Part shown: piece after piece, positions 1 to 64,000 of the stretch
Layout: each line of letters begins with the position of its first letter
How positions within the stretch are numbered: the first letter of the stretch is position 1
Assembly: GCA_016929295.1 (NCBI GenBank)
Contig: JAFGJB010000061.1
Span: forward strand, 1-64,000
DNA: 64,000 bases
DNA from: Candidatus Zhuqueibacterota bacterium
GTDB taxonomy: Bacteria > Zhuqueibacterota > Zhuqueibacteria > Residuimicrobiales > Krinioviventaceae
Direction: 5' to 3'
Notes under the pieces: model-generated
Told to the model about the DNA's origin: nothing
The model's input: only the letters and a program-made list of their open reading frames with translations
The model's database searches: none
Translations under genes and position numbers: made by a program

Positions 1-1427
1 CCGCTCCAGCCGTAGGCGTCCGAGTTCTTTGTCGCCTCCTGGACAATGATCTCATCGATAAAGCTGCTGACATCGATATATTTCTGATAGCCGCGCGTCG
101 GGTCAGCGTAATAGGATCGTTGCATGACGCTGCGGAATTCGTCGTCATAATTACGAATGTAGGCGAGCTGTTCGGGCTGCACCTGATCCGCTTTGGGATA
201 TTTGAGGACGCGCCGTTCGCCAAAGTCGATGTCGGTGCCATCCGCCTGCTGAATGTCCCAGACGTAACCGCCGGTGACGTTCTCACCGCTGATGTCGCTG
301 CTGTCCATTCTGGCGATATTGACGCGATTATTGTCCGGTTTGATCTTTTCCACCAGCAGATAGATGCCTTCATAGTTGCCGTTGAGCACCAGCTCCACGT
401 GCCGGGTGCGCGGCGCCCAGCGACCGATCGAACGGGACATGTGATAGGCCAGCGCATTGCGCATCAACGTCTTGTCGATGAAATCGGCGGTCAATATCCA
501 GTCGTTATCCTTTGGCATGCCCAGCAGTTCGACATTATTGTTTGAACCGTCGGCATTGCGAGTTTCGATCGTATAGGACCATTTTCCGCGCACAACATCG
601 TAGCTTTGCGAGGCATTGCCGCGCCGCTCGATGCCGATGAAGCCATTGTAATGATTGAAATCATCCTGCAGCGAATTCCGGCCAGCCTCATGCTGAATGA
701 TGCCCATTTGGGCAGTGATCTTGGGCTCATTGGGGATCTCGCGGCTGTTGGTGTTGATAGAGACGATGGGTAAATTCGATGACTGGAAGACGAAAGGCGC
801 CTGGAACCAGTTGGGCGTGGGACGATAGGATCGTTCGCTCGTCGTCATGCCAAGTGAGAGAAATGGAATGGCTGACATGTCCGTCGAGCTGACGCTGGCA
901 TTGTGTACCTGTATGGCGAGGATATTGGCGCCTTGCTGAAAGACATTCATCTGCAGACTGTAGCTTTCTGGCATACCACCCTCAAACATCACTGCATCAT
1001 GCTGCGCCAATGAAAGTGTATTATAGCGTGGGTGCTCATCGCTCAACCCGGCGGATCTGGCTACTTCTTTATCATTGATGAACGCAATGAATGCGTCATC
1101 ATAATCAATGTGAAACATCGCAGCGCCGATCTCAGTCAAATCGACGATGTCGAAGCGAATGCGCAAATAGAACGACGTCGTCCCCTCTGGTATATTGGTT
1201 ACATCGTCATCATCGCCATAGCCAAAGCCGCCTCTGCCCTCGCTCCACGTCGCATCGTCAAAATCCAATGCCCGCCAGTTAGAGGGAGGTTCTGAGGTGC
1301 CGACTCTATATTTCCACAGATCATTCGCCAGGATTACCGATTCCCAATGATCAACTGCCTGCGCTTGTATTGGCTCTATGCTGCTACATAGGACAATAAT
1401 TGCCGCGATGAAAAATAGCTGTTTCAC
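1..1427 (-). CDS. CotH kinase family protein, secreted; C-terminus truncated by window edge
   Basis: Reverse-complement reading (not in ORF track because it runs off the edge): GTG start VKQLFFIAAIIVLCSSIEPIQAQA (signal peptide), then ...RHVELVLNGNYEGIYLLVEKI..., ENVTGGYVWDIQ, SFIDEIIVQEATKNSDAYGWS, all CotH-kinase motifs. Confidence 0.8.
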   Translation of the reverse strand, partial: MKQLFFIAAIIVLCSSIEPIQAQAVDHWESVILANDLWKYRVGTSEPPSNWRALDFDDATWSEGRGGFGYGDDDDVTNIPEGTTSFYLRIRFDIVDLTEIGAAMFHIDYDDAFIAFINDKEVARSAGLSDEHPRYNTLSLAQHDAVMFEGGMPESYSLQMNVFQQGANILAIQVHNASVSSTDMSAIPFLSLGMTTSERSYRPTPNWFQAPFVFQSSNLPIVSINTNSREIPNEPKITAQMGIIQHEAGRNSLQDDFNHYNGFIGIERRGNASQSYDVVRGKWSYTIETRNADGSNNNVELLGMPKDNDWILTADFIDKTLMRNALAYHMSRSIGRWAPRTRHVELVLNGNYEGIYLLVEKIKPDNNRVNIARMDSSDISGENVTGGYVWDIQQADGTDIDFGERRVLKYPKADQVQPEQLAYIRNYDDEFRSVMQRSYYADPTRGYQKYIDVSSFIDEIIVQEATKNSDAYGWS

Positions 1428-1691
1428 ACGTCCGCCTTTCAACTTGATTATCTTGTAAAAATCTACGGTCTCCAGCTCCTCGATGCATAATTCATGCGAT
1501 GATGATAGGTGTACTTTCGATTTGCAGGACACTGCTTTTAATGGCTATTTCTGGCTTTTGTTCCCGACGATCAGCAGCTCGACAAATGTGGTCTGCGAGG
1601 TGATATAAAAGAAAACGGGGGATTTTCTAACGCTGGCCCTGATCCATAGCCGATCTTTTTGCGAACAAATTTAGAAAAATGTTTGTTAAAT

Positions 1692-1707
1692 CCAATTAAA
1701 AAATTGG
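1692..1707. repeat. Small perfect palindrome CCAATT-AAAA-AATTGG
   Basis: Read directly from sequence in the intergenic gap. Confidence 0.5.
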
Positions 1708-1758
1708 CTCGAGAATTTTCTGAGCGGGTAAAAGCGAACTGCAGAGATAAAGAAGTAA

Positions 1759-1955
1759 CTTGGCGCGGCCTTTGGCCGCAAGCAAAAATATCCAAACCAC
1801 CGAGTGCACCGAGACCACCGAGAAAATAAATGAAACAAAACTGTACATCTTTGTAAAAAAACGTCTGTTTTTCCTCTGTGGCCCTCGGCGTTCTCGGTGG
1901 TTATATTATTTTTCTTCTATGCTCAAAAACTTTTAAAAAAGCAATGTTATAGAGC
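1759..1955 (+). repeat. Composite intergenic repeat copy 1 (module A 1759-1779, inverted-repeat module B 1794-1903, module C 1921-1955)
   Basis: CTTGGCGCGGCCTTTGGCCGC hairpin; arms AACCACCGAGTGCACCGAGACCACCGAG / TCTGTGGCCCTCGGCGTTCTCGGTGGTT; then CAAAAACTTTTAAAAAAGCAATGTTATAGAGCAG. Confidence 0.8.
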
Positions 1956-2002
1956 AGCCTCTGACGCGGCTGAGCGGCGTTTCGGGCCCCCATCACACCA
2001 AC

Positions 2003-3211
2003 TTAAACTCTGATCAATCTCTCATTTGGTCTATAGTGCCGACCGCTCTTGGCGCCGGGCTTGCCTTCGAGCAGAACGATATCGGCGGTGAAATCGTTGG
2101 CCCCTTGCAGCAGGGCGCTGCCGACGCCATAGGCATCCACCGGCACGCCCTCGCGTTCAAAGCATGCGATCTTTTCCGGTGTGAAACCGCCGGAAACGAT
2201 GATTTTAACGGCATGAAATCCCTCGCTGTCCAGCGCCCGACGCGTCTTGTAGACCAGCTCCGGAATGACGCCATTGGGATGAAAAGTCCCCATCTCCGGG
2301 ATGATCGATTTATCCACCATATTCTCCGATGTGTCGAGTCGAACGCCCCACAATTTTTCTCCTATTGCTCGCGCGCAGTGCAGCGATGTCTGGACGCAAT
2401 CGTTATCAAAATCGACCAGCGCGACGAGGTTGATATCCGGGTAGGTCTCGCCGAAAATGTGCACCGCCCGCACCGTATCGCCGCCGACGGCGGCGATCAG
2501 GGCGTGCGGCACGGTGCCGGCCGCTTTGGCGCCCCACCATTCTCCCTGCGCTTCGGTTGACACACCGCCGGCGCCGCCGATATAGGCGGCGTAGCCATCG
2601 CCGCCCTGCACCGACCAGTGGTCGAATCGCGCCGGAAAGAACAGCACCGTCTTGCCGGCAGCCGCCTGCACCACATTGTGCACATTGGTCGCCACTTTGG
2701 TCCGACGCGCCAGCACGCCCAGATAGAGCGTCTCTAGATGGGCAAAGGAAGCGGCATCGCCGCTGATTAACATGATCGATTCCCACGGCGCGATGGGATC
2801 GCCATCGAACAGCGCCCGAATGTCCAGTTGATCAAATTCACTCACCCACAGGCTGTCCAGTTCTTCCGACACTTTCATTTTATCGGCAATGAGCTGCATA
2901 TACTTGCTTTTATCGCTTGAAAAGCATTCCCGCGCGTTGCTCTTGATGTCGATGAATCGATCGAACAGCTTGTAAGCTTGAAGATAATCGCTGAATCGGC
3001 CGGCGCCGACGCGAAGAATGGCGAGCGCCTCGTCAATGCCGCACAATATGGCATCTTTTTTTTGAAAGACCTGCATGGTGACCTGCGGATGAAGGTTATG
3101 TCCTTCAAGCGCAATTTTTTCTCGCCAGAAATAGATGTCACTGCGATAGCCGCGGCGTATTTCCTGGATTGGTAAATCAAATATGTGACTCGCCAGACGT
3201 TTTTTCATCAT
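2003..3211 (-). CDS. pncB: Nicotinate phosphoribosyltransferase
   Basis: 402 aa; HPQVTMQVFQKKDAILCGIDEALAIL, IIVSGGFTPEKIACFEREGVPVDAYGVGSALL typical of NAPRTase; overlaps the upstream amidase gene by 4 bp. Confidence 0.85.
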   Translation of the reverse strand: MMKKRLASHIFDLPIQEIRRGYRSDIYFWREKIALEGHNLHPQVTMQVFQKKDAILCGIDEALAILRVGAGRFSDYLQAYKLFDRFIDIKSNARECFSSDKSKYMQLIADKMKVSEELDSLWVSEFDQLDIRALFDGDPIAPWESIMLISGDAASFAHLETLYLGVLARRTKVATNVHNVVQAAAGKTVLFFPARFDHWSVQGGDGYAAYIGGAGGVSTEAQGEWWGAKAAGTVPHALIAAVGGDTVRAVHIFGETYPDINLVALVDFDNDCVQTSLHCARAIGEKLWGVRLDTSENMVDKSIIPEMGTFHPNGVIPELVYKTRRALDSEGFHAVKIIVSGGFTPEKIACFEREGVPVDAYGVGSALLQGANDFTADIVLLEGKPGAKSGRHYRPNERLIRV

Positions 3212-4143
3212 TGACCTCGCACCGGCAGCGGATCGCTGCTTTCGATAAATTGAATGCCCTGTGCCGCATATTTTCGAAACTCTTCTTGCGCCATGGCATG
3301 AAAGTCGATGTCAGGATGAACGACAGCCGACATGCAGTCCTTCAAAACGACGATTTTGCCTAACAAAGCTGGTTGATCATGAAAAATGTGGGCAAAATCC
3401 TTGATGGTCTCCAGGACGCAGTGAGTTTCCGCTTCGCCGGCAATGTAAAAATAGTCATACTCTATTAAAAGCTGCGTCATGCGATCAACGGATGACTGTT
3501 CATGTGGCGCATCCACAGAAATTTCTGGCTTGAGAATGGAATAGTGCTCAGTCTGGGCAATGCTGCCTTTGTACAGCCAGATGGGCTGACTCTGTCGTGC
3601 GATTGAATGCCAAAACACAGCCGACCACAGTTCCGGATCCAGCGCATTGCCGAGGCCGCCGATGGGCACATGATAAGGCCAGATAATCAACTGCTTTTTG
3701 GCCTTTTGCTGCAGCTCATTGACGTACTGCCTCGACCACTCCTCTTCATAGAGCGGCTGCCATACGCCGGCATCGACTTTTGCAGCAGAGATCACGGTAA
3801 AAGGCGCCGGGTGACGGCCGCTCTCATTGCGCCACCACGCCGGATGAAATATTTGCAGTGGGTAATGCGAGTCGAGTGAGCACATGATGGTTGTCACTTT
3901 ATCGGCGTTTTGGTAGATAAATTCGACGCTGCGTTGTACATCCTGCTGAGCGCCGGGGACGAAGAGCGTTCCCTTCGGGTGGCAAAAATCGACCTGCATG
4001 TCGACGAGCAACAACAGAATTTTCGTCGCGTCGCGCTGCACCGGCTGCAAGCCTGCTGCTTCAGCATCACGAGCAATCTCGGCGACATCGGGGTAAAAGA
4101 GCGTGCCGATTCGCTCAGGATCGTAAAATTTGGGCAAGGGCAT
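3208..4143 (-). CDS. Isochorismatase/nicotinamidase-family hydrolase
   Basis: LLLLVDMQVDFCHPKGTLFVPGAQ and FYIAGEAETHCVLETIKDF (catalytic Asp and Cys motifs). Start placed at MPLPKFYDPERIG; the listed ORF extends to 4314. Confidence 0.8.
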   Translation of the reverse strand: MPLPKFYDPERIGTLFYPDVAEIARDAEAAGLQPVQRDATKILLLLVDMQVDFCHPKGTLFVPGAQQDVQRSVEFIYQNADKVTTIMCSLDSHYPLQIFHPAWWRNESGRHPAPFTVISAAKVDAGVWQPLYEEEWSRQYVNELQQKAKKQLIIWPYHVPIGGLGNALDPELWSAVFWHSIARQSQPIWLYKGSIAQTEHYSILKPEISVDAPHEQSSVDRMTQLLIEYDYFYIAGEAETHCVLETIKDFAHIFHDQPALLGKIVVLKDCMSAVVHPDIDFHAMAQEEFRKYAAQGIQFIESSDPLPVRGQ

Positions 4144-4345
4144 AGAGAGGATCTCCGCGTTTTTCTCCGGACATTGTTGCCAGCCACTCTCGGAGCGCAT
4201 GGCAACTCGGTGTGAAATATACAGATAAATTTCAAATAATTCGAGGACGATCTTTGCACAGCATAAATTGTGCGCATGGAGCGGCAGGCGAAAACGCAGT
4301 AAATTTGGGCTCATCCGAATAATGCGTACTTTATACTACCGAGAT

Positions 4346-4540
4346 CTTGGCGCGGCCTTTGGCAGCAACCAAACAATGTAACAATTACGAAAAACTAAAC
4401 GCAAAGGCGCAAAGGGCCGCAGAGGTTCGCAGAGAAAAATGGGTGTGCTGCGATATCGTAAACCTCTCGAGATAAGCGAGGCAATGAAAAATCAATATCA
4501 TTTCTTAGTGAATCTTGGCGTTCTCCGCGTCTCTGCGTTG
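4346..4540 (+). repeat. Composite intergenic repeat copy 2 (module A 4346-4372; module B arms 4397-4440 and 4513-4540)
   Basis: CTTGGCGCGGCCTTTGGC...; AACGCAAAGGCGCAAAGGGCCGCAGAGGTTCGCAGAG vs reverse complement of TCTTGGCGTTCTCCGCGTCTCTGCGTTG. Confidence 0.8.
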
Positions 4541-4546
4541 CACGAT

Positions 4547-4650
4547 CGCCCAGGACATCCGTCCTGGGCGGACAATAGAGCGGGATATTTATCCCACTCG
4601 GACGAATGTCCGTGTACATCGCCCGTCCGGTACATCCCGCAAGGGACATG
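4547..4650. repeat. Array of four short hairpins
   Basis: CGCCCAGGAC-ATCC-GTCCTGGGCG (4547-4570), GGGATA-TT-TATCCC (4582-4595), CGGAC-GAAT-GTCCG (4599-4612), CATCCC-GCAA-GGGACATG (4633-4650). Confidence 0.75.
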
Positions 4651-4680
4651 GATATGCCGAACGATCTAGTCAATATCCTT

Positions 4681-4833
4681 ACAAAAACTTTTGCTAAAAA
4701 AACACAATGTTGCAGATTTGTAGTACAGAGATCGCCGAGAACCACCGAGGAAAAAAGAGCCTTTGGTTATAGTTATTATCTTTCAAGTAAAAAACTTGCT
4801 AATAAAACACGATGTTGTCACTTTATAGTACAG
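4681..4833 (+). repeat. Two copies of module C (4681-4728 and 4787-4833) flanking a module-B half arm (about 4727-4750)
   Basis: ACAAAAACTTTTGCTAAAAAAACACAATGTTGCAGATTTGTAGTACAG vs TAAAAAACTTGCTAATAAAACACGATGTTGTCACTTTATAGTACAG. Confidence 0.8.
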
Positions 4834-4960
4834 AAAGGCATTGTCACAAATATCTGACTACGAAATACTTTGAAGAACCAAAATTTATGCGCAACTGAGT
4901 AAATAAAGCCCCGCCATCGACCGCAGGCAGGGCTTGCATATTTTGAGCTAATAATGAACT

Positions 4961-5998
4961 CTATTTGAGCAACACCATTTTGGTTGTTGCAATCGTCGCA
5001 TCGCCAGCCGTCAAACGACAGAGGTAAATGCCGCCAGCTAATTCGCGGCCATCGAATGGTACTGCGTAGACGCCGCAATTCTGCACCTCGTCGACCAGCT
5101 CGGCAACGCATTCACCTCGCATGTTGTAGACCTGCAGAGTGACCGGCGCTGCAACAGGGATGGTATACGAGATGGTTGTCGACGGATTAAAAGGATTGGG
5201 ATAGTTCATCAGCAAAAAAGATCGCGGCAGCGGATCCGACTTGACCGCTTCCACTACGCCGCCCGGATTGGCGCGCAGAAAGGCGATCTCTTCGAGCGTC
5301 AATAGCCGGTTATAAAAGCGGAATTCATCGATGGCGCCATTGAAAGCGTTGCCATCCGTCCAGCCTGCGCCAATGCGCAACGGCGACGTCGATCGTCCTT
5401 CGCCAAAAACCATTGCACCATCCGCGACAGATACGCCATCAAAAAAGTACTCGGCGTACTCGCCGTCAAAGTTGAGCACAACATGCATCCATTCTCCCAG
5501 GAGCGGGGGCTCCTCGGTGATGATGAAGACTTTGCCGGCCGTTGTGTTTGTCTCAAACTGTAAAGCATAACTGGTTTGATCCAGCACCATGCTCCACCCG
5601 ATCAGGGGCGGATCCCAACCATCGCGCAATCCGGCGATGGGCTGCCAGGTGCCGTCGCCGCCATCCCAGTTGATCCAGCACGAAACGGCAAGTTGATCGG
5701 TCTCTTCGGATGGATCGTAAATGCCGAGCGCGACGTGCGCCTGACTCTGCGAGCTGAATAGCAGTGCCCCGCCGCTCACGCCCGTGTCGATCCATTCCGG
5801 AAGATCGCTGGTGGTGGGATCGGCCGTCAACAGGCCGTCCGGCGCTTTGATTTCCCTGCTGGACGAATTCGCCGCGACGTCGCCCTGGCCGTCGTCGAAT
5901 TTATACCAGCCGACGAGGCCGTTTGCCAAATCGATCTGCGCCATGGCCGTAGCGCAAATCAGGAACAGCAAAACCAAAACATTGACATTTTTCATCTT
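4961..5998 (-). CDS. Secreted LamG/concanavalin-like domain protein with T9SS C-terminal sorting domain
   Basis: Start at MKNVNVLVLLFLICATAMA; LamG-like NGLVGWYKFDDGQGDVAANSS...GAIDEFRFYNRLLTLEEIAFL; tail NYPNPFNPSTTISYTIPVAAPVTLQVYNMRGE...GGIYLCRLTAG. Confidence 0.85.
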   Translation of the reverse strand, partial: KMKNVNVLVLLFLICATAMAQIDLANGLVGWYKFDDGQGDVAANSSSREIKAPDGLLTADPTTSDLPEWIDTGVSGGALLFSSQSQAHVALGIYDPSEETDQLAVSCWINWDGGDGTWQPIAGLRDGWDPPLIGWSMVLDQTSYALQFETNTTAGKVFIITEEPPLLGEWMHVVLNFDGEYAEYFFDGVSVADGAMVFGEGRSTSPLRIGAGWTDGNAFNGAIDEFRFYNRLLTLEEIAFLRANPGGVVEAVKSDPLPRSFLLMNYPNPFNPSTTISYTIPVAAPVTLQVYNMRGECVAELVDEVQNCGVYAVPFDGRELAGGIYLCRLTAGDATIATTKMVLLK

Positions 5999-6216
5999 TT
6001 GACCTCCTGTTGATAAGATGGTTGAAGAAGAAGACATGTTGATGCCGCAGGTGATTCTCATTCACCTCCTTTCTTTCACGTAGGAATGGTTCAATAAATC
6101 TAATTATAAAGTGAAAATCAAGTAATAACTTGCACTTTGAAATAATTTTGGTTCTGGCCGCCCCGTGAGCAGAACAAAACAATTGCAGCTCTGCTGTCAG
6201 TTCCTTATTTTATGCA

Positions 6217-8595
6217 ATGGTATCTTTCAAACAGCATATCCGGCGCACATTCCGGCGATGGAATGGCAGCACTATCGATTATACACTCTCCCTTTACCAG
6301 CCCATCCTGAAAGACATCGTTGAGCGCGGGCCATCCTATGCAAGCAAATCGGATTCGCAGCTCAAAGAGACTGCCCGGCGACTGCGGGCAGAGCAGCCGA
6401 CGATGAGCCGTGACGAACTGCTGGTGGAAGCTGGCGCTTTGTATCGCCAGGTGGCGCATCGGACCCTTAATATGTGGCCATTCGATGTGCAGATACTCGG
6501 TGGGCTCGCCATGATTGACGGCAAATTGGCTGAAATGCCGACCGGCGAGGGCAAGACTCTGGCCGCTGTCCTGCCGGCATTTCTCCATGCCCTGCCTGGC
6601 GACGGCGTGCACATTCTCACCTTTAACGATTATTTGGCCCGCCGTGACGCCCGGTGGATGGGGCCGATTTACGAATTCCTCGGACTGACCGTCGGATTTG
6701 TGCAGGAAGGTATGACGATCGTCGAACGGCAGCGCGCTTATGGTGCAGATGTCACTTATGTCACTGCCAAGGAAGCGGGATTTGACTATCTTCGCGACAG
6801 CCTTTGTTATGACGTGAGAGATCTTGTCCATCGACAATTGCACTGCGCCATCATCGATGAGGCCGATTCCATACTCATCGATGAAGCGCGCATCCCGCTC
6901 GTCATTGCCGGCTCGGCCGACGATATCGTCGCCGATTCCTTCGTCATGGCCGATGTCGCCCGGCGCATGGAGCCGGATATCGATTTCCAACTGGATGACT
7001 ATGCTCGCAACATTCATCTCACCGAGCGCGGTCAAAAGCTGGCGGAAAAATTGCTGCAATGTAAAAACTTGTACGCCAGTGCGAACCTTGCTATCATAAC
7101 AAGCCTGCACAATGCATTGCACGCCGAATATCTGCTGCACTGTGATGTGGACTATATCGTTCGCGATGGCAAAATCGAGCTCGTCGATGAATTCACCGGC
7201 CGCGTCGCCGACCGACGCCGCTGGCCCGACGGCCTGCAGGCCGCACTGGAAGCAAAAGAAAATATCGACATTCAATCCAGGGGCAATATCCTCAATCAGA
7301 TAACGCTGCAGCATTTTATCCGTCTTTATCCGATCGTATGCGGCATGACGGCGACAGCACAGGCGAGCGAGATCGAATTCAAGAGTTTTTATAATCTTGA
7401 CATCGCCGTCATTCCGCCCAATGTGCCTTGCATTCGCCAGGATCATGATGATGTCATTTTCATCTCGAAAGAGGCAAAACAGTCCGCCTTGCTCGAAGAA
7501 ATCATGCGAGTGCATAACGCGCATCGCCCTGTTCTAGTCGGGACCTCCAGCGTAGAGGAATCCGCGCGCGTCGCTACGGCGCTGAAAGAGCGTGGCATCC
7601 CCTGCCAGGTTTTGAATGCAAAACATGATGCAAGTGAGGCCGAGATCGTTTCGCAGGCCGGCGTTCTGGACGCCGTCACCATCTCGACGAACATGGCCGG
7701 GCGCGGAACAGACATTCGGCTGGGTGGCGCCGACGAAGCGCAAAAGCGGCGCGTCGTCGAGCTCGGCGGTCTCTATGTGCTGGGCACCAACAGATATGAA
7801 ACAGTGCGCATCGATCAGCAGCTCCGCGGTCGCGCGGGCCGCCAGGGTGATCCGGGTGCATCGCGATTCTTCATCAGTCTGCAGGATGACTTGATGATCA
7901 AATATCGCCTGCGCGAGCTGTTGCCGCAACAGCTCGTGGATGCCGGGGATGGCGAAATTGACCATCCTGTCGTGCGCCAGGAAGTGGCGCGAATCCAGCG
8001 CATCTGCGCCGGGCAAAATCTGGAGATCAAAAAAACGCTGTGCAAATATTCGGATCTGCTGGAAAAACAGCGCGTCATCCTGTTTGAGCGCCGCCAGGAT
8101 GCCCTCGATGATGCTGCGGACTTTTTTCGGCACTATTCGCATAACCGCTATATCACATTGCTCTCAGCGCTCGGCGAGGACAAACTGCAGTCCATCTGTC
8201 GAATGATCGTCCTGCATAAAATAGATGAATCGTGGGCGAGTTACCTCGCCGAGATCGCCGATATCCGGGAAGGGATTCACCTCAAACGTCTCGGCGGTCG
8301 TGATCCATATATCGAATTTCAAAAGCTGGCGGTGCAGATTTTTGATGCGCTTTTGGACGGGCTGGATGATGAATTGCTCATCCTGTTCAATTCGCTCGCG
8401 ATGACAGACGGAGACATTGATCTGCAAAAATACGGCATCAAAGCGCCAACGGCGACATGGACCTATCTCATCAACGATAATCCTTTTGAGAATCAACTGG
8501 GTTTGCAGCTGATAGGCAATATCGGCATGCAGGTGAGCGCCGGCATCCTCGGGCCACTTGTCGCATTACAGCTGCTGTTTCGTAAAAAAAAGTAA
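6217..8595 (+). CDS. SecA-family ATPase (non-canonical SecA paralogue lacking the C-terminal SEC-C zinc motif)
   Basis: 792 aa; MPTGEGKTLAAVLPAFLHAL, VTYVTAKEAGFDYLRDSL, IIDEADSILIDEARIPLVI, VTISTNMAGRGTDIRLGG, QLRGRAGRQGDPGASRFFISLQDDL. Confidence 0.9.
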   Translation: MVSFKQHIRRTFRRWNGSTIDYTLSLYQPILKDIVERGPSYASKSDSQLKETARRLRAEQPTMSRDELLVEAGALYRQVAHRTLNMWPFDVQILGGLAMIDGKLAEMPTGEGKTLAAVLPAFLHALPGDGVHILTFNDYLARRDARWMGPIYEFLGLTVGFVQEGMTIVERQRAYGADVTYVTAKEAGFDYLRDSLCYDVRDLVHRQLHCAIIDEADSILIDEARIPLVIAGSADDIVADSFVMADVARRMEPDIDFQLDDYARNIHLTERGQKLAEKLLQCKNLYASANLAIITSLHNALHAEYLLHCDVDYIVRDGKIELVDEFTGRVADRRRWPDGLQAALEAKENIDIQSRGNILNQITLQHFIRLYPIVCGMTATAQASEIEFKSFYNLDIAVIPPNVPCIRQDHDDVIFISKEAKQSALLEEIMRVHNAHRPVLVGTSSVEESARVATALKERGIPCQVLNAKHDASEAEIVSQAGVLDAVTISTNMAGRGTDIRLGGADEAQKRRVVELGGLYVLGTNRYETVRIDQQLRGRAGRQGDPGASRFFISLQDDLMIKYRLRELLPQQLVDAGDGEIDHPVVRQEVARIQRICAGQNLEIKKTLCKYSDLLEKQRVILFERRQDALDDAADFFRHYSHNRYITLLSALGEDKLQSICRMIVLHKIDESWASYLAEIADIREGIHLKRLGGRDPYIEFQKLAVQIFDALLDGLDDELLILFNSLAMTDGDIDLQKYGIKAPTATWTYLINDNPFENQLGLQLIGNIGMQVSAGILGPLVALQLLFRKKK

Positions 8596-8770
8596 ATGAT
8601 TACTTCACTTGCTCAGAAAATGTGTCAGTAAATATCATCAAGTCAATAAAGATTAACTCCCACCTGTAACTGCCGTTTTCCATCACAAAATCCTTTTCGC
8701 TTGCAATTGAAACGAGTTATTAATAAATTTAACGACTAAAAAAGCTTTTACTTTCACTACCGAGACAAAT

Positions 8771-9625
8771 ATGGATCCGCTCTTCTTATCATCAGTTATT
8801 GTCCTGGGTGGTCTTGGACTCTTGTTCGGCGCTGCTTTGGCCTATGCGTCGATAAAATTTGCCGTTTATGTTGATCCAAAGGTTGAGCAAGTTCTTGCTG
8901 TTCTGCCGGGCGCCAATTGCGGCGCCTGCGGCAGACCCGGTTGCGCCGCCTATGCTGAAGCGGTCGTCAAGGGTGAGACGCCGCCGAACATGTGTTCTCC
9001 TGGCGGCGCCGAGGTGACGGCCAAGATCGCGGCCATTCTGGGCGTCACTGCCGAGGCAGCTGATCCCAAAGTCGCTGTAGTACAATGTCAGGGCGGTAAA
9101 GAGCAAGCGATCGAAAAGTATATTTACGAGGGTATCCAGGATTGCAGTGCCGCCGAAATGGTCGGCGGCGGCGCCAAAGCGTGCTCATATGGTTGCCTTG
9201 GCCTGGGCTCCTGCGTCAGAGCTTGTCCATTTGACGCCATGTATATGAACGACAACGGTTTGCCTGTTGTCATTGAGGAAAAGTGCACCGCCTGCAATAT
9301 TTGTGTCACAACCTGCCCGCGCGGCATCATGGCGCTCATCCCTCGCAGTCAGAAAGTGTTTCTTGCCTGCGTGTCGCAAGATAAAGCAAAAGCGGTGAAA
9401 TCTGTCTGCACGGTCGGCTGCTTTGCCTGCAAAATTTGTGTGACACCCAAAGTCACGCCGGAGGGAGCAATTGAAATGTCCGGCAACTTGCCGGTCATCA
9501 AGAACATTCACTCCGATGATCTCTACGTCGCATTTGAAAAATGTCCCTCCCACTCTTATGTCGTGCGGATACCGCGTCCCGAACCGGCGGTCGTCGCCGA
9601 AGAAACGGTTGAAAAACAGCTATAG
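8771..9625 (+). CDS. rnfB: RnfB-like electron transport complex subunit (Fe-S)
   Basis: N-terminal TM; LPGANCGACGRPGCAAYAEAVVKGETPPNMCSPGG; CSYGCLGLGSCVRACPFDAMYMNDNGLPVVIEEKCTACNICVTTCPRGI. Confidence 0.9.
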   Translation: MDPLFLSSVIVLGGLGLLFGAALAYASIKFAVYVDPKVEQVLAVLPGANCGACGRPGCAAYAEAVVKGETPPNMCSPGGAEVTAKIAAILGVTAEAADPKVAVVQCQGGKEQAIEKYIYEGIQDCSAAEMVGGGAKACSYGCLGLGSCVRACPFDAMYMNDNGLPVVIEEKCTACNICVTTCPRGIMALIPRSQKVFLACVSQDKAKAVKSVCTVGCFACKICVTPKVTPEGAIEMSGNLPVIKNIHSDDLYVAFEKCPSHSYVVRIPRPEPAVVAEETVEKQL

Positions 9626-9633
9626 AGGTTTAA

Positions 9634-9864
9634 ATGTCGGAAATTACATTCGAAAAAGTCAATGACATCCTCGACACGATTCGGCCCGCCCTGATGGCGG
9701 ATGGCGGTAATGTCGAATTGGTGGATGTGAAGGACGGCATCGTCAAACTGCAACTGCAGGGCGCCTGCGTTGGCTGCCCTATGTCGCAAATGACGTTGCG
9801 CATGGGCATTGAGCGCGAATTGCGCAAGCACCTGCCCGATATACAACAGGTTGTCTCTGTCTGA
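9634..9864 (+). CDS. NifU C-terminal-domain (Nfu-type) Fe-S scaffold protein
   Basis: 76 aa; IRPALMADGGNVELVDVKDGIVKLQLQGACVGCPMSQMTLRMGIERELR. Confidence 0.92.
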   Translation: MSEITFEKVNDILDTIRPALMADGGNVELVDVKDGIVKLQLQGACVGCPMSQMTLRMGIERELRKHLPDIQQVVSV

Positions 9865-9872
9865 GCTCACAC

Positions 9873-9891
9873 CGGCCTGAAATTCAGGCCG
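9873..9891 (+). terminator. Possible weak intrinsic terminator hairpin
   Basis: CGGCCTGAA-A-TTCAGGCCG just after the NifU-domain stop codon; short T tract. Confidence 0.4.
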
Positions 9892-9907
9892 TTTCGCTAA
9901 AATCGAG

Positions 9908-11047
9908 ATGCGCAAGAAAATCATCCTTGCTCCGGATTCTTTCAAGGAGAGTCTCTCCGCGGCGCGCGTGTGCGATGCCATGGAAAGAGGTGTTCGTCGG
10001 CTTCAGCCGGAGGCGAACATCGTCAAATGCCCTCTGGCGGACGGCGGCGAAGGCACTGTTGATGCATTGGTTTCAGCAACAAATGGCAGCCTTGTCAAAA
10101 AGCAGGTGGTGGGACCGTGCGGCAAGCCCGTGTGGGCTCAATTCGGGCTGCTGGGAGATGGCGCCACCGCCGTGATCGAAATGGCGTCGGCGTCCGGATT
10201 ACCGCTGCTCCCCCTTCATGAACGAAATCCCCTCCATACAACAAGCTTTGGGACGGGTCAGCTTTTGCAGGCAGCGCTGGAGTATGGTGTAAGCGAGCTC
10301 ATCGTCGGCATTGGCGGTTCGGCGACAAACGACTGCGGCGCCGGCATGGCCCAGGCACTCGGCGTGCGATTTTACGATGATGAGTCGATGATTTCCGACT
10401 ATATGACCGGCGGCCTGATGAACAAAGTCAGGGACATTGATATTTCGCACCTCGATGCGCGTCTTGCAAAGGTCACCATTAAAGTGGCGTGCGATGTCAA
10501 CATCCCGCTGCTCGGCGAGCGCGGCGCGTCGCGACTCTATGCGCCGCAAAAAGGCGCTGCACCGGCCGTTGTCGAACAGCTTGAAGAAAACATGCACCAC
10601 ATCATCGCGCTCATTGAAAAAGAGACTCGACCTGTACGCACGGAGCCGGGCGCCGGCGCTGCCGGAGGTTTGGGCGCCGGCCTCATGGCTTTCCTCAACG
10701 CCGAATTGTCGTCGGGCATCGACCTGGTGCTGGACGCCTGCCGGTTTGAGGAGCATATTCAGGACGCCGATGTCATACTCACCGGCGAGGGCCAGATCGA
10801 TGCGCAATCGGCAATGGGCAAAACGATCTCCGGTGTGCTCAAAAGAGCTGCCATTTACCACGTTCCCGTGATTGCCATTGGCGGCGCACTTTTAGATAGC
10901 GCTGATGCTCTATTCGATCTCGGCTTGTCGTCGATGTTTTGCATTTGCGATCGACCGATGGCGCTCGAGCGAGCTATTCTCGAGGCAGAAGGCCTCATCG
11001 AAAAAACAGTCAGTCAGATCGTTCGGCTCGTGCTGCCGGCATCGTGA
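9908..11047 (+). CDS. Glycerate 2-kinase (GarK/GlxK type)
   Basis: KIILAPDSFKESLSAARVCDAMERGVRR...CPLADGGEGTVDALV; VGIGGSATNDCGAGMAQALGVRF; ILTGEGQIDAQSAMGKTISGV. Confidence 0.93.
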   Translation: MRKKIILAPDSFKESLSAARVCDAMERGVRRLQPEANIVKCPLADGGEGTVDALVSATNGSLVKKQVVGPCGKPVWAQFGLLGDGATAVIEMASASGLPLLPLHERNPLHTTSFGTGQLLQAALEYGVSELIVGIGGSATNDCGAGMAQALGVRFYDDESMISDYMTGGLMNKVRDIDISHLDARLAKVTIKVACDVNIPLLGERGASRLYAPQKGAAPAVVEQLEENMHHIIALIEKETRPVRTEPGAGAAGGLGAGLMAFLNAELSSGIDLVLDACRFEEHIQDADVILTGEGQIDAQSAMGKTISGVLKRAAIYHVPVIAIGGALLDSADALFDLGLSSMFCICDRPMALERAILEAEGLIEKTVSQIVRLVLPAS

Positions 11048-11068
11048 AGACGATTTCCCGTAGCAGGA

Positions 11069-11096
11069 AGACCGGTTGTAATACGACCGGTTTTTA
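11069..11096 (+). terminator. Intrinsic terminator downstream of glycerate kinase
   Basis: ACCGGTTGTAATACGACCGGTTTTTATTATT: inverted repeat followed by T tract. Confidence 0.7.
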
Positions 11097-11170
11097 TTAT
11101 TCCTTGCATTCTACTCAATTAATTCTAATTTATCAGCACCCCACTTTTTTGTAAATCAAGGATAAATCCG

Positions 11171-12130
11171 ATGAAAATGACGATTCGCCCCATCATTCTC
11201 GCCGCCACTCTCCTGCTGGCCTGTTCCCGTTCCGATCAAATTGAAATTGCCCTCATCCCGAAGGGCACGGATCTCATGTACTGGAAGGGCTTGCATGCCG
11301 GCGGCGCCAAAGCGGCGCAGGAGCTTGGTATCAAACTCATCTGGCAGGGGCCGCAAAAGGAGAGCGACCGCGAGCAGCAAATCAATATTGTCCAAAATTT
11401 CATCAGTCGCGGCGTCGATGCCATTGTTTTAGCGCCTCTGGATGAAGTGGCGCTCATCCGTCCAGTCAATGCGGCTGTCAAACGCAATATCCCGGTTGTC
11501 ATAGTGGACAGTGGTTTGCAGGGAGGAGATTTTACCAGCTACATTGCCACCGACAATTACGCTGCCGGCGAACTGGCGGCACGCCGGTTGACCGAGCTGC
11601 TCGGCGGCGCCGGCGAGGTCTTTATCGTCCGCTTCAATGAAGGGAGCAACAGCACCGGCTTGCGCGAGGAGGGCTTTTTGGCCTGGATTCGAGAGAATGC
11701 GCCCGGCATCGATATTGTCTCGAGCGACCAGTACTCGGGAGCAACCATGGAGCTGGCGCTGCAGACTGGCCAAAATCTGCTCAACAAGTTTCCGAATGTA
11801 CGAGGCATCTTTTGCCCAAACGAAACGACGACATTTGGTCTGATGCGTGCCCTGCAGACAGTTGGCAAGGCCAAAATCACCCTGGTCGGATTCGATTATA
11901 CAGATGCCGTAGCCAATGGCATCCGCGCCGGAGAGATCGCCGGCGTTGTCGTTCAGGATCCTTTTCGCATGGGATACGAAAGCGTCAAAACAGCCTATGC
12001 TGTGCTGCGCGGAGAAGCCGCAGAACCGATTATCAAGACAGATGTCATATTTGTCACTGCTGACAACATAGATGATCCGGACATCCGTGCTGTCACCGAG
12101 CCCGATATCGCCCGATGGCTGGAAAAATAG
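11171..12130 (+). CDS. Sugar ABC transporter substrate-binding lipoprotein (ribose type)
   Basis: Signal/lipobox LLLACSRSDQ; MYWKGLHAGGAKAAQELGIKL, GVDAIVLAPLDEVALIRPVNAAVKRNIPVVIVDSG. Confidence 0.9.
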   Translation: MKMTIRPIILAATLLLACSRSDQIEIALIPKGTDLMYWKGLHAGGAKAAQELGIKLIWQGPQKESDREQQINIVQNFISRGVDAIVLAPLDEVALIRPVNAAVKRNIPVVIVDSGLQGGDFTSYIATDNYAAGELAARRLTELLGGAGEVFIVRFNEGSNSTGLREEGFLAWIRENAPGIDIVSSDQYSGATMELALQTGQNLLNKFPNVRGIFCPNETTTFGLMRALQTVGKAKITLVGFDYTDAVANGIRAGEIAGVVVQDPFRMGYESVKTAYAVLRGEAAEPIIKTDVIFVTADNIDDPDIRAVTEPDIARWLEK

Positions 12131-13630
<1,500 letters not shown>

Positions 13631-13648
13631 TCAGGCCTGGAGTATTTT

Positions 13649-14614
13649 ATGATCAAGGGATTGAAAGACAAACTTGCTGTACTGGGTCCGTTTGTGGGCT
13701 TGCTGTTTGTGTTTGCCATTTTTCTCATCATATCGCCTCGATCCTTCATCAGTGGTTATAATCTCAAAACCATCATCACGCAGACGGTCATCGTCGGTAT
13801 CGGCGCCCTGGGAATGACCTTTGTCATCATCAGTGGCGGCATTGATCTGAGCGTCGGCTCGCTCATCGCGCTTGTCACCATTGTCATTGCTAAAACCCTC
13901 CATCTCGTCGACGTTCACAGCAGCTTGGGCGTATGGAGTGCAGCGCTGCTGGCCATTCTTGTCAGCTCATTCGTCGGTTTTTTGAACGGTTTTATCACTG
14001 CCATATGGCGCATTGTCCCGTTTATTGTAACGCTGGGCATGATGCAAATCGCGCGCGGCCTGGCAAAATGGCTGGCGAATGAGCAAACCGTTGTGGCGCC
14101 GATGACCGGTTTGAACAATTTGATGAATGTCGATCCCGAGCCGGCATGGCTCATCTTTGCACCCGGGGTATGGTTGATGATTGGCTTGACGGCCATTGTT
14201 TTTATCGTGCTCAAGTACACAGTCTTTGGTCGATACGTTTTTGTCCTCGGCTCCAATGAACAAGCCGCGCGTCTGTGCGGCATCAAAGTCCGCCTGCATC
14301 GTATCTGGGTGTACACGCTGGGAGGCGCGTTCGCCGGCATTGCCGGCGTGATGCAATTCGCCAATCTCACCATTGGCGATCCAACGGCAGCCGTCGGCCT
14401 CGAACTCGATATCATTGCCGCCGTCGTCATTGGTGGCGGATCTTTGAGTGGCGGCGAAGGAAGCGCCGTGGGTTCCATTTTAGGCGCGTTGATGATGGCT
14501 ATTTTGCGCAATGGCTGCAATCTTGTCGGCATTCCCACCTATGTGCAGAACATTCTCATCGGCTCAATCATCATCGGCGCCGTGGCAATTGATCGTTTGA
14601 GACATAAAAAATAA
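13649..14614 (+). CDS. Sugar ABC transporter permease (RbsC type)
   Basis: Polytopic; MTFVIISGGIDLSVGSLIALVTIV; EQAARLCGIKVRLHRIWVYTLGGAFAGIAGVMQFA. Confidence 0.93.
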   Translation: MIKGLKDKLAVLGPFVGLLFVFAIFLIISPRSFISGYNLKTIITQTVIVGIGALGMTFVIISGGIDLSVGSLIALVTIVIAKTLHLVDVHSSLGVWSAALLAILVSSFVGFLNGFITAIWRIVPFIVTLGMMQIARGLAKWLANEQTVVAPMTGLNNLMNVDPEPAWLIFAPGVWLMIGLTAIVFIVLKYTVFGRYVFVLGSNEQAARLCGIKVRLHRIWVYTLGGAFAGIAGVMQFANLTIGDPTAAVGLELDIIAAVVIGGGSLSGGEGSAVGSILGALMMAILRNGCNLVGIPTYVQNILIGSIIIGAVAIDRLRHKK

Positions 14615-14621
14615 GGAACAC

Positions 14622-17393
14622 ATGGCACCTTTTGCTGCAGGACAGCGCTGGGTCAGCGAGATGGAACCGGAGTTGGGCGTCGGTCTGATCACGGAAGTGT
14701 CAACGCGCAGGATTCGACTGTCATTCCCCGCTGCAGAGGTTGAGCGCCAATACGCGATCGGGACCGCACCTCTGCGACGGCTCGAGTTCAAAAGCGGCGA
14801 TACGATCAAACGCCGCGACGGGGTGAAATTTCGCGTGGATGCGGTGGAAGAAAATGGCGGTGTACTCACCTATCGCTGCGCCGAGCAACGCATAAATGAA
14901 GAAGAACTGGACGATCTCTTCAGTCTCGCCTCTCCTCAAGATCGCTTGTGCAGCGGCTTTTATGACACCAATGCTATGTTCATGCTGCGCGTCGACGCTC
15001 TGCACTGGCGCGCGAAACACTACCAATCGCCGGCTTTTGGTTTCATCGGCGGCCGCATCGATCTCATTCCGCATCAACTCTATGTGGCGGAGCAAGTGAG
15101 CGGCCGGCAAATTCCGCGCGTTTTGCTCTCCGATCAGATTGGTTTGGGTAAAACCATCGAGGCCATCCTCATCATTCATCGCCTCCTGCTCAGCCGCAGG
15201 ATCGAACGCGTCTTGATCATTGTTCCGGAAACTTTGGTGCACCAATGGTTTGTCGAATGTCTCCGCCGTTTCAATCTCGTCTTTCGCATCATCGATGCCG
15301 ATTATATGGCATCCCGTAGTGATCAGAACAGCACTCCCTTTGATGAAGACCAGCTCGCGCTGATCAGCCTGGATTATTTGATCCATGCGCCATCTTTAAT
15401 GCAGCACGCGCTGCAGGCTGCCTGGGATATGATCATCGTTGATGAAGCGCATCATATTCTTGAAGAGAGCGTCGAGTATCGCTTTCTCGAACAGCTGGCA
15501 GGACGGACGACTGGCCTGCTGCTGCTCACCGCCACACCGCAGCAGCTGGGACATCGCAGCCATTTTGCACGCTTGCAACTGCTCGATCCCGCGCGTTATT
15601 ATGATTACAGCGAGTTTAAGCGAGAGGCTGAGAACTATCGCAAGACTGCGAATCTGGTGATGCGGCTTTTGGACAACAAGGCGCTGCGCGCCTCCGATCT
15701 CGTCCTGTTGCAAGAGCTCGAGCCCTCAGCCGCAGCGGGCCGTTTGTCTGCTGCGGATCGCCCGCACATCATCCGCCATCTCCTGGATCGACATGGCCTT
15801 GGCCGCGTCATTTTTCGCAATACGCGCACGGCTATCCCCAACTTTCCGCCGCGAAAAGTGCATCTCATCGCGCTGGAAAGTGCGGGCAATCAGCACCGGC
15901 TCATCGAGGAATTCAAGGCAGATAGCAATGCCGACGTGAGGATGCAATATGATTTCAGGGACGATCCGCGCATCCTCTGGCTTGCCGGCTTTATCAAAAA
16001 GCACAAGAGCAAAATCCTTCTCATCTGCCATTCCGTGCAAAAAGCGACGGCAATTGAAGCGGCGTTGAAAAAGCATATCAATGCAAAATCAGCGCTTTTT
16101 CACGAGAATATGACCTTGCTGCAGCGCGATCGCAGTGCCGCCTGGTTTTCCGAGAAGGATGGCGCGCAGCTGCTCATCTGCTCCGAAATCGGCAGTGAAG
16201 GCCGCAACTTTCAGTTTGCGCATCACCTCGTTCTATTTGATCTGCCTCTCGATCCCGAACTGCTTGAGCAGCGCATCGGCAGGCTGGATCGAATCGGTCA
16301 AAGAGAGACAATCCATATCCATGTTCCCTATCAAAACGGCTCGCCGCAGGAAAAACTGGTACGCTGGTGCCACGAAGGTTTCCATGCCTTTGAGCAGAAC
16401 GCCGGCGATGCTTTCCAGCTTTATGAAAAATTTGGCGCTGCAGTTCGAAAAATTGCGCTCGAAAAAGAGAGCGCGAGATTGGATCAGCTCATCGCGGACA
16501 CCCGGATCTACCACGCATCCCTCACCGCTCAGCTGGAAAAAGGCCGCGACAGACTGCTGGAGCTCAATTCTTTTGATGAGAAAAAGGCGGCGGCTCTCAA
16601 AAAAGAGATCCAGAGTCTTGGCGCCGACTCGAGTTTTCAGGATTTGATGTTTCGTCTGTTCGACTATTTTGGCGTCGCTGTTGAAGAGCTCGCAGAATCG
16701 ATTCATCTCATGAGCATTGATCACCACACCCATTCTGACTTTCCATTTCCGGCCTTCCGCAGAGAGAGGGTCGCCATCTCGTTTGATCGTCAAACAGCGC
16801 TGTCGCGCGACGAGATCGAATTTTTGACGCCGGATCACCCGAGCGCCCTCGGCGCCATTGATCTTTTACTGGCCTCGGAAAAAGGCAATGCGGTTTTTGC
16901 TGCCTGGGAAAAAGAGCATCCGGAGCTGCTGCTCGAGTCTGTCTATATTTTGGAATGCCTTGCGCCGATGCGGCTGCATATTGAGCGCTTTTTTCCGCCG
17001 ACGCTCATACGCGTGCTTGTCAATCATCGAGGTGAAAACATGACCGCGACGCTGAGCATGGCCATGCTCAATAAGAATATCAGCAACGCGTCGAATCCGG
17101 ATCTTTTGCATAATGTTAAGATAAAGGGGACAATTCTACCCCGAATGATGGAAGCGTGTTTGCATTTTGCGCAAAAAATGGCTGCCTCAGAGAAGCGGCA
17201 AAAAGGTGCAACAGCGAGCGCCATCCTGCACGAAGAAATGCAGCGCTTGCAGTCTCTGATCAAAATCAATCCGAATGTGACGCAGCGGGAGATTGATCTG
17301 CTGCACGACGAGACGAGCGCTGTGCTAAAGGCAATCCGCAGAGCAAGACTTCGTCTGGACGCCATCCGATTCATTGTCGGGGGATGGAAATAG
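14622..17393 (+). CDS. rapA: RapA/HepA-like SNF2 helicase (RNA polymerase-associated)
   Basis: 923 aa; GQRWVSEMEPELGVGLITEVSTRRIRLSFPA; LLSDQIGLGKTIEAILIIHRLLL; IIVDEAHHI; ICSEIGSEGRNFQFAHHLVLFDLPLDPELLEQRIGRLDRIGQ. Confidence 0.9.
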   Translation: MAPFAAGQRWVSEMEPELGVGLITEVSTRRIRLSFPAAEVERQYAIGTAPLRRLEFKSGDTIKRRDGVKFRVDAVEENGGVLTYRCAEQRINEEELDDLFSLASPQDRLCSGFYDTNAMFMLRVDALHWRAKHYQSPAFGFIGGRIDLIPHQLYVAEQVSGRQIPRVLLSDQIGLGKTIEAILIIHRLLLSRRIERVLIIVPETLVHQWFVECLRRFNLVFRIIDADYMASRSDQNSTPFDEDQLALISLDYLIHAPSLMQHALQAAWDMIIVDEAHHILEESVEYRFLEQLAGRTTGLLLLTATPQQLGHRSHFARLQLLDPARYYDYSEFKREAENYRKTANLVMRLLDNKALRASDLVLLQELEPSAAAGRLSAADRPHIIRHLLDRHGLGRVIFRNTRTAIPNFPPRKVHLIALESAGNQHRLIEEFKADSNADVRMQYDFRDDPRILWLAGFIKKHKSKILLICHSVQKATAIEAALKKHINAKSALFHENMTLLQRDRSAAWFSEKDGAQLLICSEIGSEGRNFQFAHHLVLFDLPLDPELLEQRIGRLDRIGQRETIHIHVPYQNGSPQEKLVRWCHEGFHAFEQNAGDAFQLYEKFGAAVRKIALEKESARLDQLIADTRIYHASLTAQLEKGRDRLLELNSFDEKKAAALKKEIQSLGADSSFQDLMFRLFDYFGVAVEELAESIHLMSIDHHTHSDFPFPAFRRERVAISFDRQTALSRDEIEFLTPDHPSALGAIDLLLASEKGNAVFAAWEKEHPELLLESVYILECLAPMRLHIERFFPPTLIRVLVNHRGENMTATLSMAMLNKNISNASNPDLLHNVKIKGTILPRMMEACLHFAQKMAASEKRQKGATASAILHEEMQRLQSLIKINPNVTQREIDLLHDETSAVLKAIRRARLRLDAIRFIVGGWK

Positions 17394-17476
17394 CTTTTTT
17401 ATATTTTTGTCTTGAAACTTAAACAATCTTCTACTATAATACAGATGACAAGATTGATGAGCACAAGTCTGCGAGA

Positions 17477-19951
17477 ATGAGGAGAGATCGCATGCAAAAT
17501 ATGAATAAATTTTTCATTTGCACGGCCGTGCTGTTCTCTCTCACCTCCCCGGCACTGCCGGTGACAATGCAAGTGGAGAAATGGGCTGTTTTTGAACTCC
17601 TCCTGCGCGGTCCAAACGCCGGCAATCCATTCACGGACTTTGAGTTGAGCGCCACATTTATAAACGGTGATAATGTCTACGCTGTCGATGGCTTTTATGA
17701 CGGCGACGGTCTCTACAAAATTCGTTTTATGCCGGACAAGGAAGGCACCTGGAAGTATATCACCCAGAGCAATGTGAAAAAGCTCAGTCGTAAAAAGGGA
17801 AAATTCACCTGCACGCCACCCTCTCTCAACAACCACGGACCAGTCCATGTTCACAATGAGTATCATTTTCGCTATGCAGATGGCGCCCCTTTCTTTCAAA
17901 TCGGCACCACCTGTTACGCCTGGACGCATCAGGGCGATGAGATGGAATTGCAAACGCTTGCAACCCTGGCACAATCGCCCTTCAATAAAGTGCGCATGTG
18001 CCTGTTTCCCAAATCCTACGACTATAACGACAACGAGCCAGTCTACTATCCATTTGAAGGCAAGCCGTTGACGAATTGGGATTTCAGCCGCTTCAATCCC
18101 CAGTTCTGGCGTCATTTTGAGGGACGCGTGCTTGATTTGCAGCGCCTTGGAATCGAGGCGGATATCATCCTCTTTCATCCTTATGATCGCTGGGGCTTTG
18201 CGTCCATGGACAGCGAAAGCGACGAGCGCTATCTCCGCTATGTCACAGCGCGATTATCAGCCTATCGCAACGTCTGGTGGTCTCTGGCAAATGAATATGA
18301 TTTGATGTCGGACAAGACCCTGGCGGACTGGGATCGCTTTTTCAGGATCCTTGTCCAGGAAGATCCTTACAACCACTTGCGCAGTATTCATAATTGTCAC
18401 GCTTTTTACGATCACAGCAAATCGTGGGTCACGCATGTCAGCGTTCAATCATCCGATATGGCAGCCGGCATTCGTCTTCGCGAACAGTATAAAAAGCCGG
18501 TCATCTATGACGAATGTCAATACGAAGGCGATATTCCGCAGGCCTGGGGTGACTTGTCGCCGCAAGAAATGACCGCGCGTTTCTGGCTTGGTGCAACGGG
18601 TGGCTGCTATGTCGGTCATGGTGAAACGTATCAAGATCCTGCAGACAAGTTGTGGTGGGCCAAAGGAGGCGTGCTGCGTGGCGCCAGTCCGGGACGAATC
18701 GCGTTCTTCAGAACCATCATGGCGCAGGCGCCGCTCTTTGAAGAGCTCGTGCCGTTCGGCAATGACCAGGGACTTTACCTCCTCGGAAAATCGGGAGAAT
18801 TTTACCTTGCCTATCTGGACAAGCCTAAAACAGTGACGTTCGTGCTTGCGGGAGAGCGGGACTATATGATTGAAATGATTGATCCATGGGAGATGACAAT
18901 CACTCCAATTGGCTCAGCGACCGACGCCGCGGAGGTCAGTTCGCTGTTTGCCGATCGAGTTTACCGGTTCACAGCCTACAAGGCGGGCGATTCTCGACTC
19001 CCCGTCGTCCTCGCAAAGGCGGACATTGCCTACGGCAGCGTACCGCTCGCCGTCAATTTCCGGGCTGAAGGCACAGCGAGCAGCTATAGCTGGAAAATAG
19101 ACGGCATGCTCTCCAACGAATCCAACACTTCCTTCATTTTCAACACAATTGGTCGACACATCATATCGCTCACCGGCAGGGATGCCAACGGTGCGTCTGC
19201 CATGTCTTTTATCATTATCAATGCCCTCCCCGCACTCCCGCAACATTTTGACGCTGACCTCAACTGGCCGGGAAGTCGCGATAATTTGCTCTTTTATTGG
19301 AAGCAAGGTCAAAAAGCGGGTGACCTGAGTCAGATCAAAAAGCCGGCGGCATTGGTTCTGGATGGCCGGGTGACATTCAGCTCGGATGGCGCCATCAAGC
19401 TCGGCGGCGGCAACGTTTCATCCACAATGGTCTCCGAGCAGCTGCAGGAGTGCAAGAAAACCAATCAGCTGGCCATAGAAGCCATCATCAAGACGGATAA
19501 TCTGGAACAGAGCGGCCCGTCTCGCATCATCACATTTTCCAGTGACACCCAATCCCGCAATTTCACTTTCGGCCAGGACAAGGAAAATCTCGTTTTTCGC
19601 TTGCGAACGCCAATGACCGGTAAAAATGCGATCGATCCGCAGGTGACCCTCTGCCCTCTTGAGGTGAATACCCGGACGCACATCATCGTCTCCTATTGTG
19701 ATGGCAACCTGTTTGTCTACAAAAACGGCGTCTTGCAAAAGCACATTCAAGATATTCAGGGTGATTTTAGCCCGTGGGAGAGCAAAGCACAATTCATCAT
19801 CGGGGATGAGCTCAGCGGCGATCGCCCCTGGTACGGTTCGCTCTACAACGTGGCTCTTTACAATCGGTTTATCACCGAAGAGGAGGCGCGCTTCAAATAT
19901 CAGATTGCCTCGAATAAAAATGACCGCCAGTGGCAAGGCCGTTTTTTTTAA
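17477..19951 (+). CDS. Secreted glycoside hydrolase-like protein (DUF5060 N-terminal, apiosidase/DUF4038-like barrel, PKD-like and C-terminal LamG-like domains)
   Basis: MQVEKWAVFELLLRGPNAGNPFTDFELSATF...GFYDGDGLYKIRFMPDKEGTWKY; YRNVWWSLANEYDLM; KPVIYDECQYEGDIPQAWGDLS; C-terminal LamG-like DELSGDRPWYGSLYNVALYNRFITEEEARF. Confidence 0.75.
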   Translation: MRRDRMQNMNKFFICTAVLFSLTSPALPVTMQVEKWAVFELLLRGPNAGNPFTDFELSATFINGDNVYAVDGFYDGDGLYKIRFMPDKEGTWKYITQSNVKKLSRKKGKFTCTPPSLNNHGPVHVHNEYHFRYADGAPFFQIGTTCYAWTHQGDEMELQTLATLAQSPFNKVRMCLFPKSYDYNDNEPVYYPFEGKPLTNWDFSRFNPQFWRHFEGRVLDLQRLGIEADIILFHPYDRWGFASMDSESDERYLRYVTARLSAYRNVWWSLANEYDLMSDKTLADWDRFFRILVQEDPYNHLRSIHNCHAFYDHSKSWVTHVSVQSSDMAAGIRLREQYKKPVIYDECQYEGDIPQAWGDLSPQEMTARFWLGATGGCYVGHGETYQDPADKLWWAKGGVLRGASPGRIAFFRTIMAQAPLFEELVPFGNDQGLYLLGKSGEFYLAYLDKPKTVTFVLAGERDYMIEMIDPWEMTITPIGSATDAAEVSSLFADRVYRFTAYKAGDSRLPVVLAKADIAYGSVPLAVNFRAEGTASSYSWKIDGMLSNESNTSFIFNTIGRHIISLTGRDANGASAMSFIIINALPALPQHFDADLNWPGSRDNLLFYWKQGQKAGDLSQIKKPAALVLDGRVTFSSDGAIKLGGGNVSSTMVSEQLQECKKTNQLAIEAIIKTDNLEQSGPSRIITFSSDTQSRNFTFGQDKENLVFRLRTPMTGKNAIDPQVTLCPLEVNTRTHIIVSYCDGNLFVYKNGVLQKHIQDIQGDFSPWESKAQFIIGDELSGDRPWYGSLYNVALYNRFITEEEARFKYQIASNKNDRQWQGRFF

Positions 19952-20041
19952 CGGGATGATATGCTCAGAATATGCAATGGATGTGACAGAATCCTTTTTA
20001 ATCATAACAAGACAGGATATTAACCAGCGAGGATTGCCATC

Positions 20042-21544
20042 GTGAGCGCATATATTTTAGCTATTGACCAGGGCACCAGCAGCACCAAAGCGGTCCTTTT
20101 TGATCAAGGGGCACAGATCATTGCCACTGGTGTGTCCGAGCTCGAATCACATTACCCGCAACCCGGATTTGTGGAGCAAGATGCGGAAGGGATCTATCAA
20201 AACGTGCTGAGCGCTGTGAGAAAATGTCTCGACATTTTTCAGCGAACCGTCCACATTGAACTGGATGAAATAAAGATCTGCGGCATCACCAATCAGCGAG
20301 AAACATTTCTGCTGTGGGACAAATCCGGCATGCCGCTGCATAACGCTGTCAGTTGGCAATGCAAACGATCAGTCGATATCTGCCACAAGATCAAGGGCAC
20401 CAAACTCGAAAATGAGATAATCGCCCGGACCGGCCTTATCGTCGATCCATATTTTTCCGCGACGAAAGTGAAATGGCTCTATGAGCATGATGACAAAGTG
20501 CGCACTGCCATTGATAAAGGCAAGGCATATGGGGGCACGGTCGATACGTGGCTTCTGTACCGGCTCACGAGAGGCGCGAGCTTTTTCACCGACCAGACGA
20601 ATGCCGCAAGGACTCTCTTTTTCAACATTCACAAGCTGCAATGGGACAGCGTGCTTTTGCGCAAGTTCGGACTGCAAAATCTCAGGCTGGCCGAGGTGAA
20701 ACCGTGCGCATTTGATTATGGCGAGACGGATTTTGATGGTCTCTTTCCTCACAAGATCAAAATCGCCTCGATGATTGGCGACTCACATGCCGCGGCTTTT
20801 GGTGAGACCTGCTTTGCTGCCGGGGATGCCAAAGTGACCCTGGGAACAGGATCATCGATTCTGATGAACACGGGTGACAAATGCGTGCAATCCGCCAATG
20901 GCCTGGTCAGTACGATTTGCTGGAGCCTGGCGGGACGCACGGACTATGCGCTCGAGGGCATCATCGTCACCGCCGGCGGCACGATCCAATGGTTGCGCGA
21001 CAAACTCGGCCTGTTCAGCCATGCCATGGAGACCGAAAAAATGGCAACGTCGGTGACGAGCAACGGCGGGGTTTATCTTGTCCCGTCGTTTAGCGGGCTT
21101 GGTGCACCGCATTGGAAGATGAGCAGCAGAGCGGTCATCACCGGCCTTTCATTTGCATCGGATAAAAACCATCTGGTTCGAGCGGCGCTTGAAGCGATCC
21201 CCTATCAAATCAAAGATGTCATATCTGCCATGGAATCCGATGCCAGGATCAAATTGAAAGAATTGCATGCGGATGGCGGCATCACCGGCAATAATTTTGT
21301 CATGCAATTCATCGCGGATCTCCTGAAAGTGAGTGTCCGAAATATTGGCATTGCCGATGTTTCAGCCCTGGGCGCCGCCTATATCGCCGGCCTGGAAGGA
21401 GGCGTTTTCCGGGATTTGGACGCATTGAAAGAAATCGGTCACACCCAGCGGCGTTATGTGCCGGGTGACCGGCAAAATATTACCCAGGAATATTATAAAG
21501 GGTGGCGAGAGGCGGTGGGCCTGGTCAGCTCATTGCATCAGTGA
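20042..21544 (+). CDS. glpK: Glycerol kinase (FGGY family), GTG start
   Basis: ILAIDQGTSSTKAVLFDQGAQIIATGVSELESHYPQPGFVEQDAEGIY; ITNQRETFLLWDKSGMPLHNAVSWQCKRS; LHADGGITGNNFVMQFIADLL. Confidence 0.85.
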   Translation: MSAYILAIDQGTSSTKAVLFDQGAQIIATGVSELESHYPQPGFVEQDAEGIYQNVLSAVRKCLDIFQRTVHIELDEIKICGITNQRETFLLWDKSGMPLHNAVSWQCKRSVDICHKIKGTKLENEIIARTGLIVDPYFSATKVKWLYEHDDKVRTAIDKGKAYGGTVDTWLLYRLTRGASFFTDQTNAARTLFFNIHKLQWDSVLLRKFGLQNLRLAEVKPCAFDYGETDFDGLFPHKIKIASMIGDSHAAAFGETCFAAGDAKVTLGTGSSILMNTGDKCVQSANGLVSTICWSLAGRTDYALEGIIVTAGGTIQWLRDKLGLFSHAMETEKMATSVTSNGGVYLVPSFSGLGAPHWKMSSRAVITGLSFASDKNHLVRAALEAIPYQIKDVISAMESDARIKLKELHADGGITGNNFVMQFIADLLKVSVRNIGIADVSALGAAYIAGLEGGVFRDLDALKEIGHTQRRYVPGDRQNITQEYYKGWREAVGLVSSLHQ

Positions 21545-21588
21545 AAATTAAGAAGCAAGTGCAGACAAATGTCAAAAGGAAGCGAGAG

Positions 21589-21807
21589 ATGAATATCAGC
21601 AGATTTGCCCTGATCATTGCGCTGTTTTTTTTCATCGCGCTCAGCACGACAGCAAAGGAACGAATAATCGTCCTCACCGACATTTCGAATGAGCCGGATG
21701 ATGAAGAATCGATGGTGCGGTTTCTCGTCTATTCGAATGAATATGACGTTGAAGGATTGATTGCCACCCAGCACTCACCAGTTATCGCCGCGCTATTGTC
21801 ACAATAA
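21589..21807 (+). pseudogene. Truncated DUF1593 (nucleoside-hydrolase-like) gene: only signal peptide and first motif remain
   Basis: MNISRFALIIALFFFIALSTTAKERIIVLTDISNEPDDEESMVRFLVYSNEYDVEGLIATQHSPVIAALLSQ*; then stop and convergent recQ 39 bp away. Confidence 0.7.
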
Positions 21808-21846
21808 CGCCCTAGCCATAGAACGGCCAAAATAATTACCCCACCC

Positions 21847-24018
21847 TCACATCGTCTCTGCCCTGCTGTTCTTTGCCGCCAGGCAATAAAGTCGCATGAC
21901 GTGCAGCGCATCATAGGACACGCCGCCGTTCAACGCCTCGAATACCGGTGCTAAATAGTCGACTCCCAATCGCTCAAAGGCGGCCAGCACGGTCTGCTGT
22001 TGTTCCGCTGATATATCAATTCCTTCAAGTAATTGTTTAAATGGAATTGGATTGCCAGCTTTGACATAATCATATAGATGGCGTGTGATTGTCTGCATTT
22101 TTACATTATACTCTCGGGCCAATTCGGCAATGGATCGGCCGGCGCAAAATGCCTCGCCAACCTGTTGAAAGCGTTTTTTTCCGCTCGCCTGGTGAGTTGG
22201 CAACGACAGCTGTGGTTTTTTGGGGCGTTCGGCAATGTTGTGTTCCTCGCAAAAGTTGCGAATAATTTTCAGAAATAGATGACCATAGCGATTCAACTTG
22301 CTGATGCCGACGCCGCTGATATCGAGAAACTGATCTCGACTCTGCGGAAAAAAAGTTGCCATTTCGATCAATGAGCGATCGGAAAAGATGACGTACGGGG
22401 GAACGTTTTGCCGATCAGCGATCTGCTTGCGCCTGGCGCGCAGGATGTCGAACAATCGCGTGTCATACTCAATTCCCGTCGTTCTCGTTTCAACATACTC
22501 TTCCAGGCGGCCATAGACTTTTTTGCCGCGAAAGAGCACATCAGCGCCTTTTTCGGTGATTTTCAAACTACCATAGTCCACCTCTTTGAAGAGCAAATCC
22601 TGGGAAATGAATTGATGTGCCAGCTGCAGCCACTGCTGTTTTGAAAATTCTTTGCCGATGCCATAGGTGGAGATGTGCTGATGGCCAAAATCCATCACCT
22701 TTTTGCTCTCCGATCCGCGCAGGACATCGATGATATGCATGGCGCCGAACAACTCTTTCGTTCTTTTGACGCAGGAGAGGAACTTTTGTGCTGCCACGCT
22801 GATATCCACATGCTGTTCTTTTTCTGCCAGGCAATTATCGCACATGCCGCAGGTTTGTTGCGTATAATTTTCACCAAAGTAGGTGAGGATGGGCGCGCGA
22901 CGGCATGCATCCGATTCGGCGTAGCGGATGAGCGCCTCCAGATGGTCAAGCGCGTTACGACGTTCATGCGCATCTTGTTTCTGGTCGATGAAATAGCGGA
23001 TTTTCTGCTGGTCCGCATAACTGAACAGCAACAGGCAATCGGCGCGCAGACCATCGCGGCCGGCGCGACCAATTTCCTGGTAATAGGACTCGATGTTTTT
23101 CGGCAGGTCGTAATGAATGACAAATCGGACATTCGGCTTGTTGATGCCCATGCCAAAGGCGATGGTGGCGACGATGATTTGGACGTCATCGCGGATGAAC
23201 AGTTCCTGGTTTTTCTTGCGCTCCTCGTCGGCCAGTCCGGCGTGATAGGGCAAAACGGAATAGTTGTAAGCCGCCAGGAACGCGGCCAGCTCATTCACCT
23301 GTCGACGTGAAAAGCAGTAGATGATGCCCGATTGTTCGGCATGCTGTTCGAGAAAGTGCACCACTTGACGCGATGGATCGTTTTTCGGAACGACTTGCAG
23401 AAACAGATTTTCACGATTGAAACTGCCGATGAATTCATTGGATTGATCAAAATGCAGCGACTGCATGATATCCTGCTGCACTCGCGGCGTCGCCGTAGCC
23501 GTGAGGGCGATGCAGACGGCAGCGGGAAACTGCGCCCGCACATCGACGAGCCGGCGATACTCGGGACGAAAATCATGCCCCCATTCGGAGATACAGTGCG
23601 CTTCATCGATCGTCAAGCAGTCCACTTGTTGCGACTGGAGCAGATTGAACATTCGCGGCGTGAGCAAGCCCTCGGGCGCAACATACAACAACTTGATTCT
23701 ATGCGCGCGAACATCCTGGACAATGCGCTCATATTCTTCCGGCAATAGCGAGCTGTTGAGGAACTCCGCCGCAACACCGACCTCTTTGAGCTGCTCCACC
23801 TGATCTTTCATCAGTGAGATGAGCGGCGAGACGACGATGGTCAGACCATCGAAGAGCAGGGCCGGGATTTGATAGCACAACGACTTTCCGCCGCCGGTGG
23901 GCATGATGACCAGGGTGTCCCGCCTGGCGAGGACGTTTGCGATGATCTCCTTTTGCAGAGGCCTGAACTCGTCATAGCCGAAAACTGACTTGAGAATGGA
24001 TTGCGGTGATTCCGACAT
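21847..24018 (-). CDS. recQ: ATP-dependent DNA helicase RecQ (with HRDC-like domain)
   Basis: ILKSVFGYDEFRPLQKEIIANVLARRDTLVIMPTGGGKSLCYQIPALL; TIDEAHCISEWGHDFRPEYRRL; NVRFVIHYDLPKNIESYYQEIGRAGRDGL; QTCGMCDNCL zinc site. Start at MSESPQSILK; the ORF-track extension to 24432 is repeat DNA. Confidence 0.93.
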   Translation of the reverse strand: MSESPQSILKSVFGYDEFRPLQKEIIANVLARRDTLVIMPTGGGKSLCYQIPALLFDGLTIVVSPLISLMKDQVEQLKEVGVAAEFLNSSLLPEEYERIVQDVRAHRIKLLYVAPEGLLTPRMFNLLQSQQVDCLTIDEAHCISEWGHDFRPEYRRLVDVRAQFPAAVCIALTATATPRVQQDIMQSLHFDQSNEFIGSFNRENLFLQVVPKNDPSRQVVHFLEQHAEQSGIIYCFSRRQVNELAAFLAAYNYSVLPYHAGLADEERKKNQELFIRDDVQIIVATIAFGMGINKPNVRFVIHYDLPKNIESYYQEIGRAGRDGLRADCLLLFSYADQQKIRYFIDQKQDAHERRNALDHLEALIRYAESDACRRAPILTYFGENYTQQTCGMCDNCLAEKEQHVDISVAAQKFLSCVKRTKELFGAMHIIDVLRGSESKKVMDFGHQHISTYGIGKEFSKQQWLQLAHQFISQDLLFKEVDYGSLKITEKGADVLFRGKKVYGRLEEYVETRTTGIEYDTRLFDILRARRKQIADRQNVPPYVIFSDRSLIEMATFFPQSRDQFLDISGVGISKLNRYGHLFLKIIRNFCEEHNIAERPKKPQLSLPTHQASGKKRFQQVGEAFCAGRSIAELAREYNVKMQTITRHLYDYVKAGNPIPFKQLLEGIDISAEQQQTVLAAFERLGVDYLAPVFEALNGGVSYDALHVMRLYCLAAKNSRAETM

Positions 24019-24220
24019 AGCGACCCATCGTTGACAAAATTGCTGTTCGATAGTGAATTTGTAAATATCCGCCACAATCGCAAGCCTTTTTTTCTTAATA
24101 TAGGAGACCCCTACGAGTCCAAAATTCTCACGGTCTTGCGTTCTGAAGTGTCGTTGACGAAAAAGTTGCCGTGCGTCGGGCATTAAAATTGACGACCGCT
24201 CATTTTTGCTGATAAATCCG

Positions 24221-24386
24221 TAATACAAATCAGCGACATCTTGCTTTTTTAGCAAAGTTTTAAAGCCAACCGCAGAGGACGCCGAGATTCGCAGAGATAT
24301 TGTCCGATTTCGCTTCTTTCCCTCTGCGATTCTCGGCGCCCTCAGCGGTTTAGATGTTTTTGGGTGCGGCCAAAGGCCGCGCCAAG
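24221..24386 (-). repeat. Composite intergenic repeat copy 3 (module C 24221-24264, module B arms 24268-24296 and 24322-24351, module A 24366-24386)
   Basis: AACCGCAGAGGACGCCGAGATTCGCAGAG vs reverse complement AACCGCTGAGGGCGCCGAGAATCGCAGAG (26/29 identical by eye); GCGGCCAAAGGCCGCGCCAAG; inverted copy of the AAAACTTTTGCTAAAAAA...GATTTGTAGTA module. Confidence 0.85.
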
Positions 24387-24488
24387 AGAAGAATTCATTT
24401 CTCATGCATTTTACTCTTGTTAAAGTTGACAATAGTCATTAAATTTTCCATATCGACCACAATCTTGCCATTACAAAGGGGATGCATC

Positions 24489-26567
24489 ATGAGATATTTG
24501 ATAGCCATTCTGTGCGCCGCAGCGTTGTCACCCTGCTTTGCCGATCAGATCGTTCCCATCGGTTCATCACAGTTAATGGTGGCAACCGGCCCGAATAACG
24601 CGAGAAAAATTGCCCGAACGAGCGCGGATCTCCGCATCGTCATCTATGAGGATGTCGCCGGTGATCTCAATACCATTTACATGACCTACAGCGCTGACGG
24701 AGTGAGCTGGACCGGGCCGCTCTTTATCGATTTCGGCCTTTCGCCATGCATCGCGGTCTCAGACGGAGACTCTTTTTATGTATGCTATACAAAGTTGAAT
24801 GAAAGCATCATCAAAGTCATGGTGTTTGCGCCCGACGATCTGCCGGCGCTGGCGCATGCTCGTGATATTGACATCTATTACGGCTCTCCCAGCGCGCGCC
24901 ACGCGTTTCCGGTGCTGGATGTCGGTGCTCGTTTTGTGCATCTCGCTTTTCAAAGCCGAGATGTCAATGCGAAATCGGCTATCCGCTATGGCCTGTTTCA
25001 CCGCAATCTGGATCCGGCGACGCCTCTGTTCACAGTGAGCGCTGCAGACGCGAACGCGATCCGCCCGACGTTACAAACCGACCTCGAGTACGGCTCCGAC
25101 TATGTCAATTTGTTCTGGAATGAAGAGCAAGAGGCTCATACAGGCATTCACCATCTATCTCTCGATGCGGCAAAACTCTATGCCTCGCGGCCAGCATCGC
25201 AAGAAGATTTTTGGCTGCTGCTGGAAGACCTTGCGCATATAAACAGCTCTTTCCAGCAATTTGCCGGCTGCGCCAACGCATCCTTTTCTCTTCGCACCCG
25301 GACCGCCGAAGATGGCTCCTCCTATTCGAATCATATCATCCTCGGCTGCGACCATCGCGTCCAGGAAAGATTCAGGCTCTATTCCATAGATTATACAACC
25401 GATAGCGAAAATATCGATATTCGCGGCGGCTTTTGGCAAATCGTTTCGGGCCCATCCTGGCCGAGCGTTGATGACGTCATCCTCAATCCTCGAAGCTGCG
25501 CAGTGGTCTGGGAAGAAAATGGCAACATATATTATGGTCAGTCGCATTACAGCGACCTGGAAGCAGAACCGCTGGATATCAGCCTGACAGGAGCGTCGCA
25601 CTATGCCAGTGTGTGCTACAAGACATTCCGCCGTGACTTTTTCGACGTGGTGTGGACGTACGGCCAGGAGCCGCCCTTCATCATCTGCTATCGGCGCTTG
25701 CCCAAATTATACTGGTTTGAGCCTGTGCAGATCGACGCAGAAAGCTATATAACAGGCGCTTATCTAAATTATTTCAACCATATTATCACGGCACGGGGAG
25801 GATTGAACGGTGCGCTCTCGGTCGATCTTGTCGACGGGCAATTGCCGGACGGGCTGTTGTTCGAGACAGACGGCCTGGATGGTCACAGCTGGCACATTCA
25901 CGGTACGCCCAGCAAATCGGGACTTTATCCGATCACCCTGAGAGCATCCGACAGAGGAGACGATGTCGGGCTGATGGCCGAGCACAAAATGACGATTCGA
26001 GTTGAAAATACGGCGCCAACGATAACCATTTTGCCGGACTCTCTGTGGTGGGGCGGCGATAAAATCCACTATTCAATAACGTTGTCGGACTCGCAAAACA
26101 ACCGCATCGACTGGAGCGTTGATGGACTGCCCGGTTGGCTTGAATTGGACAAGGAGGCGCAAGCGATCAACGGTGACGCGCCGACGACTGGCGCCGTCGC
26201 CAGATTTTTTGTCCACGCGAGCGATGGCGAGCTGACCCGCACAGAGAATGTTTTGGTCATTGTGAATAGACACAGTCAGGTCGCAGAGGAAATTGCAATC
26301 CCGACAGAGCTGACCCTCTGCCCGGCCTATCCGAATCCGTTCAACGCACAGACCATCATCAAGCTGGCGTTGCCGACACTCCAGCAGGTCAAAATTGCGA
26401 TTTATGATATCCGCGGCCGTATGGTGACTACCCTGCATGACGGCATTCTCGATGCCGGATGGCATCAGTTCACTTTTGCTGCCGCCAATCTGGCCTCCGG
26501 CACTTTCTTCATCCGCATGCATGCGGGAGATACTGTGCAGATGCAAAAATGTATCCTGCTGCGATAA
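24489..26567 (+). CDS. Secreted protein with Ig/cadherin-like domains and T9SS C-terminal sorting domain
   Basis: Start MRYLIAILCAAALSPCFA; tail LTLCPAYPNPFNAQTIIKLALPTLQQVKIAIYDIRGRMVTTLHDG...LASGTFFIRMHAGD. Confidence 0.8.
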   Translation: MRYLIAILCAAALSPCFADQIVPIGSSQLMVATGPNNARKIARTSADLRIVIYEDVAGDLNTIYMTYSADGVSWTGPLFIDFGLSPCIAVSDGDSFYVCYTKLNESIIKVMVFAPDDLPALAHARDIDIYYGSPSARHAFPVLDVGARFVHLAFQSRDVNAKSAIRYGLFHRNLDPATPLFTVSAADANAIRPTLQTDLEYGSDYVNLFWNEEQEAHTGIHHLSLDAAKLYASRPASQEDFWLLLEDLAHINSSFQQFAGCANASFSLRTRTAEDGSSYSNHIILGCDHRVQERFRLYSIDYTTDSENIDIRGGFWQIVSGPSWPSVDDVILNPRSCAVVWEENGNIYYGQSHYSDLEAEPLDISLTGASHYASVCYKTFRRDFFDVVWTYGQEPPFIICYRRLPKLYWFEPVQIDAESYITGAYLNYFNHIITARGGLNGALSVDLVDGQLPDGLLFETDGLDGHSWHIHGTPSKSGLYPITLRASDRGDDVGLMAEHKMTIRVENTAPTITILPDSLWWGGDKIHYSITLSDSQNNRIDWSVDGLPGWLELDKEAQAINGDAPTTGAVARFFVHASDGELTRTENVLVIVNRHSQVAEEIAIPTELTLCPAYPNPFNAQTIIKLALPTLQQVKIAIYDIRGRMVTTLHDGILDAGWHQFTFAAANLASGTFFIRMHAGDTVQMQKCILLR

Positions 26568-26770
26568 CCCGTTAAAAACAAAGCGCGCGACAAGCCAGGT
26601 CGCCCTGTCTCTTGCATGAGACACTGTTTCGCTCGCACGACACTTTTACCGCTTTTTCTTCGATTAAGCCTATATTTTTCAATTTGTTCCGCGGCATTAT
26701 AATTGCTGAACCAACTCAATATCATGATGCAGCTCGGCAAAACATCAGAATGGATTCTTTTCTATTTTTC

Positions 26771-28030
26771 ATGTCAGACAATAAACGATATCGCCTCCAT
26801 CGACCGCAGCGATCGCCCAATGGCATTCCTGTCGTTCTGTTCTTCTTCTTCGCTCTGCCGCTGTGCGGACAGCTGCGCACCGTGACGCACACCCGGCTGA
26901 CGCAGGAGCTGGTGCGCCAGGGATATGAAGGTGTCGTCGCGCGCACAAGTGAGCGCGTGACCCTGGTGCAATACGAGGACGCGAGGAATCGCTACCCGAT
27001 GGACGGTCTTTTAGAGATCATTGGCCGCACGAGCATGCAGTTACCCGCATCGAATGAAAAAGTGGTCATTGCCCTCATAAAGTATGGCGTGCCGTTTGTC
27101 GTTTTCGAAAATAGCGATTTCGCATCGTACTATAACGTGCGCCGTCAAAAAAGCATGCGCATTCCACGCCTTGCCATAAGTGAGAAGACGGATGCTCTTA
27201 CGGCCGGTTTATCCATTTATCCTGTGTACAACAGACCGGAATGGAAGACGGATCTGATTTTACATCCGGATCTGCGCATGCGTTTCGGCAACTATCATCA
27301 TCCAATGGAATCGCAATTTAATCTCGTTCCTGAATTTCAAACACTGTTGTACAAGGGTCTTTTTCTATCGGCCTCACTTATAGTGCCGCTGCACAATGAT
27401 TTCGAGGCGTGGGAAAGTTACAATCGCCTGGGACCGAGTTCATTGAATTATATCACCCGGCTCCGCAACGACTATTTTATCTACGCTGCGGCGGGCTATT
27501 TTCGCGGCAACCGTTATGGCGCCCAACTGGGATTGAAAAAATATCTTGCCACCGGCGGCCTGTTGCTCGATGCGCGTCTCGGCTCTTCTGGTTACGCTCT
27601 CATGGATAGAGGCGTCTTTAAATATGGCGACCTCAATGAGTTCACCTGGTCACTCTCGGCTCTCTATTTCATCAAACGCTTTCAGCTTTTTGCATCGCTC
27701 GCCGTGCATCGATTCATCTATCAGGATCAGGGCCTTCGCGCTGAAATATTTCGCTTTTTCAACGAGCTGCAATTCGGCTTTTGGGCTGTTCATGCGGACG
27801 CCTCGCTGAATGGCGGTTTTCAACTTTCGATTCCCTTGCCGCCACCGCGCTACAAACCGCGGGAGTATTGGCGTCCTCGACTCGCCAGTTATTTTGATCT
27901 GGAATACGCCGGCAGATACGATACGACAGCCGGGACAACCTTGAAGGCGAATGAGATCATCGATGACATTTTTTTGCGTTATAATCCGCAGTATCTCAAA
28001 TCCAATATAGGTCGGGCAGCAGCTCCGTAG
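26771..28030 (+). CDS. YjbH-like protein, C-terminal portion (periplasmic domain plus second barrel)
   Basis: Signal-like PVVLFFFFALPLCGQ; LTQELVRQGYEGVVARTSERVTLVQYEDARNRYPMDGLLEIIGRT; LLYKGLFLSASLIVPLHNDFE...YITRLRNDYFIYAAAGYFRGNRYGAQLGLKKYLATGGLLLDARLG. Start uncertain (ORF opens at 26612). Confidence 0.6.
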   Translation: MSDNKRYRLHRPQRSPNGIPVVLFFFFALPLCGQLRTVTHTRLTQELVRQGYEGVVARTSERVTLVQYEDARNRYPMDGLLEIIGRTSMQLPASNEKVVIALIKYGVPFVVFENSDFASYYNVRRQKSMRIPRLAISEKTDALTAGLSIYPVYNRPEWKTDLILHPDLRMRFGNYHHPMESQFNLVPEFQTLLYKGLFLSASLIVPLHNDFEAWESYNRLGPSSLNYITRLRNDYFIYAAAGYFRGNRYGAQLGLKKYLATGGLLLDARLGSSGYALMDRGVFKYGDLNEFTWSLSALYFIKRFQLFASLAVHRFIYQDQGLRAEIFRFFNELQFGFWAVHADASLNGGFQLSIPLPPPRYKPREYWRPRLASYFDLEYAGRYDTTAGTTLKANEIIDDIFLRYNPQYLKSNIGRAAAP

Positions 28031-28038
28031 CAATCGCC

Positions 28039-28761
28039 ATGAGAACCGCCATAACGACATCCGTTTTAGCCTTTCTGGCGCTCGCGCCATTCACAATGCA
28101 GGCGCAATCGCTCTCCGGCATGCCGGGACTCGTCCATGTGCCCACCGCTGATTTTATGCGAGATGGCGCTTTTTATGTCGGCGGCAGCTATCTGCCGCGC
28201 CAGACTCTTGGCTATAGCAATTTCGACCGCGACGGCCTGGCGCTGTTTTCCTCTCTCACCTTCATGCCATTTATCGAGGTCGATCTTCGTTTCACCAAAC
28301 AACTGGGACGATCGGCCGCTCAGGGGCACACGGTGGATCGCTCGCCGAGCGTGCGCTTTAAACTGCTGCGCGAAAAAAGAGCGCGTCCTGCCGTCGTCTT
28401 TGGCATTCACGATGTTTTTTCAACCGTTGCCGAGGGAGGCGCACGTCATTTTGGCGCCACCTATGTTGTCCTTAGCAAGCGCTTCATGAGCTCGCAATTC
28501 CTCGTTGCGACCTCCATGGGCTATGGATTCGTGGCATTCGAGAGTCGCGGACGAGAGCTCATCGGTCTCTTTGGCGGCGTAAAATTCCGCTCGATCCATT
28601 TCCGGCGCATCGCATTGCTCGCTGAATATGATACAAAATATATCAATGTCGGCGCTGATTTCTATGTGAATGAAATAGTGCGATGTAAATGCGGATTGTT
28701 GAATTTTCAATATTTTACTGCAAATGCAAGTATGCACTTTAACCTTTTTGATGTATTTTAG
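28039..28761 (+). CDS. YjbH-like protein, N-terminal barrel portion
   Basis: SLSGMPGLVHVPTADFMRDGAFYVGGSYLP...FMPFIEVDLRFTKQL...DRSPSVRFKLLREKRARPAVVFGIHDVFST...YVVLSKRF. Confidence 0.65.
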   Translation: MRTAITTSVLAFLALAPFTMQAQSLSGMPGLVHVPTADFMRDGAFYVGGSYLPRQTLGYSNFDRDGLALFSSLTFMPFIEVDLRFTKQLGRSAAQGHTVDRSPSVRFKLLREKRARPAVVFGIHDVFSTVAEGGARHFGATYVVLSKRFMSSQFLVATSMGYGFVAFESRGRELIGLFGGVKFRSIHFRRIALLAEYDTKYINVGADFYVNEIVRCKCGLLNFQYFTANASMHFNLFDVF

Positions 28762-28862
28762 AGTGAATCCCATAGCGTGAATAGACCGGATTCAGTCAAT
28801 TTGGATAAAAATGCTCTCTGCTCCTATATCACGACGCTCTTTTTTGATTTGAAGGAGGATTT

Positions 28863-29600
28863 ATGCTGCGAAAGGTAAAAACAATAGCAATCCTGCTGGT
28901 CAATATGCTCGCTCTTGGGCTGTTTCTCTCTTTTGTGACGTGTGAGCACGCAACCAAGTTTTGTCCGGATGACGAGGGGGATGGCAGGGAGTTCCTCGGC
29001 AGCAGCGAGGGAACGATCGGGGACGGCAGCATATCGACACGCCAAAAGCTGTACAGGAATGCTGATGGAAATGAGATAACCAATCTGATCGTTTTTTATG
29101 ATGGAGTGAATTCCCTCATTGGCGAAGCAGAATTGACTGCGGCACAAGATCTCGTCAAGCAAATCAATCTGCAAATGGCCGGCCTCAGTAAAAAGAACGC
29201 CGCAGCAGATTTTCCGGGCGAAATATTCATCGATCTGGGCAAATTTGTCTTGAAGATTTTCGTAACATTGTACCCAACAGATCCGACCAAGTACCAAGTT
29301 ACATTGACCAATCTTACGACGGGTGAATTTGTGTCTTTTCTGGTCGCCAGAAGCTCTTTGACAAACGGCAATTCGAGCCAATTCGTCAATCTCGTCGCAA
29401 CCCATGCCGTGCTGCTGTGCCTGGGAGCGCAAGAGACAGTCGATGATTCGCAAGTCTGTCGAGAGCATGCACCAGCTTACTGCGACCCGTTGGGTGTCAA
29501 GAGAGCCTACATTGAAGGGTCATTTTCGTTCGCTCACGGTTGCCAAAGCAGCTGCAAAATTATATGTGATGTCCACGACCAGGGTGGACTTGGATTTTAA
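28863..29600 (+). CDS. Hypothetical exported cysteine-containing protein
   Basis: 245-aa ORF, N-terminal hydrophobic segment ILLVNMLALGLFLSFVTC, preceded by AAGGAGG. Confidence 0.6.
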   Translation: MLRKVKTIAILLVNMLALGLFLSFVTCEHATKFCPDDEGDGREFLGSSEGTIGDGSISTRQKLYRNADGNEITNLIVFYDGVNSLIGEAELTAAQDLVKQINLQMAGLSKKNAAADFPGEIFIDLGKFVLKIFVTLYPTDPTKYQVTLTNLTTGEFVSFLVARSSLTNGNSSQFVNLVATHAVLLCLGAQETVDDSQVCREHAPAYCDPLGVKRAYIEGSFSFAHGCQSSCKIICDVHDQGGLGF

Positions 29601-29617
29601 CCTCTAAAATCGATGGC

Positions 29618-29641
29618 GCCGGGGTGAACAGCCGCCCCGGC
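29618..29641 (+). terminator. Possible terminator hairpin
   Basis: GCCGGGG-TGAACAGCCG-CCCCGGC followed by AAAATATTTT. Confidence 0.4.
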
Positions 29642-29663
29642 AAAATATTTTACAATCCTCAAT

Positions 29664-29692
29664 TTGACTTTCTCCCCCGGCTTTCTTATTTT
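29664..29692 (+). promoter_or_regulatory. Sigma70-like promoter for the DUF5107/TPR gene
   Basis: TTGACT-17 bp-TATTTT, 44 bp upstream of the start codon. Confidence 0.4.
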
Positions 29693-29735
29693 AGTACTAA
29701 ATGTCACATACTCCGATTTATGAAAGGAGACGCGT

Positions 29736-32700
29736 TTGAATCCTCTGCCGAGATTTACGCTGCTCATGCTCGCTTTCCTGCTGCCATTGTGCCCTGTACT
29801 GGCAGACATCACCATCCATGAAACCACCATCACTATCCCGACATACGGCGTTGACGCACCGGATCCCAATCCACGATTTTACAGCGGCCGAGTCTATCAG
29901 GGCGCACAAGGCCGAATATACCCCTATCCCATGTCAGACGTGCTAACCAATCAGCTGGTGCAAAAGGAATACAAAGCTGTCTATCTTGAAAATGAGTTCA
30001 TTAAAATCTGCGTCTTGCCGCAAATTGGCGGCCGCATCTTTGAAGCCATTGACAAAACGAACGGCTATCACTTTTTTTATAAACAGAGCGTCATCAAACC
30101 CTCTCTGATCGGCATGCTGGGCGCCTGGATTTCCGGCGGCGTCGAGTGGAATTTTCCGCACCACCATCGCGCCAACACATTTATGCCAATGGACTATGCG
30201 CTCAAAGAAAACCAGGACGGCAGCGTCACGTTGTGGCTGACGGAGATCGAGCAACGTCACAGAATGAAAATGCTGATCGGATTGACCATCTGGCCGCAGT
30301 GCAGCGTGCTGCAGGCAGAGCTGAGATTCTTCAACCGCACACCTTTTGTCCATTCCTTTCTCTATTTTGCCAATCCGGCGGTGCATGTGGATTCTACCTA
30401 TCAGGTCATTTTTCCTCCGGAAGTGGAATATGTCACCCAGCACGCCAAACGGGAATTTGCACGATGGCCGATTGCGGACGGTCGTTATGGCGGTTATGAT
30501 TACGCAAATGTCGATATCAGCTGGTGGCAAAATCTGCCCAAGCCGGTGTCATTCTTTGCCTGGGACCATTCGTCCGATTATTTTGCCGGCTATGACCATG
30601 GCGCGGACGCCGGCGTCGCTTATGTCGCTGATATCCATATCGCCCCCGGCAAAAAGTTTTTCACTTTCGGATGCGGCGATGAAGGGCGCATGTGGGACAA
30701 GATGCTCACGGACTCGGACGGCCCCTATCTGGAGCTGATGGCCGGCGCTTATTCGGATAATCAGCCTGACTATAGCTGGATTCAGCCCTGTGAAACCAAA
30801 ATCGTCAAACAGACCTGGTTTCCGATACGCGATCTTGGCGGCATGAGCTATGCGAACGTCAACGGCGCCCTCCATCTGCGCGTGCAAAATCACCACGCCA
30901 AACTCAACATCATCACGACAGCCGAACAGAAAGCCGCGCAGCTAACTCTGGCTGTAAATGAAAAAACAGTGTGGCAAGAGACAATCGATATCGGGCCGGA
31001 CAAGCCATTTCAAACCGACATACGGCTGGCGGCTGATGTGCGCGAAGAGGATATCGTCGTTGCCGTAAAAACGGCGGCGGGAGTTGAGCTGCTCTCCTTT
31101 CGACCGCGAGCAAAGGCGGGTGAAACGATGCCGGCGGCCGTCGAGCCGCCGGACCAGCCGCAACAATACAAGACGACCGAAGAGTTGTACCTCGCGGGCT
31201 TGCGTCTCGACGAGCTCTATAATCCGCAAATCGATCCCTATCCTTACTATTTAGAAGCCTTGAAACGCGACGCCGATGACAGTCGTACCAACGTTCAACT
31301 TGGCATCCTTTACTGCAAAAGGGCGATGTGGGCGGAAGCAGAAATACATTTACAGCGGGCTGTGCAGAGACTGACACACAATTATACGCGGCCCAGGGAC
31401 GGGGAAGCGCACTATTACCTCGCTCTAGCGCAACGAGCTCTGGGCCATGCGGAAAAAGCATACGATTCCTATTATCGGGCGGCCTGGAATTTCGCCTGGC
31501 GCGCGGCAGCGTTCTATTCCCTGGCGGAACTGGACTGTTTGAGTGGAAATTACCGGCGCGCCCTGCAACATGTCGATGAGGCGCTCATTGTCAATAGCCA
31601 CAATGTAAAAGCGTTGAACCTGAAATGCGCCATTCTGCGTCACCTGGGCGAAATGCAAACAGCCCGACAGGTCAATGATCTTGTCCATTGCGTCGATCCG
31701 CTCGATTACTGGGCGTTGAATGAACGCGTGGAAATCGAGAACGGTGTGAAACAAGATTCCGCCGCGCACAGGGCGGAAATGAACCTCATCAAACATCTGG
31801 ATGATGTTCAGCTCTATCTCGAACTGGCAACCGACTATGGCAACGCCGGCTTTTACAATGACGCGTTCAAGGTTCTCAAGCGCCTGCCGGAATTGGCTCA
31901 CCCGCTGATCTCCTACTATCTGGCTTTTTATGCCCACAGGATGGATGACGAAGCCATTGCCGCCTATTTTCTCGTCAATGGCAGCACGCTGCCGCACGAT
32001 TATTGTTTCCCGTTCCGACTCGAGACGATTGATGTGCTCAATTATGCCATTGAGCAGCAACCACAGGACGCAAATGCATTTTATTATCTCGGCAATTTGC
32101 TGTTCGACTTGCAGCCGGAACGCGCCATCCAGCTGTGGCAGCGAGCAGTCGATCTTGACCCGCAATTTTCACTCGCTTATCGCAATCTTGGCGTCGGATA
32201 CTCGCAATTCAAAAATGATGTTGCGACGGCGATCACTTTTTACGAGGCGGCGTTGTCGCATAACGATAAAGATGCCCGCCTGTTTTATGAGCTGGACGTG
32301 CTCTACGAGGCCGCGCGTAAGGATTTGCACCAGCGCCTTGATCTTTTACAACAGCATGAAAAAATTGTCATAAAGCGCGATGACGCCCTGTCGCGACTCA
32401 CAGAATTATATGTCCTGACCGGCGATTATGATGCAGCCATAGATATTCTGACCAATCATCACTTCAACGTATGGGAAGGCGGCGGCGATATCCACAATGT
32501 TTTTGTGGATGCTCATCTGCTGCGCGGATTGACCTTTTTGCGCTGCGAGGACTATGAAAAAGCGCAGGCCGATTTTCAAACCGCGACCCTTTTTCCGGAC
32601 AACCTGGAGGTTGGTCGGCCGATCTATGACATGAACGCTCTCAGAAACCACTATTTCATCGGGCATGTTCTCGAGTTGCAGGGGATTCAGCAATCACAGG

Positions 32701-33053
32701 AGCATTTTGAGCTGGCATCCCGCATGGATGCACGAGATCAGTTTCTGTTTTACAAGGGCAAGGCTCTGCTCGAGCTCTCCCAGGACGACAAGGCCACGGC
32801 TCTGTTTGATCGAATGATCAAACAGGGACAAGAACAGCTCTCATCAGACCAAGAGATCGATTTTTTTGCCAAATTTGGCGAGAAAGCAAGGCAGAACAGC
32901 AGACGCGCGCACGCGCACTACCTCATCGCGTTGGGTCATTATGGCAAAGGTGATGTCGATCGTGCCCGCGAAGAACTGCAAAAAGCGCAGTCACTGGACA
33001 TCAACAATGTCTGGATCAACTATTATCTGGAGATGATCGATAAAAGCAGGTGA
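29736..33053 (+). CDS. Secreted DUF5107-family protein with C-terminal TPR repeats, TTG start
   Basis: 1105 aa; GAAAGGAG Shine-Dalgarno 7 bp before TTG; DUF5107-like VYLENEFIKICVLPQIGGRIFEAIDKTNGYHFFYKQ...GVEWNFPHHHR; many TPR motifs (ANAFYYLGNLLFDLQPERAIQLWQRAVDLDPQFSLAYRNLGVGY). Confidence 0.85.
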   Translation: MNPLPRFTLLMLAFLLPLCPVLADITIHETTITIPTYGVDAPDPNPRFYSGRVYQGAQGRIYPYPMSDVLTNQLVQKEYKAVYLENEFIKICVLPQIGGRIFEAIDKTNGYHFFYKQSVIKPSLIGMLGAWISGGVEWNFPHHHRANTFMPMDYALKENQDGSVTLWLTEIEQRHRMKMLIGLTIWPQCSVLQAELRFFNRTPFVHSFLYFANPAVHVDSTYQVIFPPEVEYVTQHAKREFARWPIADGRYGGYDYANVDISWWQNLPKPVSFFAWDHSSDYFAGYDHGADAGVAYVADIHIAPGKKFFTFGCGDEGRMWDKMLTDSDGPYLELMAGAYSDNQPDYSWIQPCETKIVKQTWFPIRDLGGMSYANVNGALHLRVQNHHAKLNIITTAEQKAAQLTLAVNEKTVWQETIDIGPDKPFQTDIRLAADVREEDIVVAVKTAAGVELLSFRPRAKAGETMPAAVEPPDQPQQYKTTEELYLAGLRLDELYNPQIDPYPYYLEALKRDADDSRTNVQLGILYCKRAMWAEAEIHLQRAVQRLTHNYTRPRDGEAHYYLALAQRALGHAEKAYDSYYRAAWNFAWRAAAFYSLAELDCLSGNYRRALQHVDEALIVNSHNVKALNLKCAILRHLGEMQTARQVNDLVHCVDPLDYWALNERVEIENGVKQDSAAHRAEMNLIKHLDDVQLYLELATDYGNAGFYNDAFKVLKRLPELAHPLISYYLAFYAHRMDDEAIAAYFLVNGSTLPHDYCFPFRLETIDVLNYAIEQQPQDANAFYYLGNLLFDLQPERAIQLWQRAVDLDPQFSLAYRNLGVGYSQFKNDVATAITFYEAALSHNDKDARLFYELDVLYEAARKDLHQRLDLLQQHEKIVIKRDDALSRLTELYVLTGDYDAAIDILTNHHFNVWEGGGDIHNVFVDAHLLRGLTFLRCEDYEKAQADFQTATLFPDNLEVGRPIYDMNALRNHYFIGHVLELQGIQQSQEHFELASRMDARDQFLFYKGKALLELSQDDKATALFDRMIKQGQEQLSSDQEIDFFAKFGEKARQNSRRAHAHYLIALGHYGKGDVDRAREELQKAQSLDINNVWINYYLEMIDKSR

Positions 33054-33087
33054 GCCTAAATCGGCTAGGATTATTACAGGAGCAGAG

Positions 33088-34374
33088 ATGAATTTGAGAA
33101 GAAGAGATTTTATCAAAACCACAGCGGCATCGGCATTCACAGCCCCTCTCATCCTGAATGCACAGAAAGCAAAAATGATCAAGACCGCCGTCATTGGCGC
33201 CGGCTGGTGGGGCATGAACATTGCGCAGGCGGCGCTCGCCTCAGGGCAGTGCAAAATCGCCGCGCTGTGCGATGTCGATGACAGTCAGTTGTCAAGCGCC
33301 CGTGAAAAACTACGGCCGCTGACGAGCGTTGAACCCAAGTGGTACAAGGACTATCGCGAGCTTTTGCAGGACGAAAAACCGGAGATCGTCATCGTGGCGA
33401 CGCCGGACCACTGGCATGCATTACCGACGATCGCGGCGATCGAAGCGGGAGCGGACGTCTATGTCGAAAAACCCATTTGCCACACCATTAATGAAGGTCG
33501 TGCCATGGTCAAGGCTGCCCGGGATCACGAACGCATCGTCCAGGTCGGCCTGCATCGGCGGACATCGCCGCACAACATGTCAGCGATCAATTTCCTCAAA
33601 CAGGGCGGCGCCGGCAAGATCGGCATGATACGATCCTTTGTCCACTCTGACGGCGGCCGCGGACGCCCGACTCCAGACTCTGACATTCCCCCGGGACTCG
33701 ACTGGGATTTCTGGTGCGGTCCAGCCCCCTATCGACCCTATAACGCCAAGATGCATCCGCGCGGATTTCGCGCCTTTTTGGATTATGCCAATGGTCAGCT
33801 GGGCGACTGGGGCATTCACTGGCTGGATCACATACTCTGGTGGAGCGAGGAAAAGTATCCCCGAACGGTGCATTCCATCGGCGCTCGCCACATTCTGCAG
33901 GACAATACCGATGCCCCGGACACGCAGGTCGTCCATTATCAATTCGAGGAATTCATCGCCACATGGGAAAATCGCCGTTACGGCGGCAACGATGCGGAAA
34001 AGCACGAGCTCGGCATCTATTTTTATGGCACATTGGGGACTGTGCACATCGGCTGGCATGACGGCTGGACATTCTATCCGGTGGGTCGAAATGCAGAGAT
34101 ATTACATGAGCTGCCGCAGCTTCATGAACCCGATCAGCAGAACATCCCCGAATTATGGAGCAATTTCCTCGCCTGCATCGAGACGCGTGAAAAACCGGTC
34201 TGCGATATCGAAATTGCCCAGCGCTCGACCAACATGAGCCTGCTCGGCGTGCTCTCCGCCAAAGTCGGCCGCAGCATCCAGTGGGATGGAGAAAAAGAGA
34301 TCATCGCCGACGATCCTGAAGCCAATCACTATCTGCAGCGCGACTATCGCGCGCCATGGATTTATCCGCGATGA
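33088..34374 (+). CDS. Tat-exported Gfo/Idh/MocA family oxidoreductase
   Basis: MNLRRRDFIKTTAASAFTAPLIL Tat signal; TAVIGAGWWGMNIAQAALASGQCKIAALCDVD; GADVYVEKPICHTINEGRAMVKAA. Confidence 0.92.
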   Translation: MNLRRRDFIKTTAASAFTAPLILNAQKAKMIKTAVIGAGWWGMNIAQAALASGQCKIAALCDVDDSQLSSAREKLRPLTSVEPKWYKDYRELLQDEKPEIVIVATPDHWHALPTIAAIEAGADVYVEKPICHTINEGRAMVKAARDHERIVQVGLHRRTSPHNMSAINFLKQGGAGKIGMIRSFVHSDGGRGRPTPDSDIPPGLDWDFWCGPAPYRPYNAKMHPRGFRAFLDYANGQLGDWGIHWLDHILWWSEEKYPRTVHSIGARHILQDNTDAPDTQVVHYQFEEFIATWENRRYGGNDAEKHELGIYFYGTLGTVHIGWHDGWTFYPVGRNAEILHELPQLHEPDQQNIPELWSNFLACIETREKPVCDIEIAQRSTNMSLLGVLSAKVGRSIQWDGEKEIIADDPEANHYLQRDYRAPWIYPR

Positions 34375-34627
34375 CTGAACATCTCCGCGACGCTGAATCG
34401 GCCCGCTGTGAAGAAAATCTCGCTAGCGGAACAGCCATTTCACAAGAAGCGCTTGATTCCATTGGCGAAATTTATTAGATTGCCTGAACGTCAAGCGAAA
34501 AATACGGTCAATTTTGCATTTTTTTTGAATAATCCCTCCTACTCGATTGTTCGATATCTTACAGTAGTCTGACTACTACAAATTGACGTTTCTAAAGAAA
34601 ATACCACTAAATATAGACTTTTTTTAC

Positions 34628-34656
34628 TTGACAAAAGCTTTTCTATTCAATATATT
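34628..34656 (+). promoter_or_regulatory. Sigma70-like promoter upstream of nrdJ
   Basis: TTGACA-17 bp-TATATT. Confidence 0.6.
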
Positions 34657-34791
34657 GATTCGGGAATGGTCGGAGCGGTGAAGCACAAAAATTGACTGCA
34701 GTGTCCAGTCACATACACACAAAAATCCTCTAGCCTGGCAGCTTTGTTATGTGTCATAATCAGTGGAAAAAAACTCACTTATGGGGTGAAT

Positions 34792-37572
34792 ATGGGAAAA
34801 GCGTCTGAATTGCAGTTTGAATTCGAAGATTTCGATACCACGACCGAGCAAATTACGCGTACAGCAGAGCCAACGAACGGAAATCAGCACAAGCTGCAAA
34901 TCCGCCGTTTTTTCACAAAACCTGATAAACATCCTTATGATGAAATTCAATGGGAATTTCGCACAGCTTCTATCATCAACGATAAAGGTGAAGTGCTTTT
35001 TGAACGAGAACTTGTTGAGACGCCACAAAGCTGGTCGCAGACGGCCGTCAATATCGTTGCATCGAAATATTTTCATACCTACCGAGATCGACATGAGCAT
35101 GAGACGAGCGTCAAAGAGCTCATCGATCGAGTCGTTCGCACCTTGAAAGCCTGGGGGCGCAAAGACGGCTATTTTGCCGGCGAACAGGACGCCGAAACAT
35201 ATGAAGCCGAGCTCACCCATTTGCTGGTGCATCAAAAGGCGGCGTTTAACAGTCCGGTGTGGTTTAACATGGGCTGTGAAGAAAAGCCGCAATGCTCCGC
35301 CTGTTTCATCAATTCTGTCAAAGACGAGATGGAGTCGATTCTCAATCTGGCCAAAACAGAGGGATTATTGTTCAAATGGGGATCCGGCACCGGCACCAAT
35401 CTCTCGCCACTCCGTTCCTCAAGAGAGCTGTTGTCCACCGGCGGTTTGGCATCCGGCCCGGTCTCTTTCATGCGCGGATACGATGCCTTTGCCGGCGTCA
35501 TAAAGTCGGGTGGAAAGACACGACGCGCGGCTAAAATGGTGATTCTCGACATCGACCACCCGGACATTGTGGAATTCATCAATTGCAAAGTCATCGAAGA
35601 AAAAAAGGCGTGGGCGCTGATTGACGCCGGCTATGACGGCTCATTTGGCGGCGATGCCTACTCGTCAGTATTTTTTCAAAACTCGAACAATAGCGTTCGC
35701 GTCTCCGATGAGTTCATGATGTCGGTGCAGGAAGATCGTGAATGGTGCACCAGAGCGGTCACCACAGGCGAGGTCATTGACCGACACCGTTCGCGAGATC
35801 TCATGAATATGATCAGCGAAGCGGCTTACATTTGCGGTGATCCGGGCATTCAGTTTCACACAACCATCAATGACTGGCACACCTGTCCCAATTCGGCGCC
35901 AATCAATGCCTCCAATCCCTGCAGCGAGTATATGTTCATCGATGACTCTGCCTGCAATCTGGCGTCGTTGAACCTGATCAAGTTCATCGGTGCGGATGGC
36001 GCCTTTGACATCGAAGCTTTCCGTCGTGCTGTCCACATCCTCATCGTCTCGCAAGAAATTATTGTCGGCAATTCCAGCTACCCGAATGACAAAATCACCA
36101 ATAACAGCCATCTTTTCCGTCCGCTTGGCCTGGGTTACGCCAATCTGGGCGCACTGCTCATGTACTTTGGTCTGCCATACGACAGCCCCCAGGGACGCGC
36201 CCTTGCTGCCACACTCACGGCCCTGATGACCGGACAAGCCTACCTCTCCTCAGCCATTCTGGCGAGCGCTGTTCATCCCTTTCAGGAATTTGAAAAGAAC
36301 CGCGACGCCATGTTGGCTGTCATGAAAAAGCATCAGAACGCGTTGCAGGTGATCGACAAGCAATATATCGCCGCTGAGCTTTTTGATGCGGCGCAGGAGG
36401 TGTGGAACGATGCTGTCGAATTGGGCGAAAACTATGGTTATCGCAATGCACAGGTGACCGTTCTGGCGCCGACCGGGACCATCGGTTTCATGATGGATTG
36501 TGATACAACCGGTATCGAACCGGATCTGGCGCTGGTGAAATTTAAAAATATGGTCGGCGGCGGCTTTATGAAACTGGTCAACGGCACGGTCGAACCAGCC
36601 CTGGCGCGTCTCGGCTATTCTGCAGAGGAAAGGCAAGCAATCCTCGATTATATCAATCAATTTGATACGATCGAGGGGGCGCCTCATATCAAGGAATCTG
36701 ATCTCGCCGTCTTTGACTGCGCCTTTCGGCCGCGAAATGGATCGCGCTGCATTCATCACATGGGACATGTCAGAATGATGGGCGCCGTGCAGCCATTTCT
36801 GTCCGGCGCTATATCCAAAACCGTCAACATGCCGACCGAAGTGACGCCGGATGATATAGCTGACACCTACATGCAAGCCTGGGAATTGGGCCTCAAGTCC
36901 ATTGCCATTTACCGCGACGGCTCGAAACGAACACAGCCGCTGTCCACCGGCAAATCGAATGTCCGCAAGGATGAACTGGATGCCTTGTTCGGCGAGAACA
37001 CCACGCCGCAGGGATCACGCGGCATTCGTCGCCGACTGCCTGATGAGCGCTCGGCGACGACGCACAAGTTCGAAATCGGCGGCCATGAGGGATATATCAC
37101 GGTTGGCGAGTACGAGGATCATACACCGGGAGAGATATTTGTGACCATGGCGAAAGAGGGCTCTGTCGTATCCGGTCTCATGGATTGCTTTGCGACGTCG
37201 ATCTCCATAGGCCTGCAGTCAGGCGTGCCTCTTGAAACGTACGTTCGCAAATTCACTCACACGCGATTCGAACCGTATGGATATACCAACAATCCCAAGA
37301 TTCGTATGGCCAAATCCATTGCCGACTATATTTTCCGCTGGCTAGAGCTGCGCTATCTGGGAATTAAAGCCGCCGATGATAAAGAGACCAAGACGACCGA
37401 GATGACCAATGTCGAAAAGCAAAATATTGCCAAACAACTGGGACAAGTCACCAAAACCACCTTTGAAGGTCAAGAAGATGCTCCTCCCTGCCCATCCTGC
37501 GGCGCGATCATGGTTCGCAGCGGAGCCTGCCACAAATGCCTGAATTGTGGTGAAACCAGTGGCTGTTCATAA
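34792..37572 (+). CDS. nrdJ: Vitamin B12-dependent (class II) ribonucleotide reductase
   Basis: MGKASELQFEFEDFD; KAAFNSPVWFNMGCEEKPQCSACFINSVKDEMESIL; PCSEYMFIDDSACNLASLNL; C-terminal zinc ribbon CPSCGAIMVRSGACHKCLNCGETSGCS. ORF track opens at 34744. Confidence 0.95.
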   Translation: MGKASELQFEFEDFDTTTEQITRTAEPTNGNQHKLQIRRFFTKPDKHPYDEIQWEFRTASIINDKGEVLFERELVETPQSWSQTAVNIVASKYFHTYRDRHEHETSVKELIDRVVRTLKAWGRKDGYFAGEQDAETYEAELTHLLVHQKAAFNSPVWFNMGCEEKPQCSACFINSVKDEMESILNLAKTEGLLFKWGSGTGTNLSPLRSSRELLSTGGLASGPVSFMRGYDAFAGVIKSGGKTRRAAKMVILDIDHPDIVEFINCKVIEEKKAWALIDAGYDGSFGGDAYSSVFFQNSNNSVRVSDEFMMSVQEDREWCTRAVTTGEVIDRHRSRDLMNMISEAAYICGDPGIQFHTTINDWHTCPNSAPINASNPCSEYMFIDDSACNLASLNLIKFIGADGAFDIEAFRRAVHILIVSQEIIVGNSSYPNDKITNNSHLFRPLGLGYANLGALLMYFGLPYDSPQGRALAATLTALMTGQAYLSSAILASAVHPFQEFEKNRDAMLAVMKKHQNALQVIDKQYIAAELFDAAQEVWNDAVELGENYGYRNAQVTVLAPTGTIGFMMDCDTTGIEPDLALVKFKNMVGGGFMKLVNGTVEPALARLGYSAEERQAILDYINQFDTIEGAPHIKESDLAVFDCAFRPRNGSRCIHHMGHVRMMGAVQPFLSGAISKTVNMPTEVTPDDIADTYMQAWELGLKSIAIYRDGSKRTQPLSTGKSNVRKDELDALFGENTTPQGSRGIRRRLPDERSATTHKFEIGGHEGYITVGEYEDHTPGEIFVTMAKEGSVVSGLMDCFATSISIGLQSGVPLETYVRKFTHTRFEPYGYTNNPKIRMAKSIADYIFRWLELRYLGIKAADDKETKTTEMTNVEKQNIAKQLGQVTKTTFEGQEDAPPCPSCGAIMVRSGACHKCLNCGETSGCS

Positions 37573-37627
37573 CCTGGATATTTTTCAAGCATCTGACACG
37601 ATGTAGCACCGCTTCAATTTTCCACAA

Positions 37628-37664
37628 AAAAAAGGCGCCCTGACACGGTCACGGCGCCTTTTTT
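37628..37664. terminator. Bidirectional intrinsic terminator between convergent nrdJ and STAS genes
   Basis: AAAAAAGGCGCC-C-TGAC-ACG-GTCA-C-GGCGCCTTTTTT. Confidence 0.88.
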
Positions 37665-37681
37665 CATGTTACGATGGCAGG

Positions 37682-38023
37682 CTAACTATTTTTCATCTGC
37701 TGCAGCGCATCATCCTTGTCCCGATAAATCTTGATGATATTGGTCAACTGGGCGATGCTGATCATTGTCTCGACGCGTTTTTGCACGCCGCAGATGGCAA
37801 AGTTGCCGCCGGCATCGCGAGCCTGGCGAAAGCCCAACAATATGGCGCCCAGCCCCGAGCTATCTGCATATTGAACATCTTCAAGATTCAGCAGGATCGT
37901 CTTGCCCTCTGCAATAAGGACGAGCAGCTGCGCTTTGAGATCAGGAGCGACGTTCGTGTCCAGGCGCTCTTCTTTTATGCGAATTATTTTTATCCCGTCA
38001 ATTTCTTCCAGAAGAAAATTCAT
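37682..38023 (-). CDS. STAS-domain anti-sigma factor antagonist (SpoIIAA-like)
   Basis: 113 aa; LNLEDVQYADSSGLGAILLGFRQARDAGGNFAICGVQKRVETMISIAQLTNIIKIYRDKDDAL. Confidence 0.9.
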   Translation of the reverse strand: MNFLLEEIDGIKIIRIKEERLDTNVAPDLKAQLLVLIAEGKTILLNLEDVQYADSSGLGAILLGFRQARDAGGNFAICGVQKRVETMISIAQLTNIIKIYRDKDDALQQMKNS

Positions 38024-38124
38024 ATGCGCTACCCTCCGATTAATCGATCAACTATGACAAATTCGCCCATTTCTACCCGCTTGCCGGATACACTCTTCTT
38101 TATCGCTGACTCGTTTTGCCATGC

Positions 38125-38499
38125 TCATTCCCACTCGTCATCACCTTCCCAGGAGGGCGCGCCATCCAGCCAGTCTTCGTCTTCCGTCTCTTCCCAGTCG
38201 TCCTCGTCCTCTTCATCCTCTTCCTCTTCATCTTCTTCATCCTCTTCCTCTTCATCTTCTTCATCCTCGTCCTGCCAATACTCCTCTTCCCAATCTTCTT
38301 CCTCTTCGTGTTCGATGACCTCGTCTTCTTCGACATCCTCCTCTTCATCCCACTCGTCATCTTCGCTCACATCATCGAGCGTCTCGGCATCCGGCTCTTC
38401 TTCTTCAAAGATGCCAAACTCATCGGCATCTTCGTCTTCGCCCGTGCCGTATTCGTCATCGGCAAAATCGTCATCATCGATGAATGGATCTTTGCTCAT
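38125..38499 (-). CDS. Hyper-acidic low-complexity protein
   Basis: 124 aa, dominated by D/E (EEDEEDEDDWEETEDED); plausible start MSKDPFIDDDDFADDEYG; lies directly upstream of the STAS gene on the same strand. Confidence 0.6.
   Translation of the reverse strand: MSKDPFIDDDDFADDEYGTGEDEDADEFGIFEEEEPDAETLDDVSEDDEWDEEEDVEEDEVIEHEEEEDWEEEYWQDEDEEDEEEEDEEDEEEEDEEDEDDWEETEDEDWLDGAPSWEGDDEWE
38212..38268. repeat. 24-bp tandem repeat (2.4 copies) inside the acidic ORF
   Basis: TTCATCCTCTTCCTCTTCATCTTC x2, then TTCATCCTC. Confidence 0.8.
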
Positions 38500-38688
38500 T
38501 TTGACCTCTATTTGATTAAACTTCCATCATTGTCTTGAAAAATGCCGCGTAAAGTATCAAATGAGATTGCAATATGCAACATTTTTTTATTTATACCACA
38601 ATATTTACAATATATTGTTTATTTTACGGAAAGATCATTTATGATTTTCTCTTTTTACATGATGACTCATTTGCCAGATTTTTTTACT

Positions 38689-38716
38689 CATGCAAAGACG
38701 CAGAGGCGAAAAGGAA
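38689..38716 (+). repeat. Isolated half-arm of the module-B repeat
   Basis: CATGCAAAGACGCAGAGGCGAAAAGGAA resembles the 5' arm of copy 2 (CGCAAAGGCGCAAAGG...GCAGAGG). Confidence 0.5.
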
Positions 38717-38744
38717 CACAATTGATACGCGATTGCCACGTTCA

Positions 38745-39893
38745 CTATTGTGGCGGACGTTTTCCCAATAGCAGCCATTCATAATAGGCCGAGGATCCCG
38801 TATCCAATATTTCACGAATCAATCTGGCCACCGAGTTGCCAATACCTTTTATCTGTTGTAATTGATTATAAAGATGACGAAGAGGTTCCTTCATTTGCGA
38901 AATCGAATAGGCTGCATAGCCGTACGGACTCTTTTGGTTCTTCAGCTTCAGTAGATAGTCGATGTGTTCCAGAATAATAACAACCCGATCCGTCTCATCA
39001 ACAAAATCACGCCATATGAAAGGCGGAATACGGATCGGCACTTGAAAAGTTTTGCAAATCTCTGCAAATAGATGACTGATCGAGTCATAATATTCTTTTC
39101 GCGCTTCACCCCAGGGATTGCCGGAGTAGATGTTTTCATATTGGGGAATAAGCCTCGCATCATACTCGCGCAGGATGCGGTAAAAATGCTCCTGTTGTCG
39201 TCCTGCTTTCATGGTTAAGCCGCCAAAGATGATGAAATCGATGCCAATATCTGTCGCCGCTTTTACGCTTTCGGCTATTTTTTCAGGGGAATCAGTGATG
39301 AACGGTAGCACCGGCATCAAATACATTCCTATGGGAAAATTCGCCTTTTTAAACTTTGCTAGTGTCTTCAGTCGGTGAGTGGGTCGAGATACACCAGGCT
39401 CAAAGCGGGCAGAGATAGCGTCATCCACCGATGAAAAACTCATACTGATTATCGCGCACGACTGCTGATGAATTCGTCTCAATAGCTCGAAATCTCTTTC
39501 AATCAGCGTCGATTTGGTGAGCATATGAACCGGAAAATTATAGTATGCGATGAGCTGCAGCGCCTGGCGGGTCAGTTCATACTGCAATTCCACTGGTTGG
39601 TAACTATCGCAGACACCTCCACCGACGAATATAAAGCCCGGCCTCAAGGGTTTTCTCTTGTGCGTCGGATCAATCTCACGTTTCAAGACGTCGATGGCAT
39701 TCATTTTCACTGCCACATCGCGGCCAAATTCTCCCTCCACCTGGTATTTTTCTGCACGGCCGTCGCAGTAAGCGCAATTGTGAGTACAACCGCGGTAAAG
39801 ATTCATGCCGTATCGAGAAACGAACCACGATTCCGCTTTTTTCTGCTTGCGAAGAATGGATTTCGCCTGAGTATTTATCACATTTGCGCGCAT
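38745..39893 (-). CDS. Radical SAM protein, SPL (spore photoproduct lyase)/SplB-like, with C-terminal HhH-like motif
   Basis: MNLYRGCTHNCAYCDGRAEKYQ (CxxxCxxC); HMLTKSTLIERDFELLRRI; C-terminal LQQIKGIGNSVARLIREILDTGSSAYYEWL. Start placed at MRANVINTQAKS; ORF track extends to 40082. Confidence 0.82.
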   Translation of the reverse strand: MRANVINTQAKSILRKQKKAESWFVSRYGMNLYRGCTHNCAYCDGRAEKYQVEGEFGRDVAVKMNAIDVLKREIDPTHKRKPLRPGFIFVGGGVCDSYQPVELQYELTRQALQLIAYYNFPVHMLTKSTLIERDFELLRRIHQQSCAIISMSFSSVDDAISARFEPGVSRPTHRLKTLAKFKKANFPIGMYLMPVLPFITDSPEKIAESVKAATDIGIDFIIFGGLTMKAGRQQEHFYRILREYDARLIPQYENIYSGNPWGEARKEYYDSISHLFAEICKTFQVPIRIPPFIWRDFVDETDRVVIILEHIDYLLKLKNQKSPYGYAAYSISQMKEPLRHLYNQLQQIKGIGNSVARLIREILDTGSSAYYEWLLLGKRPPQ

Positions 39894-39954
39894 GACGACA
39901 AAGGAACGACTTGTGACATTGATGATTGTCGATGGAATAAGGGGCGCTGCACAC

Positions 39955-41910
39955 TTAATGCGCGCCGACAATCGGCAACCATACCGCCATCTCTCCAACA
40001 CCACGATGATTCCATGCATAGTACGGGATCGCACGAAAATCTTGCTCGCGATTCGGTTCATCCAGTCGCACCGCTCGGCCATTCAACACCACGACACCGT
40101 GCAAAAGATGGTCGAGGTACTCACTTTGCAGCTGTGAATCCAGCCGGAGAGCCAGATTGCTGATCGTGCCCAAGTTGTCGACTGCCTCTGCACAATAAAC
40201 GATCGGACCGCGCTCCAGCGCCATTCTGCCGACATTTTCAGTCACCAATTCATGCGACATAACTTTGCGCACCGCCATCGGCACATCGAGTTGGATGCAA
40301 TCGCCAGGCGACCATGTCTGCGTCAGCGCAATGAAGCCGTTGTGCATCTCTATCTCCTGCGGATCCTCATTGATGGTCAAATGCGCAGCACGCTCGCCCG
40401 CCTCGATATAGGAATATAAATCACTCGGCACGGGCTGATTGGCCCAGCCAGGCAGCCGCAATTTGATTGTGAACGGCGCTGCCTTGCCAGGATCGATGAT
40501 GATTGTTATTTTACCATCCCATGGATATTCCGTTTCCTGGATAATTTTCACTTGCCGGCTTCCGAGGGAAAAGACCGCTTCATTCGCTGCATAAAGATTC
40601 ACATATATTGTATCCTGCTGCTGCGCATAAAAATATCCGGGCAATGACGGTATAAATCGGCAAATATTCGACGGACAGCAGGAACAGTCAAACCATTCTT
40701 TACGCGTCGTCGAACCCTGGTTGAACGGCATCTTGCCGTCAAACGCCAGGCAATTGGGATAGAAAAAGGTATCCCCTTCCAGGGAGACTCCGGAAATCAG
40801 GCCGTTGTAAAGGGTGCGCTCCATGACGTCCAGATATTTAGCATGCCCTTTGAGCAAAAACATGCGATGATTCCACATGACATTGGCGATGGCGGCGCAG
40901 GTTTCGTTGTAAGAGGTCGCGTTCGGCAATTCATAATTGGCGCCAAATGCCTCCCCATGCCTTTGCGCACCGATGCCGCCAGTGATGTAAAGCTTTTTCG
41001 ATACCACATTATCCCAGATGCGATCGATGGCGTCGACGTACGTGCGCTCGCCAGTCAAGGCAGCGACATCAGCAACGCCTGAGTAGAAATAGCCCGCACG
41101 CACCGCATGGCCGACAGCCTCATTCTGCTCATAAACAGGCGCATGATCCTGAGAGTAGGGGCCATACAACTCGTGACCCTGAGCATTACCGCGTTGATCG
41201 ATGAAAAAACGGGCCAGCTGCAGATATTTATTATCGCCAGTGGCGCGATATAATTTGACCAGGCCGATTTCAACTTCCTCATGCCCGGGAGGCGACATGA
41301 GCTTACCCGGTCCAAAGGTTTCAGCGATGAAATCGGCATTTTTGATCGCCACATCGAGAAAATGCCGTTTTCCGGTGACCTGATAGTGGGCAACAGCGGC
41401 TTCATACATGTGCCCCACATTGTAAAGCTCGTGTCCGCCGCCGATATCCGACCAGCGCTCTGCCGTGCCGGACCAGGTTGTCGGCGGCTTGTTTGGGTCG
41501 ATCGTACGCCAGGTCATGATATAGCCATCATCTTCCTGCGCCGCGGCAATTTTTGCAATCAGATCATCGAGATAAGCCTCCAGCTCTGCATCCGGAAACG
41601 TTGCCAGTGAGTAGGACGCCCCTTCGATGATCTTGTAAACATCCGAATCATCGAACGGAAATGGTGACTGAAATTCTCCCTCGCGCATACCGGCGGCGAT
41701 CTCAAAATTGGCTATGCGTCCGGTCTCCTGACATTTTTTAAAAGAAGCAGGAATGGTCACCTGACGGTTTACATCAAGACGATGCCGCCAGAAAGCATCC
41801 GTCAGTTTGACGCTGGTGAAGGGAACGGGCTTGATGGGATAATCGACGGCTCTTTTTGTCGCACACGATAAAATCAGCAGCATGAAGAGGCAAATGAGAT
41901 ATTTCATCAA
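39955..41910 (-). CDS. Glycoside hydrolase family 127 (beta-L-arabinofuranosidase-like, DUF1680), lipoprotein
   Basis: LILSCATKRAV lipobox; VKLTDAFWRHRLDVNRQVTIPASFKKCQETGRI; GGIGAQRHGEAFGANYELPNATSYNETCAAIANVMWNHRM; EWFDCSCCPSNICRFIPSLPGYFY. Confidence 0.92.
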   Translation of the reverse strand: MMKYLICLFMLLILSCATKRAVDYPIKPVPFTSVKLTDAFWRHRLDVNRQVTIPASFKKCQETGRIANFEIAAGMREGEFQSPFPFDDSDVYKIIEGASYSLATFPDAELEAYLDDLIAKIAAAQEDDGYIMTWRTIDPNKPPTTWSGTAERWSDIGGGHELYNVGHMYEAAVAHYQVTGKRHFLDVAIKNADFIAETFGPGKLMSPPGHEEVEIGLVKLYRATGDNKYLQLARFFIDQRGNAQGHELYGPYSQDHAPVYEQNEAVGHAVRAGYFYSGVADVAALTGERTYVDAIDRIWDNVVSKKLYITGGIGAQRHGEAFGANYELPNATSYNETCAAIANVMWNHRMFLLKGHAKYLDVMERTLYNGLISGVSLEGDTFFYPNCLAFDGKMPFNQGSTTRKEWFDCSCCPSNICRFIPSLPGYFYAQQQDTIYVNLYAANEAVFSLGSRQVKIIQETEYPWDGKITIIIDPGKAAPFTIKLRLPGWANQPVPSDLYSYIEAGERAAHLTINEDPQEIEMHNGFIALTQTWSPGDCIQLDVPMAVRKVMSHELVTENVGRMALERGPIVYCAEAVDNLGTISNLALRLDSQLQSEYLDHLLHGVVVLNGRAVRLDEPNREQDFRAIPYYAWNHRGVGEMAVWLPIVGAH

Positions 41911-43265
41911 AAACTCCTTTCATTCCTAGCCCGTGCATAGTCGAATCCCAGTAATGCCGCGCCCCGCATGGACGACTGATCAACGAGACGATATTCCGCA
42001 GGCCACATCCATTTTTGCTTTGCCTTGATGAGCGCCTCATTCACAGCTCCCCCGGTGACGTGAATGATGTGATCCAAATTAACGAACGCAGAAACCTGCT
42101 GCAAGTGCTTTTTTTGATAGTCGCATAATCCTTTGATGACCGCAGCAAGAATTTGCGGGCGCGTCGATTCTGCAGTCAATCCTTCGAGCCTGGCTGTAAG
42201 TGGTTCGAGTGAATATCTTGATCCCATCAGATAAGGAGTATAAACGACCTCATTCGTTTTGGCAAGCCATTCATCAATTGCATCACCTATAAAACGGCTG
42301 AAAAAATCTTCGTCAGACAGGTCGGCGCAAAATGTCTTTTTGAACCAATCGTACGCTATGCCGCCGGCGTTCATGACATGCAGCGTCAGCCAGCGAGCGC
42401 GCGACACATGCGCCCGCACATTATAGGCCGGCGAAGGAATGCAGCGCTGCAGGCAGACCATGGTGATTTCACACGTGCCGTTCACATTGATGATATCGCC
42501 GGGTGATTGAATGCCGGCAGAATAGGCGGCCAGGACGGCATCGTTGCCGCCGATCAGCACCTGCGGCGGCATCCGGAATCCCAGCTTGTGCGCAATTTCA
42601 TTCTTCATCACGCCGACGCTCGCCGCAGCGGGCATGATTTCGGGCAGCCGATCGATCGATAAGCCGCAAGCCCGGGCAATGGATTCGTTCCAGGTCATGT
42701 CATTCTTCACAGTGTTGTACAAAGCTGACAATGAGGCGGACGATGGATCAATGGCGCTCCGTCCGGTGAGCCACTTGGCAAAAAAAGTGTTGGAATGGCC
42801 AAAAGTGGCCGTCTTTCGATAAATATCGGGCAGATTTTCCTTGATCCACAGGATGCTCGCCAATGAACAGCCGCCGGCAACGGGCATATTGCCGGTGTGT
42901 TCAAAGAGATAGTCGGGACCAATCGCATCAATGATGAACTGCGCCTGCACCCGCGAGCGTTGATCCAGCATCAAAATGGCGGGATAGAGAGCTGTGCCAT
43001 TTTCTGCCATGGCAGTCAATGCAGGGGTTGTGCCAGAAAGCGCTATGATCTCGACATCCGCGATCTCTGGCTGCAACGCACGGCAGCCGTTTTGAAAAGC
43101 AGCGAGCCATTTCTCCGGATCAATATCAGCGAACAGACCACGATTGTAAATATTGAGATGGTAGGCCTCTGCGTACTGCTTTTGTGGGGCCATATCAACG
43201 GCCGATCTATAGACCGCCATTTTAAGACCGGTCGTGCCTATATCTATGGCGAGAATTGCGCTCAT
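41907..43265 (-). CDS. FGGY-family carbohydrate kinase (xylulokinase-like)
   Basis: AILAIDIGTTGLKMAVYRS; FAKWLTGRSAIDPSSASLSALYN; HIIHVTGGAVNEALIKAKQKWM; 4-bp overlaps with both neighbours. Confidence 0.88.
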   Translation of the reverse strand: MSAILAIDIGTTGLKMAVYRSAVDMAPQKQYAEAYHLNIYNRGLFADIDPEKWLAAFQNGCRALQPEIADVEIIALSGTTPALTAMAENGTALYPAILMLDQRSRVQAQFIIDAIGPDYLFEHTGNMPVAGGCSLASILWIKENLPDIYRKTATFGHSNTFFAKWLTGRSAIDPSSASLSALYNTVKNDMTWNESIARACGLSIDRLPEIMPAAASVGVMKNEIAHKLGFRMPPQVLIGGNDAVLAAYSAGIQSPGDIINVNGTCEITMVCLQRCIPSPAYNVRAHVSRARWLTLHVMNAGGIAYDWFKKTFCADLSDEDFFSRFIGDAIDEWLAKTNEVVYTPYLMGSRYSLEPLTARLEGLTAESTRPQILAAVIKGLCDYQKKHLQQVSAFVNLDHIIHVTGGAVNEALIKAKQKWMWPAEYRLVDQSSMRGAALLGFDYARARNERSF

Positions 43266-44176
43266 CGCACGAGGCTGCTCTCTATGATGAATCCGTCCCG
43301 CACCATTGCGGTGCGGATTTTCACCACTTCCGTTTCAGGCACGGGGCGCATGGGCGAGCGCGGCTCATCGCCGTGCAAGCCGACGATGTTCATCGCTGCT
43401 TTGACACCGGCGACGCCATAGGCGCCCGAGACAGCGGTAGTCAAGCGTGCCAGGCGAAAATGCAACTGCCGCGCTTTATCATAGTTTTTGCTGCGCCAGG
43501 CTTGATACAACTCGACGACGGCATCGGGAAAGACATTCGCCAGCGAGATGATGCCGCCGCATGCGCCAATATGCAGCGACGGATAGAATGTGCTGCTCGA
43601 ACCGGACAGGATGGAAAAATCCAGGTTCGGATCGACTATGCTCAGGTATTGGCCGGGTCCTTCTGCCGATGAATCTTTGATGCCGACGATATTTTCATGC
43701 GCCGCCAGCGCCGCCACGGTTTTCGGTGGAATTTTGACGCCACCGGCAAACTGCGGCGCATTGTACAAGACAAGCGGTATCGGTGAAGCATCGGCAATAC
43801 GCTCGAAATGGGCTTGCAGCGCATCGCCGCTCATGAATTTGGCGAAATAGCCGGGTGTGAGCACGCTGGCATAGTCGAATGCCATCGCAGCAGCGCGCTT
43901 TGCCTTTTCTATCGTCTCCCGCGTCGATTCGCAGGCGACGCCAACCATGATGATCTTATCTCCCTTGTGCTCGGCAAAGAGTTCCAAAATCTCACGCTGC
44001 TCTTTTTCGCTCATGCTGCGAAACTCGCCGTTCGAACCGAGGGCGAGATAGCCGCGCAGTTTTGATGTGCGGTAAAATTCGAGGTTTTTTTGCAAATGAT
44101 CGAGCTGCAGTTCATCATTGATGAAGGGGGTGTTCACCGGCGCAAACACGCCGGCGAGTTTTTCCTCATTGGTCAT
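43262..44176 (-). CDS. Dihydrodipicolinate synthase/NAL family aldolase (YjhH-like, 2-keto-3-deoxy-pentonate aldolase candidate)
   Basis: LAGVFAPVNTPFINDELQLDHLQKNLEFYRTSKLRGYLALGSNGEFRSMS; PLVLYNAPQFAGGVKIPPKTVAALAAHENIVGIKDSSA. ORF opens at 44194; MTNEEK start preferred. Confidence 0.85.
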   Translation of the reverse strand: MTNEEKLAGVFAPVNTPFINDELQLDHLQKNLEFYRTSKLRGYLALGSNGEFRSMSEKEQREILELFAEHKGDKIIMVGVACESTRETIEKAKRAAAMAFDYASVLTPGYFAKFMSGDALQAHFERIADASPIPLVLYNAPQFAGGVKIPPKTVAALAAHENIVGIKDSSAEGPGQYLSIVDPNLDFSILSGSSSTFYPSLHIGACGGIISLANVFPDAVVELYQAWRSKNYDKARQLHFRLARLTTAVSGAYGVAGVKAAMNIVGLHGDEPRSPMRPVPETEVVKIRTAMVRDGFIIESSLVR

Positions 44177-44195
44177 AATAACTCCTCTTGACAAA

Positions 44196-45530
44196 TCAAA
44201 CGAATAAACTGGTGATCCAGATGAGCATCATGGCGCACAAGCCCAAAAAGAGGGTGCCGAGGCTATGCAACCTGTAGCCGGTCTTGACATCCATGCCGGA
44301 CATTTGGGTGACGACCCAGAAAAAGCTGTCATTCGCGTGCGATACGACCATCGAACCGCTGCCGATGGCGAGGACGAGCAGAGCGCGCATGACCTCCGAC
44401 TGAAATCCCAGCGCCGGCAGGAGCGGCGCCATGATCGATGCGGTGGTGATGATGGCCACAGTCGAGGAACCCTGCGCCGTTTTGATCGCCGCGGCCAGCA
44501 TGAAGGGCAACCATAAGCCGAGTTTTGCGCCTGCCAGGGAATTGCCAAGGAGATCGGCGATGCCCGAATTTTGCAGCACGCGACCAAATGCACCGCCGGC
44601 GCCGGTGATCATGATGATCATCGCGGCGCTCATCACTCCCTCGCCAACCCAGCCCGAGCTCGATAACATATCGGTCGTCAAATGCCGCGGCAGCAGGGTG
44701 GAGAAAAGTATGCCGATGAGCAGGGCGATGACCGGTGAACCGACAAAGCTGACAATCCGATAGAGCGCAGCCTGACCGAGCGGCGAGGTCGGCAGCGCTG
44801 CAACCGATTTCAGGATGATCAGAATAATCGGCACGACAATCGGCAAAAGCGCTTTCATCGCCCCGGGGGCATTGTCCATGCGCTTCTGCATCATTGCTTC
44901 CGACAATTGCGGATTTGCATCCATCCAGAATCGGCCGGCATAGTTGGCGGCGTAAAGCCAGGCCATGAGCATGACGATCAGGCTGATGGGCAGAGCGAGC
45001 ACAATGACCAATCCCAGATCCGCTTCGAGCAATCCGGCGGCAGCAATGGGGCCGGGCGTCGGCGGCACCAGCGTGTGCGAGATGGTCAGACAGAGCGAGA
45101 GCACGATGGCAGTGCCGGCGAGAGAGATGCCAGCGCGCTTGGTAAGCGCCTTGTTCAGTGGCGACAAAATCACAAAACCGGAATCGGCAAATACCGGGAT
45201 GGACACCAGCCAGCCAATGAGTCCCATGGCCGGGATGATTCTCTTTTTGCCGATTCTTCTCAGAATGCTCTCCGCCAGCGTATACGCACCGCCCGATTTT
45301 TCCAGAAAAGTGCCGATGATCGTGCCGGCAATGATGACGATGCCGATGTGACCGAGCGTGTCGCCAAAGCCGCTGTTGATAGACGTGACGATCGTCTCCA
45401 ATGGCATCGATGAAAACAGGCCAAATCCGATCGCGGCGCACAAAAGGGCGAGCAAAGGATGCAGACGAAAGCGCACCGTCGCGACGACGATGAAAGCAAT
45501 CGCAATAAACAGGAGTAACAGTCTTGTCAT
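44196..45530 (-). CDS. GntP-family gluconate/aldonate permease (YjhF-like)
   Basis: Polytopic; GTIIGTFLEKSGGAYTLAESILRRIGKKR; IPVFADSGFVILSPLNKAL; LVPPTPGPIAAAGLLEADLG; SHANDSFFWVVTQMSGMDVKTGYR. Confidence 0.9.
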   Translation of the reverse strand: MTRLLLLFIAIAFIVVATVRFRLHPLLALLCAAIGFGLFSSMPLETIVTSINSGFGDTLGHIGIVIIAGTIIGTFLEKSGGAYTLAESILRRIGKKRIIPAMGLIGWLVSIPVFADSGFVILSPLNKALTKRAGISLAGTAIVLSLCLTISHTLVPPTPGPIAAAGLLEADLGLVIVLALPISLIVMLMAWLYAANYAGRFWMDANPQLSEAMMQKRMDNAPGAMKALLPIVVPIILIILKSVAALPTSPLGQAALYRIVSFVGSPVIALLIGILFSTLLPRHLTTDMLSSSGWVGEGVMSAAMIIMITGAGGAFGRVLQNSGIADLLGNSLAGAKLGLWLPFMLAAAIKTAQGSSTVAIITTASIMAPLLPALGFQSEVMRALLVLAIGSGSMVVSHANDSFFWVVTQMSGMDVKTGYRLHSLGTLFLGLCAMMLIWITSLFV

Positions 45531-45540
45531 GTTTTTACAC

Positions 45541-45630
45541 TGAATTTCGAATATCGAACGCCGAATAACGAAAAGTCTTTTCCTTTGTCATCCATCATTC
45601 AGCATTCAGAATTCATCATTCAATATTCAC
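45541..45630. repeat. Second intergenic repeat family ('ATTCGAATATCGAA...CATTCAGCATTCAGAATTCATCATTCAATATTC')
   Basis: Low-complexity, partly self-similar heptamer-like units; overlaps the last codons of the yjhG-like gene. Confidence 0.65.
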
Positions 45631-47580
45631 TCTTTCAATTATCTTCTGCACATCATACACCGCCCCGCCCCACGTCCCGCCGCTGGCATTCTGCAACGCT
45701 GCCCACAGCCTTGTGTCGTCGGGCAGATTGGCTTGCGGCGCCAGATCGGCACGCAGAGGGCGGCTATGCAACAGGTTTGTTCCCCGGGCCGGCGCCAAGT
45801 CCGCTTCGCTGCATCCGGCTTCACCCACGACATTCACCTCTCCTGCAAGACCTTTTGCATCAATTACAATGCGAATGATATCCCCATCGATTATTTTGCC
45901 GATCGGCCCGCCCGCCAGCGCTTCCGGACCGACGTGCCCGATGCAGGCGCCCGTGCTGACGCCGCTGAACCGTCCATCCGTAATGAGGGCGACACTTTTT
46001 CCCCACGACAGATATTTGAGCGCTGCGGTCACCTGAAAAGTCTCCTCCATGCCGCTTCCCAGGGGTCCGATGCAGATGAGAACCAGGATATCACCCGGGT
46101 GGATGTCGCCTTTTTTAATTGCCGCGATGGCCGCCGGTTCGCTGGTGAAGACGCGCGCCGGGCCGGTCATTATGAAAACGCCATCTTTATTGAGCACGGA
46201 TGGATCAATCGACGTGCTCTTGACCACGCACCCGTCAGGGCCGATATTGCCGCGCGGGAATGAGACCGTGCTCGTCACACCACGACGGCGCGCTGCTGAT
46301 CGCGACATGATGACATCATCCGGATCAATCTTTTCCTGCTCGACAAGAATATTTTTCAGCTTGCGCCGGCGCTCCGAGCGTTCCCACCAGCAGAGATTCT
46401 CACCAAGCGTCTGGCCGGATACGGTCTGCACGTCGAGGTGCAACAGGTCCAGATCTCTCAGATGCAGCATGACCTCCGGCACGCCGCCGGCGTGAAAGAC
46501 AAAATTCGTCGGAAAATGAATCGGCCCGTTGGGCAGCACGGAGACGAGACGCGGCGTCCTGGCGTTCACCTCCATCCACTCCTTCACTGTCGGCCGCTCG
46601 AGTCCGGCGGCATGCGCAATCGCCGGCAGATGCAGCAGCAGGTTGGTCGAGCCGCCAAAGGCAGCGTGCAGGGTCATGGCGTTGCGCAGAGAATCAGGCG
46701 TCACCACATTTTTCACCCCTAGGCGCTGTCGCTGCAGATAGATGAGCGCGTCCGCCGACCTCTTCGCCAGATCCAGCCAGATCGCTTCTCCGGACGGCGC
46801 CAGCGCTGCATGCGGCAGGCTTAGTCCGAGCGCCTCGCAGACCACTTGCGACGTCGCCGCGGTGCCGAGAAAATGGCAGCCGCCGCCCGGCGAGGCGCAG
46901 GAGCTGCACGTCTGTTCCTGCGCATACGTCAAACTGACCTCTCCGCGCGCATAGCGGGCGCCTATCGACTGGATGCGGCCCAGATCCTCCGCATCCTTGG
47001 GCGGCAAGGTGACGCCGCCGGGGACGATTATGCACGGCGTGTCGGACATGGCGGCCAGCGCCATCATCATAGCGGGCAAGCCTTTATCGCACGTGGCGAT
47101 GCCGAGGACGCCTTTTGCTTTCGGCAAACTGCGGATCAGACGACGAAAGACGATGGCAGCGTCGTTGCGATAGGCCAGACTGTCCATCATGCCGGCGGTG
47201 CCCTGGGTGCGGCCGTCACACGGATCGGACACATATCCGGCAAAAGGCAAGGCGCCGAGGCGATACAACTCTTCGGCCGCTGCGCGCACCAGCGCGTCGA
47301 GTTCGAAATGTCCCGTGTGGTAGCCGAGCGCAACGAAGTCGCCGGCACCATTGCGTAATCCGCCGCTTGTGCTCAAAATGAGAAATTGCTGTCGTCCCAC
47401 CTCAGCAGGTCGCACCCCCATGCCAATATCTTGCACCGCACCAAAGATATCGCCGCTTGGGGCGGTGCGCAAGGTCGCAGCCGAGAGCGGCAACTTGCCG
47501 CGCGCCGAATCGACTGAGGTTCGGATTCGATAAATTTCGGCATCGCTGCCCTGGAGAATTTTCTTGATTTCGTTTTTCAT
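45616..47580 (-). CDS. yjhG: YjhG/YagF-type pentonate (D-xylonate) dehydratase, IlvD/Edd family
   Basis: 654 aa; [91 protein letters not shown]. Confidence 0.88.
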
Positions 47581-47611
47581 GAAATGAAGGAATTGAATTT
47601 ATTCTGTTGCG

Positions 47612-48865
47612 TCACTGTCGCTGACGAATGATCAGACAGGGGCCGGGTCGCAGGATCTCTATGCCGTGGTGATCCGTGTCTGACAACAGTGCGATGACAT
47701 TATCGCCTTTGACGAGATGAGCGGGATCGATGGTGAGGACAGAGTGAACGACATCGTGAATCGCTCTTTTCGAAGTGACGGGATACGCATGCCCATTTAT
47801 CCTGAAAGGCTTTGTAACATTCCCTTCACCTCCGTCCCAGATTTTGATGTGTAATTGAGCGGCCACAATCTTTTCTGGATCAATGGGACTGTAAATTTTT
47901 GCAGTCTTACAAACTCCTGCGCGGGACCAGAATGGAACCGGCGCATCAGCGCAATAGAACATCTGTACGCTTTCTCTACTGCGTCTCAAGAGTGACCCGG
48001 TCGTCGGTGCCGTTTCATAGCACAGACCATCCTTGAATTTCACGATGGCTTTGAACTGCAATGGCGTGCTTTGATCCGGCAACAGCCTGACGTCCCATTT
48101 TATCGCAAAGGGGAAAGCTACGGCGTTTCCAACATGAGATATTCGTTCTCTCTTAAATGTATAGCCATGCCAATCGGAATGATCACAATTGCCATTTTCA
48201 TCAAAGCCCGTGTAGCGGGCGATAAATTCGACCGAGCCGATTTTTGGCGCAGAGTCCTGTGGAATATCGAGTCGGAGTGTAACAGTGTCATTTTCAATGC
48301 AAGGCGGGGCCACGACTCTGGCAAAAAAATCGACCAGGCCAGGATGGCGTTTGCGCACGCTATCCGGTTTGTAGACACATTGCAGCGCCACATTATCCAG
48401 TATAAAGTGACCCCAGAATCCCTCTCCCCGCTCACAAGAAAATTGCAGCGCATTGACGCCAGTGACGAGATGAGGGGGCTCGATGTCAACAGATGGATAA
48501 GCATAGACGCAATGCCCCAACGCTGTGCCATAGTCCGGAATGGAATAGACTGCCTTGCCATTGACGGTCACGCGCTTGTTGGCCGTATGCGGGTGTCCAC
48601 CCCACATTTCGAGATAGAGCACTGCTTTTTCCAGATCGACTAGTAATTCCGGCGCATTTAAAAGCACCAGGCCGTTTGCCAGGACTTCCGAACGTTTGCC
48701 AAAAGCATCGTCTGTGGCGATTTCAGGATCATTCACTCGCCAGCGGCCATCCCGGTGATTGCTGATGTTTTCATCGAATTCGGCCCAGTATTGACGATAA
48801 AACAGACCATCGGCGAGGACAGCTGCGGCGAAGAGCAAGGAGTGCAAAAAAAGTGCTTTTATCAT
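47612..48865 (-). CDS. Hypothetical secreted beta-rich protein
   Basis: MIKALFLHSLLFAAAVLADGLFYRQYWAEFDENISNHRDGRWRVNDPEIATDDAFGKRSEVLANG; signal peptide; no confidently recognised domain. Confidence 0.7.
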   Translation of the reverse strand: MIKALFLHSLLFAAAVLADGLFYRQYWAEFDENISNHRDGRWRVNDPEIATDDAFGKRSEVLANGLVLLNAPELLVDLEKAVLYLEMWGGHPHTANKRVTVNGKAVYSIPDYGTALGHCVYAYPSVDIEPPHLVTGVNALQFSCERGEGFWGHFILDNVALQCVYKPDSVRKRHPGLVDFFARVVAPPCIENDTVTLRLDIPQDSAPKIGSVEFIARYTGFDENGNCDHSDWHGYTFKRERISHVGNAVAFPFAIKWDVRLLPDQSTPLQFKAIVKFKDGLCYETAPTTGSLLRRSRESVQMFYCADAPVPFWSRAGVCKTAKIYSPIDPEKIVAAQLHIKIWDGGEGNVTKPFRINGHAYPVTSKRAIHDVVHSVLTIDPAHLVKGDNVIALLSDTDHHGIEILRPGPCLIIRQRQ

Positions 48866-48878
48866 GATATTATGACCA

Positions 48879-50261
48879 TTAATCCACCAATTGGCGTTCA
48901 ATTTCTTCCAGAGACTTGCCCCGGGTCTCTGGCAATTTTCTTGCGATTACGATGAATCCGATGAGACAAATCGCCGCATAGAGCCAATAGGTGCCGGCGG
49001 TTCCCAGGCTTTCATTCAGGAACGGGAAGGTATAGGTCAGAATCAAACTGGCCGTCCAGAGGGAAAAGACGGCGATGGAGACCGCCGCACCGCGAATTCG
49101 GTTGGGGAATATCTCGGATATCAACACCCAGACAACCGGCGCCAGGGTGAATGAATATATGGCAAGGGCGATGATGACGAGCAGCAGAACCGGCAAGCCT
49201 TTTAGATGGAGAAAATAGCTGCCGCCGATAAAAAAGTAGGCGACCGCCAAGCCGCCGGCGCCGATGAGCATTAATATTTTCCGACCCCAGCGATCGACCG
49301 TATGGATGGCCAGAAATGTGGAAATCAGCATGATGGAGCCGGTGATGACGATGTTGAGCAGAATATCACTGACGCCATAGCCGGCGGCGGTGAAAACTTC
49401 TTCGGCATAGTACAGGATTGTGTTGATGCCGCACCACTGCTGAAATACGGCGAGAAAGATGCCCAGCAGCAGGATCTTGAAGAGTCTGGGCTGCGTCAGA
49501 TCCCGGAAATTGACCGACGTCTTGTTGGCCAGCGTGTTGCGAATGTCGGCGAGTTCGAAGCGGGCGAACGGCTCACCGCCAATCCGCGTCAGGGTGCGCT
49601 GCGCCAGATGGTCCTGTCCGTTCTTCACCAGCCAGCGCGGGCTCTCCGGCACGAAGAACATCAGGATGAAAAAGAGCGCGGCCGGCGCGGTCTCCGCCGC
49701 GAACATCCAGCGCCAGCCGACCTGGCCGTTCCACGAGTTCAGGATCGCATCGCCGGCGGCATTTTCCGCAACCGGCTGGGCGATGAGCCAGTTCACGGTC
49801 TGCGCCGAGAGCACGCCAATGACAATGGTGAGCTGATTGATGGAGACAAATTTTCCGCGCATCTCGGCCGGCGCCACTTCCGCGATGTACATCGGCGACA
49901 GATTCGACGCCAAACCAATGCCCATGCCGCCCAGAATGCGAAACCAGACAAAAATCGAAAAAGAGTTCGCCAGCGCGGTGCCGATGGCCGAGATGATGAA
50001 AAGCAATCCGGCCAGGATGAGCAGTCTCTTGCGGCCAAAACTGTCGCTCAGACCACCGCTGAGCATTGAGCCGATCAGGCAGCCGAGCAAGGCGCTGCTC
50101 ATCGCCCAGCCGATCTGAAATGAGCTGCGCAGTTGGAAATACTCTTCATAAAACGGCTTGGCCCCGCCGATGACGACCCAGTCATAGCCGAACAGCAACC
50201 CTCCCATGGCCGCGACGAGTGAAACCGTCCAGATGTAGAATAGATTATACTGGCTTTTCAT
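48879..50261 (-). CDS. MFS sugar porter (SP family)
   Basis: MGGLLFGYDWVVIGGAKPFYEEYF; LSDSFGRKRLLILAG; PESPRWLVKNGQ; GKSLEEIERQL; start MKSQYNLFYIWTV; ORF-track extension to 50645 not supported. Confidence 0.92.
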   Translation of the reverse strand: MKSQYNLFYIWTVSLVAAMGGLLFGYDWVVIGGAKPFYEEYFQLRSSFQIGWAMSSALLGCLIGSMLSGGLSDSFGRKRLLILAGLLFIISAIGTALANSFSIFVWFRILGGMGIGLASNLSPMYIAEVAPAEMRGKFVSINQLTIVIGVLSAQTVNWLIAQPVAENAAGDAILNSWNGQVGWRWMFAAETAPAALFFILMFFVPESPRWLVKNGQDHLAQRTLTRIGGEPFARFELADIRNTLANKTSVNFRDLTQPRLFKILLLGIFLAVFQQWCGINTILYYAEEVFTAAGYGVSDILLNIVITGSIMLISTFLAIHTVDRWGRKILMLIGAGGLAVAYFFIGGSYFLHLKGLPVLLLVIIALAIYSFTLAPVVWVLISEIFPNRIRGAAVSIAVFSLWTASLILTYTFPFLNESLGTAGTYWLYAAICLIGFIVIARKLPETRGKSLEEIERQLVD

Positions 50262-50316
50262 ATAGTACAAGGATCCTTTCCATGTAATTCCTGCAACGCC
50301 GGCATCGGCAAATGGA

Positions 50317-51240
50317 TCATGAAAATTCGGGGTGATAGCATCGCAGAGTCTGTGACTGCAAAAAAGCAGCAATCTCGTCTGTTGAAATGACGGCCGTACC
50401 GCCGTGCGTCGTCGCCACCAGAGCGCCGAGCGCATTTCCGAGCTCACACGCCGCCCGCAATGAATGACCTCCCAGCAGGCTATGGATGAAAGCGGCCGAA
50501 AAAGCATCTCCAGATCCGAGCGAATCGGCCAGCCTGATTTTATGCCCGGGAACGTAAACCTGTTCGCCAAACGAAGAACCGGCGAACGCTCCACGCTCGC
50601 CAAAGGTGATGAGGATGTAGTCGAGATTGAATTCCTGGCAGACAAACTCGCAAAAACCCGGAAAGCTTTTAACTGATAATCCCAGGATAGCGCCTAATTG
50701 CACCACCTCATCATCATTCAGTTTGAGGATGTTGGCTTTTTCCAGCGAATAGAGGATCGTTTCGCGGGAAAAACAATTCTTCCTGAGATTGATATCCAAA
50801 AACTTGACCGCAGTGGGCGCGGCGTCTATCAGCTCGTGCAGGGTCTCACGGGACCGCGCGCGCTGAATGAGCGTGCCGAAACAGAGGCATTCGGCCTGCT
50901 GCGCCGCTTCAGCGAGCTCATCGGTGAATCGGATGTGATCGTATGCCACATCAGGATTGATGACATAGTCCGGCAGATGATTTTCGTCGAAACTGACATT
51001 GACGGTGCCGGTGGGAAAACCTGCACAGCGCTGCAGCAGGGATGCATCCATGCCGAGCGAACGCACCCGCTGCAATGCTTTGTCTCCCAGTTCATCCGTT
51101 CCCACACTGCTGATGAAAAGTCCGCTGTCCTGCAGTGAATTGACGCGAAACGCGAAATTGAACGGTGCACCGCCAAGAATTGCCTTGTCGGGCAAAATAT
51201 CCCAGAGAATTTCGCCAAATGAAAGAATTCGTATTGCCAT
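50317..51240 (-). CDS. PfkB-family carbohydrate kinase (fructokinase-like)
   Basis: RILSFGEILWDILPDKAILGGAPFNFAFRVNSL; DSLGSGDAFSAAFIHSLLGG. Confidence 0.9.
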   Translation of the reverse strand: MAIRILSFGEILWDILPDKAILGGAPFNFAFRVNSLQDSGLFISSVGTDELGDKALQRVRSLGMDASLLQRCAGFPTGTVNVSFDENHLPDYVINPDVAYDHIRFTDELAEAAQQAECLCFGTLIQRARSRETLHELIDAAPTAVKFLDINLRKNCFSRETILYSLEKANILKLNDDEVVQLGAILGLSVKSFPGFCEFVCQEFNLDYILITFGERGAFAGSSFGEQVYVPGHKIRLADSLGSGDAFSAAFIHSLLGGHSLRAACELGNALGALVATTHGGTAVISTDEIAAFLQSQTLRCYHPEFS

Positions 51241-51246
51241 GGCCAC

Positions 51247-51963
51247 TCAGTGCCGCACAATATCCTGCAGCATTTGGATGGTGATCTTTTCAGCGCCGGC
51301 GTCCCCCAACTCGGGAACGACAAGATCGGCCGCAGAATTGTCTTCGTTTTCCGTATAATAGTTGGTCGTCACAACACACTTGATCCCGGCTGCCTTGGCG
51401 GCGAGCAGACCGACGCGGCTGTCTTCGATGACGACGCACTCCGCCGGCGCGAGCTTGAGGGTTGCCAATGCCTGCAGATAAATCTCGGGATCGGGTTTCT
51501 TTCTCGACACCACGTCGCCGGCGAGCACGGCGACAAAATGGCGCCGCCGTTCGGCCCCGAGGAGTCTCTCGATGATCAGATTCACCGCCCGTTCGTTTGA
51601 CGTCGAGCAGACGGCCAGCGCAATGCCCGCGGCAATGGCTTCATCCACCAGGCGCGCGACGCCGGGACGCAGCGGCAGCTCGCCCGCTGCAATCATGCTC
51701 ATGAAAATGTCGGTTTTCAGCCGATGCGTCTCTTTGATAAAATCGTCGCGGTTTGCCACCTCCTCCGGCAAGCCGACCTCGTTGAAAAAATGGCGCATGC
51801 GCTCCTTGCCGCCGGTGATTTGCAGTAGCTCGTGATATTTCGCAACGCTCCACTCGTACGCCAGGCCTTTTTGTTTAAAAGCTCGGTTGAAGGCGACACG
51901 ATGCCCGTCTTTCTCGGTGTCGACAAGCACGCCGTCGCAGTCGAATATGATGGCTTTCAGCAC
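51247..51963 (-). CDS. HAD-superfamily hydrolase (beta-phosphoglucomutase-like)
   Basis: LKAIIFDCDGVLVDTEKDGHRVAFNRAFKQKGL; AVCSTSNERAVNLII; KKPDPEIYLQALATLKLAPAECVVIEDSRVGLLAAKAAGIKCV. Confidence 0.9.
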   Translation of the reverse strand: MLKAIIFDCDGVLVDTEKDGHRVAFNRAFKQKGLAYEWSVAKYHELLQITGGKERMRHFFNEVGLPEEVANRDDFIKETHRLKTDIFMSMIAAGELPLRPGVARLVDEAIAAGIALAVCSTSNERAVNLIIERLLGAERRRHFVAVLAGDVVSRKKPDPEIYLQALATLKLAPAECVVIEDSRVGLLAAKAAGIKCVVTTNYYTENEDNSAADLVVPELGDAGAEKITIQMLQDIVRH

Positions 51964-52005
51964 ACAACTCTCCTTTTTTGCCAGTTGGACTTTTTCCCCT
52001 CCGCG

Positions 52006-52857
52006 TCACGCTTGCCCGGCGCTGCCGAACAGTTTGATGTTTTCAACGACGGCCGCCTTCAGGGCGTCGTATTGCGCGGCAATTGGCTTGAGCGGATTAT
52101 AGACCTGGTTCGCCTGGTGATAATTGACGAAACCGTCGATATGAGCATACTTGAGCTGGGTGGAGATATTCACCTTGGCGCAGCCCAATGCGATGCACCT
52201 GTGAAAGACGTCATCCGCCAGACCGGTGCCGCCATGCAGCGCCAGCGGTACGCCGGTTCTGGCGGCAATCTCTTCGATGAGATCGTAGGCGATCTTTGGC
52301 TCGCCCTTGTAGATGCCATGCGCAGTGCCCACGGCCGGGGCAAAGCAATCGATGGGCAGCTCACGACAGAATTGCACAGCCTGATCCGCGTCGGCCAGAT
52401 GCGCCTCCTGCTCCTTGACATGAATGTCATCCTCCACCCCGACGATGGCGCCAAGTTCAGCTTCAACGGAGACGCCGCACGATGCGGTCATATCGAGCAC
52501 CTGCTGCGTCAGTCTGATGTTTTCGGTGAATGGTTTGGTCGAAGCGTCAATCATCACCGATGTCCAGCCGGCATCGATACATTTTCTGATTACGTCGATG
52601 TCCGTACAATGATCGAGATGAATGGCAACAGGAATGGTCGCGTGGAGGGTGAGCTGCTTCGCCCAGGAGATCACGGCGTCATATCCCCAAAAGAGGACTG
52701 TTTTGACCGAGGTTTGGATGATCACGGGTGCGCGCCATTCTTCGGCAGCGTCGATGACAGCGCGCATGGAGTTGTAGTCGAGAATGTTAAAAGCACCCAC
52801 CGCATAGCCATTCGCTTGAGCGCGTTTCAACATAGCCGTCATGCTTTGCAGTGACAT
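52006..52857 (-). CDS. Class II fructose/ketose-bisphosphate aldolase
   Basis: MLKRAQANGYAVGAFNILDYNSMRAVIDAAEEWRAPVIIQTS; VAIHLDHCTDIDVIRKCIDAGWTSVMIDAS; AVGTAHGIYKGEPKIAYDLI; PLALHGGTGLADD. Confidence 0.93.
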   Translation of the reverse strand: MSLQSMTAMLKRAQANGYAVGAFNILDYNSMRAVIDAAEEWRAPVIIQTSVKTVLFWGYDAVISWAKQLTLHATIPVAIHLDHCTDIDVIRKCIDAGWTSVMIDASTKPFTENIRLTQQVLDMTASCGVSVEAELGAIVGVEDDIHVKEQEAHLADADQAVQFCRELPIDCFAPAVGTAHGIYKGEPKIAYDLIEEIAARTGVPLALHGGTGLADDVFHRCIALGCAKVNISTQLKYAHIDGFVNYHQANQVYNPLKPIAAQYDALKAAVVENIKLFGSAGQA

Positions 52858-52900
52858 GAGCGTATTCCTCCAAAAAGTGACAATGCGACCGTCGCCACCG

Positions 52901-55900
52901 TCATCGCATGATGACGAGACGTTCGACGATCTCCCGCTGTTCGTCGCCATCGTTTGCAATGATCTTGTACAAATAGACTCCGTTCGCCAGTCGATCGCCA
53001 TAATCGTCCGCGCCGTCCCAGTACGTTTGATTATAGCCAACGTCACCATCCGCAGACTGGATGACGCGAATGAGGCGGCCGGCTATGGTATATATTTTGA
53101 TAGTCACATCACAGGCGCGATCGTTCTCAATCATATAAGTGAACGAGGTGTGCTGCGAAAAGGGATTGGGATAGTTCACGACCTGACCAAATGACAGCGC
53201 CGAGCGTATTCTGAATTCAAATTCCGCGCTGTTTTCAAGGGCAATATCGGGATTTTTTACTACGACCGCAAGCTGATAATCGCCATCAGGGAGATCAGCG
53301 GTGGAGTATAGACATTCTGCGACGGGCAGACCATTCATTGTCGTCGTCCAGTTGACGCGAGCGGGATCGATCACGGCGTTATTCTGCAATAACTTGATAT
53401 CACGATCGATGTCAATCCCCTCGTCATGTCGCAGCGATATTCGAATCAGCGATCCTTTTTCCACCGGATCACCGCTAAATATCTCGGCGCCGGCCTTTTT
53501 GTCATTGACATAGAATTCGACTGCAAGCGCGCTGTTGACACGAGAAATGACAGCGCTCAGAGTGAGGGTGAATGAAGTGTCGGGCTGCCACAATGCTGTG
53601 GGAGATAAAAGAATGACCGAATCCGACATGAATTCGTAAAGAAACTGAATCGTATCTCCGGGCGCACCTCCATCCTTTGCCGGCGTCTGCGGATCATCCA
53701 TGGCGATGAACAGCGGCCCGAATGCCCCCTCATCGCGGATGAATGCCCGGCCAAATTCGACGCCATCGATGGCAGCGATGACCTGATGGCCTTTGGCAGC
53801 GGCCGCATCGTTTATCATCACCCGTCCGGAATAGGCGGCACTGCTCCTGCTCGCCTCGTCCCCATAGTGCAATCTTGTCGCCGGGTCGCCGAACAGAACA
53901 TAGAACTGCAAATGATCGACGAGATTGGGAAAAGTCGCGTACATCGCTAGCAGTCCGGCCATTGTGAACGATCCCACGACATTATCGCCCTGCTGGTAGA
54001 GCGACCCGTAAAGCTTTTTGCTCAGTGCATAGAGAGGGCTGGGATAAGCCTCGCCGGAGGCGGAAAAAGCGGCAATGGTTCCTTTATGCTCGGCTGTGCT
54101 CAGCTCTTCCGCAAGAGCGCTATAATTCCGATTGGGGTGAGCAAAATAGCCGTTGATGCAGCTCAGGGTCAATAGAAAAGGAAGATTGTCGGACTCGGGC
54201 AAAAGGGCTACATCCTCTCGAGCAAAAATGGACTTGGCGGACCACGTGCCCACTGACCCATGACCCAGGTAGTTCATGGTCAACACGCTATCGGCAAATG
54301 TGGAGATGATATTCTCTCTGATGGCCGGCATGGGGGTGTTCGCCAGATAGAGGCGCTTGACGCCAAAGTCGTCCGGCACATAGTTGCGAATGATGGCGTC
54401 GGAGCTATCCTCAAAAGCGAGGCTGCCGCCCTCTCCAAGATCCGCCACAAAGGCGGCTCTTTTCATCCACGAGGCTTTTTGACCGAGCCGATGATACCTG
54501 CATATTTTATCAATGACCGATGAAAGCTCGTCTGTCGAGCGCACGGCCAGCCTGCCGATGAACATATCGGGCAGTGCATCTCTCGGACCATCGACGCAGA
54601 CGAACCAGTTATCCGAGGCAGCCTCGTAATGCTTGACGCTGGCTTCGAACAAGCGAGTTGGAATAAAGTCTGAACGAGCACCACCCCCATAGTCCGCATT
54701 CTCGGGACGCAAACGACGCGGATTCCACGATGCATCGCCCACCAGCAGCACAAAGGTTGGCGCCGGCCTGGCCCACTGGTGATAGGCATAAGACAGGAAT
54801 TCTTTGATCGGTTCTCTGTCATAGATGCCGTAGCCGAATTCATCGTAAATATCCTGGACTTGAACGACTTGCACCGTCAAGCCTTGGGATGCGTGGTAAT
54901 TTGCCAGAGGATCGACCTGCAGATAAAAATCATCAACAGTGATGATGATATAATCGGCCTGCTGGGACGATCGCAGAGCCGATGGCTCATCGCGGACGAT
55001 GGCGCTCGCTCTAGCCTTTTTGGCCTGCGATGAGATGAGGAATTTCGTCGTCGCCGCATTTTCATGCTCAAAGCGAAGCGTATCATCGACGCGCAGAATA
55101 TTGACGAGATAGCTCGGCTGCGCCGGATCGGTGATGTCGTAGACATGGATATCCTGAGAAGAAAATCCGCTCGCCTCGATGGTGTGCGCTCCGCGCCGGT
55201 TGCTGGTGAAGACGAGGCTGTCCAGCAACGTATGATTTTTTCCCTGATAGGTGAGGCTGAAATAGTCGACCAGTTGCCAGTCCAGAAAGCTGCCGGTATC
55301 GCCCGGGCCAATGATCTCGACCTGGTTGACGCCGTCCCGCAGAATATTTTGCGCAAAAGAGATTGTATCGGTCCAGCTGATGCGGCCATCCCACCATTTA
55401 TCCAGAATAGTCGTGCCGTTCAGCTGCACCAGCGTATGATGATCCGGATTTACGGTTTCGAGGCTGGCGTATCCCTGCATGCGCAAGACGAAAGAGTTAT
55501 CGCCGGCATCCGTAGCCGCGACACTCCCCAGGTCGATGTTGTAAGTCAATGATTTTGGCGTGAAAAGGCTGTCCATGAACCAGTGTTCCTGATCCGTATG
55601 ATTGGGAAAACTGGCGTGATGGCTGCGATCGCTTTCAATGTGCAGAAATCGAAGGCCATTCGACAGAACAGGATAGCCGGTCGGCGCGGCGTCGATGTGC
55701 GCCATCCTTTTTCCCGGCGAAGCGGCGACTGCCAGCCAATAGACGTTTGTCGTGGTATAGCTGTTTTTAAATGGCCGGCTGTAAAATTCGATATAATCAT
55801 CGTCATGAAAGATGCCATCGCTCTCTCCGGCGACGCGTATGGCGATCTCTTGTCCCAGATGAAAGAGCCGTATGTTTCGGGGATCAAGTTGGTCGACGTG

Positions 55901-56719
55901 CACGCCGGCGTCGCGCAACTCCTCTTTGGTCAGCTGTACGATGCCGGCGCAGTCGGTCATTATTTTAAACCAGGTTGATGCCTGGTCCAGGAAAGAAACC
56001 GACTTTTTGGCGATCCGCTGCGGCCGGCGCCACCGCTGCGCGCTTTCATAGTTCAACAGTGTTTTTTCGTGCAGTCGGGAAAAGGCGTTGGGCGTCAGTT
56101 GAGCTGAGCTCTGGCCCGCGTCATGAAAATTGACCGCAAATCTGATGTGGGTCACCTGCATCAGCTTTTGGGTGACGGGATTGTAGCGAAGCGGATAGAA
56201 AATGATGGTGGCGATGTCGATATCGCGCATTGTGCCCCGGCCTTCAATCAGCAGGTTGGCGGAGGGGAAAAATTGATCTCGCGCGTATATAGTGGCATCT
56301 TTTTCATAGACATAGACCAGGTCATCGGTCGGCAGATCGGACTGCACGAGAGAAGGAGCAGGCATTATGTCCTGTGCGGCGAGATTTTTTTCCGCAATAT
56401 CAAGGATGGCAAGCGTCAATTCGCCCGTGGGTGGCACGGCGATGGGGATGCCGCGGCACGGTAGCGCCGGCGCTCCCGGCGCGGCAATCGCCGCATAGCC
56501 GGGCAAATGAACGGCAGCGCCGCGCCCGCGCTGACCGGTCATCATGGTCATCTGCGCCGGCGGCACAGTGATGTCGATGACCAGACCAGAATGGTCGCTC
56601 GACAGCAGCTTTGGCTCGTACTCACGCGCCAAAGCGTCGCCGACAACAGCGTGGAGTGCTGCTGGAAACAGCAAGAATAGCAGGGCGGACAGCCTGCTTT
56701 TCAGAGAGCTCAGAACCAT
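52901..56719 (-). CDS. Peptidase C25 (gingipain/PorU-like) family protein with T9SS C-terminal sorting domain
   Basis: 1272 aa; YIIITVDDFYLQVDPLANYHASQGLTVQVVQVQDIYDEFGYGIYDREPIKEFL; VLLVGDASWNPR; LTMNYLGHGSVGTWS (His), LLTLSCINGYFAHP (Cys); NYPNPFSQHTSFTYMI...GVYLYKIIAND. Confidence 0.88.
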   Translation of the reverse strand: MVLSSLKSRLSALLFLLFPAALHAVVGDALAREYEPKLLSSDHSGLVIDITVPPAQMTMMTGQRGRGAAVHLPGYAAIAAPGAPALPCRGIPIAVPPTGELTLAILDIAEKNLAAQDIMPAPSLVQSDLPTDDLVYVYEKDATIYARDQFFPSANLLIEGRGTMRDIDIATIIFYPLRYNPVTQKLMQVTHIRFAVNFHDAGQSSAQLTPNAFSRLHEKTLLNYESAQRWRRPQRIAKKSVSFLDQASTWFKIMTDCAGIVQLTKEELRDAGVHVDQLDPRNIRLFHLGQEIAIRVAGESDGIFHDDDYIEFYSRPFKNSYTTTNVYWLAVAASPGKRMAHIDAAPTGYPVLSNGLRFLHIESDRSHHASFPNHTDQEHWFMDSLFTPKSLTYNIDLGSVAATDAGDNSFVLRMQGYASLETVNPDHHTLVQLNGTTILDKWWDGRISWTDTISFAQNILRDGVNQVEIIGPGDTGSFLDWQLVDYFSLTYQGKNHTLLDSLVFTSNRRGAHTIEASGFSSQDIHVYDITDPAQPSYLVNILRVDDTLRFEHENAATTKFLISSQAKKARASAIVRDEPSALRSSQQADYIIITVDDFYLQVDPLANYHASQGLTVQVVQVQDIYDEFGYGIYDREPIKEFLSYAYHQWARPAPTFVLLVGDASWNPRRLRPENADYGGGARSDFIPTRLFEASVKHYEAASDNWFVCVDGPRDALPDMFIGRLAVRSTDELSSVIDKICRYHRLGQKASWMKRAAFVADLGEGGSLAFEDSSDAIIRNYVPDDFGVKRLYLANTPMPAIRENIISTFADSVLTMNYLGHGSVGTWSAKSIFAREDVALLPESDNLPFLLTLSCINGYFAHPNRNYSALAEELSTAEHKGTIAAFSASGEAYPSPLYALSKKLYGSLYQQGDNVVGSFTMAGLLAMYATFPNLVDHLQFYVLFGDPATRLHYGDEASRSSAAYSGRVMINDAAAAKGHQVIAAIDGVEFGRAFIRDEGAFGPLFIAMDDPQTPAKDGGAPGDTIQFLYEFMSDSVILLSPTALWQPDTSFTLTLSAVISRVNSALAVEFYVNDKKAGAEIFSGDPVEKGSLIRISLRHDEGIDIDRDIKLLQNNAVIDPARVNWTTTMNGLPVAECLYSTADLPDGDYQLAVVVKNPDIALENSAEFEFRIRSALSFGQVVNYPNPFSQHTSFTYMIENDRACDVTIKIYTIAGRLIRVIQSADGDVGYNQTYWDGADDYGDRLANGVYLYKIIANDGDEQREIVERLVIMR

Positions 56720-58926
56720 GAAAAATCCAGCAGATCGTTTGCGACGCCAATTCTCACTGTCCCGCCTTTTGCCAATTTTCCAAAGAGGATCTCGTCGGCC
56801 AGCACCGACTTTATGTTCTCCTGGATGACGCGATCGAGCGGTCGCGCCCCAAAAATCGGATCATATCCCTTGTGCGCCAGCCAGGTGGTGGCCTCGGGAG
56901 TGAGCTCAATGGTCACTTTTTTATCAACAAGCTGAATTTCAAGTTCGTGTATGAACTTGATGACGATCTGCTCGACGATCGCCATATCGAGGTGATTGAA
57001 ATGGATGATGGCGTCGAGCCGATTACGGAATTCCGGACTGAACTGCTGTTCAACCGCTTTATTGCTTTTATTGGCGGCCTGATCGCCAAAACCGATGCCG
57101 CGGGAGCTCATCTCGCGCGCGCCGGCATTTGAGGTCATGATGAGGATGGTGTTGCGAAAGTCCGCTCGGCGACCGGTGTTGTCAGTCAGCGTGCCATGAT
57201 CCATCACTTGAAGTAAAATATTAAAGAGATCCTGGTGAGCTTTCTCGATTTCATCCAATAGCAGGACGGTGTAGGGGTGCTTGCGAATCGCATCCGTCAG
57301 CAAGCCGCCCTGGTCAAAGCCAACATATCCCGGTGGTGCGCCAATGAGCCTGGCCACCGCGTGCTTTTCCATATATTCACTCATGTCAAAACGTTCAAAA
57401 TGCACGCCCAGTTGCAGGGCTAATTGGCGGGCGACCTCGGTTTTGCCGACGCCCGTCGGTCCGGCGAAAAGAAAATTACCGACCGGCTTTTCCGGCCTCC
57501 CCAGGCCGGCGCGCGCCCGTTTAATGGCGGTGACGATCGATTCGATGGCATGATCCTGGCCAAAAATGCAGCTTTTGAGATTGTGCTGCAGAACCTGCAG
57601 CTGCTGCTTTTCGGAAAAGGTCGCCTTTTTCACCGGAATGCGCGCCATTCGCGCGATGATGCGCTCGATATCCGCGACCCCCACGGTGCGGCGCGTTTTC
57701 TTCTGTAGCTGCAGATGAAAAGCCGCCCCCGCTTCATCCATCACATCAATTGCTTTGTCTGGAAGAAAGCGATCATTGATGTATTTTGCCGACAGCTCAA
57801 CCGCCGCTTGAAGAGCCGGCTGGGTATATTTGACGTTATGGAACTCTTCATAGCGTGATTTGAGGCCGTGTAATATTTTCACGGTCTCCTCGATGGACGG
57901 TTCGGTGATTTCGATCTTTTGGAATCGTCGTGAAAAGGCATGGTCTTTTTCAAAATGATTTTTATACTCATCGTAGGTCGTCGAGCCGATGCAGCGCACC
58001 TCACCCGCGGCGAGAAAGGGTTTCAGGATATTTGACGCATCCATAGAGCTGCCCGTCGTTGAACCGGCGCCCACGACCGTATGAATTTCGTCAATGAACA
58101 GAATGGCATTTTCATGCTGCTTTATCTCGGCGATGACGTTTTTGAGTCGAGCCTCAAAATCGCCGCGAAACTTTGTGCCGGCCAGCAGAGCGCCCATATC
58201 GAGCGCCCAAATTTCAGCATTGATCAACATATCCGGCACGTCGCCATGATGAATGCGCAGAGCCAATCCCTCGGCGATGGCCGTCTTGCCGACGCCCGAT
58301 TCACCGACGAATATGGGATTGTTTTTTGTCCGCCGGCAGAGGACGTGCATGGTGCGATCTATCTCGTCGATTCGGCCGATGAGCGGATCGATTTTACCGT
58401 GCGCGGCCTTTTCGATCAAATTGTTGGCAAAGCTCTCCAAAGCACTTGTTTTTTTCCCGCCAGCGCTTTTCGCAACTTGATCTTTTTGCTCTTCAAATAA
58501 ATTGTCGCTGTGTGAAATATACTCCAAAATATCCAGTCGGCTGATGCCCTCCGCGGCGAGATAGTAGGCGGCGTGCGAATGCGGCTCTTCAAAAATAGCG
58601 GCCAGGATATCGCCAAAATTCACGACATCGCCTTCCGAGCGCTCCACATGCACGATCGCTCGCTGAATGACGCGCTGAAAACCAATGGATTGTTGCGGAT
58701 TTTTGCCATCCTCCGCCATTTTCGCCAGTTTGGTCTGGAAAAAATTCTCCAGGTTTTCCTGCAAGCTCTGCACATCGCCACCGCACGCCTGAATGATCTC
58801 CGCGCCCTTGTCGCTGAACAGCAGCGCATATAAAATATGCTCGGGCGTTGCAAATTCATGCCGGCGTTTGTGCGCTTCACGCAAGGCAGCCTGCAGCGTC
58901 ATTTGCAGTTCCATTGTCAACATCAT
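56710..58926 (-). CDS. clpA: ATP-dependent Clp protease ATP-binding subunit ClpA
   Basis: 738 aa; NPIFVGESGVGKTAIAEGLALRI; ENAILFIDEIHTVVGAGSTTG; FLFAGPTGVGKTEVARQLALQL; adjacent to clpS. Confidence 0.95.
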   Translation of the reverse strand: MMLTMELQMTLQAALREAHKRRHEFATPEHILYALLFSDKGAEIIQACGGDVQSLQENLENFFQTKLAKMAEDGKNPQQSIGFQRVIQRAIVHVERSEGDVVNFGDILAAIFEEPHSHAAYYLAAEGISRLDILEYISHSDNLFEEQKDQVAKSAGGKKTSALESFANNLIEKAAHGKIDPLIGRIDEIDRTMHVLCRRTKNNPIFVGESGVGKTAIAEGLALRIHHGDVPDMLINAEIWALDMGALLAGTKFRGDFEARLKNVIAEIKQHENAILFIDEIHTVVGAGSTTGSSMDASNILKPFLAAGEVRCIGSTTYDEYKNHFEKDHAFSRRFQKIEITEPSIEETVKILHGLKSRYEEFHNVKYTQPALQAAVELSAKYINDRFLPDKAIDVMDEAGAAFHLQLQKKTRRTVGVADIERIIARMARIPVKKATFSEKQQLQVLQHNLKSCIFGQDHAIESIVTAIKRARAGLGRPEKPVGNFLFAGPTGVGKTEVARQLALQLGVHFERFDMSEYMEKHAVARLIGAPPGYVGFDQGGLLTDAIRKHPYTVLLLDEIEKAHQDLFNILLQVMDHGTLTDNTGRRADFRNTILIMTSNAGAREMSSRGIGFGDQAANKSNKAVEQQFSPEFRNRLDAIIHFNHLDMAIVEQIVIKFIHELEIQLVDKKVTIELTPEATTWLAHKGYDPIFGARPLDRVIQENIKSVLADEILFGKLAKGGTVRIGVANDLLDFSWF

Positions 58927-59238
58927 CTATGCTTCCTCCAGGCTGCTTTTCAGCGGAAACTGATTTTGCTTCGCCAGCAGATGCACCTGCGCCACTTTGC
59001 ACTCTGCCACATCATACGGATAAATGCCGCATACGCCGATACCTTTTTGATGCACATGCATCATGATCTGCGTGGCTTCCGCCGGACTTTTATAGAAAAT
59101 GGTCTCCAGGACATGGACGACGAACTCCATGGTCGTATAGTTATCGTTGTGCAGCAGCACTTTGAAGAGCTTGGGCTCGTCTATGTCGATATCTTGCTGC
59201 GTAAAGATATCGCTCTGATTTTCCGCGTGTTGTCCCAT
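58927..59238 (-). CDS. clpS: ClpS adaptor protein
   Basis: PKLFKVLLHNDNYTTMEFVVHVLETIFYKSPAEATQIMMHVHQKGIGVCGIYPYDVAECKVAQV. Confidence 0.95.
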   Translation of the reverse strand: MGQHAENQSDIFTQQDIDIDEPKLFKVLLHNDNYTTMEFVVHVLETIFYKSPAEATQIMMHVHQKGIGVCGIYPYDVAECKVAQVHLLAKQNQFPLKSSLEEA

Positions 59239-59475
59239 GGCGCCTGATAAATTTCATGGAAAAGATAACGATTATCTGAAAATTCAACAATACCTTCTAT
59301 GTTAACAAATTGAAAACAAAAAAGAATTCAATTTAATCTCATTTGCGCATTTTTAGCGCGATCACACCGGTAAAAGTAAAAAAAATCGCGTCTATTTTCG
59401 CGGAATAATCCGCGCAAATAAATGATTAAAGAGAGTAATGCAAACCTGTACATCATCCGCTCTGGAGGCTCTAAA

Positions 59476-60078
59476 ATGAAAAAGTTGCTGGTATACGCTC
59501 TGTTTCTCACCGTACTGATCGCCGCTGACTCTTATGCGCTGGTCGGCCTGCGCATCGGCGCGAATGCCAATATCACCCAGCCAAGTGCGACGATCGCATT
59601 TGAGCAGCTGACAAATGATTCGTTCAATCCCACAGGATTTGGCGTCACCGGATTCGCGATGGCGGATCTCATGCTGCTAAAGATAACCGCCGATATCGGT
59701 TACATTGATTTTGGCGAGCAGTCGTACGAATGGGAAGCGCCGGATGAGTTTCCGACGACGATGAAAAAGGTCTCCGCCCAGGCGAAAGTGACCGCCATCC
59801 CGATTCTCGTCGGCTTGCGCTGGGAAGCGGGTTTGCCAGTCGGCCCGAAATTTCATTTCGGCTTTCAGGCAGGCGTTCACAATTTCACCTATACGTACGA
59901 AGGGACGGCAATTGAGACGACATTTGTGAACGAAACGGAGACGACCACTGAATTCAGCATCGCTCCCATCATCGGCTTGCGCTGGAGCGCGCTCGAAGCA
60001 TCACTCCTCTATATGATCGTAAAAGACTTTAATTACGTCGGGCTGCGAGTGGGATATACTTTTGGATTTGGTATCTGA
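59476..60078 (+). CDS. Outer-membrane beta-barrel protein
   Basis: MKKLLVYALFLTVLIAADSYA signal peptide; alternating beta-strand pattern ending VGLRVGYTFGFGI; TGGAGG-like SD upstream. Confidence 0.7.
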   Translation: MKKLLVYALFLTVLIAADSYALVGLRIGANANITQPSATIAFEQLTNDSFNPTGFGVTGFAMADLMLLKITADIGYIDFGEQSYEWEAPDEFPTTMKKVSAQAKVTAIPILVGLRWEAGLPVGPKFHFGFQAGVHNFTYTYEGTAIETTFVNETETTTEFSIAPIIGLRWSALEASLLYMIVKDFNYVGLRVGYTFGFGI

Positions 60079-60097
60079 TCTCGCTCCTTGTTCTTGA

Positions 60098-61006
60098 TTA
60101 TCCATTCACCTCTCGCTGCGCGAGAACGAGCATCTCGTCAAAGAGCAATTTTTGCTGTTGTAAAGCTGCCACCCGATCGGCGGGTTCAGTGCGCGCCTCG
60201 AGGAGAATCCATCCTTTATAGTCCATGCCGACGAACAGATTCATGAGCTCCTGATAGGGATAGTCACCCTCGCCCAACTCTCGCACATGGACCGTACTGC
60301 CAAACCATTTGCTCAGCATGTTGAAATTGTGCGCCAGCCCCGGCTCAACGAGATCCTCCGCATTGCTATTCCAGCAGATTTTCACGTTCTCCGCGGTCAC
60401 TTGATCGAAAATCGCTTTCATATGCAGCGGAAGCTGGGTCAATAGGCCGTGCACCTCGACGCGAATTTCCTGGCCGTAATCGCGGCCAAACTGACCGACA
60501 TCATTGAGAGAAGCGGCTATCTGGGCGATGGTTTTCTCCACCGGCACGCCGTCGGGCAGGTCATTCGGCTTCACCTTGAGGCCACTGGCGCCAATATCAT
60601 GACACAGTTTGATGAGCTCATAAGTGCCCTGGATCTGTCTCTTCAGTTCATCGGCATCGGGGGAGTGATATTCCTGATTGGATCCGTAGCCGACGCAGGT
60701 GACCGGGCTGTCGGCGAATCTTTTCTTGACCTCCTGCCGCTCGGCCGCCGATAACGACGGCTCAACGCCGTGGGCATGCTGCGTCCGTAATTCGACGCCA
60801 AGCACATTGCTAGCTGTGCAGTTCGCAATCAGAGTCGGCAGATCCCAGTCTCTTCCCCAGAGATAGGTGACCAGGCCAAACTGCATGCTGGTCGGACCGG
60901 ACACCGGCTGCTGTTTTGCGGAACAGGCAACCAGGCCGCCGAGGACCATCGTGGCGCCGGCTGTTTTGAGAAAATCGCGCCGCGCCAAAATCATTTTTTT
61001 TGCCAT
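60098..61006 (-). CDS. Tat/lipoprotein-exported sugar phosphate isomerase/epimerase (AP endonuclease-2 type TIM barrel)
   Basis: MAKKMILARRDFLKTAGATMVLGGLVACSAKQQ (Tat plus LVAC lipobox); GASGLKVKPNDLPDGVPVEKTIAQIAASLNDVGQFGRDYGQEIRVEVHG; VHVRELGEGDYPYQELMNLF. Confidence 0.82.
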   Translation of the reverse strand: MAKKMILARRDFLKTAGATMVLGGLVACSAKQQPVSGPTSMQFGLVTYLWGRDWDLPTLIANCTASNVLGVELRTQHAHGVEPSLSAAERQEVKKRFADSPVTCVGYGSNQEYHSPDADELKRQIQGTYELIKLCHDIGASGLKVKPNDLPDGVPVEKTIAQIAASLNDVGQFGRDYGQEIRVEVHGLLTQLPLHMKAIFDQVTAENVKICWNSNAEDLVEPGLAHNFNMLSKWFGSTVHVRELGEGDYPYQELMNLFVGMDYKGWILLEARTEPADRVAALQQQKLLFDEMLVLAQREVNG

Positions 61007-61090
61007 ATGGGGCTCCTGCGGTTTCATGATCATACGTCCTGCTGCTATTGAACAAGATGAGAATTTTCAAAGAGAAATTCAACAACAGAA

Positions 61091-61228
61091 TCAGCCGAGA
61101 TTGTACTTTTTGATTTTATCATAGAGCGTTTTGCGATCGATCTGCAAAAATCGCGCGGCTTTGCTGAAGTTAAATTCTGCCTGTACAATATATTGATATT
61201 TGTCATCTTTCTCCATCATTTTCTCCAT
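61091..61228 (-). CDS. 45-aa stand-alone Fis/NtrC-type helix-turn-helix ORF (remnant or micro-regulator)
   Basis: Reverse-strand translation: MEKMMEKDDKYQYIVQAEFNFSKAARFLQIDRKTLYDKIKKYNLG*; FNFSKAARFLQIDRKTLYDKIKKYNL is a Fis-type HTH. Below the ORF-track length cutoff. Confidence 0.6.
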   Translation of the reverse strand: MEKMMEKDDKYQYIVQAEFNFSKAARFLQIDRKTLYDKIKKYNLG

Positions 61229-61247
61229 TGACAATGACCATTTCAGC

Positions 61248-61276
61248 TTGACATTCTGAATCGAAATGGTTACAAT
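61248..61276 (+). promoter_or_regulatory. Sigma70-like promoter for the downstream isomerase gene
   Basis: TTGACA-17 bp-TACAAT, 52 bp upstream of ATG. Confidence 0.65.
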
Positions 61277-61327
61277 AACAGGTTGACATTATTGTCTGAA
61301 ATGACAGAAGAAAAAATAATTGGGAGA

Positions 61328-62164
61328 ATGAATATGATAAAGCAATCACGGCGGACGTTTTTCAAGACAGCGGTCGCGGCGACGGCGCTGATGCACGCTG
61401 ACAGGGCGGCGTTGGCGATGGGCGGCGAAACGCAATTGACCCTGGGAATGGCTTCCTACACGTTTCGCGACTTTAAGGTGGATGACTGTCTGGAAATGAC
61501 CAGACGGCTCGGACTGACAAAAATCGCCTTCAAAAGCTTCCACCTTGCTCTTGATGCGGACGAGTCGCAGATCGATAAAGTGAAACAAAAGGTGATGGCC
61601 GCCGGTCTTGATCTCTACGGCGGCGGCGTGATCTATATGCAAAACGAGCAGCAGGTGCACCAGGCGTTTCGCTACGCCAAGGCTGCCGGCATGCGGGTGA
61701 TCATCGGCGTACCCAACCACGATCTCCTGGACCTGGTGGAAGAAAAGGTGAAAGAATCGGATATCGTCCTGGCGATCCACAATCACGGCCCGGGCGATGA
61801 GCTCTATCCCACTCCTGCCAGCGCTTTCGAAAAAATTGCCGATCGCGACAGCCGTATGGGATTGTGCCTCGATATTGGCCATGCACAGCGCGTGGGACTG
61901 GATCCTGCGGAAGAGTTGATCAAGTTCAAGGAGAGAGTGCACGACATTCATATCAAAGATGTTTCCAAAGCAACGGCAGAAGGCCATACTGTCGAGATTG
62001 GCCGCGGTGTGATCGATATCCCCAAGTTCGTCAAGACCCTTGTCGAGCACAGCTATCAGGGCATTGTGTCGCTCGAGTATGAAAAAGACAGCAAAGATCC
62101 ATTGCCAGGCGCTGCCGAATCGATCGGCTATCTGCGCGGCGTGCTGGCCATGCTGGGAAAATAG
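61328..62164 (+). CDS. Tat-exported sugar phosphate isomerase/epimerase (TIM barrel)
   Basis: MNMIKQSRRTFFKTAVAATALMHADRAALA; LTLGMASYTFRDFKVDDCLEMTRRLGL; MGLCLDIGHAQRVGLDPAEELIKFKERVHDIHIKDVSKA; GIVSLEYEKD. Confidence 0.87.
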   Translation: MNMIKQSRRTFFKTAVAATALMHADRAALAMGGETQLTLGMASYTFRDFKVDDCLEMTRRLGLTKIAFKSFHLALDADESQIDKVKQKVMAAGLDLYGGGVIYMQNEQQVHQAFRYAKAAGMRVIIGVPNHDLLDLVEEKVKESDIVLAIHNHGPGDELYPTPASAFEKIADRDSRMGLCLDIGHAQRVGLDPAEELIKFKERVHDIHIKDVSKATAEGHTVEIGRGVIDIPKFVKTLVEHSYQGIVSLEYEKDSKDPLPGAAESIGYLRGVLAMLGK

Positions 62165-62188
62165 CCTTTATTCAAAAGGGAGATCGTC

Positions 62189-63577
62189 ATGATCCGCATT
62201 ATTTCGGCACTGCTCACCATCACCATCAGTCTGTTCATTCTCAATTCATGTGACGACGGAAAGGACGACAGCATGAGATTCACTGGCGCCAGAGGCGAGG
62301 TTGTCATCATGACGCTGGATCCGGGCCATTTTCATGCGGCGCTGGTGCAAAAGACCATGTTCGACCAGATCGACCCGACGGTCTATATCTATGCGCCGGA
62401 TGGCTCTGACGTCGATGATCATCTGCGCACGATCGATGGCTATAATTCGCGGGCAGAGAATCCGACCGCCTGGATATCGCGCGTTTATCGGGGTGATGAT
62501 TTCCTCGACAAAATGATCAGCGAAAAACCGGGCAATGTCGCGGTTCTCGCCGGCAATAATCGCCACAAGACAGCCTATATCAAAAAGACGGTTGATGCGG
62601 GCATCAATGTTTTAGCCGATAAACCGATGTGCATCAATGCCGACGGTTTTGAGTTGCTCAAACAAGCCTTTGCGTCCGCCGCACAGAATAATGTCCTGCT
62701 TTATGATATCATGACCGAACGGTATGAAATCACCACCATGCTGCAGAAGGAGCTCGCCGGCATGCCCGCAGTTTTTGGCGAGCTGCAGACGGGCACGGCG
62801 GAAGAACCGGCGGTCACCAAGGAGAGCGTACACCACTTTTTCAAATATGTATCCGGAAATCCCATCAAACGGCCGGCGTGGTATTTTGACACAAGCCAGC
62901 AGGGCGAAGGCATCGTCGATGTGGCCACTCACCTGGTCGATCTCATCCAGTGGGAATGTTTTCCCGAGCAGATTCTGGACTGTACGACCGATATTGAAAT
63001 AGTGAGCGCGAAAAGATGGCCCACCAAAGTGACGCAAGCGCAGTTTGAAAATGTGACCAGGCTGCGCGACTTTCCCGATTACCTGCAGCCGTATGTCACG
63101 GATGGTCTGCTCTTTGTCCATTCGAACGGTGAATTTGTCTACAAGCTCAAGGGCGTGTACGCCAAGGTGTCGGTCATTTGGAATTATGAAGCGCCGGCCG
63201 GGGCCGGCGATACGCATTATTCCATCATGCGCGGCACAAAAGCGAACGTCATCATTCGCCAGGGCGCTGCGCAGAATTACAAAGCGGAATTGTACGTTGA
63301 GGATGTGCAGGACGATCCTGCTTTTGGTGCGACGCTTGAGCAGGCGATTGCAAAAATTGCCGCAACATACCCCGGCGTCTCCGTTGCGCAGGAGGCTGAT
63401 GGCTGGCATGTCACCATACCGCAGTCATACCGAGTGGGACATGAAGCGCACTTTGGTCAGGTGGCGAGCAAATACCTGCAGTATCTGGTTGACGGCAAGC
63501 TGCCAGACTGGGAAGTGCCAAACATGATCGCCAAATATTATACGACCACATCTGCTTTGGAACGCGCGTTGCAATGA
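62189..63577 (+). CDS. Lipoprotein Gfo/Idh/MocA-family oxidoreductase
   Basis: SLFILNSCDDGKDD lipobox; VAVLAGNNRHKTAYIKKTVDAGINVLADKPMCIN; putative oxidoreductase C-terminal domain. Confidence 0.82.
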   Translation: MIRIISALLTITISLFILNSCDDGKDDSMRFTGARGEVVIMTLDPGHFHAALVQKTMFDQIDPTVYIYAPDGSDVDDHLRTIDGYNSRAENPTAWISRVYRGDDFLDKMISEKPGNVAVLAGNNRHKTAYIKKTVDAGINVLADKPMCINADGFELLKQAFASAAQNNVLLYDIMTERYEITTMLQKELAGMPAVFGELQTGTAEEPAVTKESVHHFFKYVSGNPIKRPAWYFDTSQQGEGIVDVATHLVDLIQWECFPEQILDCTTDIEIVSAKRWPTKVTQAQFENVTRLRDFPDYLQPYVTDGLLFVHSNGEFVYKLKGVYAKVSVIWNYEAPAGAGDTHYSIMRGTKANVIIRQGAAQNYKAELYVEDVQDDPAFGATLEQAIAKIAATYPGVSVAQEADGWHVTIPQSYRVGHEAHFGQVASKYLQYLVDGKLPDWEVPNMIAKYYTTTSALERALQ

Positions 63578-63585
63578 GACAGGGA

Positions 63586-63621
63586 AAAAAAGGGCTTTCC
63601 AGCAGAAGAAAGCCCTTTTCC
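63586..63621. terminator. Bidirectional intrinsic terminator between convergent genes
   Basis: AAAAAAGGGCTTTC-CAGCAGAA-GAAAGCCCTTTT. Confidence 0.85.
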
Positions 63622-63623
63622 AC

Positions 63624-64000
63624 TCATGGCAGGAATCCCGGCTCCTGGATGATCATTTCGCTCACCTTGTTATTCCTGATAATATAGGTGATCTCTTCAT
63701 ATCGCCATTCTGCGCCGCTCTTTTCCAGCGGTTCACCATAGGTGTTGACCAGGTCGGATGACGAGCTGCCGAGGCCGATCAGTTCCGGGGTCAAGCCGTC
63801 ATATGGCTGCATCATGCGAATATAACCGACCTGACCACTGCCAAAAAGAATCGGCGAATTGTTTTTAATGCGAAATTCGAGTCCGAGATCGAGATAATCG
63901 ACGTTGTGAATAAAGACCGTTTTTTCCGGTCGGACATAGCCGCTTTGAGTCGGTTTGCCATACAGTCTTTCCACCATCAAATAGGTGTCGCCGATGTTCA
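63624..64000 (-). CDS. Hypothetical protein, 5' end beyond window edge
   Basis: Frame stays open to 64000 (NIGDTYLMVERLYGKPTQSGYVRPEKTVFIHNVDYLDLGLEFRIKNNSPILFGSG...). Confidence 0.6.
   Translation of the reverse strand, partial: NIGDTYLMVERLYGKPTQSGYVRPEKTVFIHNVDYLDLGLEFRIKNNSPILFGSGQVGYIRMMQPYDGLTPELIGLGSSSSDLVNTYGEPLEKSGAEWRYEEITYIIRNNKVSEMIIQEPGFLP

Follow-up and report, generated by a model that had tools for sequence, protein, structure and literature searches.

Modular intergenic repeats of a Zhuqueibacterota genome are probably non-autonomous members of a transposon family with a Rep_trans-like nicking enzyme as its mover

To our knowledge, the transposons known to move by single-strand or rolling-circle routes all rely on HUH enzymes. 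A published review places Rep_trans proteins in plasmid and phage replication and in ICE transfer, and names HUH enzymes as those behind transposition; the IS91 and Helitron features used for comparison in this work come from the same source (PMC5714925). RepD carries R189-x-Y191-x-K193 and R212-x-E214 together with D46 and D142 (PMC4797284). Rep-Arvir, whose substrate is a hairpin origin and which also has a winged helix of MarR-like type, was placed with the Rep_trans initiators, which share the TBP fold, by its pattern of matches to TBP-fold and inovirus proteins (PMC13107129). Among dispersed palindromes, the two REP superfamilies are defined by a GTAG or CGTC tag next to a palindrome of 20-40 bp (PMC3733652).

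The DNA analysed here is a stretch of 64,000 nucleotides (hereinafter the window) on contig C166 of a 4.34-Mb MAG of 367 contigs from candidate division KSB1. It contains three copies of a modular repeat. We conclude that these repeats are probably non-autonomous derivatives of a transposon family whose mover is a nicking enzyme of Rep_trans-like type.

Copies, ends and interiors of the repeat family

A preliminary description of the window reported an ordered cassette of three modules (A, B and C) and two recurrences of it. All three modules are found at the first location. The A-B-C order is also present at the other two (4346-4834 and copy 3), with the qualification that copy 3 runs in the opposite orientation to the other two (Table 1). 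Copy 2 contains a palindromic block between B and C and is followed by a second C-end relic, and its B heptamer (CGCAAAG/CGCAGAG) differs from that of copy 1 (CACCGAG). The dimensions given earlier for B in copy 1, arms of about 33 bp around a spacer of about 45, need correction: the arms are about 30 nt long, 77% complementary and 70 nt apart. Elsewhere in the window, positions 38183-38376 are of low complexity, with TCTTC/TCCTC triplets that probably encode an acidic repeat on the minus strand.

Table 1. Positions of the three repeat copies and their parts in the window
Feature	Positions	Strand	Description
Copy 1	1759..1955	+	A-B-C, type I interior; right end truncated
Copy 1 module A, left end	1759..1788	+	hairpin GCGGCC-TTT-GGCCGC at 1765-1779, then AAGCAAAAA
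Copy 1 B left arm	1798..1822	+	CACCGAG heptamer x3, 9-bp spacing
Copy 1 B right arm	1874..1899	-	inverted heptamers CACAGAG / CGCCGAG / CACCGAG
Copy 1 module C	1920..1953	+	degenerate, truncated; seen in the sequence, profile match absent
Copy 2, A to C	4346..4729	+	type III interior and type IV palindromic block
Copy 2 module A	4346..4375	+	module scan
Copy 2 B left arm	4400..4434	+	CGCAAAG, CGCAAAG, CGCAGAG, CGCAGAG; 8-10 bp spacing
Copy 2 B right arm	4514..4537	-	inverted heptamers
Copy 2 palindromic block CGCCCAGGACATCCGTCCTGGGCGGAC...	4541..4670	+	elsewhere the interior of type IV elements
Copy 2 module C	4685..4729	+	final five bases ACAGA are the target side
Second C-end relic, unpaired, beyond copy 2	4791..4834	+	module scan
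Copy 3, complete 170-bp type II element	24217..24386	-	between divergent recQ-like gene and sorting-tail protein gene
Copy 3 module A	24357..24386	-	module scan
Copy 3 module C, ending ACGGA	24217..24261	-	module scan

A genome-wide BLAST search with a 206-bp query from copy 1 matches 52 places, the best other copy being 94% identical (E=7e-81). The copies are thus no chance pattern, and the earlier view of the cassette as a defined element is right. The copy 3 family matches 90 places; its 170 bp are matched end to end, and ~18 copies are near full length with 84-96% identity. Because many contigs end within repeats, copies are undercounted.

A profile scan (E<=0.001) of 546 kb of the genome's contigs, largely picked for holding copies, found 57 A modules and 36 C modules. 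For 27 of the 57 A modules, C follows within 600 bp downstream on the same strand, against a random expectation of 0.94 and a maximum of 5 in 200 trials; C lies upstream of none of the 57. This pairing is far above what independent, random occurrence of the modules would give, and the association had rightly been singled out as the unusual part. Only 4 of the 57 A modules lie inside an ORF of at least 150 aa, compared with 73% of random positions; copies are therefore mostly, not exclusively, intergenic.

Module A consists of a short GC hairpin and, after it, AACCAAA; module C is AT-rich, AAAACTTTGCTAAAAAAACACAATGTTGCAGATTTGTAGTACRGA. The interiors between them are unrelated to each other (CCGAG-type, CGCAAAG-type, palindromic CCGTCCTGGGCGG-type and CACGAAT-type), and the elements span 115 to ~580 bp in all. 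Other families of the class keep A and C and have B arms built of CACGGAT. Because A and C are kept while the interiors vary, these two modules form the dissimilar ends of short mobile elements and B is an interchangeable interior, so the emphasis earlier placed on B shifts to the ends. The ends do not form terminal inverted repeats: A and C are unlike, and the inverted B arms are internal. The left edge varies among lineages (C-TTGG, ACAG, CTGG, CCTAA), which leaves any exact cleavage rule provisional and counts against the explanation proposed below. One type IV element contains ~10 tandem CACACCCCGCAAGGGG repeats (L062 7242-7606).

Insertion site and heptamer arrays

The elements nest within each other (loci L044, L056 and L063). 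At L044, a type III element lies inside a type I element at GGCC^ACAGAGG; the flanks read GAGGATC / TTGGCGCGG ... GTAGT / ACAGAGGAAAAACAGACG, and the uninterrupted type I sequence is GAGGGCCACAGAGGAAAAACAGACG. The insertions at L056 and L063 lie at AATC^ACAGAGG and TTC^GCAGAGA, respectively. An empty-site comparison was tried for four sites and found an ortholog in the congener G001 for one only, that of a type I element with a transporter gene on either side, where empty GAATGAAAACAGGGAG corresponds to filled GAGTGAAAAC / CTGGCG ... GTAAT / ACAGAGAATG. Neither the nested insertions nor the G001 empty site show a target-site duplication, and ACRGA is present once, right of the element. Insertion thus separates the C from the A in C^ACRGA and duplicates no target sequence. 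Read on the bottom strand, the G051-type ends are TCTGT / ATTAC... and ...GCGCTGT / G, with CTGT preceding both; the hairpin side in the window genome reads GCCAA / G on that strand, and G345 has CCTAA on both sides.

The C^ACRGA target resembles the B heptamers (CACAGAG, CGCAGAG, CACGGAT), and elements therefore land in one another's B arms and form nested clusters. Both in the window and in the autonomous copies of G051 and G395 (described below), the heptamers start 39-55 nt from the left end with 8-10 bp spacing, about one helical turn, which fits a binding-site array. In short elements, a second, inverted heptamer array adjoins C. The B types (CCGAG, CGCAAAG, CACGGAT, CACGAAT) are swapped wholesale, both arms at once, which fits a common binder. 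Compensatory changes preserving the B stem, which the preliminary description had proposed to look for, are nearly absent: within type II, double changes occur in 2 of 41 pairs and the covariation term is about zero. B is therefore better read as an array of putative binding sites than as structural RNA. The A hairpin shows convincing covariation across lineages: in 19 hairpins that were picked by eye and whose stems were aligned by hand, 91 of 92 pairs form (GCGGC/GCCGC, GCAGC/GCTGC, GTGG/CCAC, CCGG/CCGG, CTGG/CCAG, GCGGG/CCCGC).

B arms occur without A and C too. Specifically, a GxxExxY pseudogene in G039 is flanked by CACGGAT arms (L092), and an A-B-B'-C element lies within its left B-type arm (L092 1150-2000, G039:C38). 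Together with the landing of insertions in B arms, such free-standing arms would suit an origin of B as a separate, older dispersed repeat of the CGCAGAG/CACGGAT type, captured by A-C elements for its target sites. We regard this as unlikely, though with some weight left to it, since the heptamers keep a set distance from the left end and a set spacing both in the window and in the autonomous copies.

The linked gene and its predicted protein

In KSB1 relatives and in other phyla, an unannotated gene that encodes a ~500-aa protein has the hairpin-AACCAAA end upstream of it. A hairpin with AACCAAA or AACCCAA precedes the start codon of homologs in G008, G041, G038, G345 and G261, and is also found upstream in three G304 stubs and in a Paraburkholderia plasmid. 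The three G304 stubs have identical left ends at unrelated sites, one of them in a CRISPR array: at L205 (G304:C81), the left end of the stub directly follows the apparent last spacer. Homologs are present in 10 of 82 KSB1 genomes and, outside KSB1, in 5 genomes of one broader sample and 2 further genomes of a second. Searches of phage records and viral contigs returned no phage record and only 2 fragments on viral contigs.

Three genomes connect the gene to both ends. In G395, which is outside KSB1 and belongs to another phylum, a contiguous 1788-bp unit comprises A, four CACGAAT heptamers, a 521-aa gene and the C-like end ATACAATGTAGTAGTACGGA, followed by ACGGA. In G051, the tail of an ORF abuts C in two copies (contigs C70 and C39), and contig C56 carries A, four heptamers and the ORF start and ends in the ORF tail; this autonomous copy is pieced from contig ends with N gaps, which counts against it. 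In G064, A, heptamers, the gene start, a deletion, the last codons, C and ACGGA are contiguous. This internally deleted copy is an intermediate linking the autonomous and the short forms.

Two further results count against the explanation proposed below. Several subfamilies yielded no right end that could be compared with C, and no homolog was detected in the window genome or in the congener G001. With no detectable transposase gene in the window genome, the source there may be lost, unassembled or never present; the local elements may be relics, or may rely on a source that is missing from the assembly. Near some homologs, further repeats are present. In G345, ~10 tandem GTACCTAA units follow the right end, just past a homolog gene (L199, G345:C167), and the other copy ends in a single GTACCTAA unit (L204). 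About 150 bp past the right end of the autonomous G395 element lies an oppositely oriented A module with CACGAAT heptamers, in an A...A' arrangement (L211, G395:C57).

The ~500-aa protein matches no Pfam or NCBIfam family except for a weak C-terminal winged helix, and a profile search of solved-structure sequences likewise returned the winged helix only. None of the NCBI curated models names the protein, and plasmid records label its homologs ArsR-like or hypothetical. A single-sequence structure prediction (pLDDT 32) was rejected as useless; AlphaFold with an 11-sequence alignment gave a model with pLDDT 84.2 and pTM 0.80. A PDB structure search with this model found nothing at E<=0.001, and RepDE is absent among the 50 matches listed; TBP structures are among the best-ranked matches, not significant. 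In a viral structure library, the top matches are TBP-fold proteins with an inovirus protein close behind, all with low TM-scores. Rep-Arvir was assigned to the Rep_trans fold by this pattern (PMC13107129).

The homolog alignment shows conserved K314-x-Y316-x-K318, R324-x-E326, D19 and E242, which parallel the Y-x-K, R-x-E and acidic residues of RepD. D-R and Q-x-E motifs are also conserved, and K+2 and R vary in a few homologs. No conserved H-x-H or H-hydrophobic-H motif is present in five full-length homologs, and the DUF7845 profile gives no match. The fold class, the motif and the hairpin substrate together lead us to infer a Rep_trans-like protein; the lack of a match to Pfam Rep_trans (PF02486) at E<=10 counts against this assignment.

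The annotation of plasmid homologs as ArsR-type regulators, the C-terminal winged helix and the plasmid location itself would also suit a replication initiator, or a regulator of the host or plasmid, that happens to lie near the ends, with something else as the mover. We consider this improbable: the gene is framed by A and C in G395 and, in truncated form, in G064, it abuts C in G051, the G304 stubs share left ends at unrelated sites, and the hairpin stem covaries by subfamily.

Two Y1 transposase genes are present in the window genome; on reading of their loci, neither is framed by A or C, and their hairpins are unrelated. One is an intact IS200-type gene with GCCCC/GGGGC hairpins near NADH dehydrogenase-like genes (L032, G000:C63). 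The intact gene, the GC hairpin of A, the intergenic position and the lack of target duplication could speak for a Y1 HUH transposase (RAYT) as the mover, with the repeats as REP/BIME-like palindromes or as miniature elements of IS200/IS605 type. Such an origin is very improbable, because the palindrome has no GTAG or CGTC tag beside it, the Y1 gene has hairpins of its own, and hairpin-AACCAAA lies repeatedly upstream of a different gene whose product has no conserved H-hydrophobic-H motif. A GxxExxY nuclease (PF13366) was also considered as the mover and rejected; the window genome has one such gene, in an unrelated setting. This gene lies between FGE-sulfatase-like segments with AAC-rich versus diversified copies, which resemble the template and variable regions of a diversity-generating retroelement (L033 1-1400, G000:C225). 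Finally, a structured RNA or terminator under selection from neighbouring genes, suggested by the strong hairpins and the intergenic bias, is hardly credible given an Rfam search without match, copies on both strands beside unrelated genes, nested insertions, interchangeable interiors, a B stem without covariation support and an orthologous empty site.

Proposed mechanism and comparison with known systems

The identity of the elements as transposons is well supported, and we infer the enzymatic mechanism. The autonomous form would consist of A, a heptamer array (as in G051, G395 and the G064 deletion copy) and a single ~500-aa gene ending just before C, with the right end C running into the target motif ACRGA. 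The C-terminal winged helix of the protein most likely binds the heptamers. A tyrosine in a predicted TBP-fold, Rep_trans-like active site would nick one of the two strands at both ends, hairpin and C. A single strand, cut out or copied, would then move by a single-strand or rolling-circle route into C^ACRGA, 5' of ACRGA, without target duplication.

On balance, we favour a wider reading, namely a bacterial transposon superfamily with TBP-fold, Rep_trans-like tyrosine nickases joined to a winged helix, present in KSB1, Burkholderiales plasmids, Actinobacteria and other lineages. It would explain at least some CGCAGAG/CACGGAT intergenic arrays as binding-site arrays and insertion targets. The transposon is probably previously unannotated, and its enzyme class is probably not known, as far as checked, to drive transposons; searches of the openly accessible literature matched neither a known transposon of this kind nor CGCAGAG-type repeats. 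If true, a second, unrelated nickase fold runs transposons, mirroring the two-fold split among replication initiators, and plasmid and phage initiators are linked to transposons a second time. Modular intergenic repeats found in many bacterial genomes would also gain a mover and a rationale, and annotators would have a name for the ~500-aa protein, whose present labels are hypothetical or ArsR-like.

The elements are similar to MITEs in being short, multi-copy and non-autonomous, and differ from them in having no terminal inverted repeats between their ends and no target duplication. With IS200/IS605 and RAYT-REP systems they share a hairpin end, a one-sided short target motif, the lack of duplication and small non-autonomous copies. 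Unlike those systems, they have two dissimilar ends and heptamer arrays, no GTAG/CGTC tag, and a ~500-aa protein in place of a linked Y1 HUH transposase. Similarly, IS91, ISCR and Helitron transposons have asymmetric ends, a GC hairpin at one end, a short fixed target, no duplication and non-autonomous derivatives; their transposases are HUH enzymes, whereas the ~500-aa protein has no conserved HUH motif and another predicted fold.

Compared with Rep_trans proteins (PF02486; pT181-type plasmids, filamentous phages, Tn916/ICEBs1 relaxases), the ~500-aa protein has no Pfam match, carries a C-terminal winged helix and is associated with small chromosomal transposons. Other than that, it is similar to them in its weak TBP-like fold matches, its putative hairpin substrate and its putative Y-x-K and R-x-E motifs with acidic residues. 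Rep-Arvir (DUF7845; PMC13107129), an archaeal replication endonuclease of viruses and plasmids, differs in its DUF7845 domain, which the ~500-aa protein does not match, and is similar in its hairpin origin and in the predicted domain order, with the TBP-fold catalytic domain first and the MarR-like winged helix after it.
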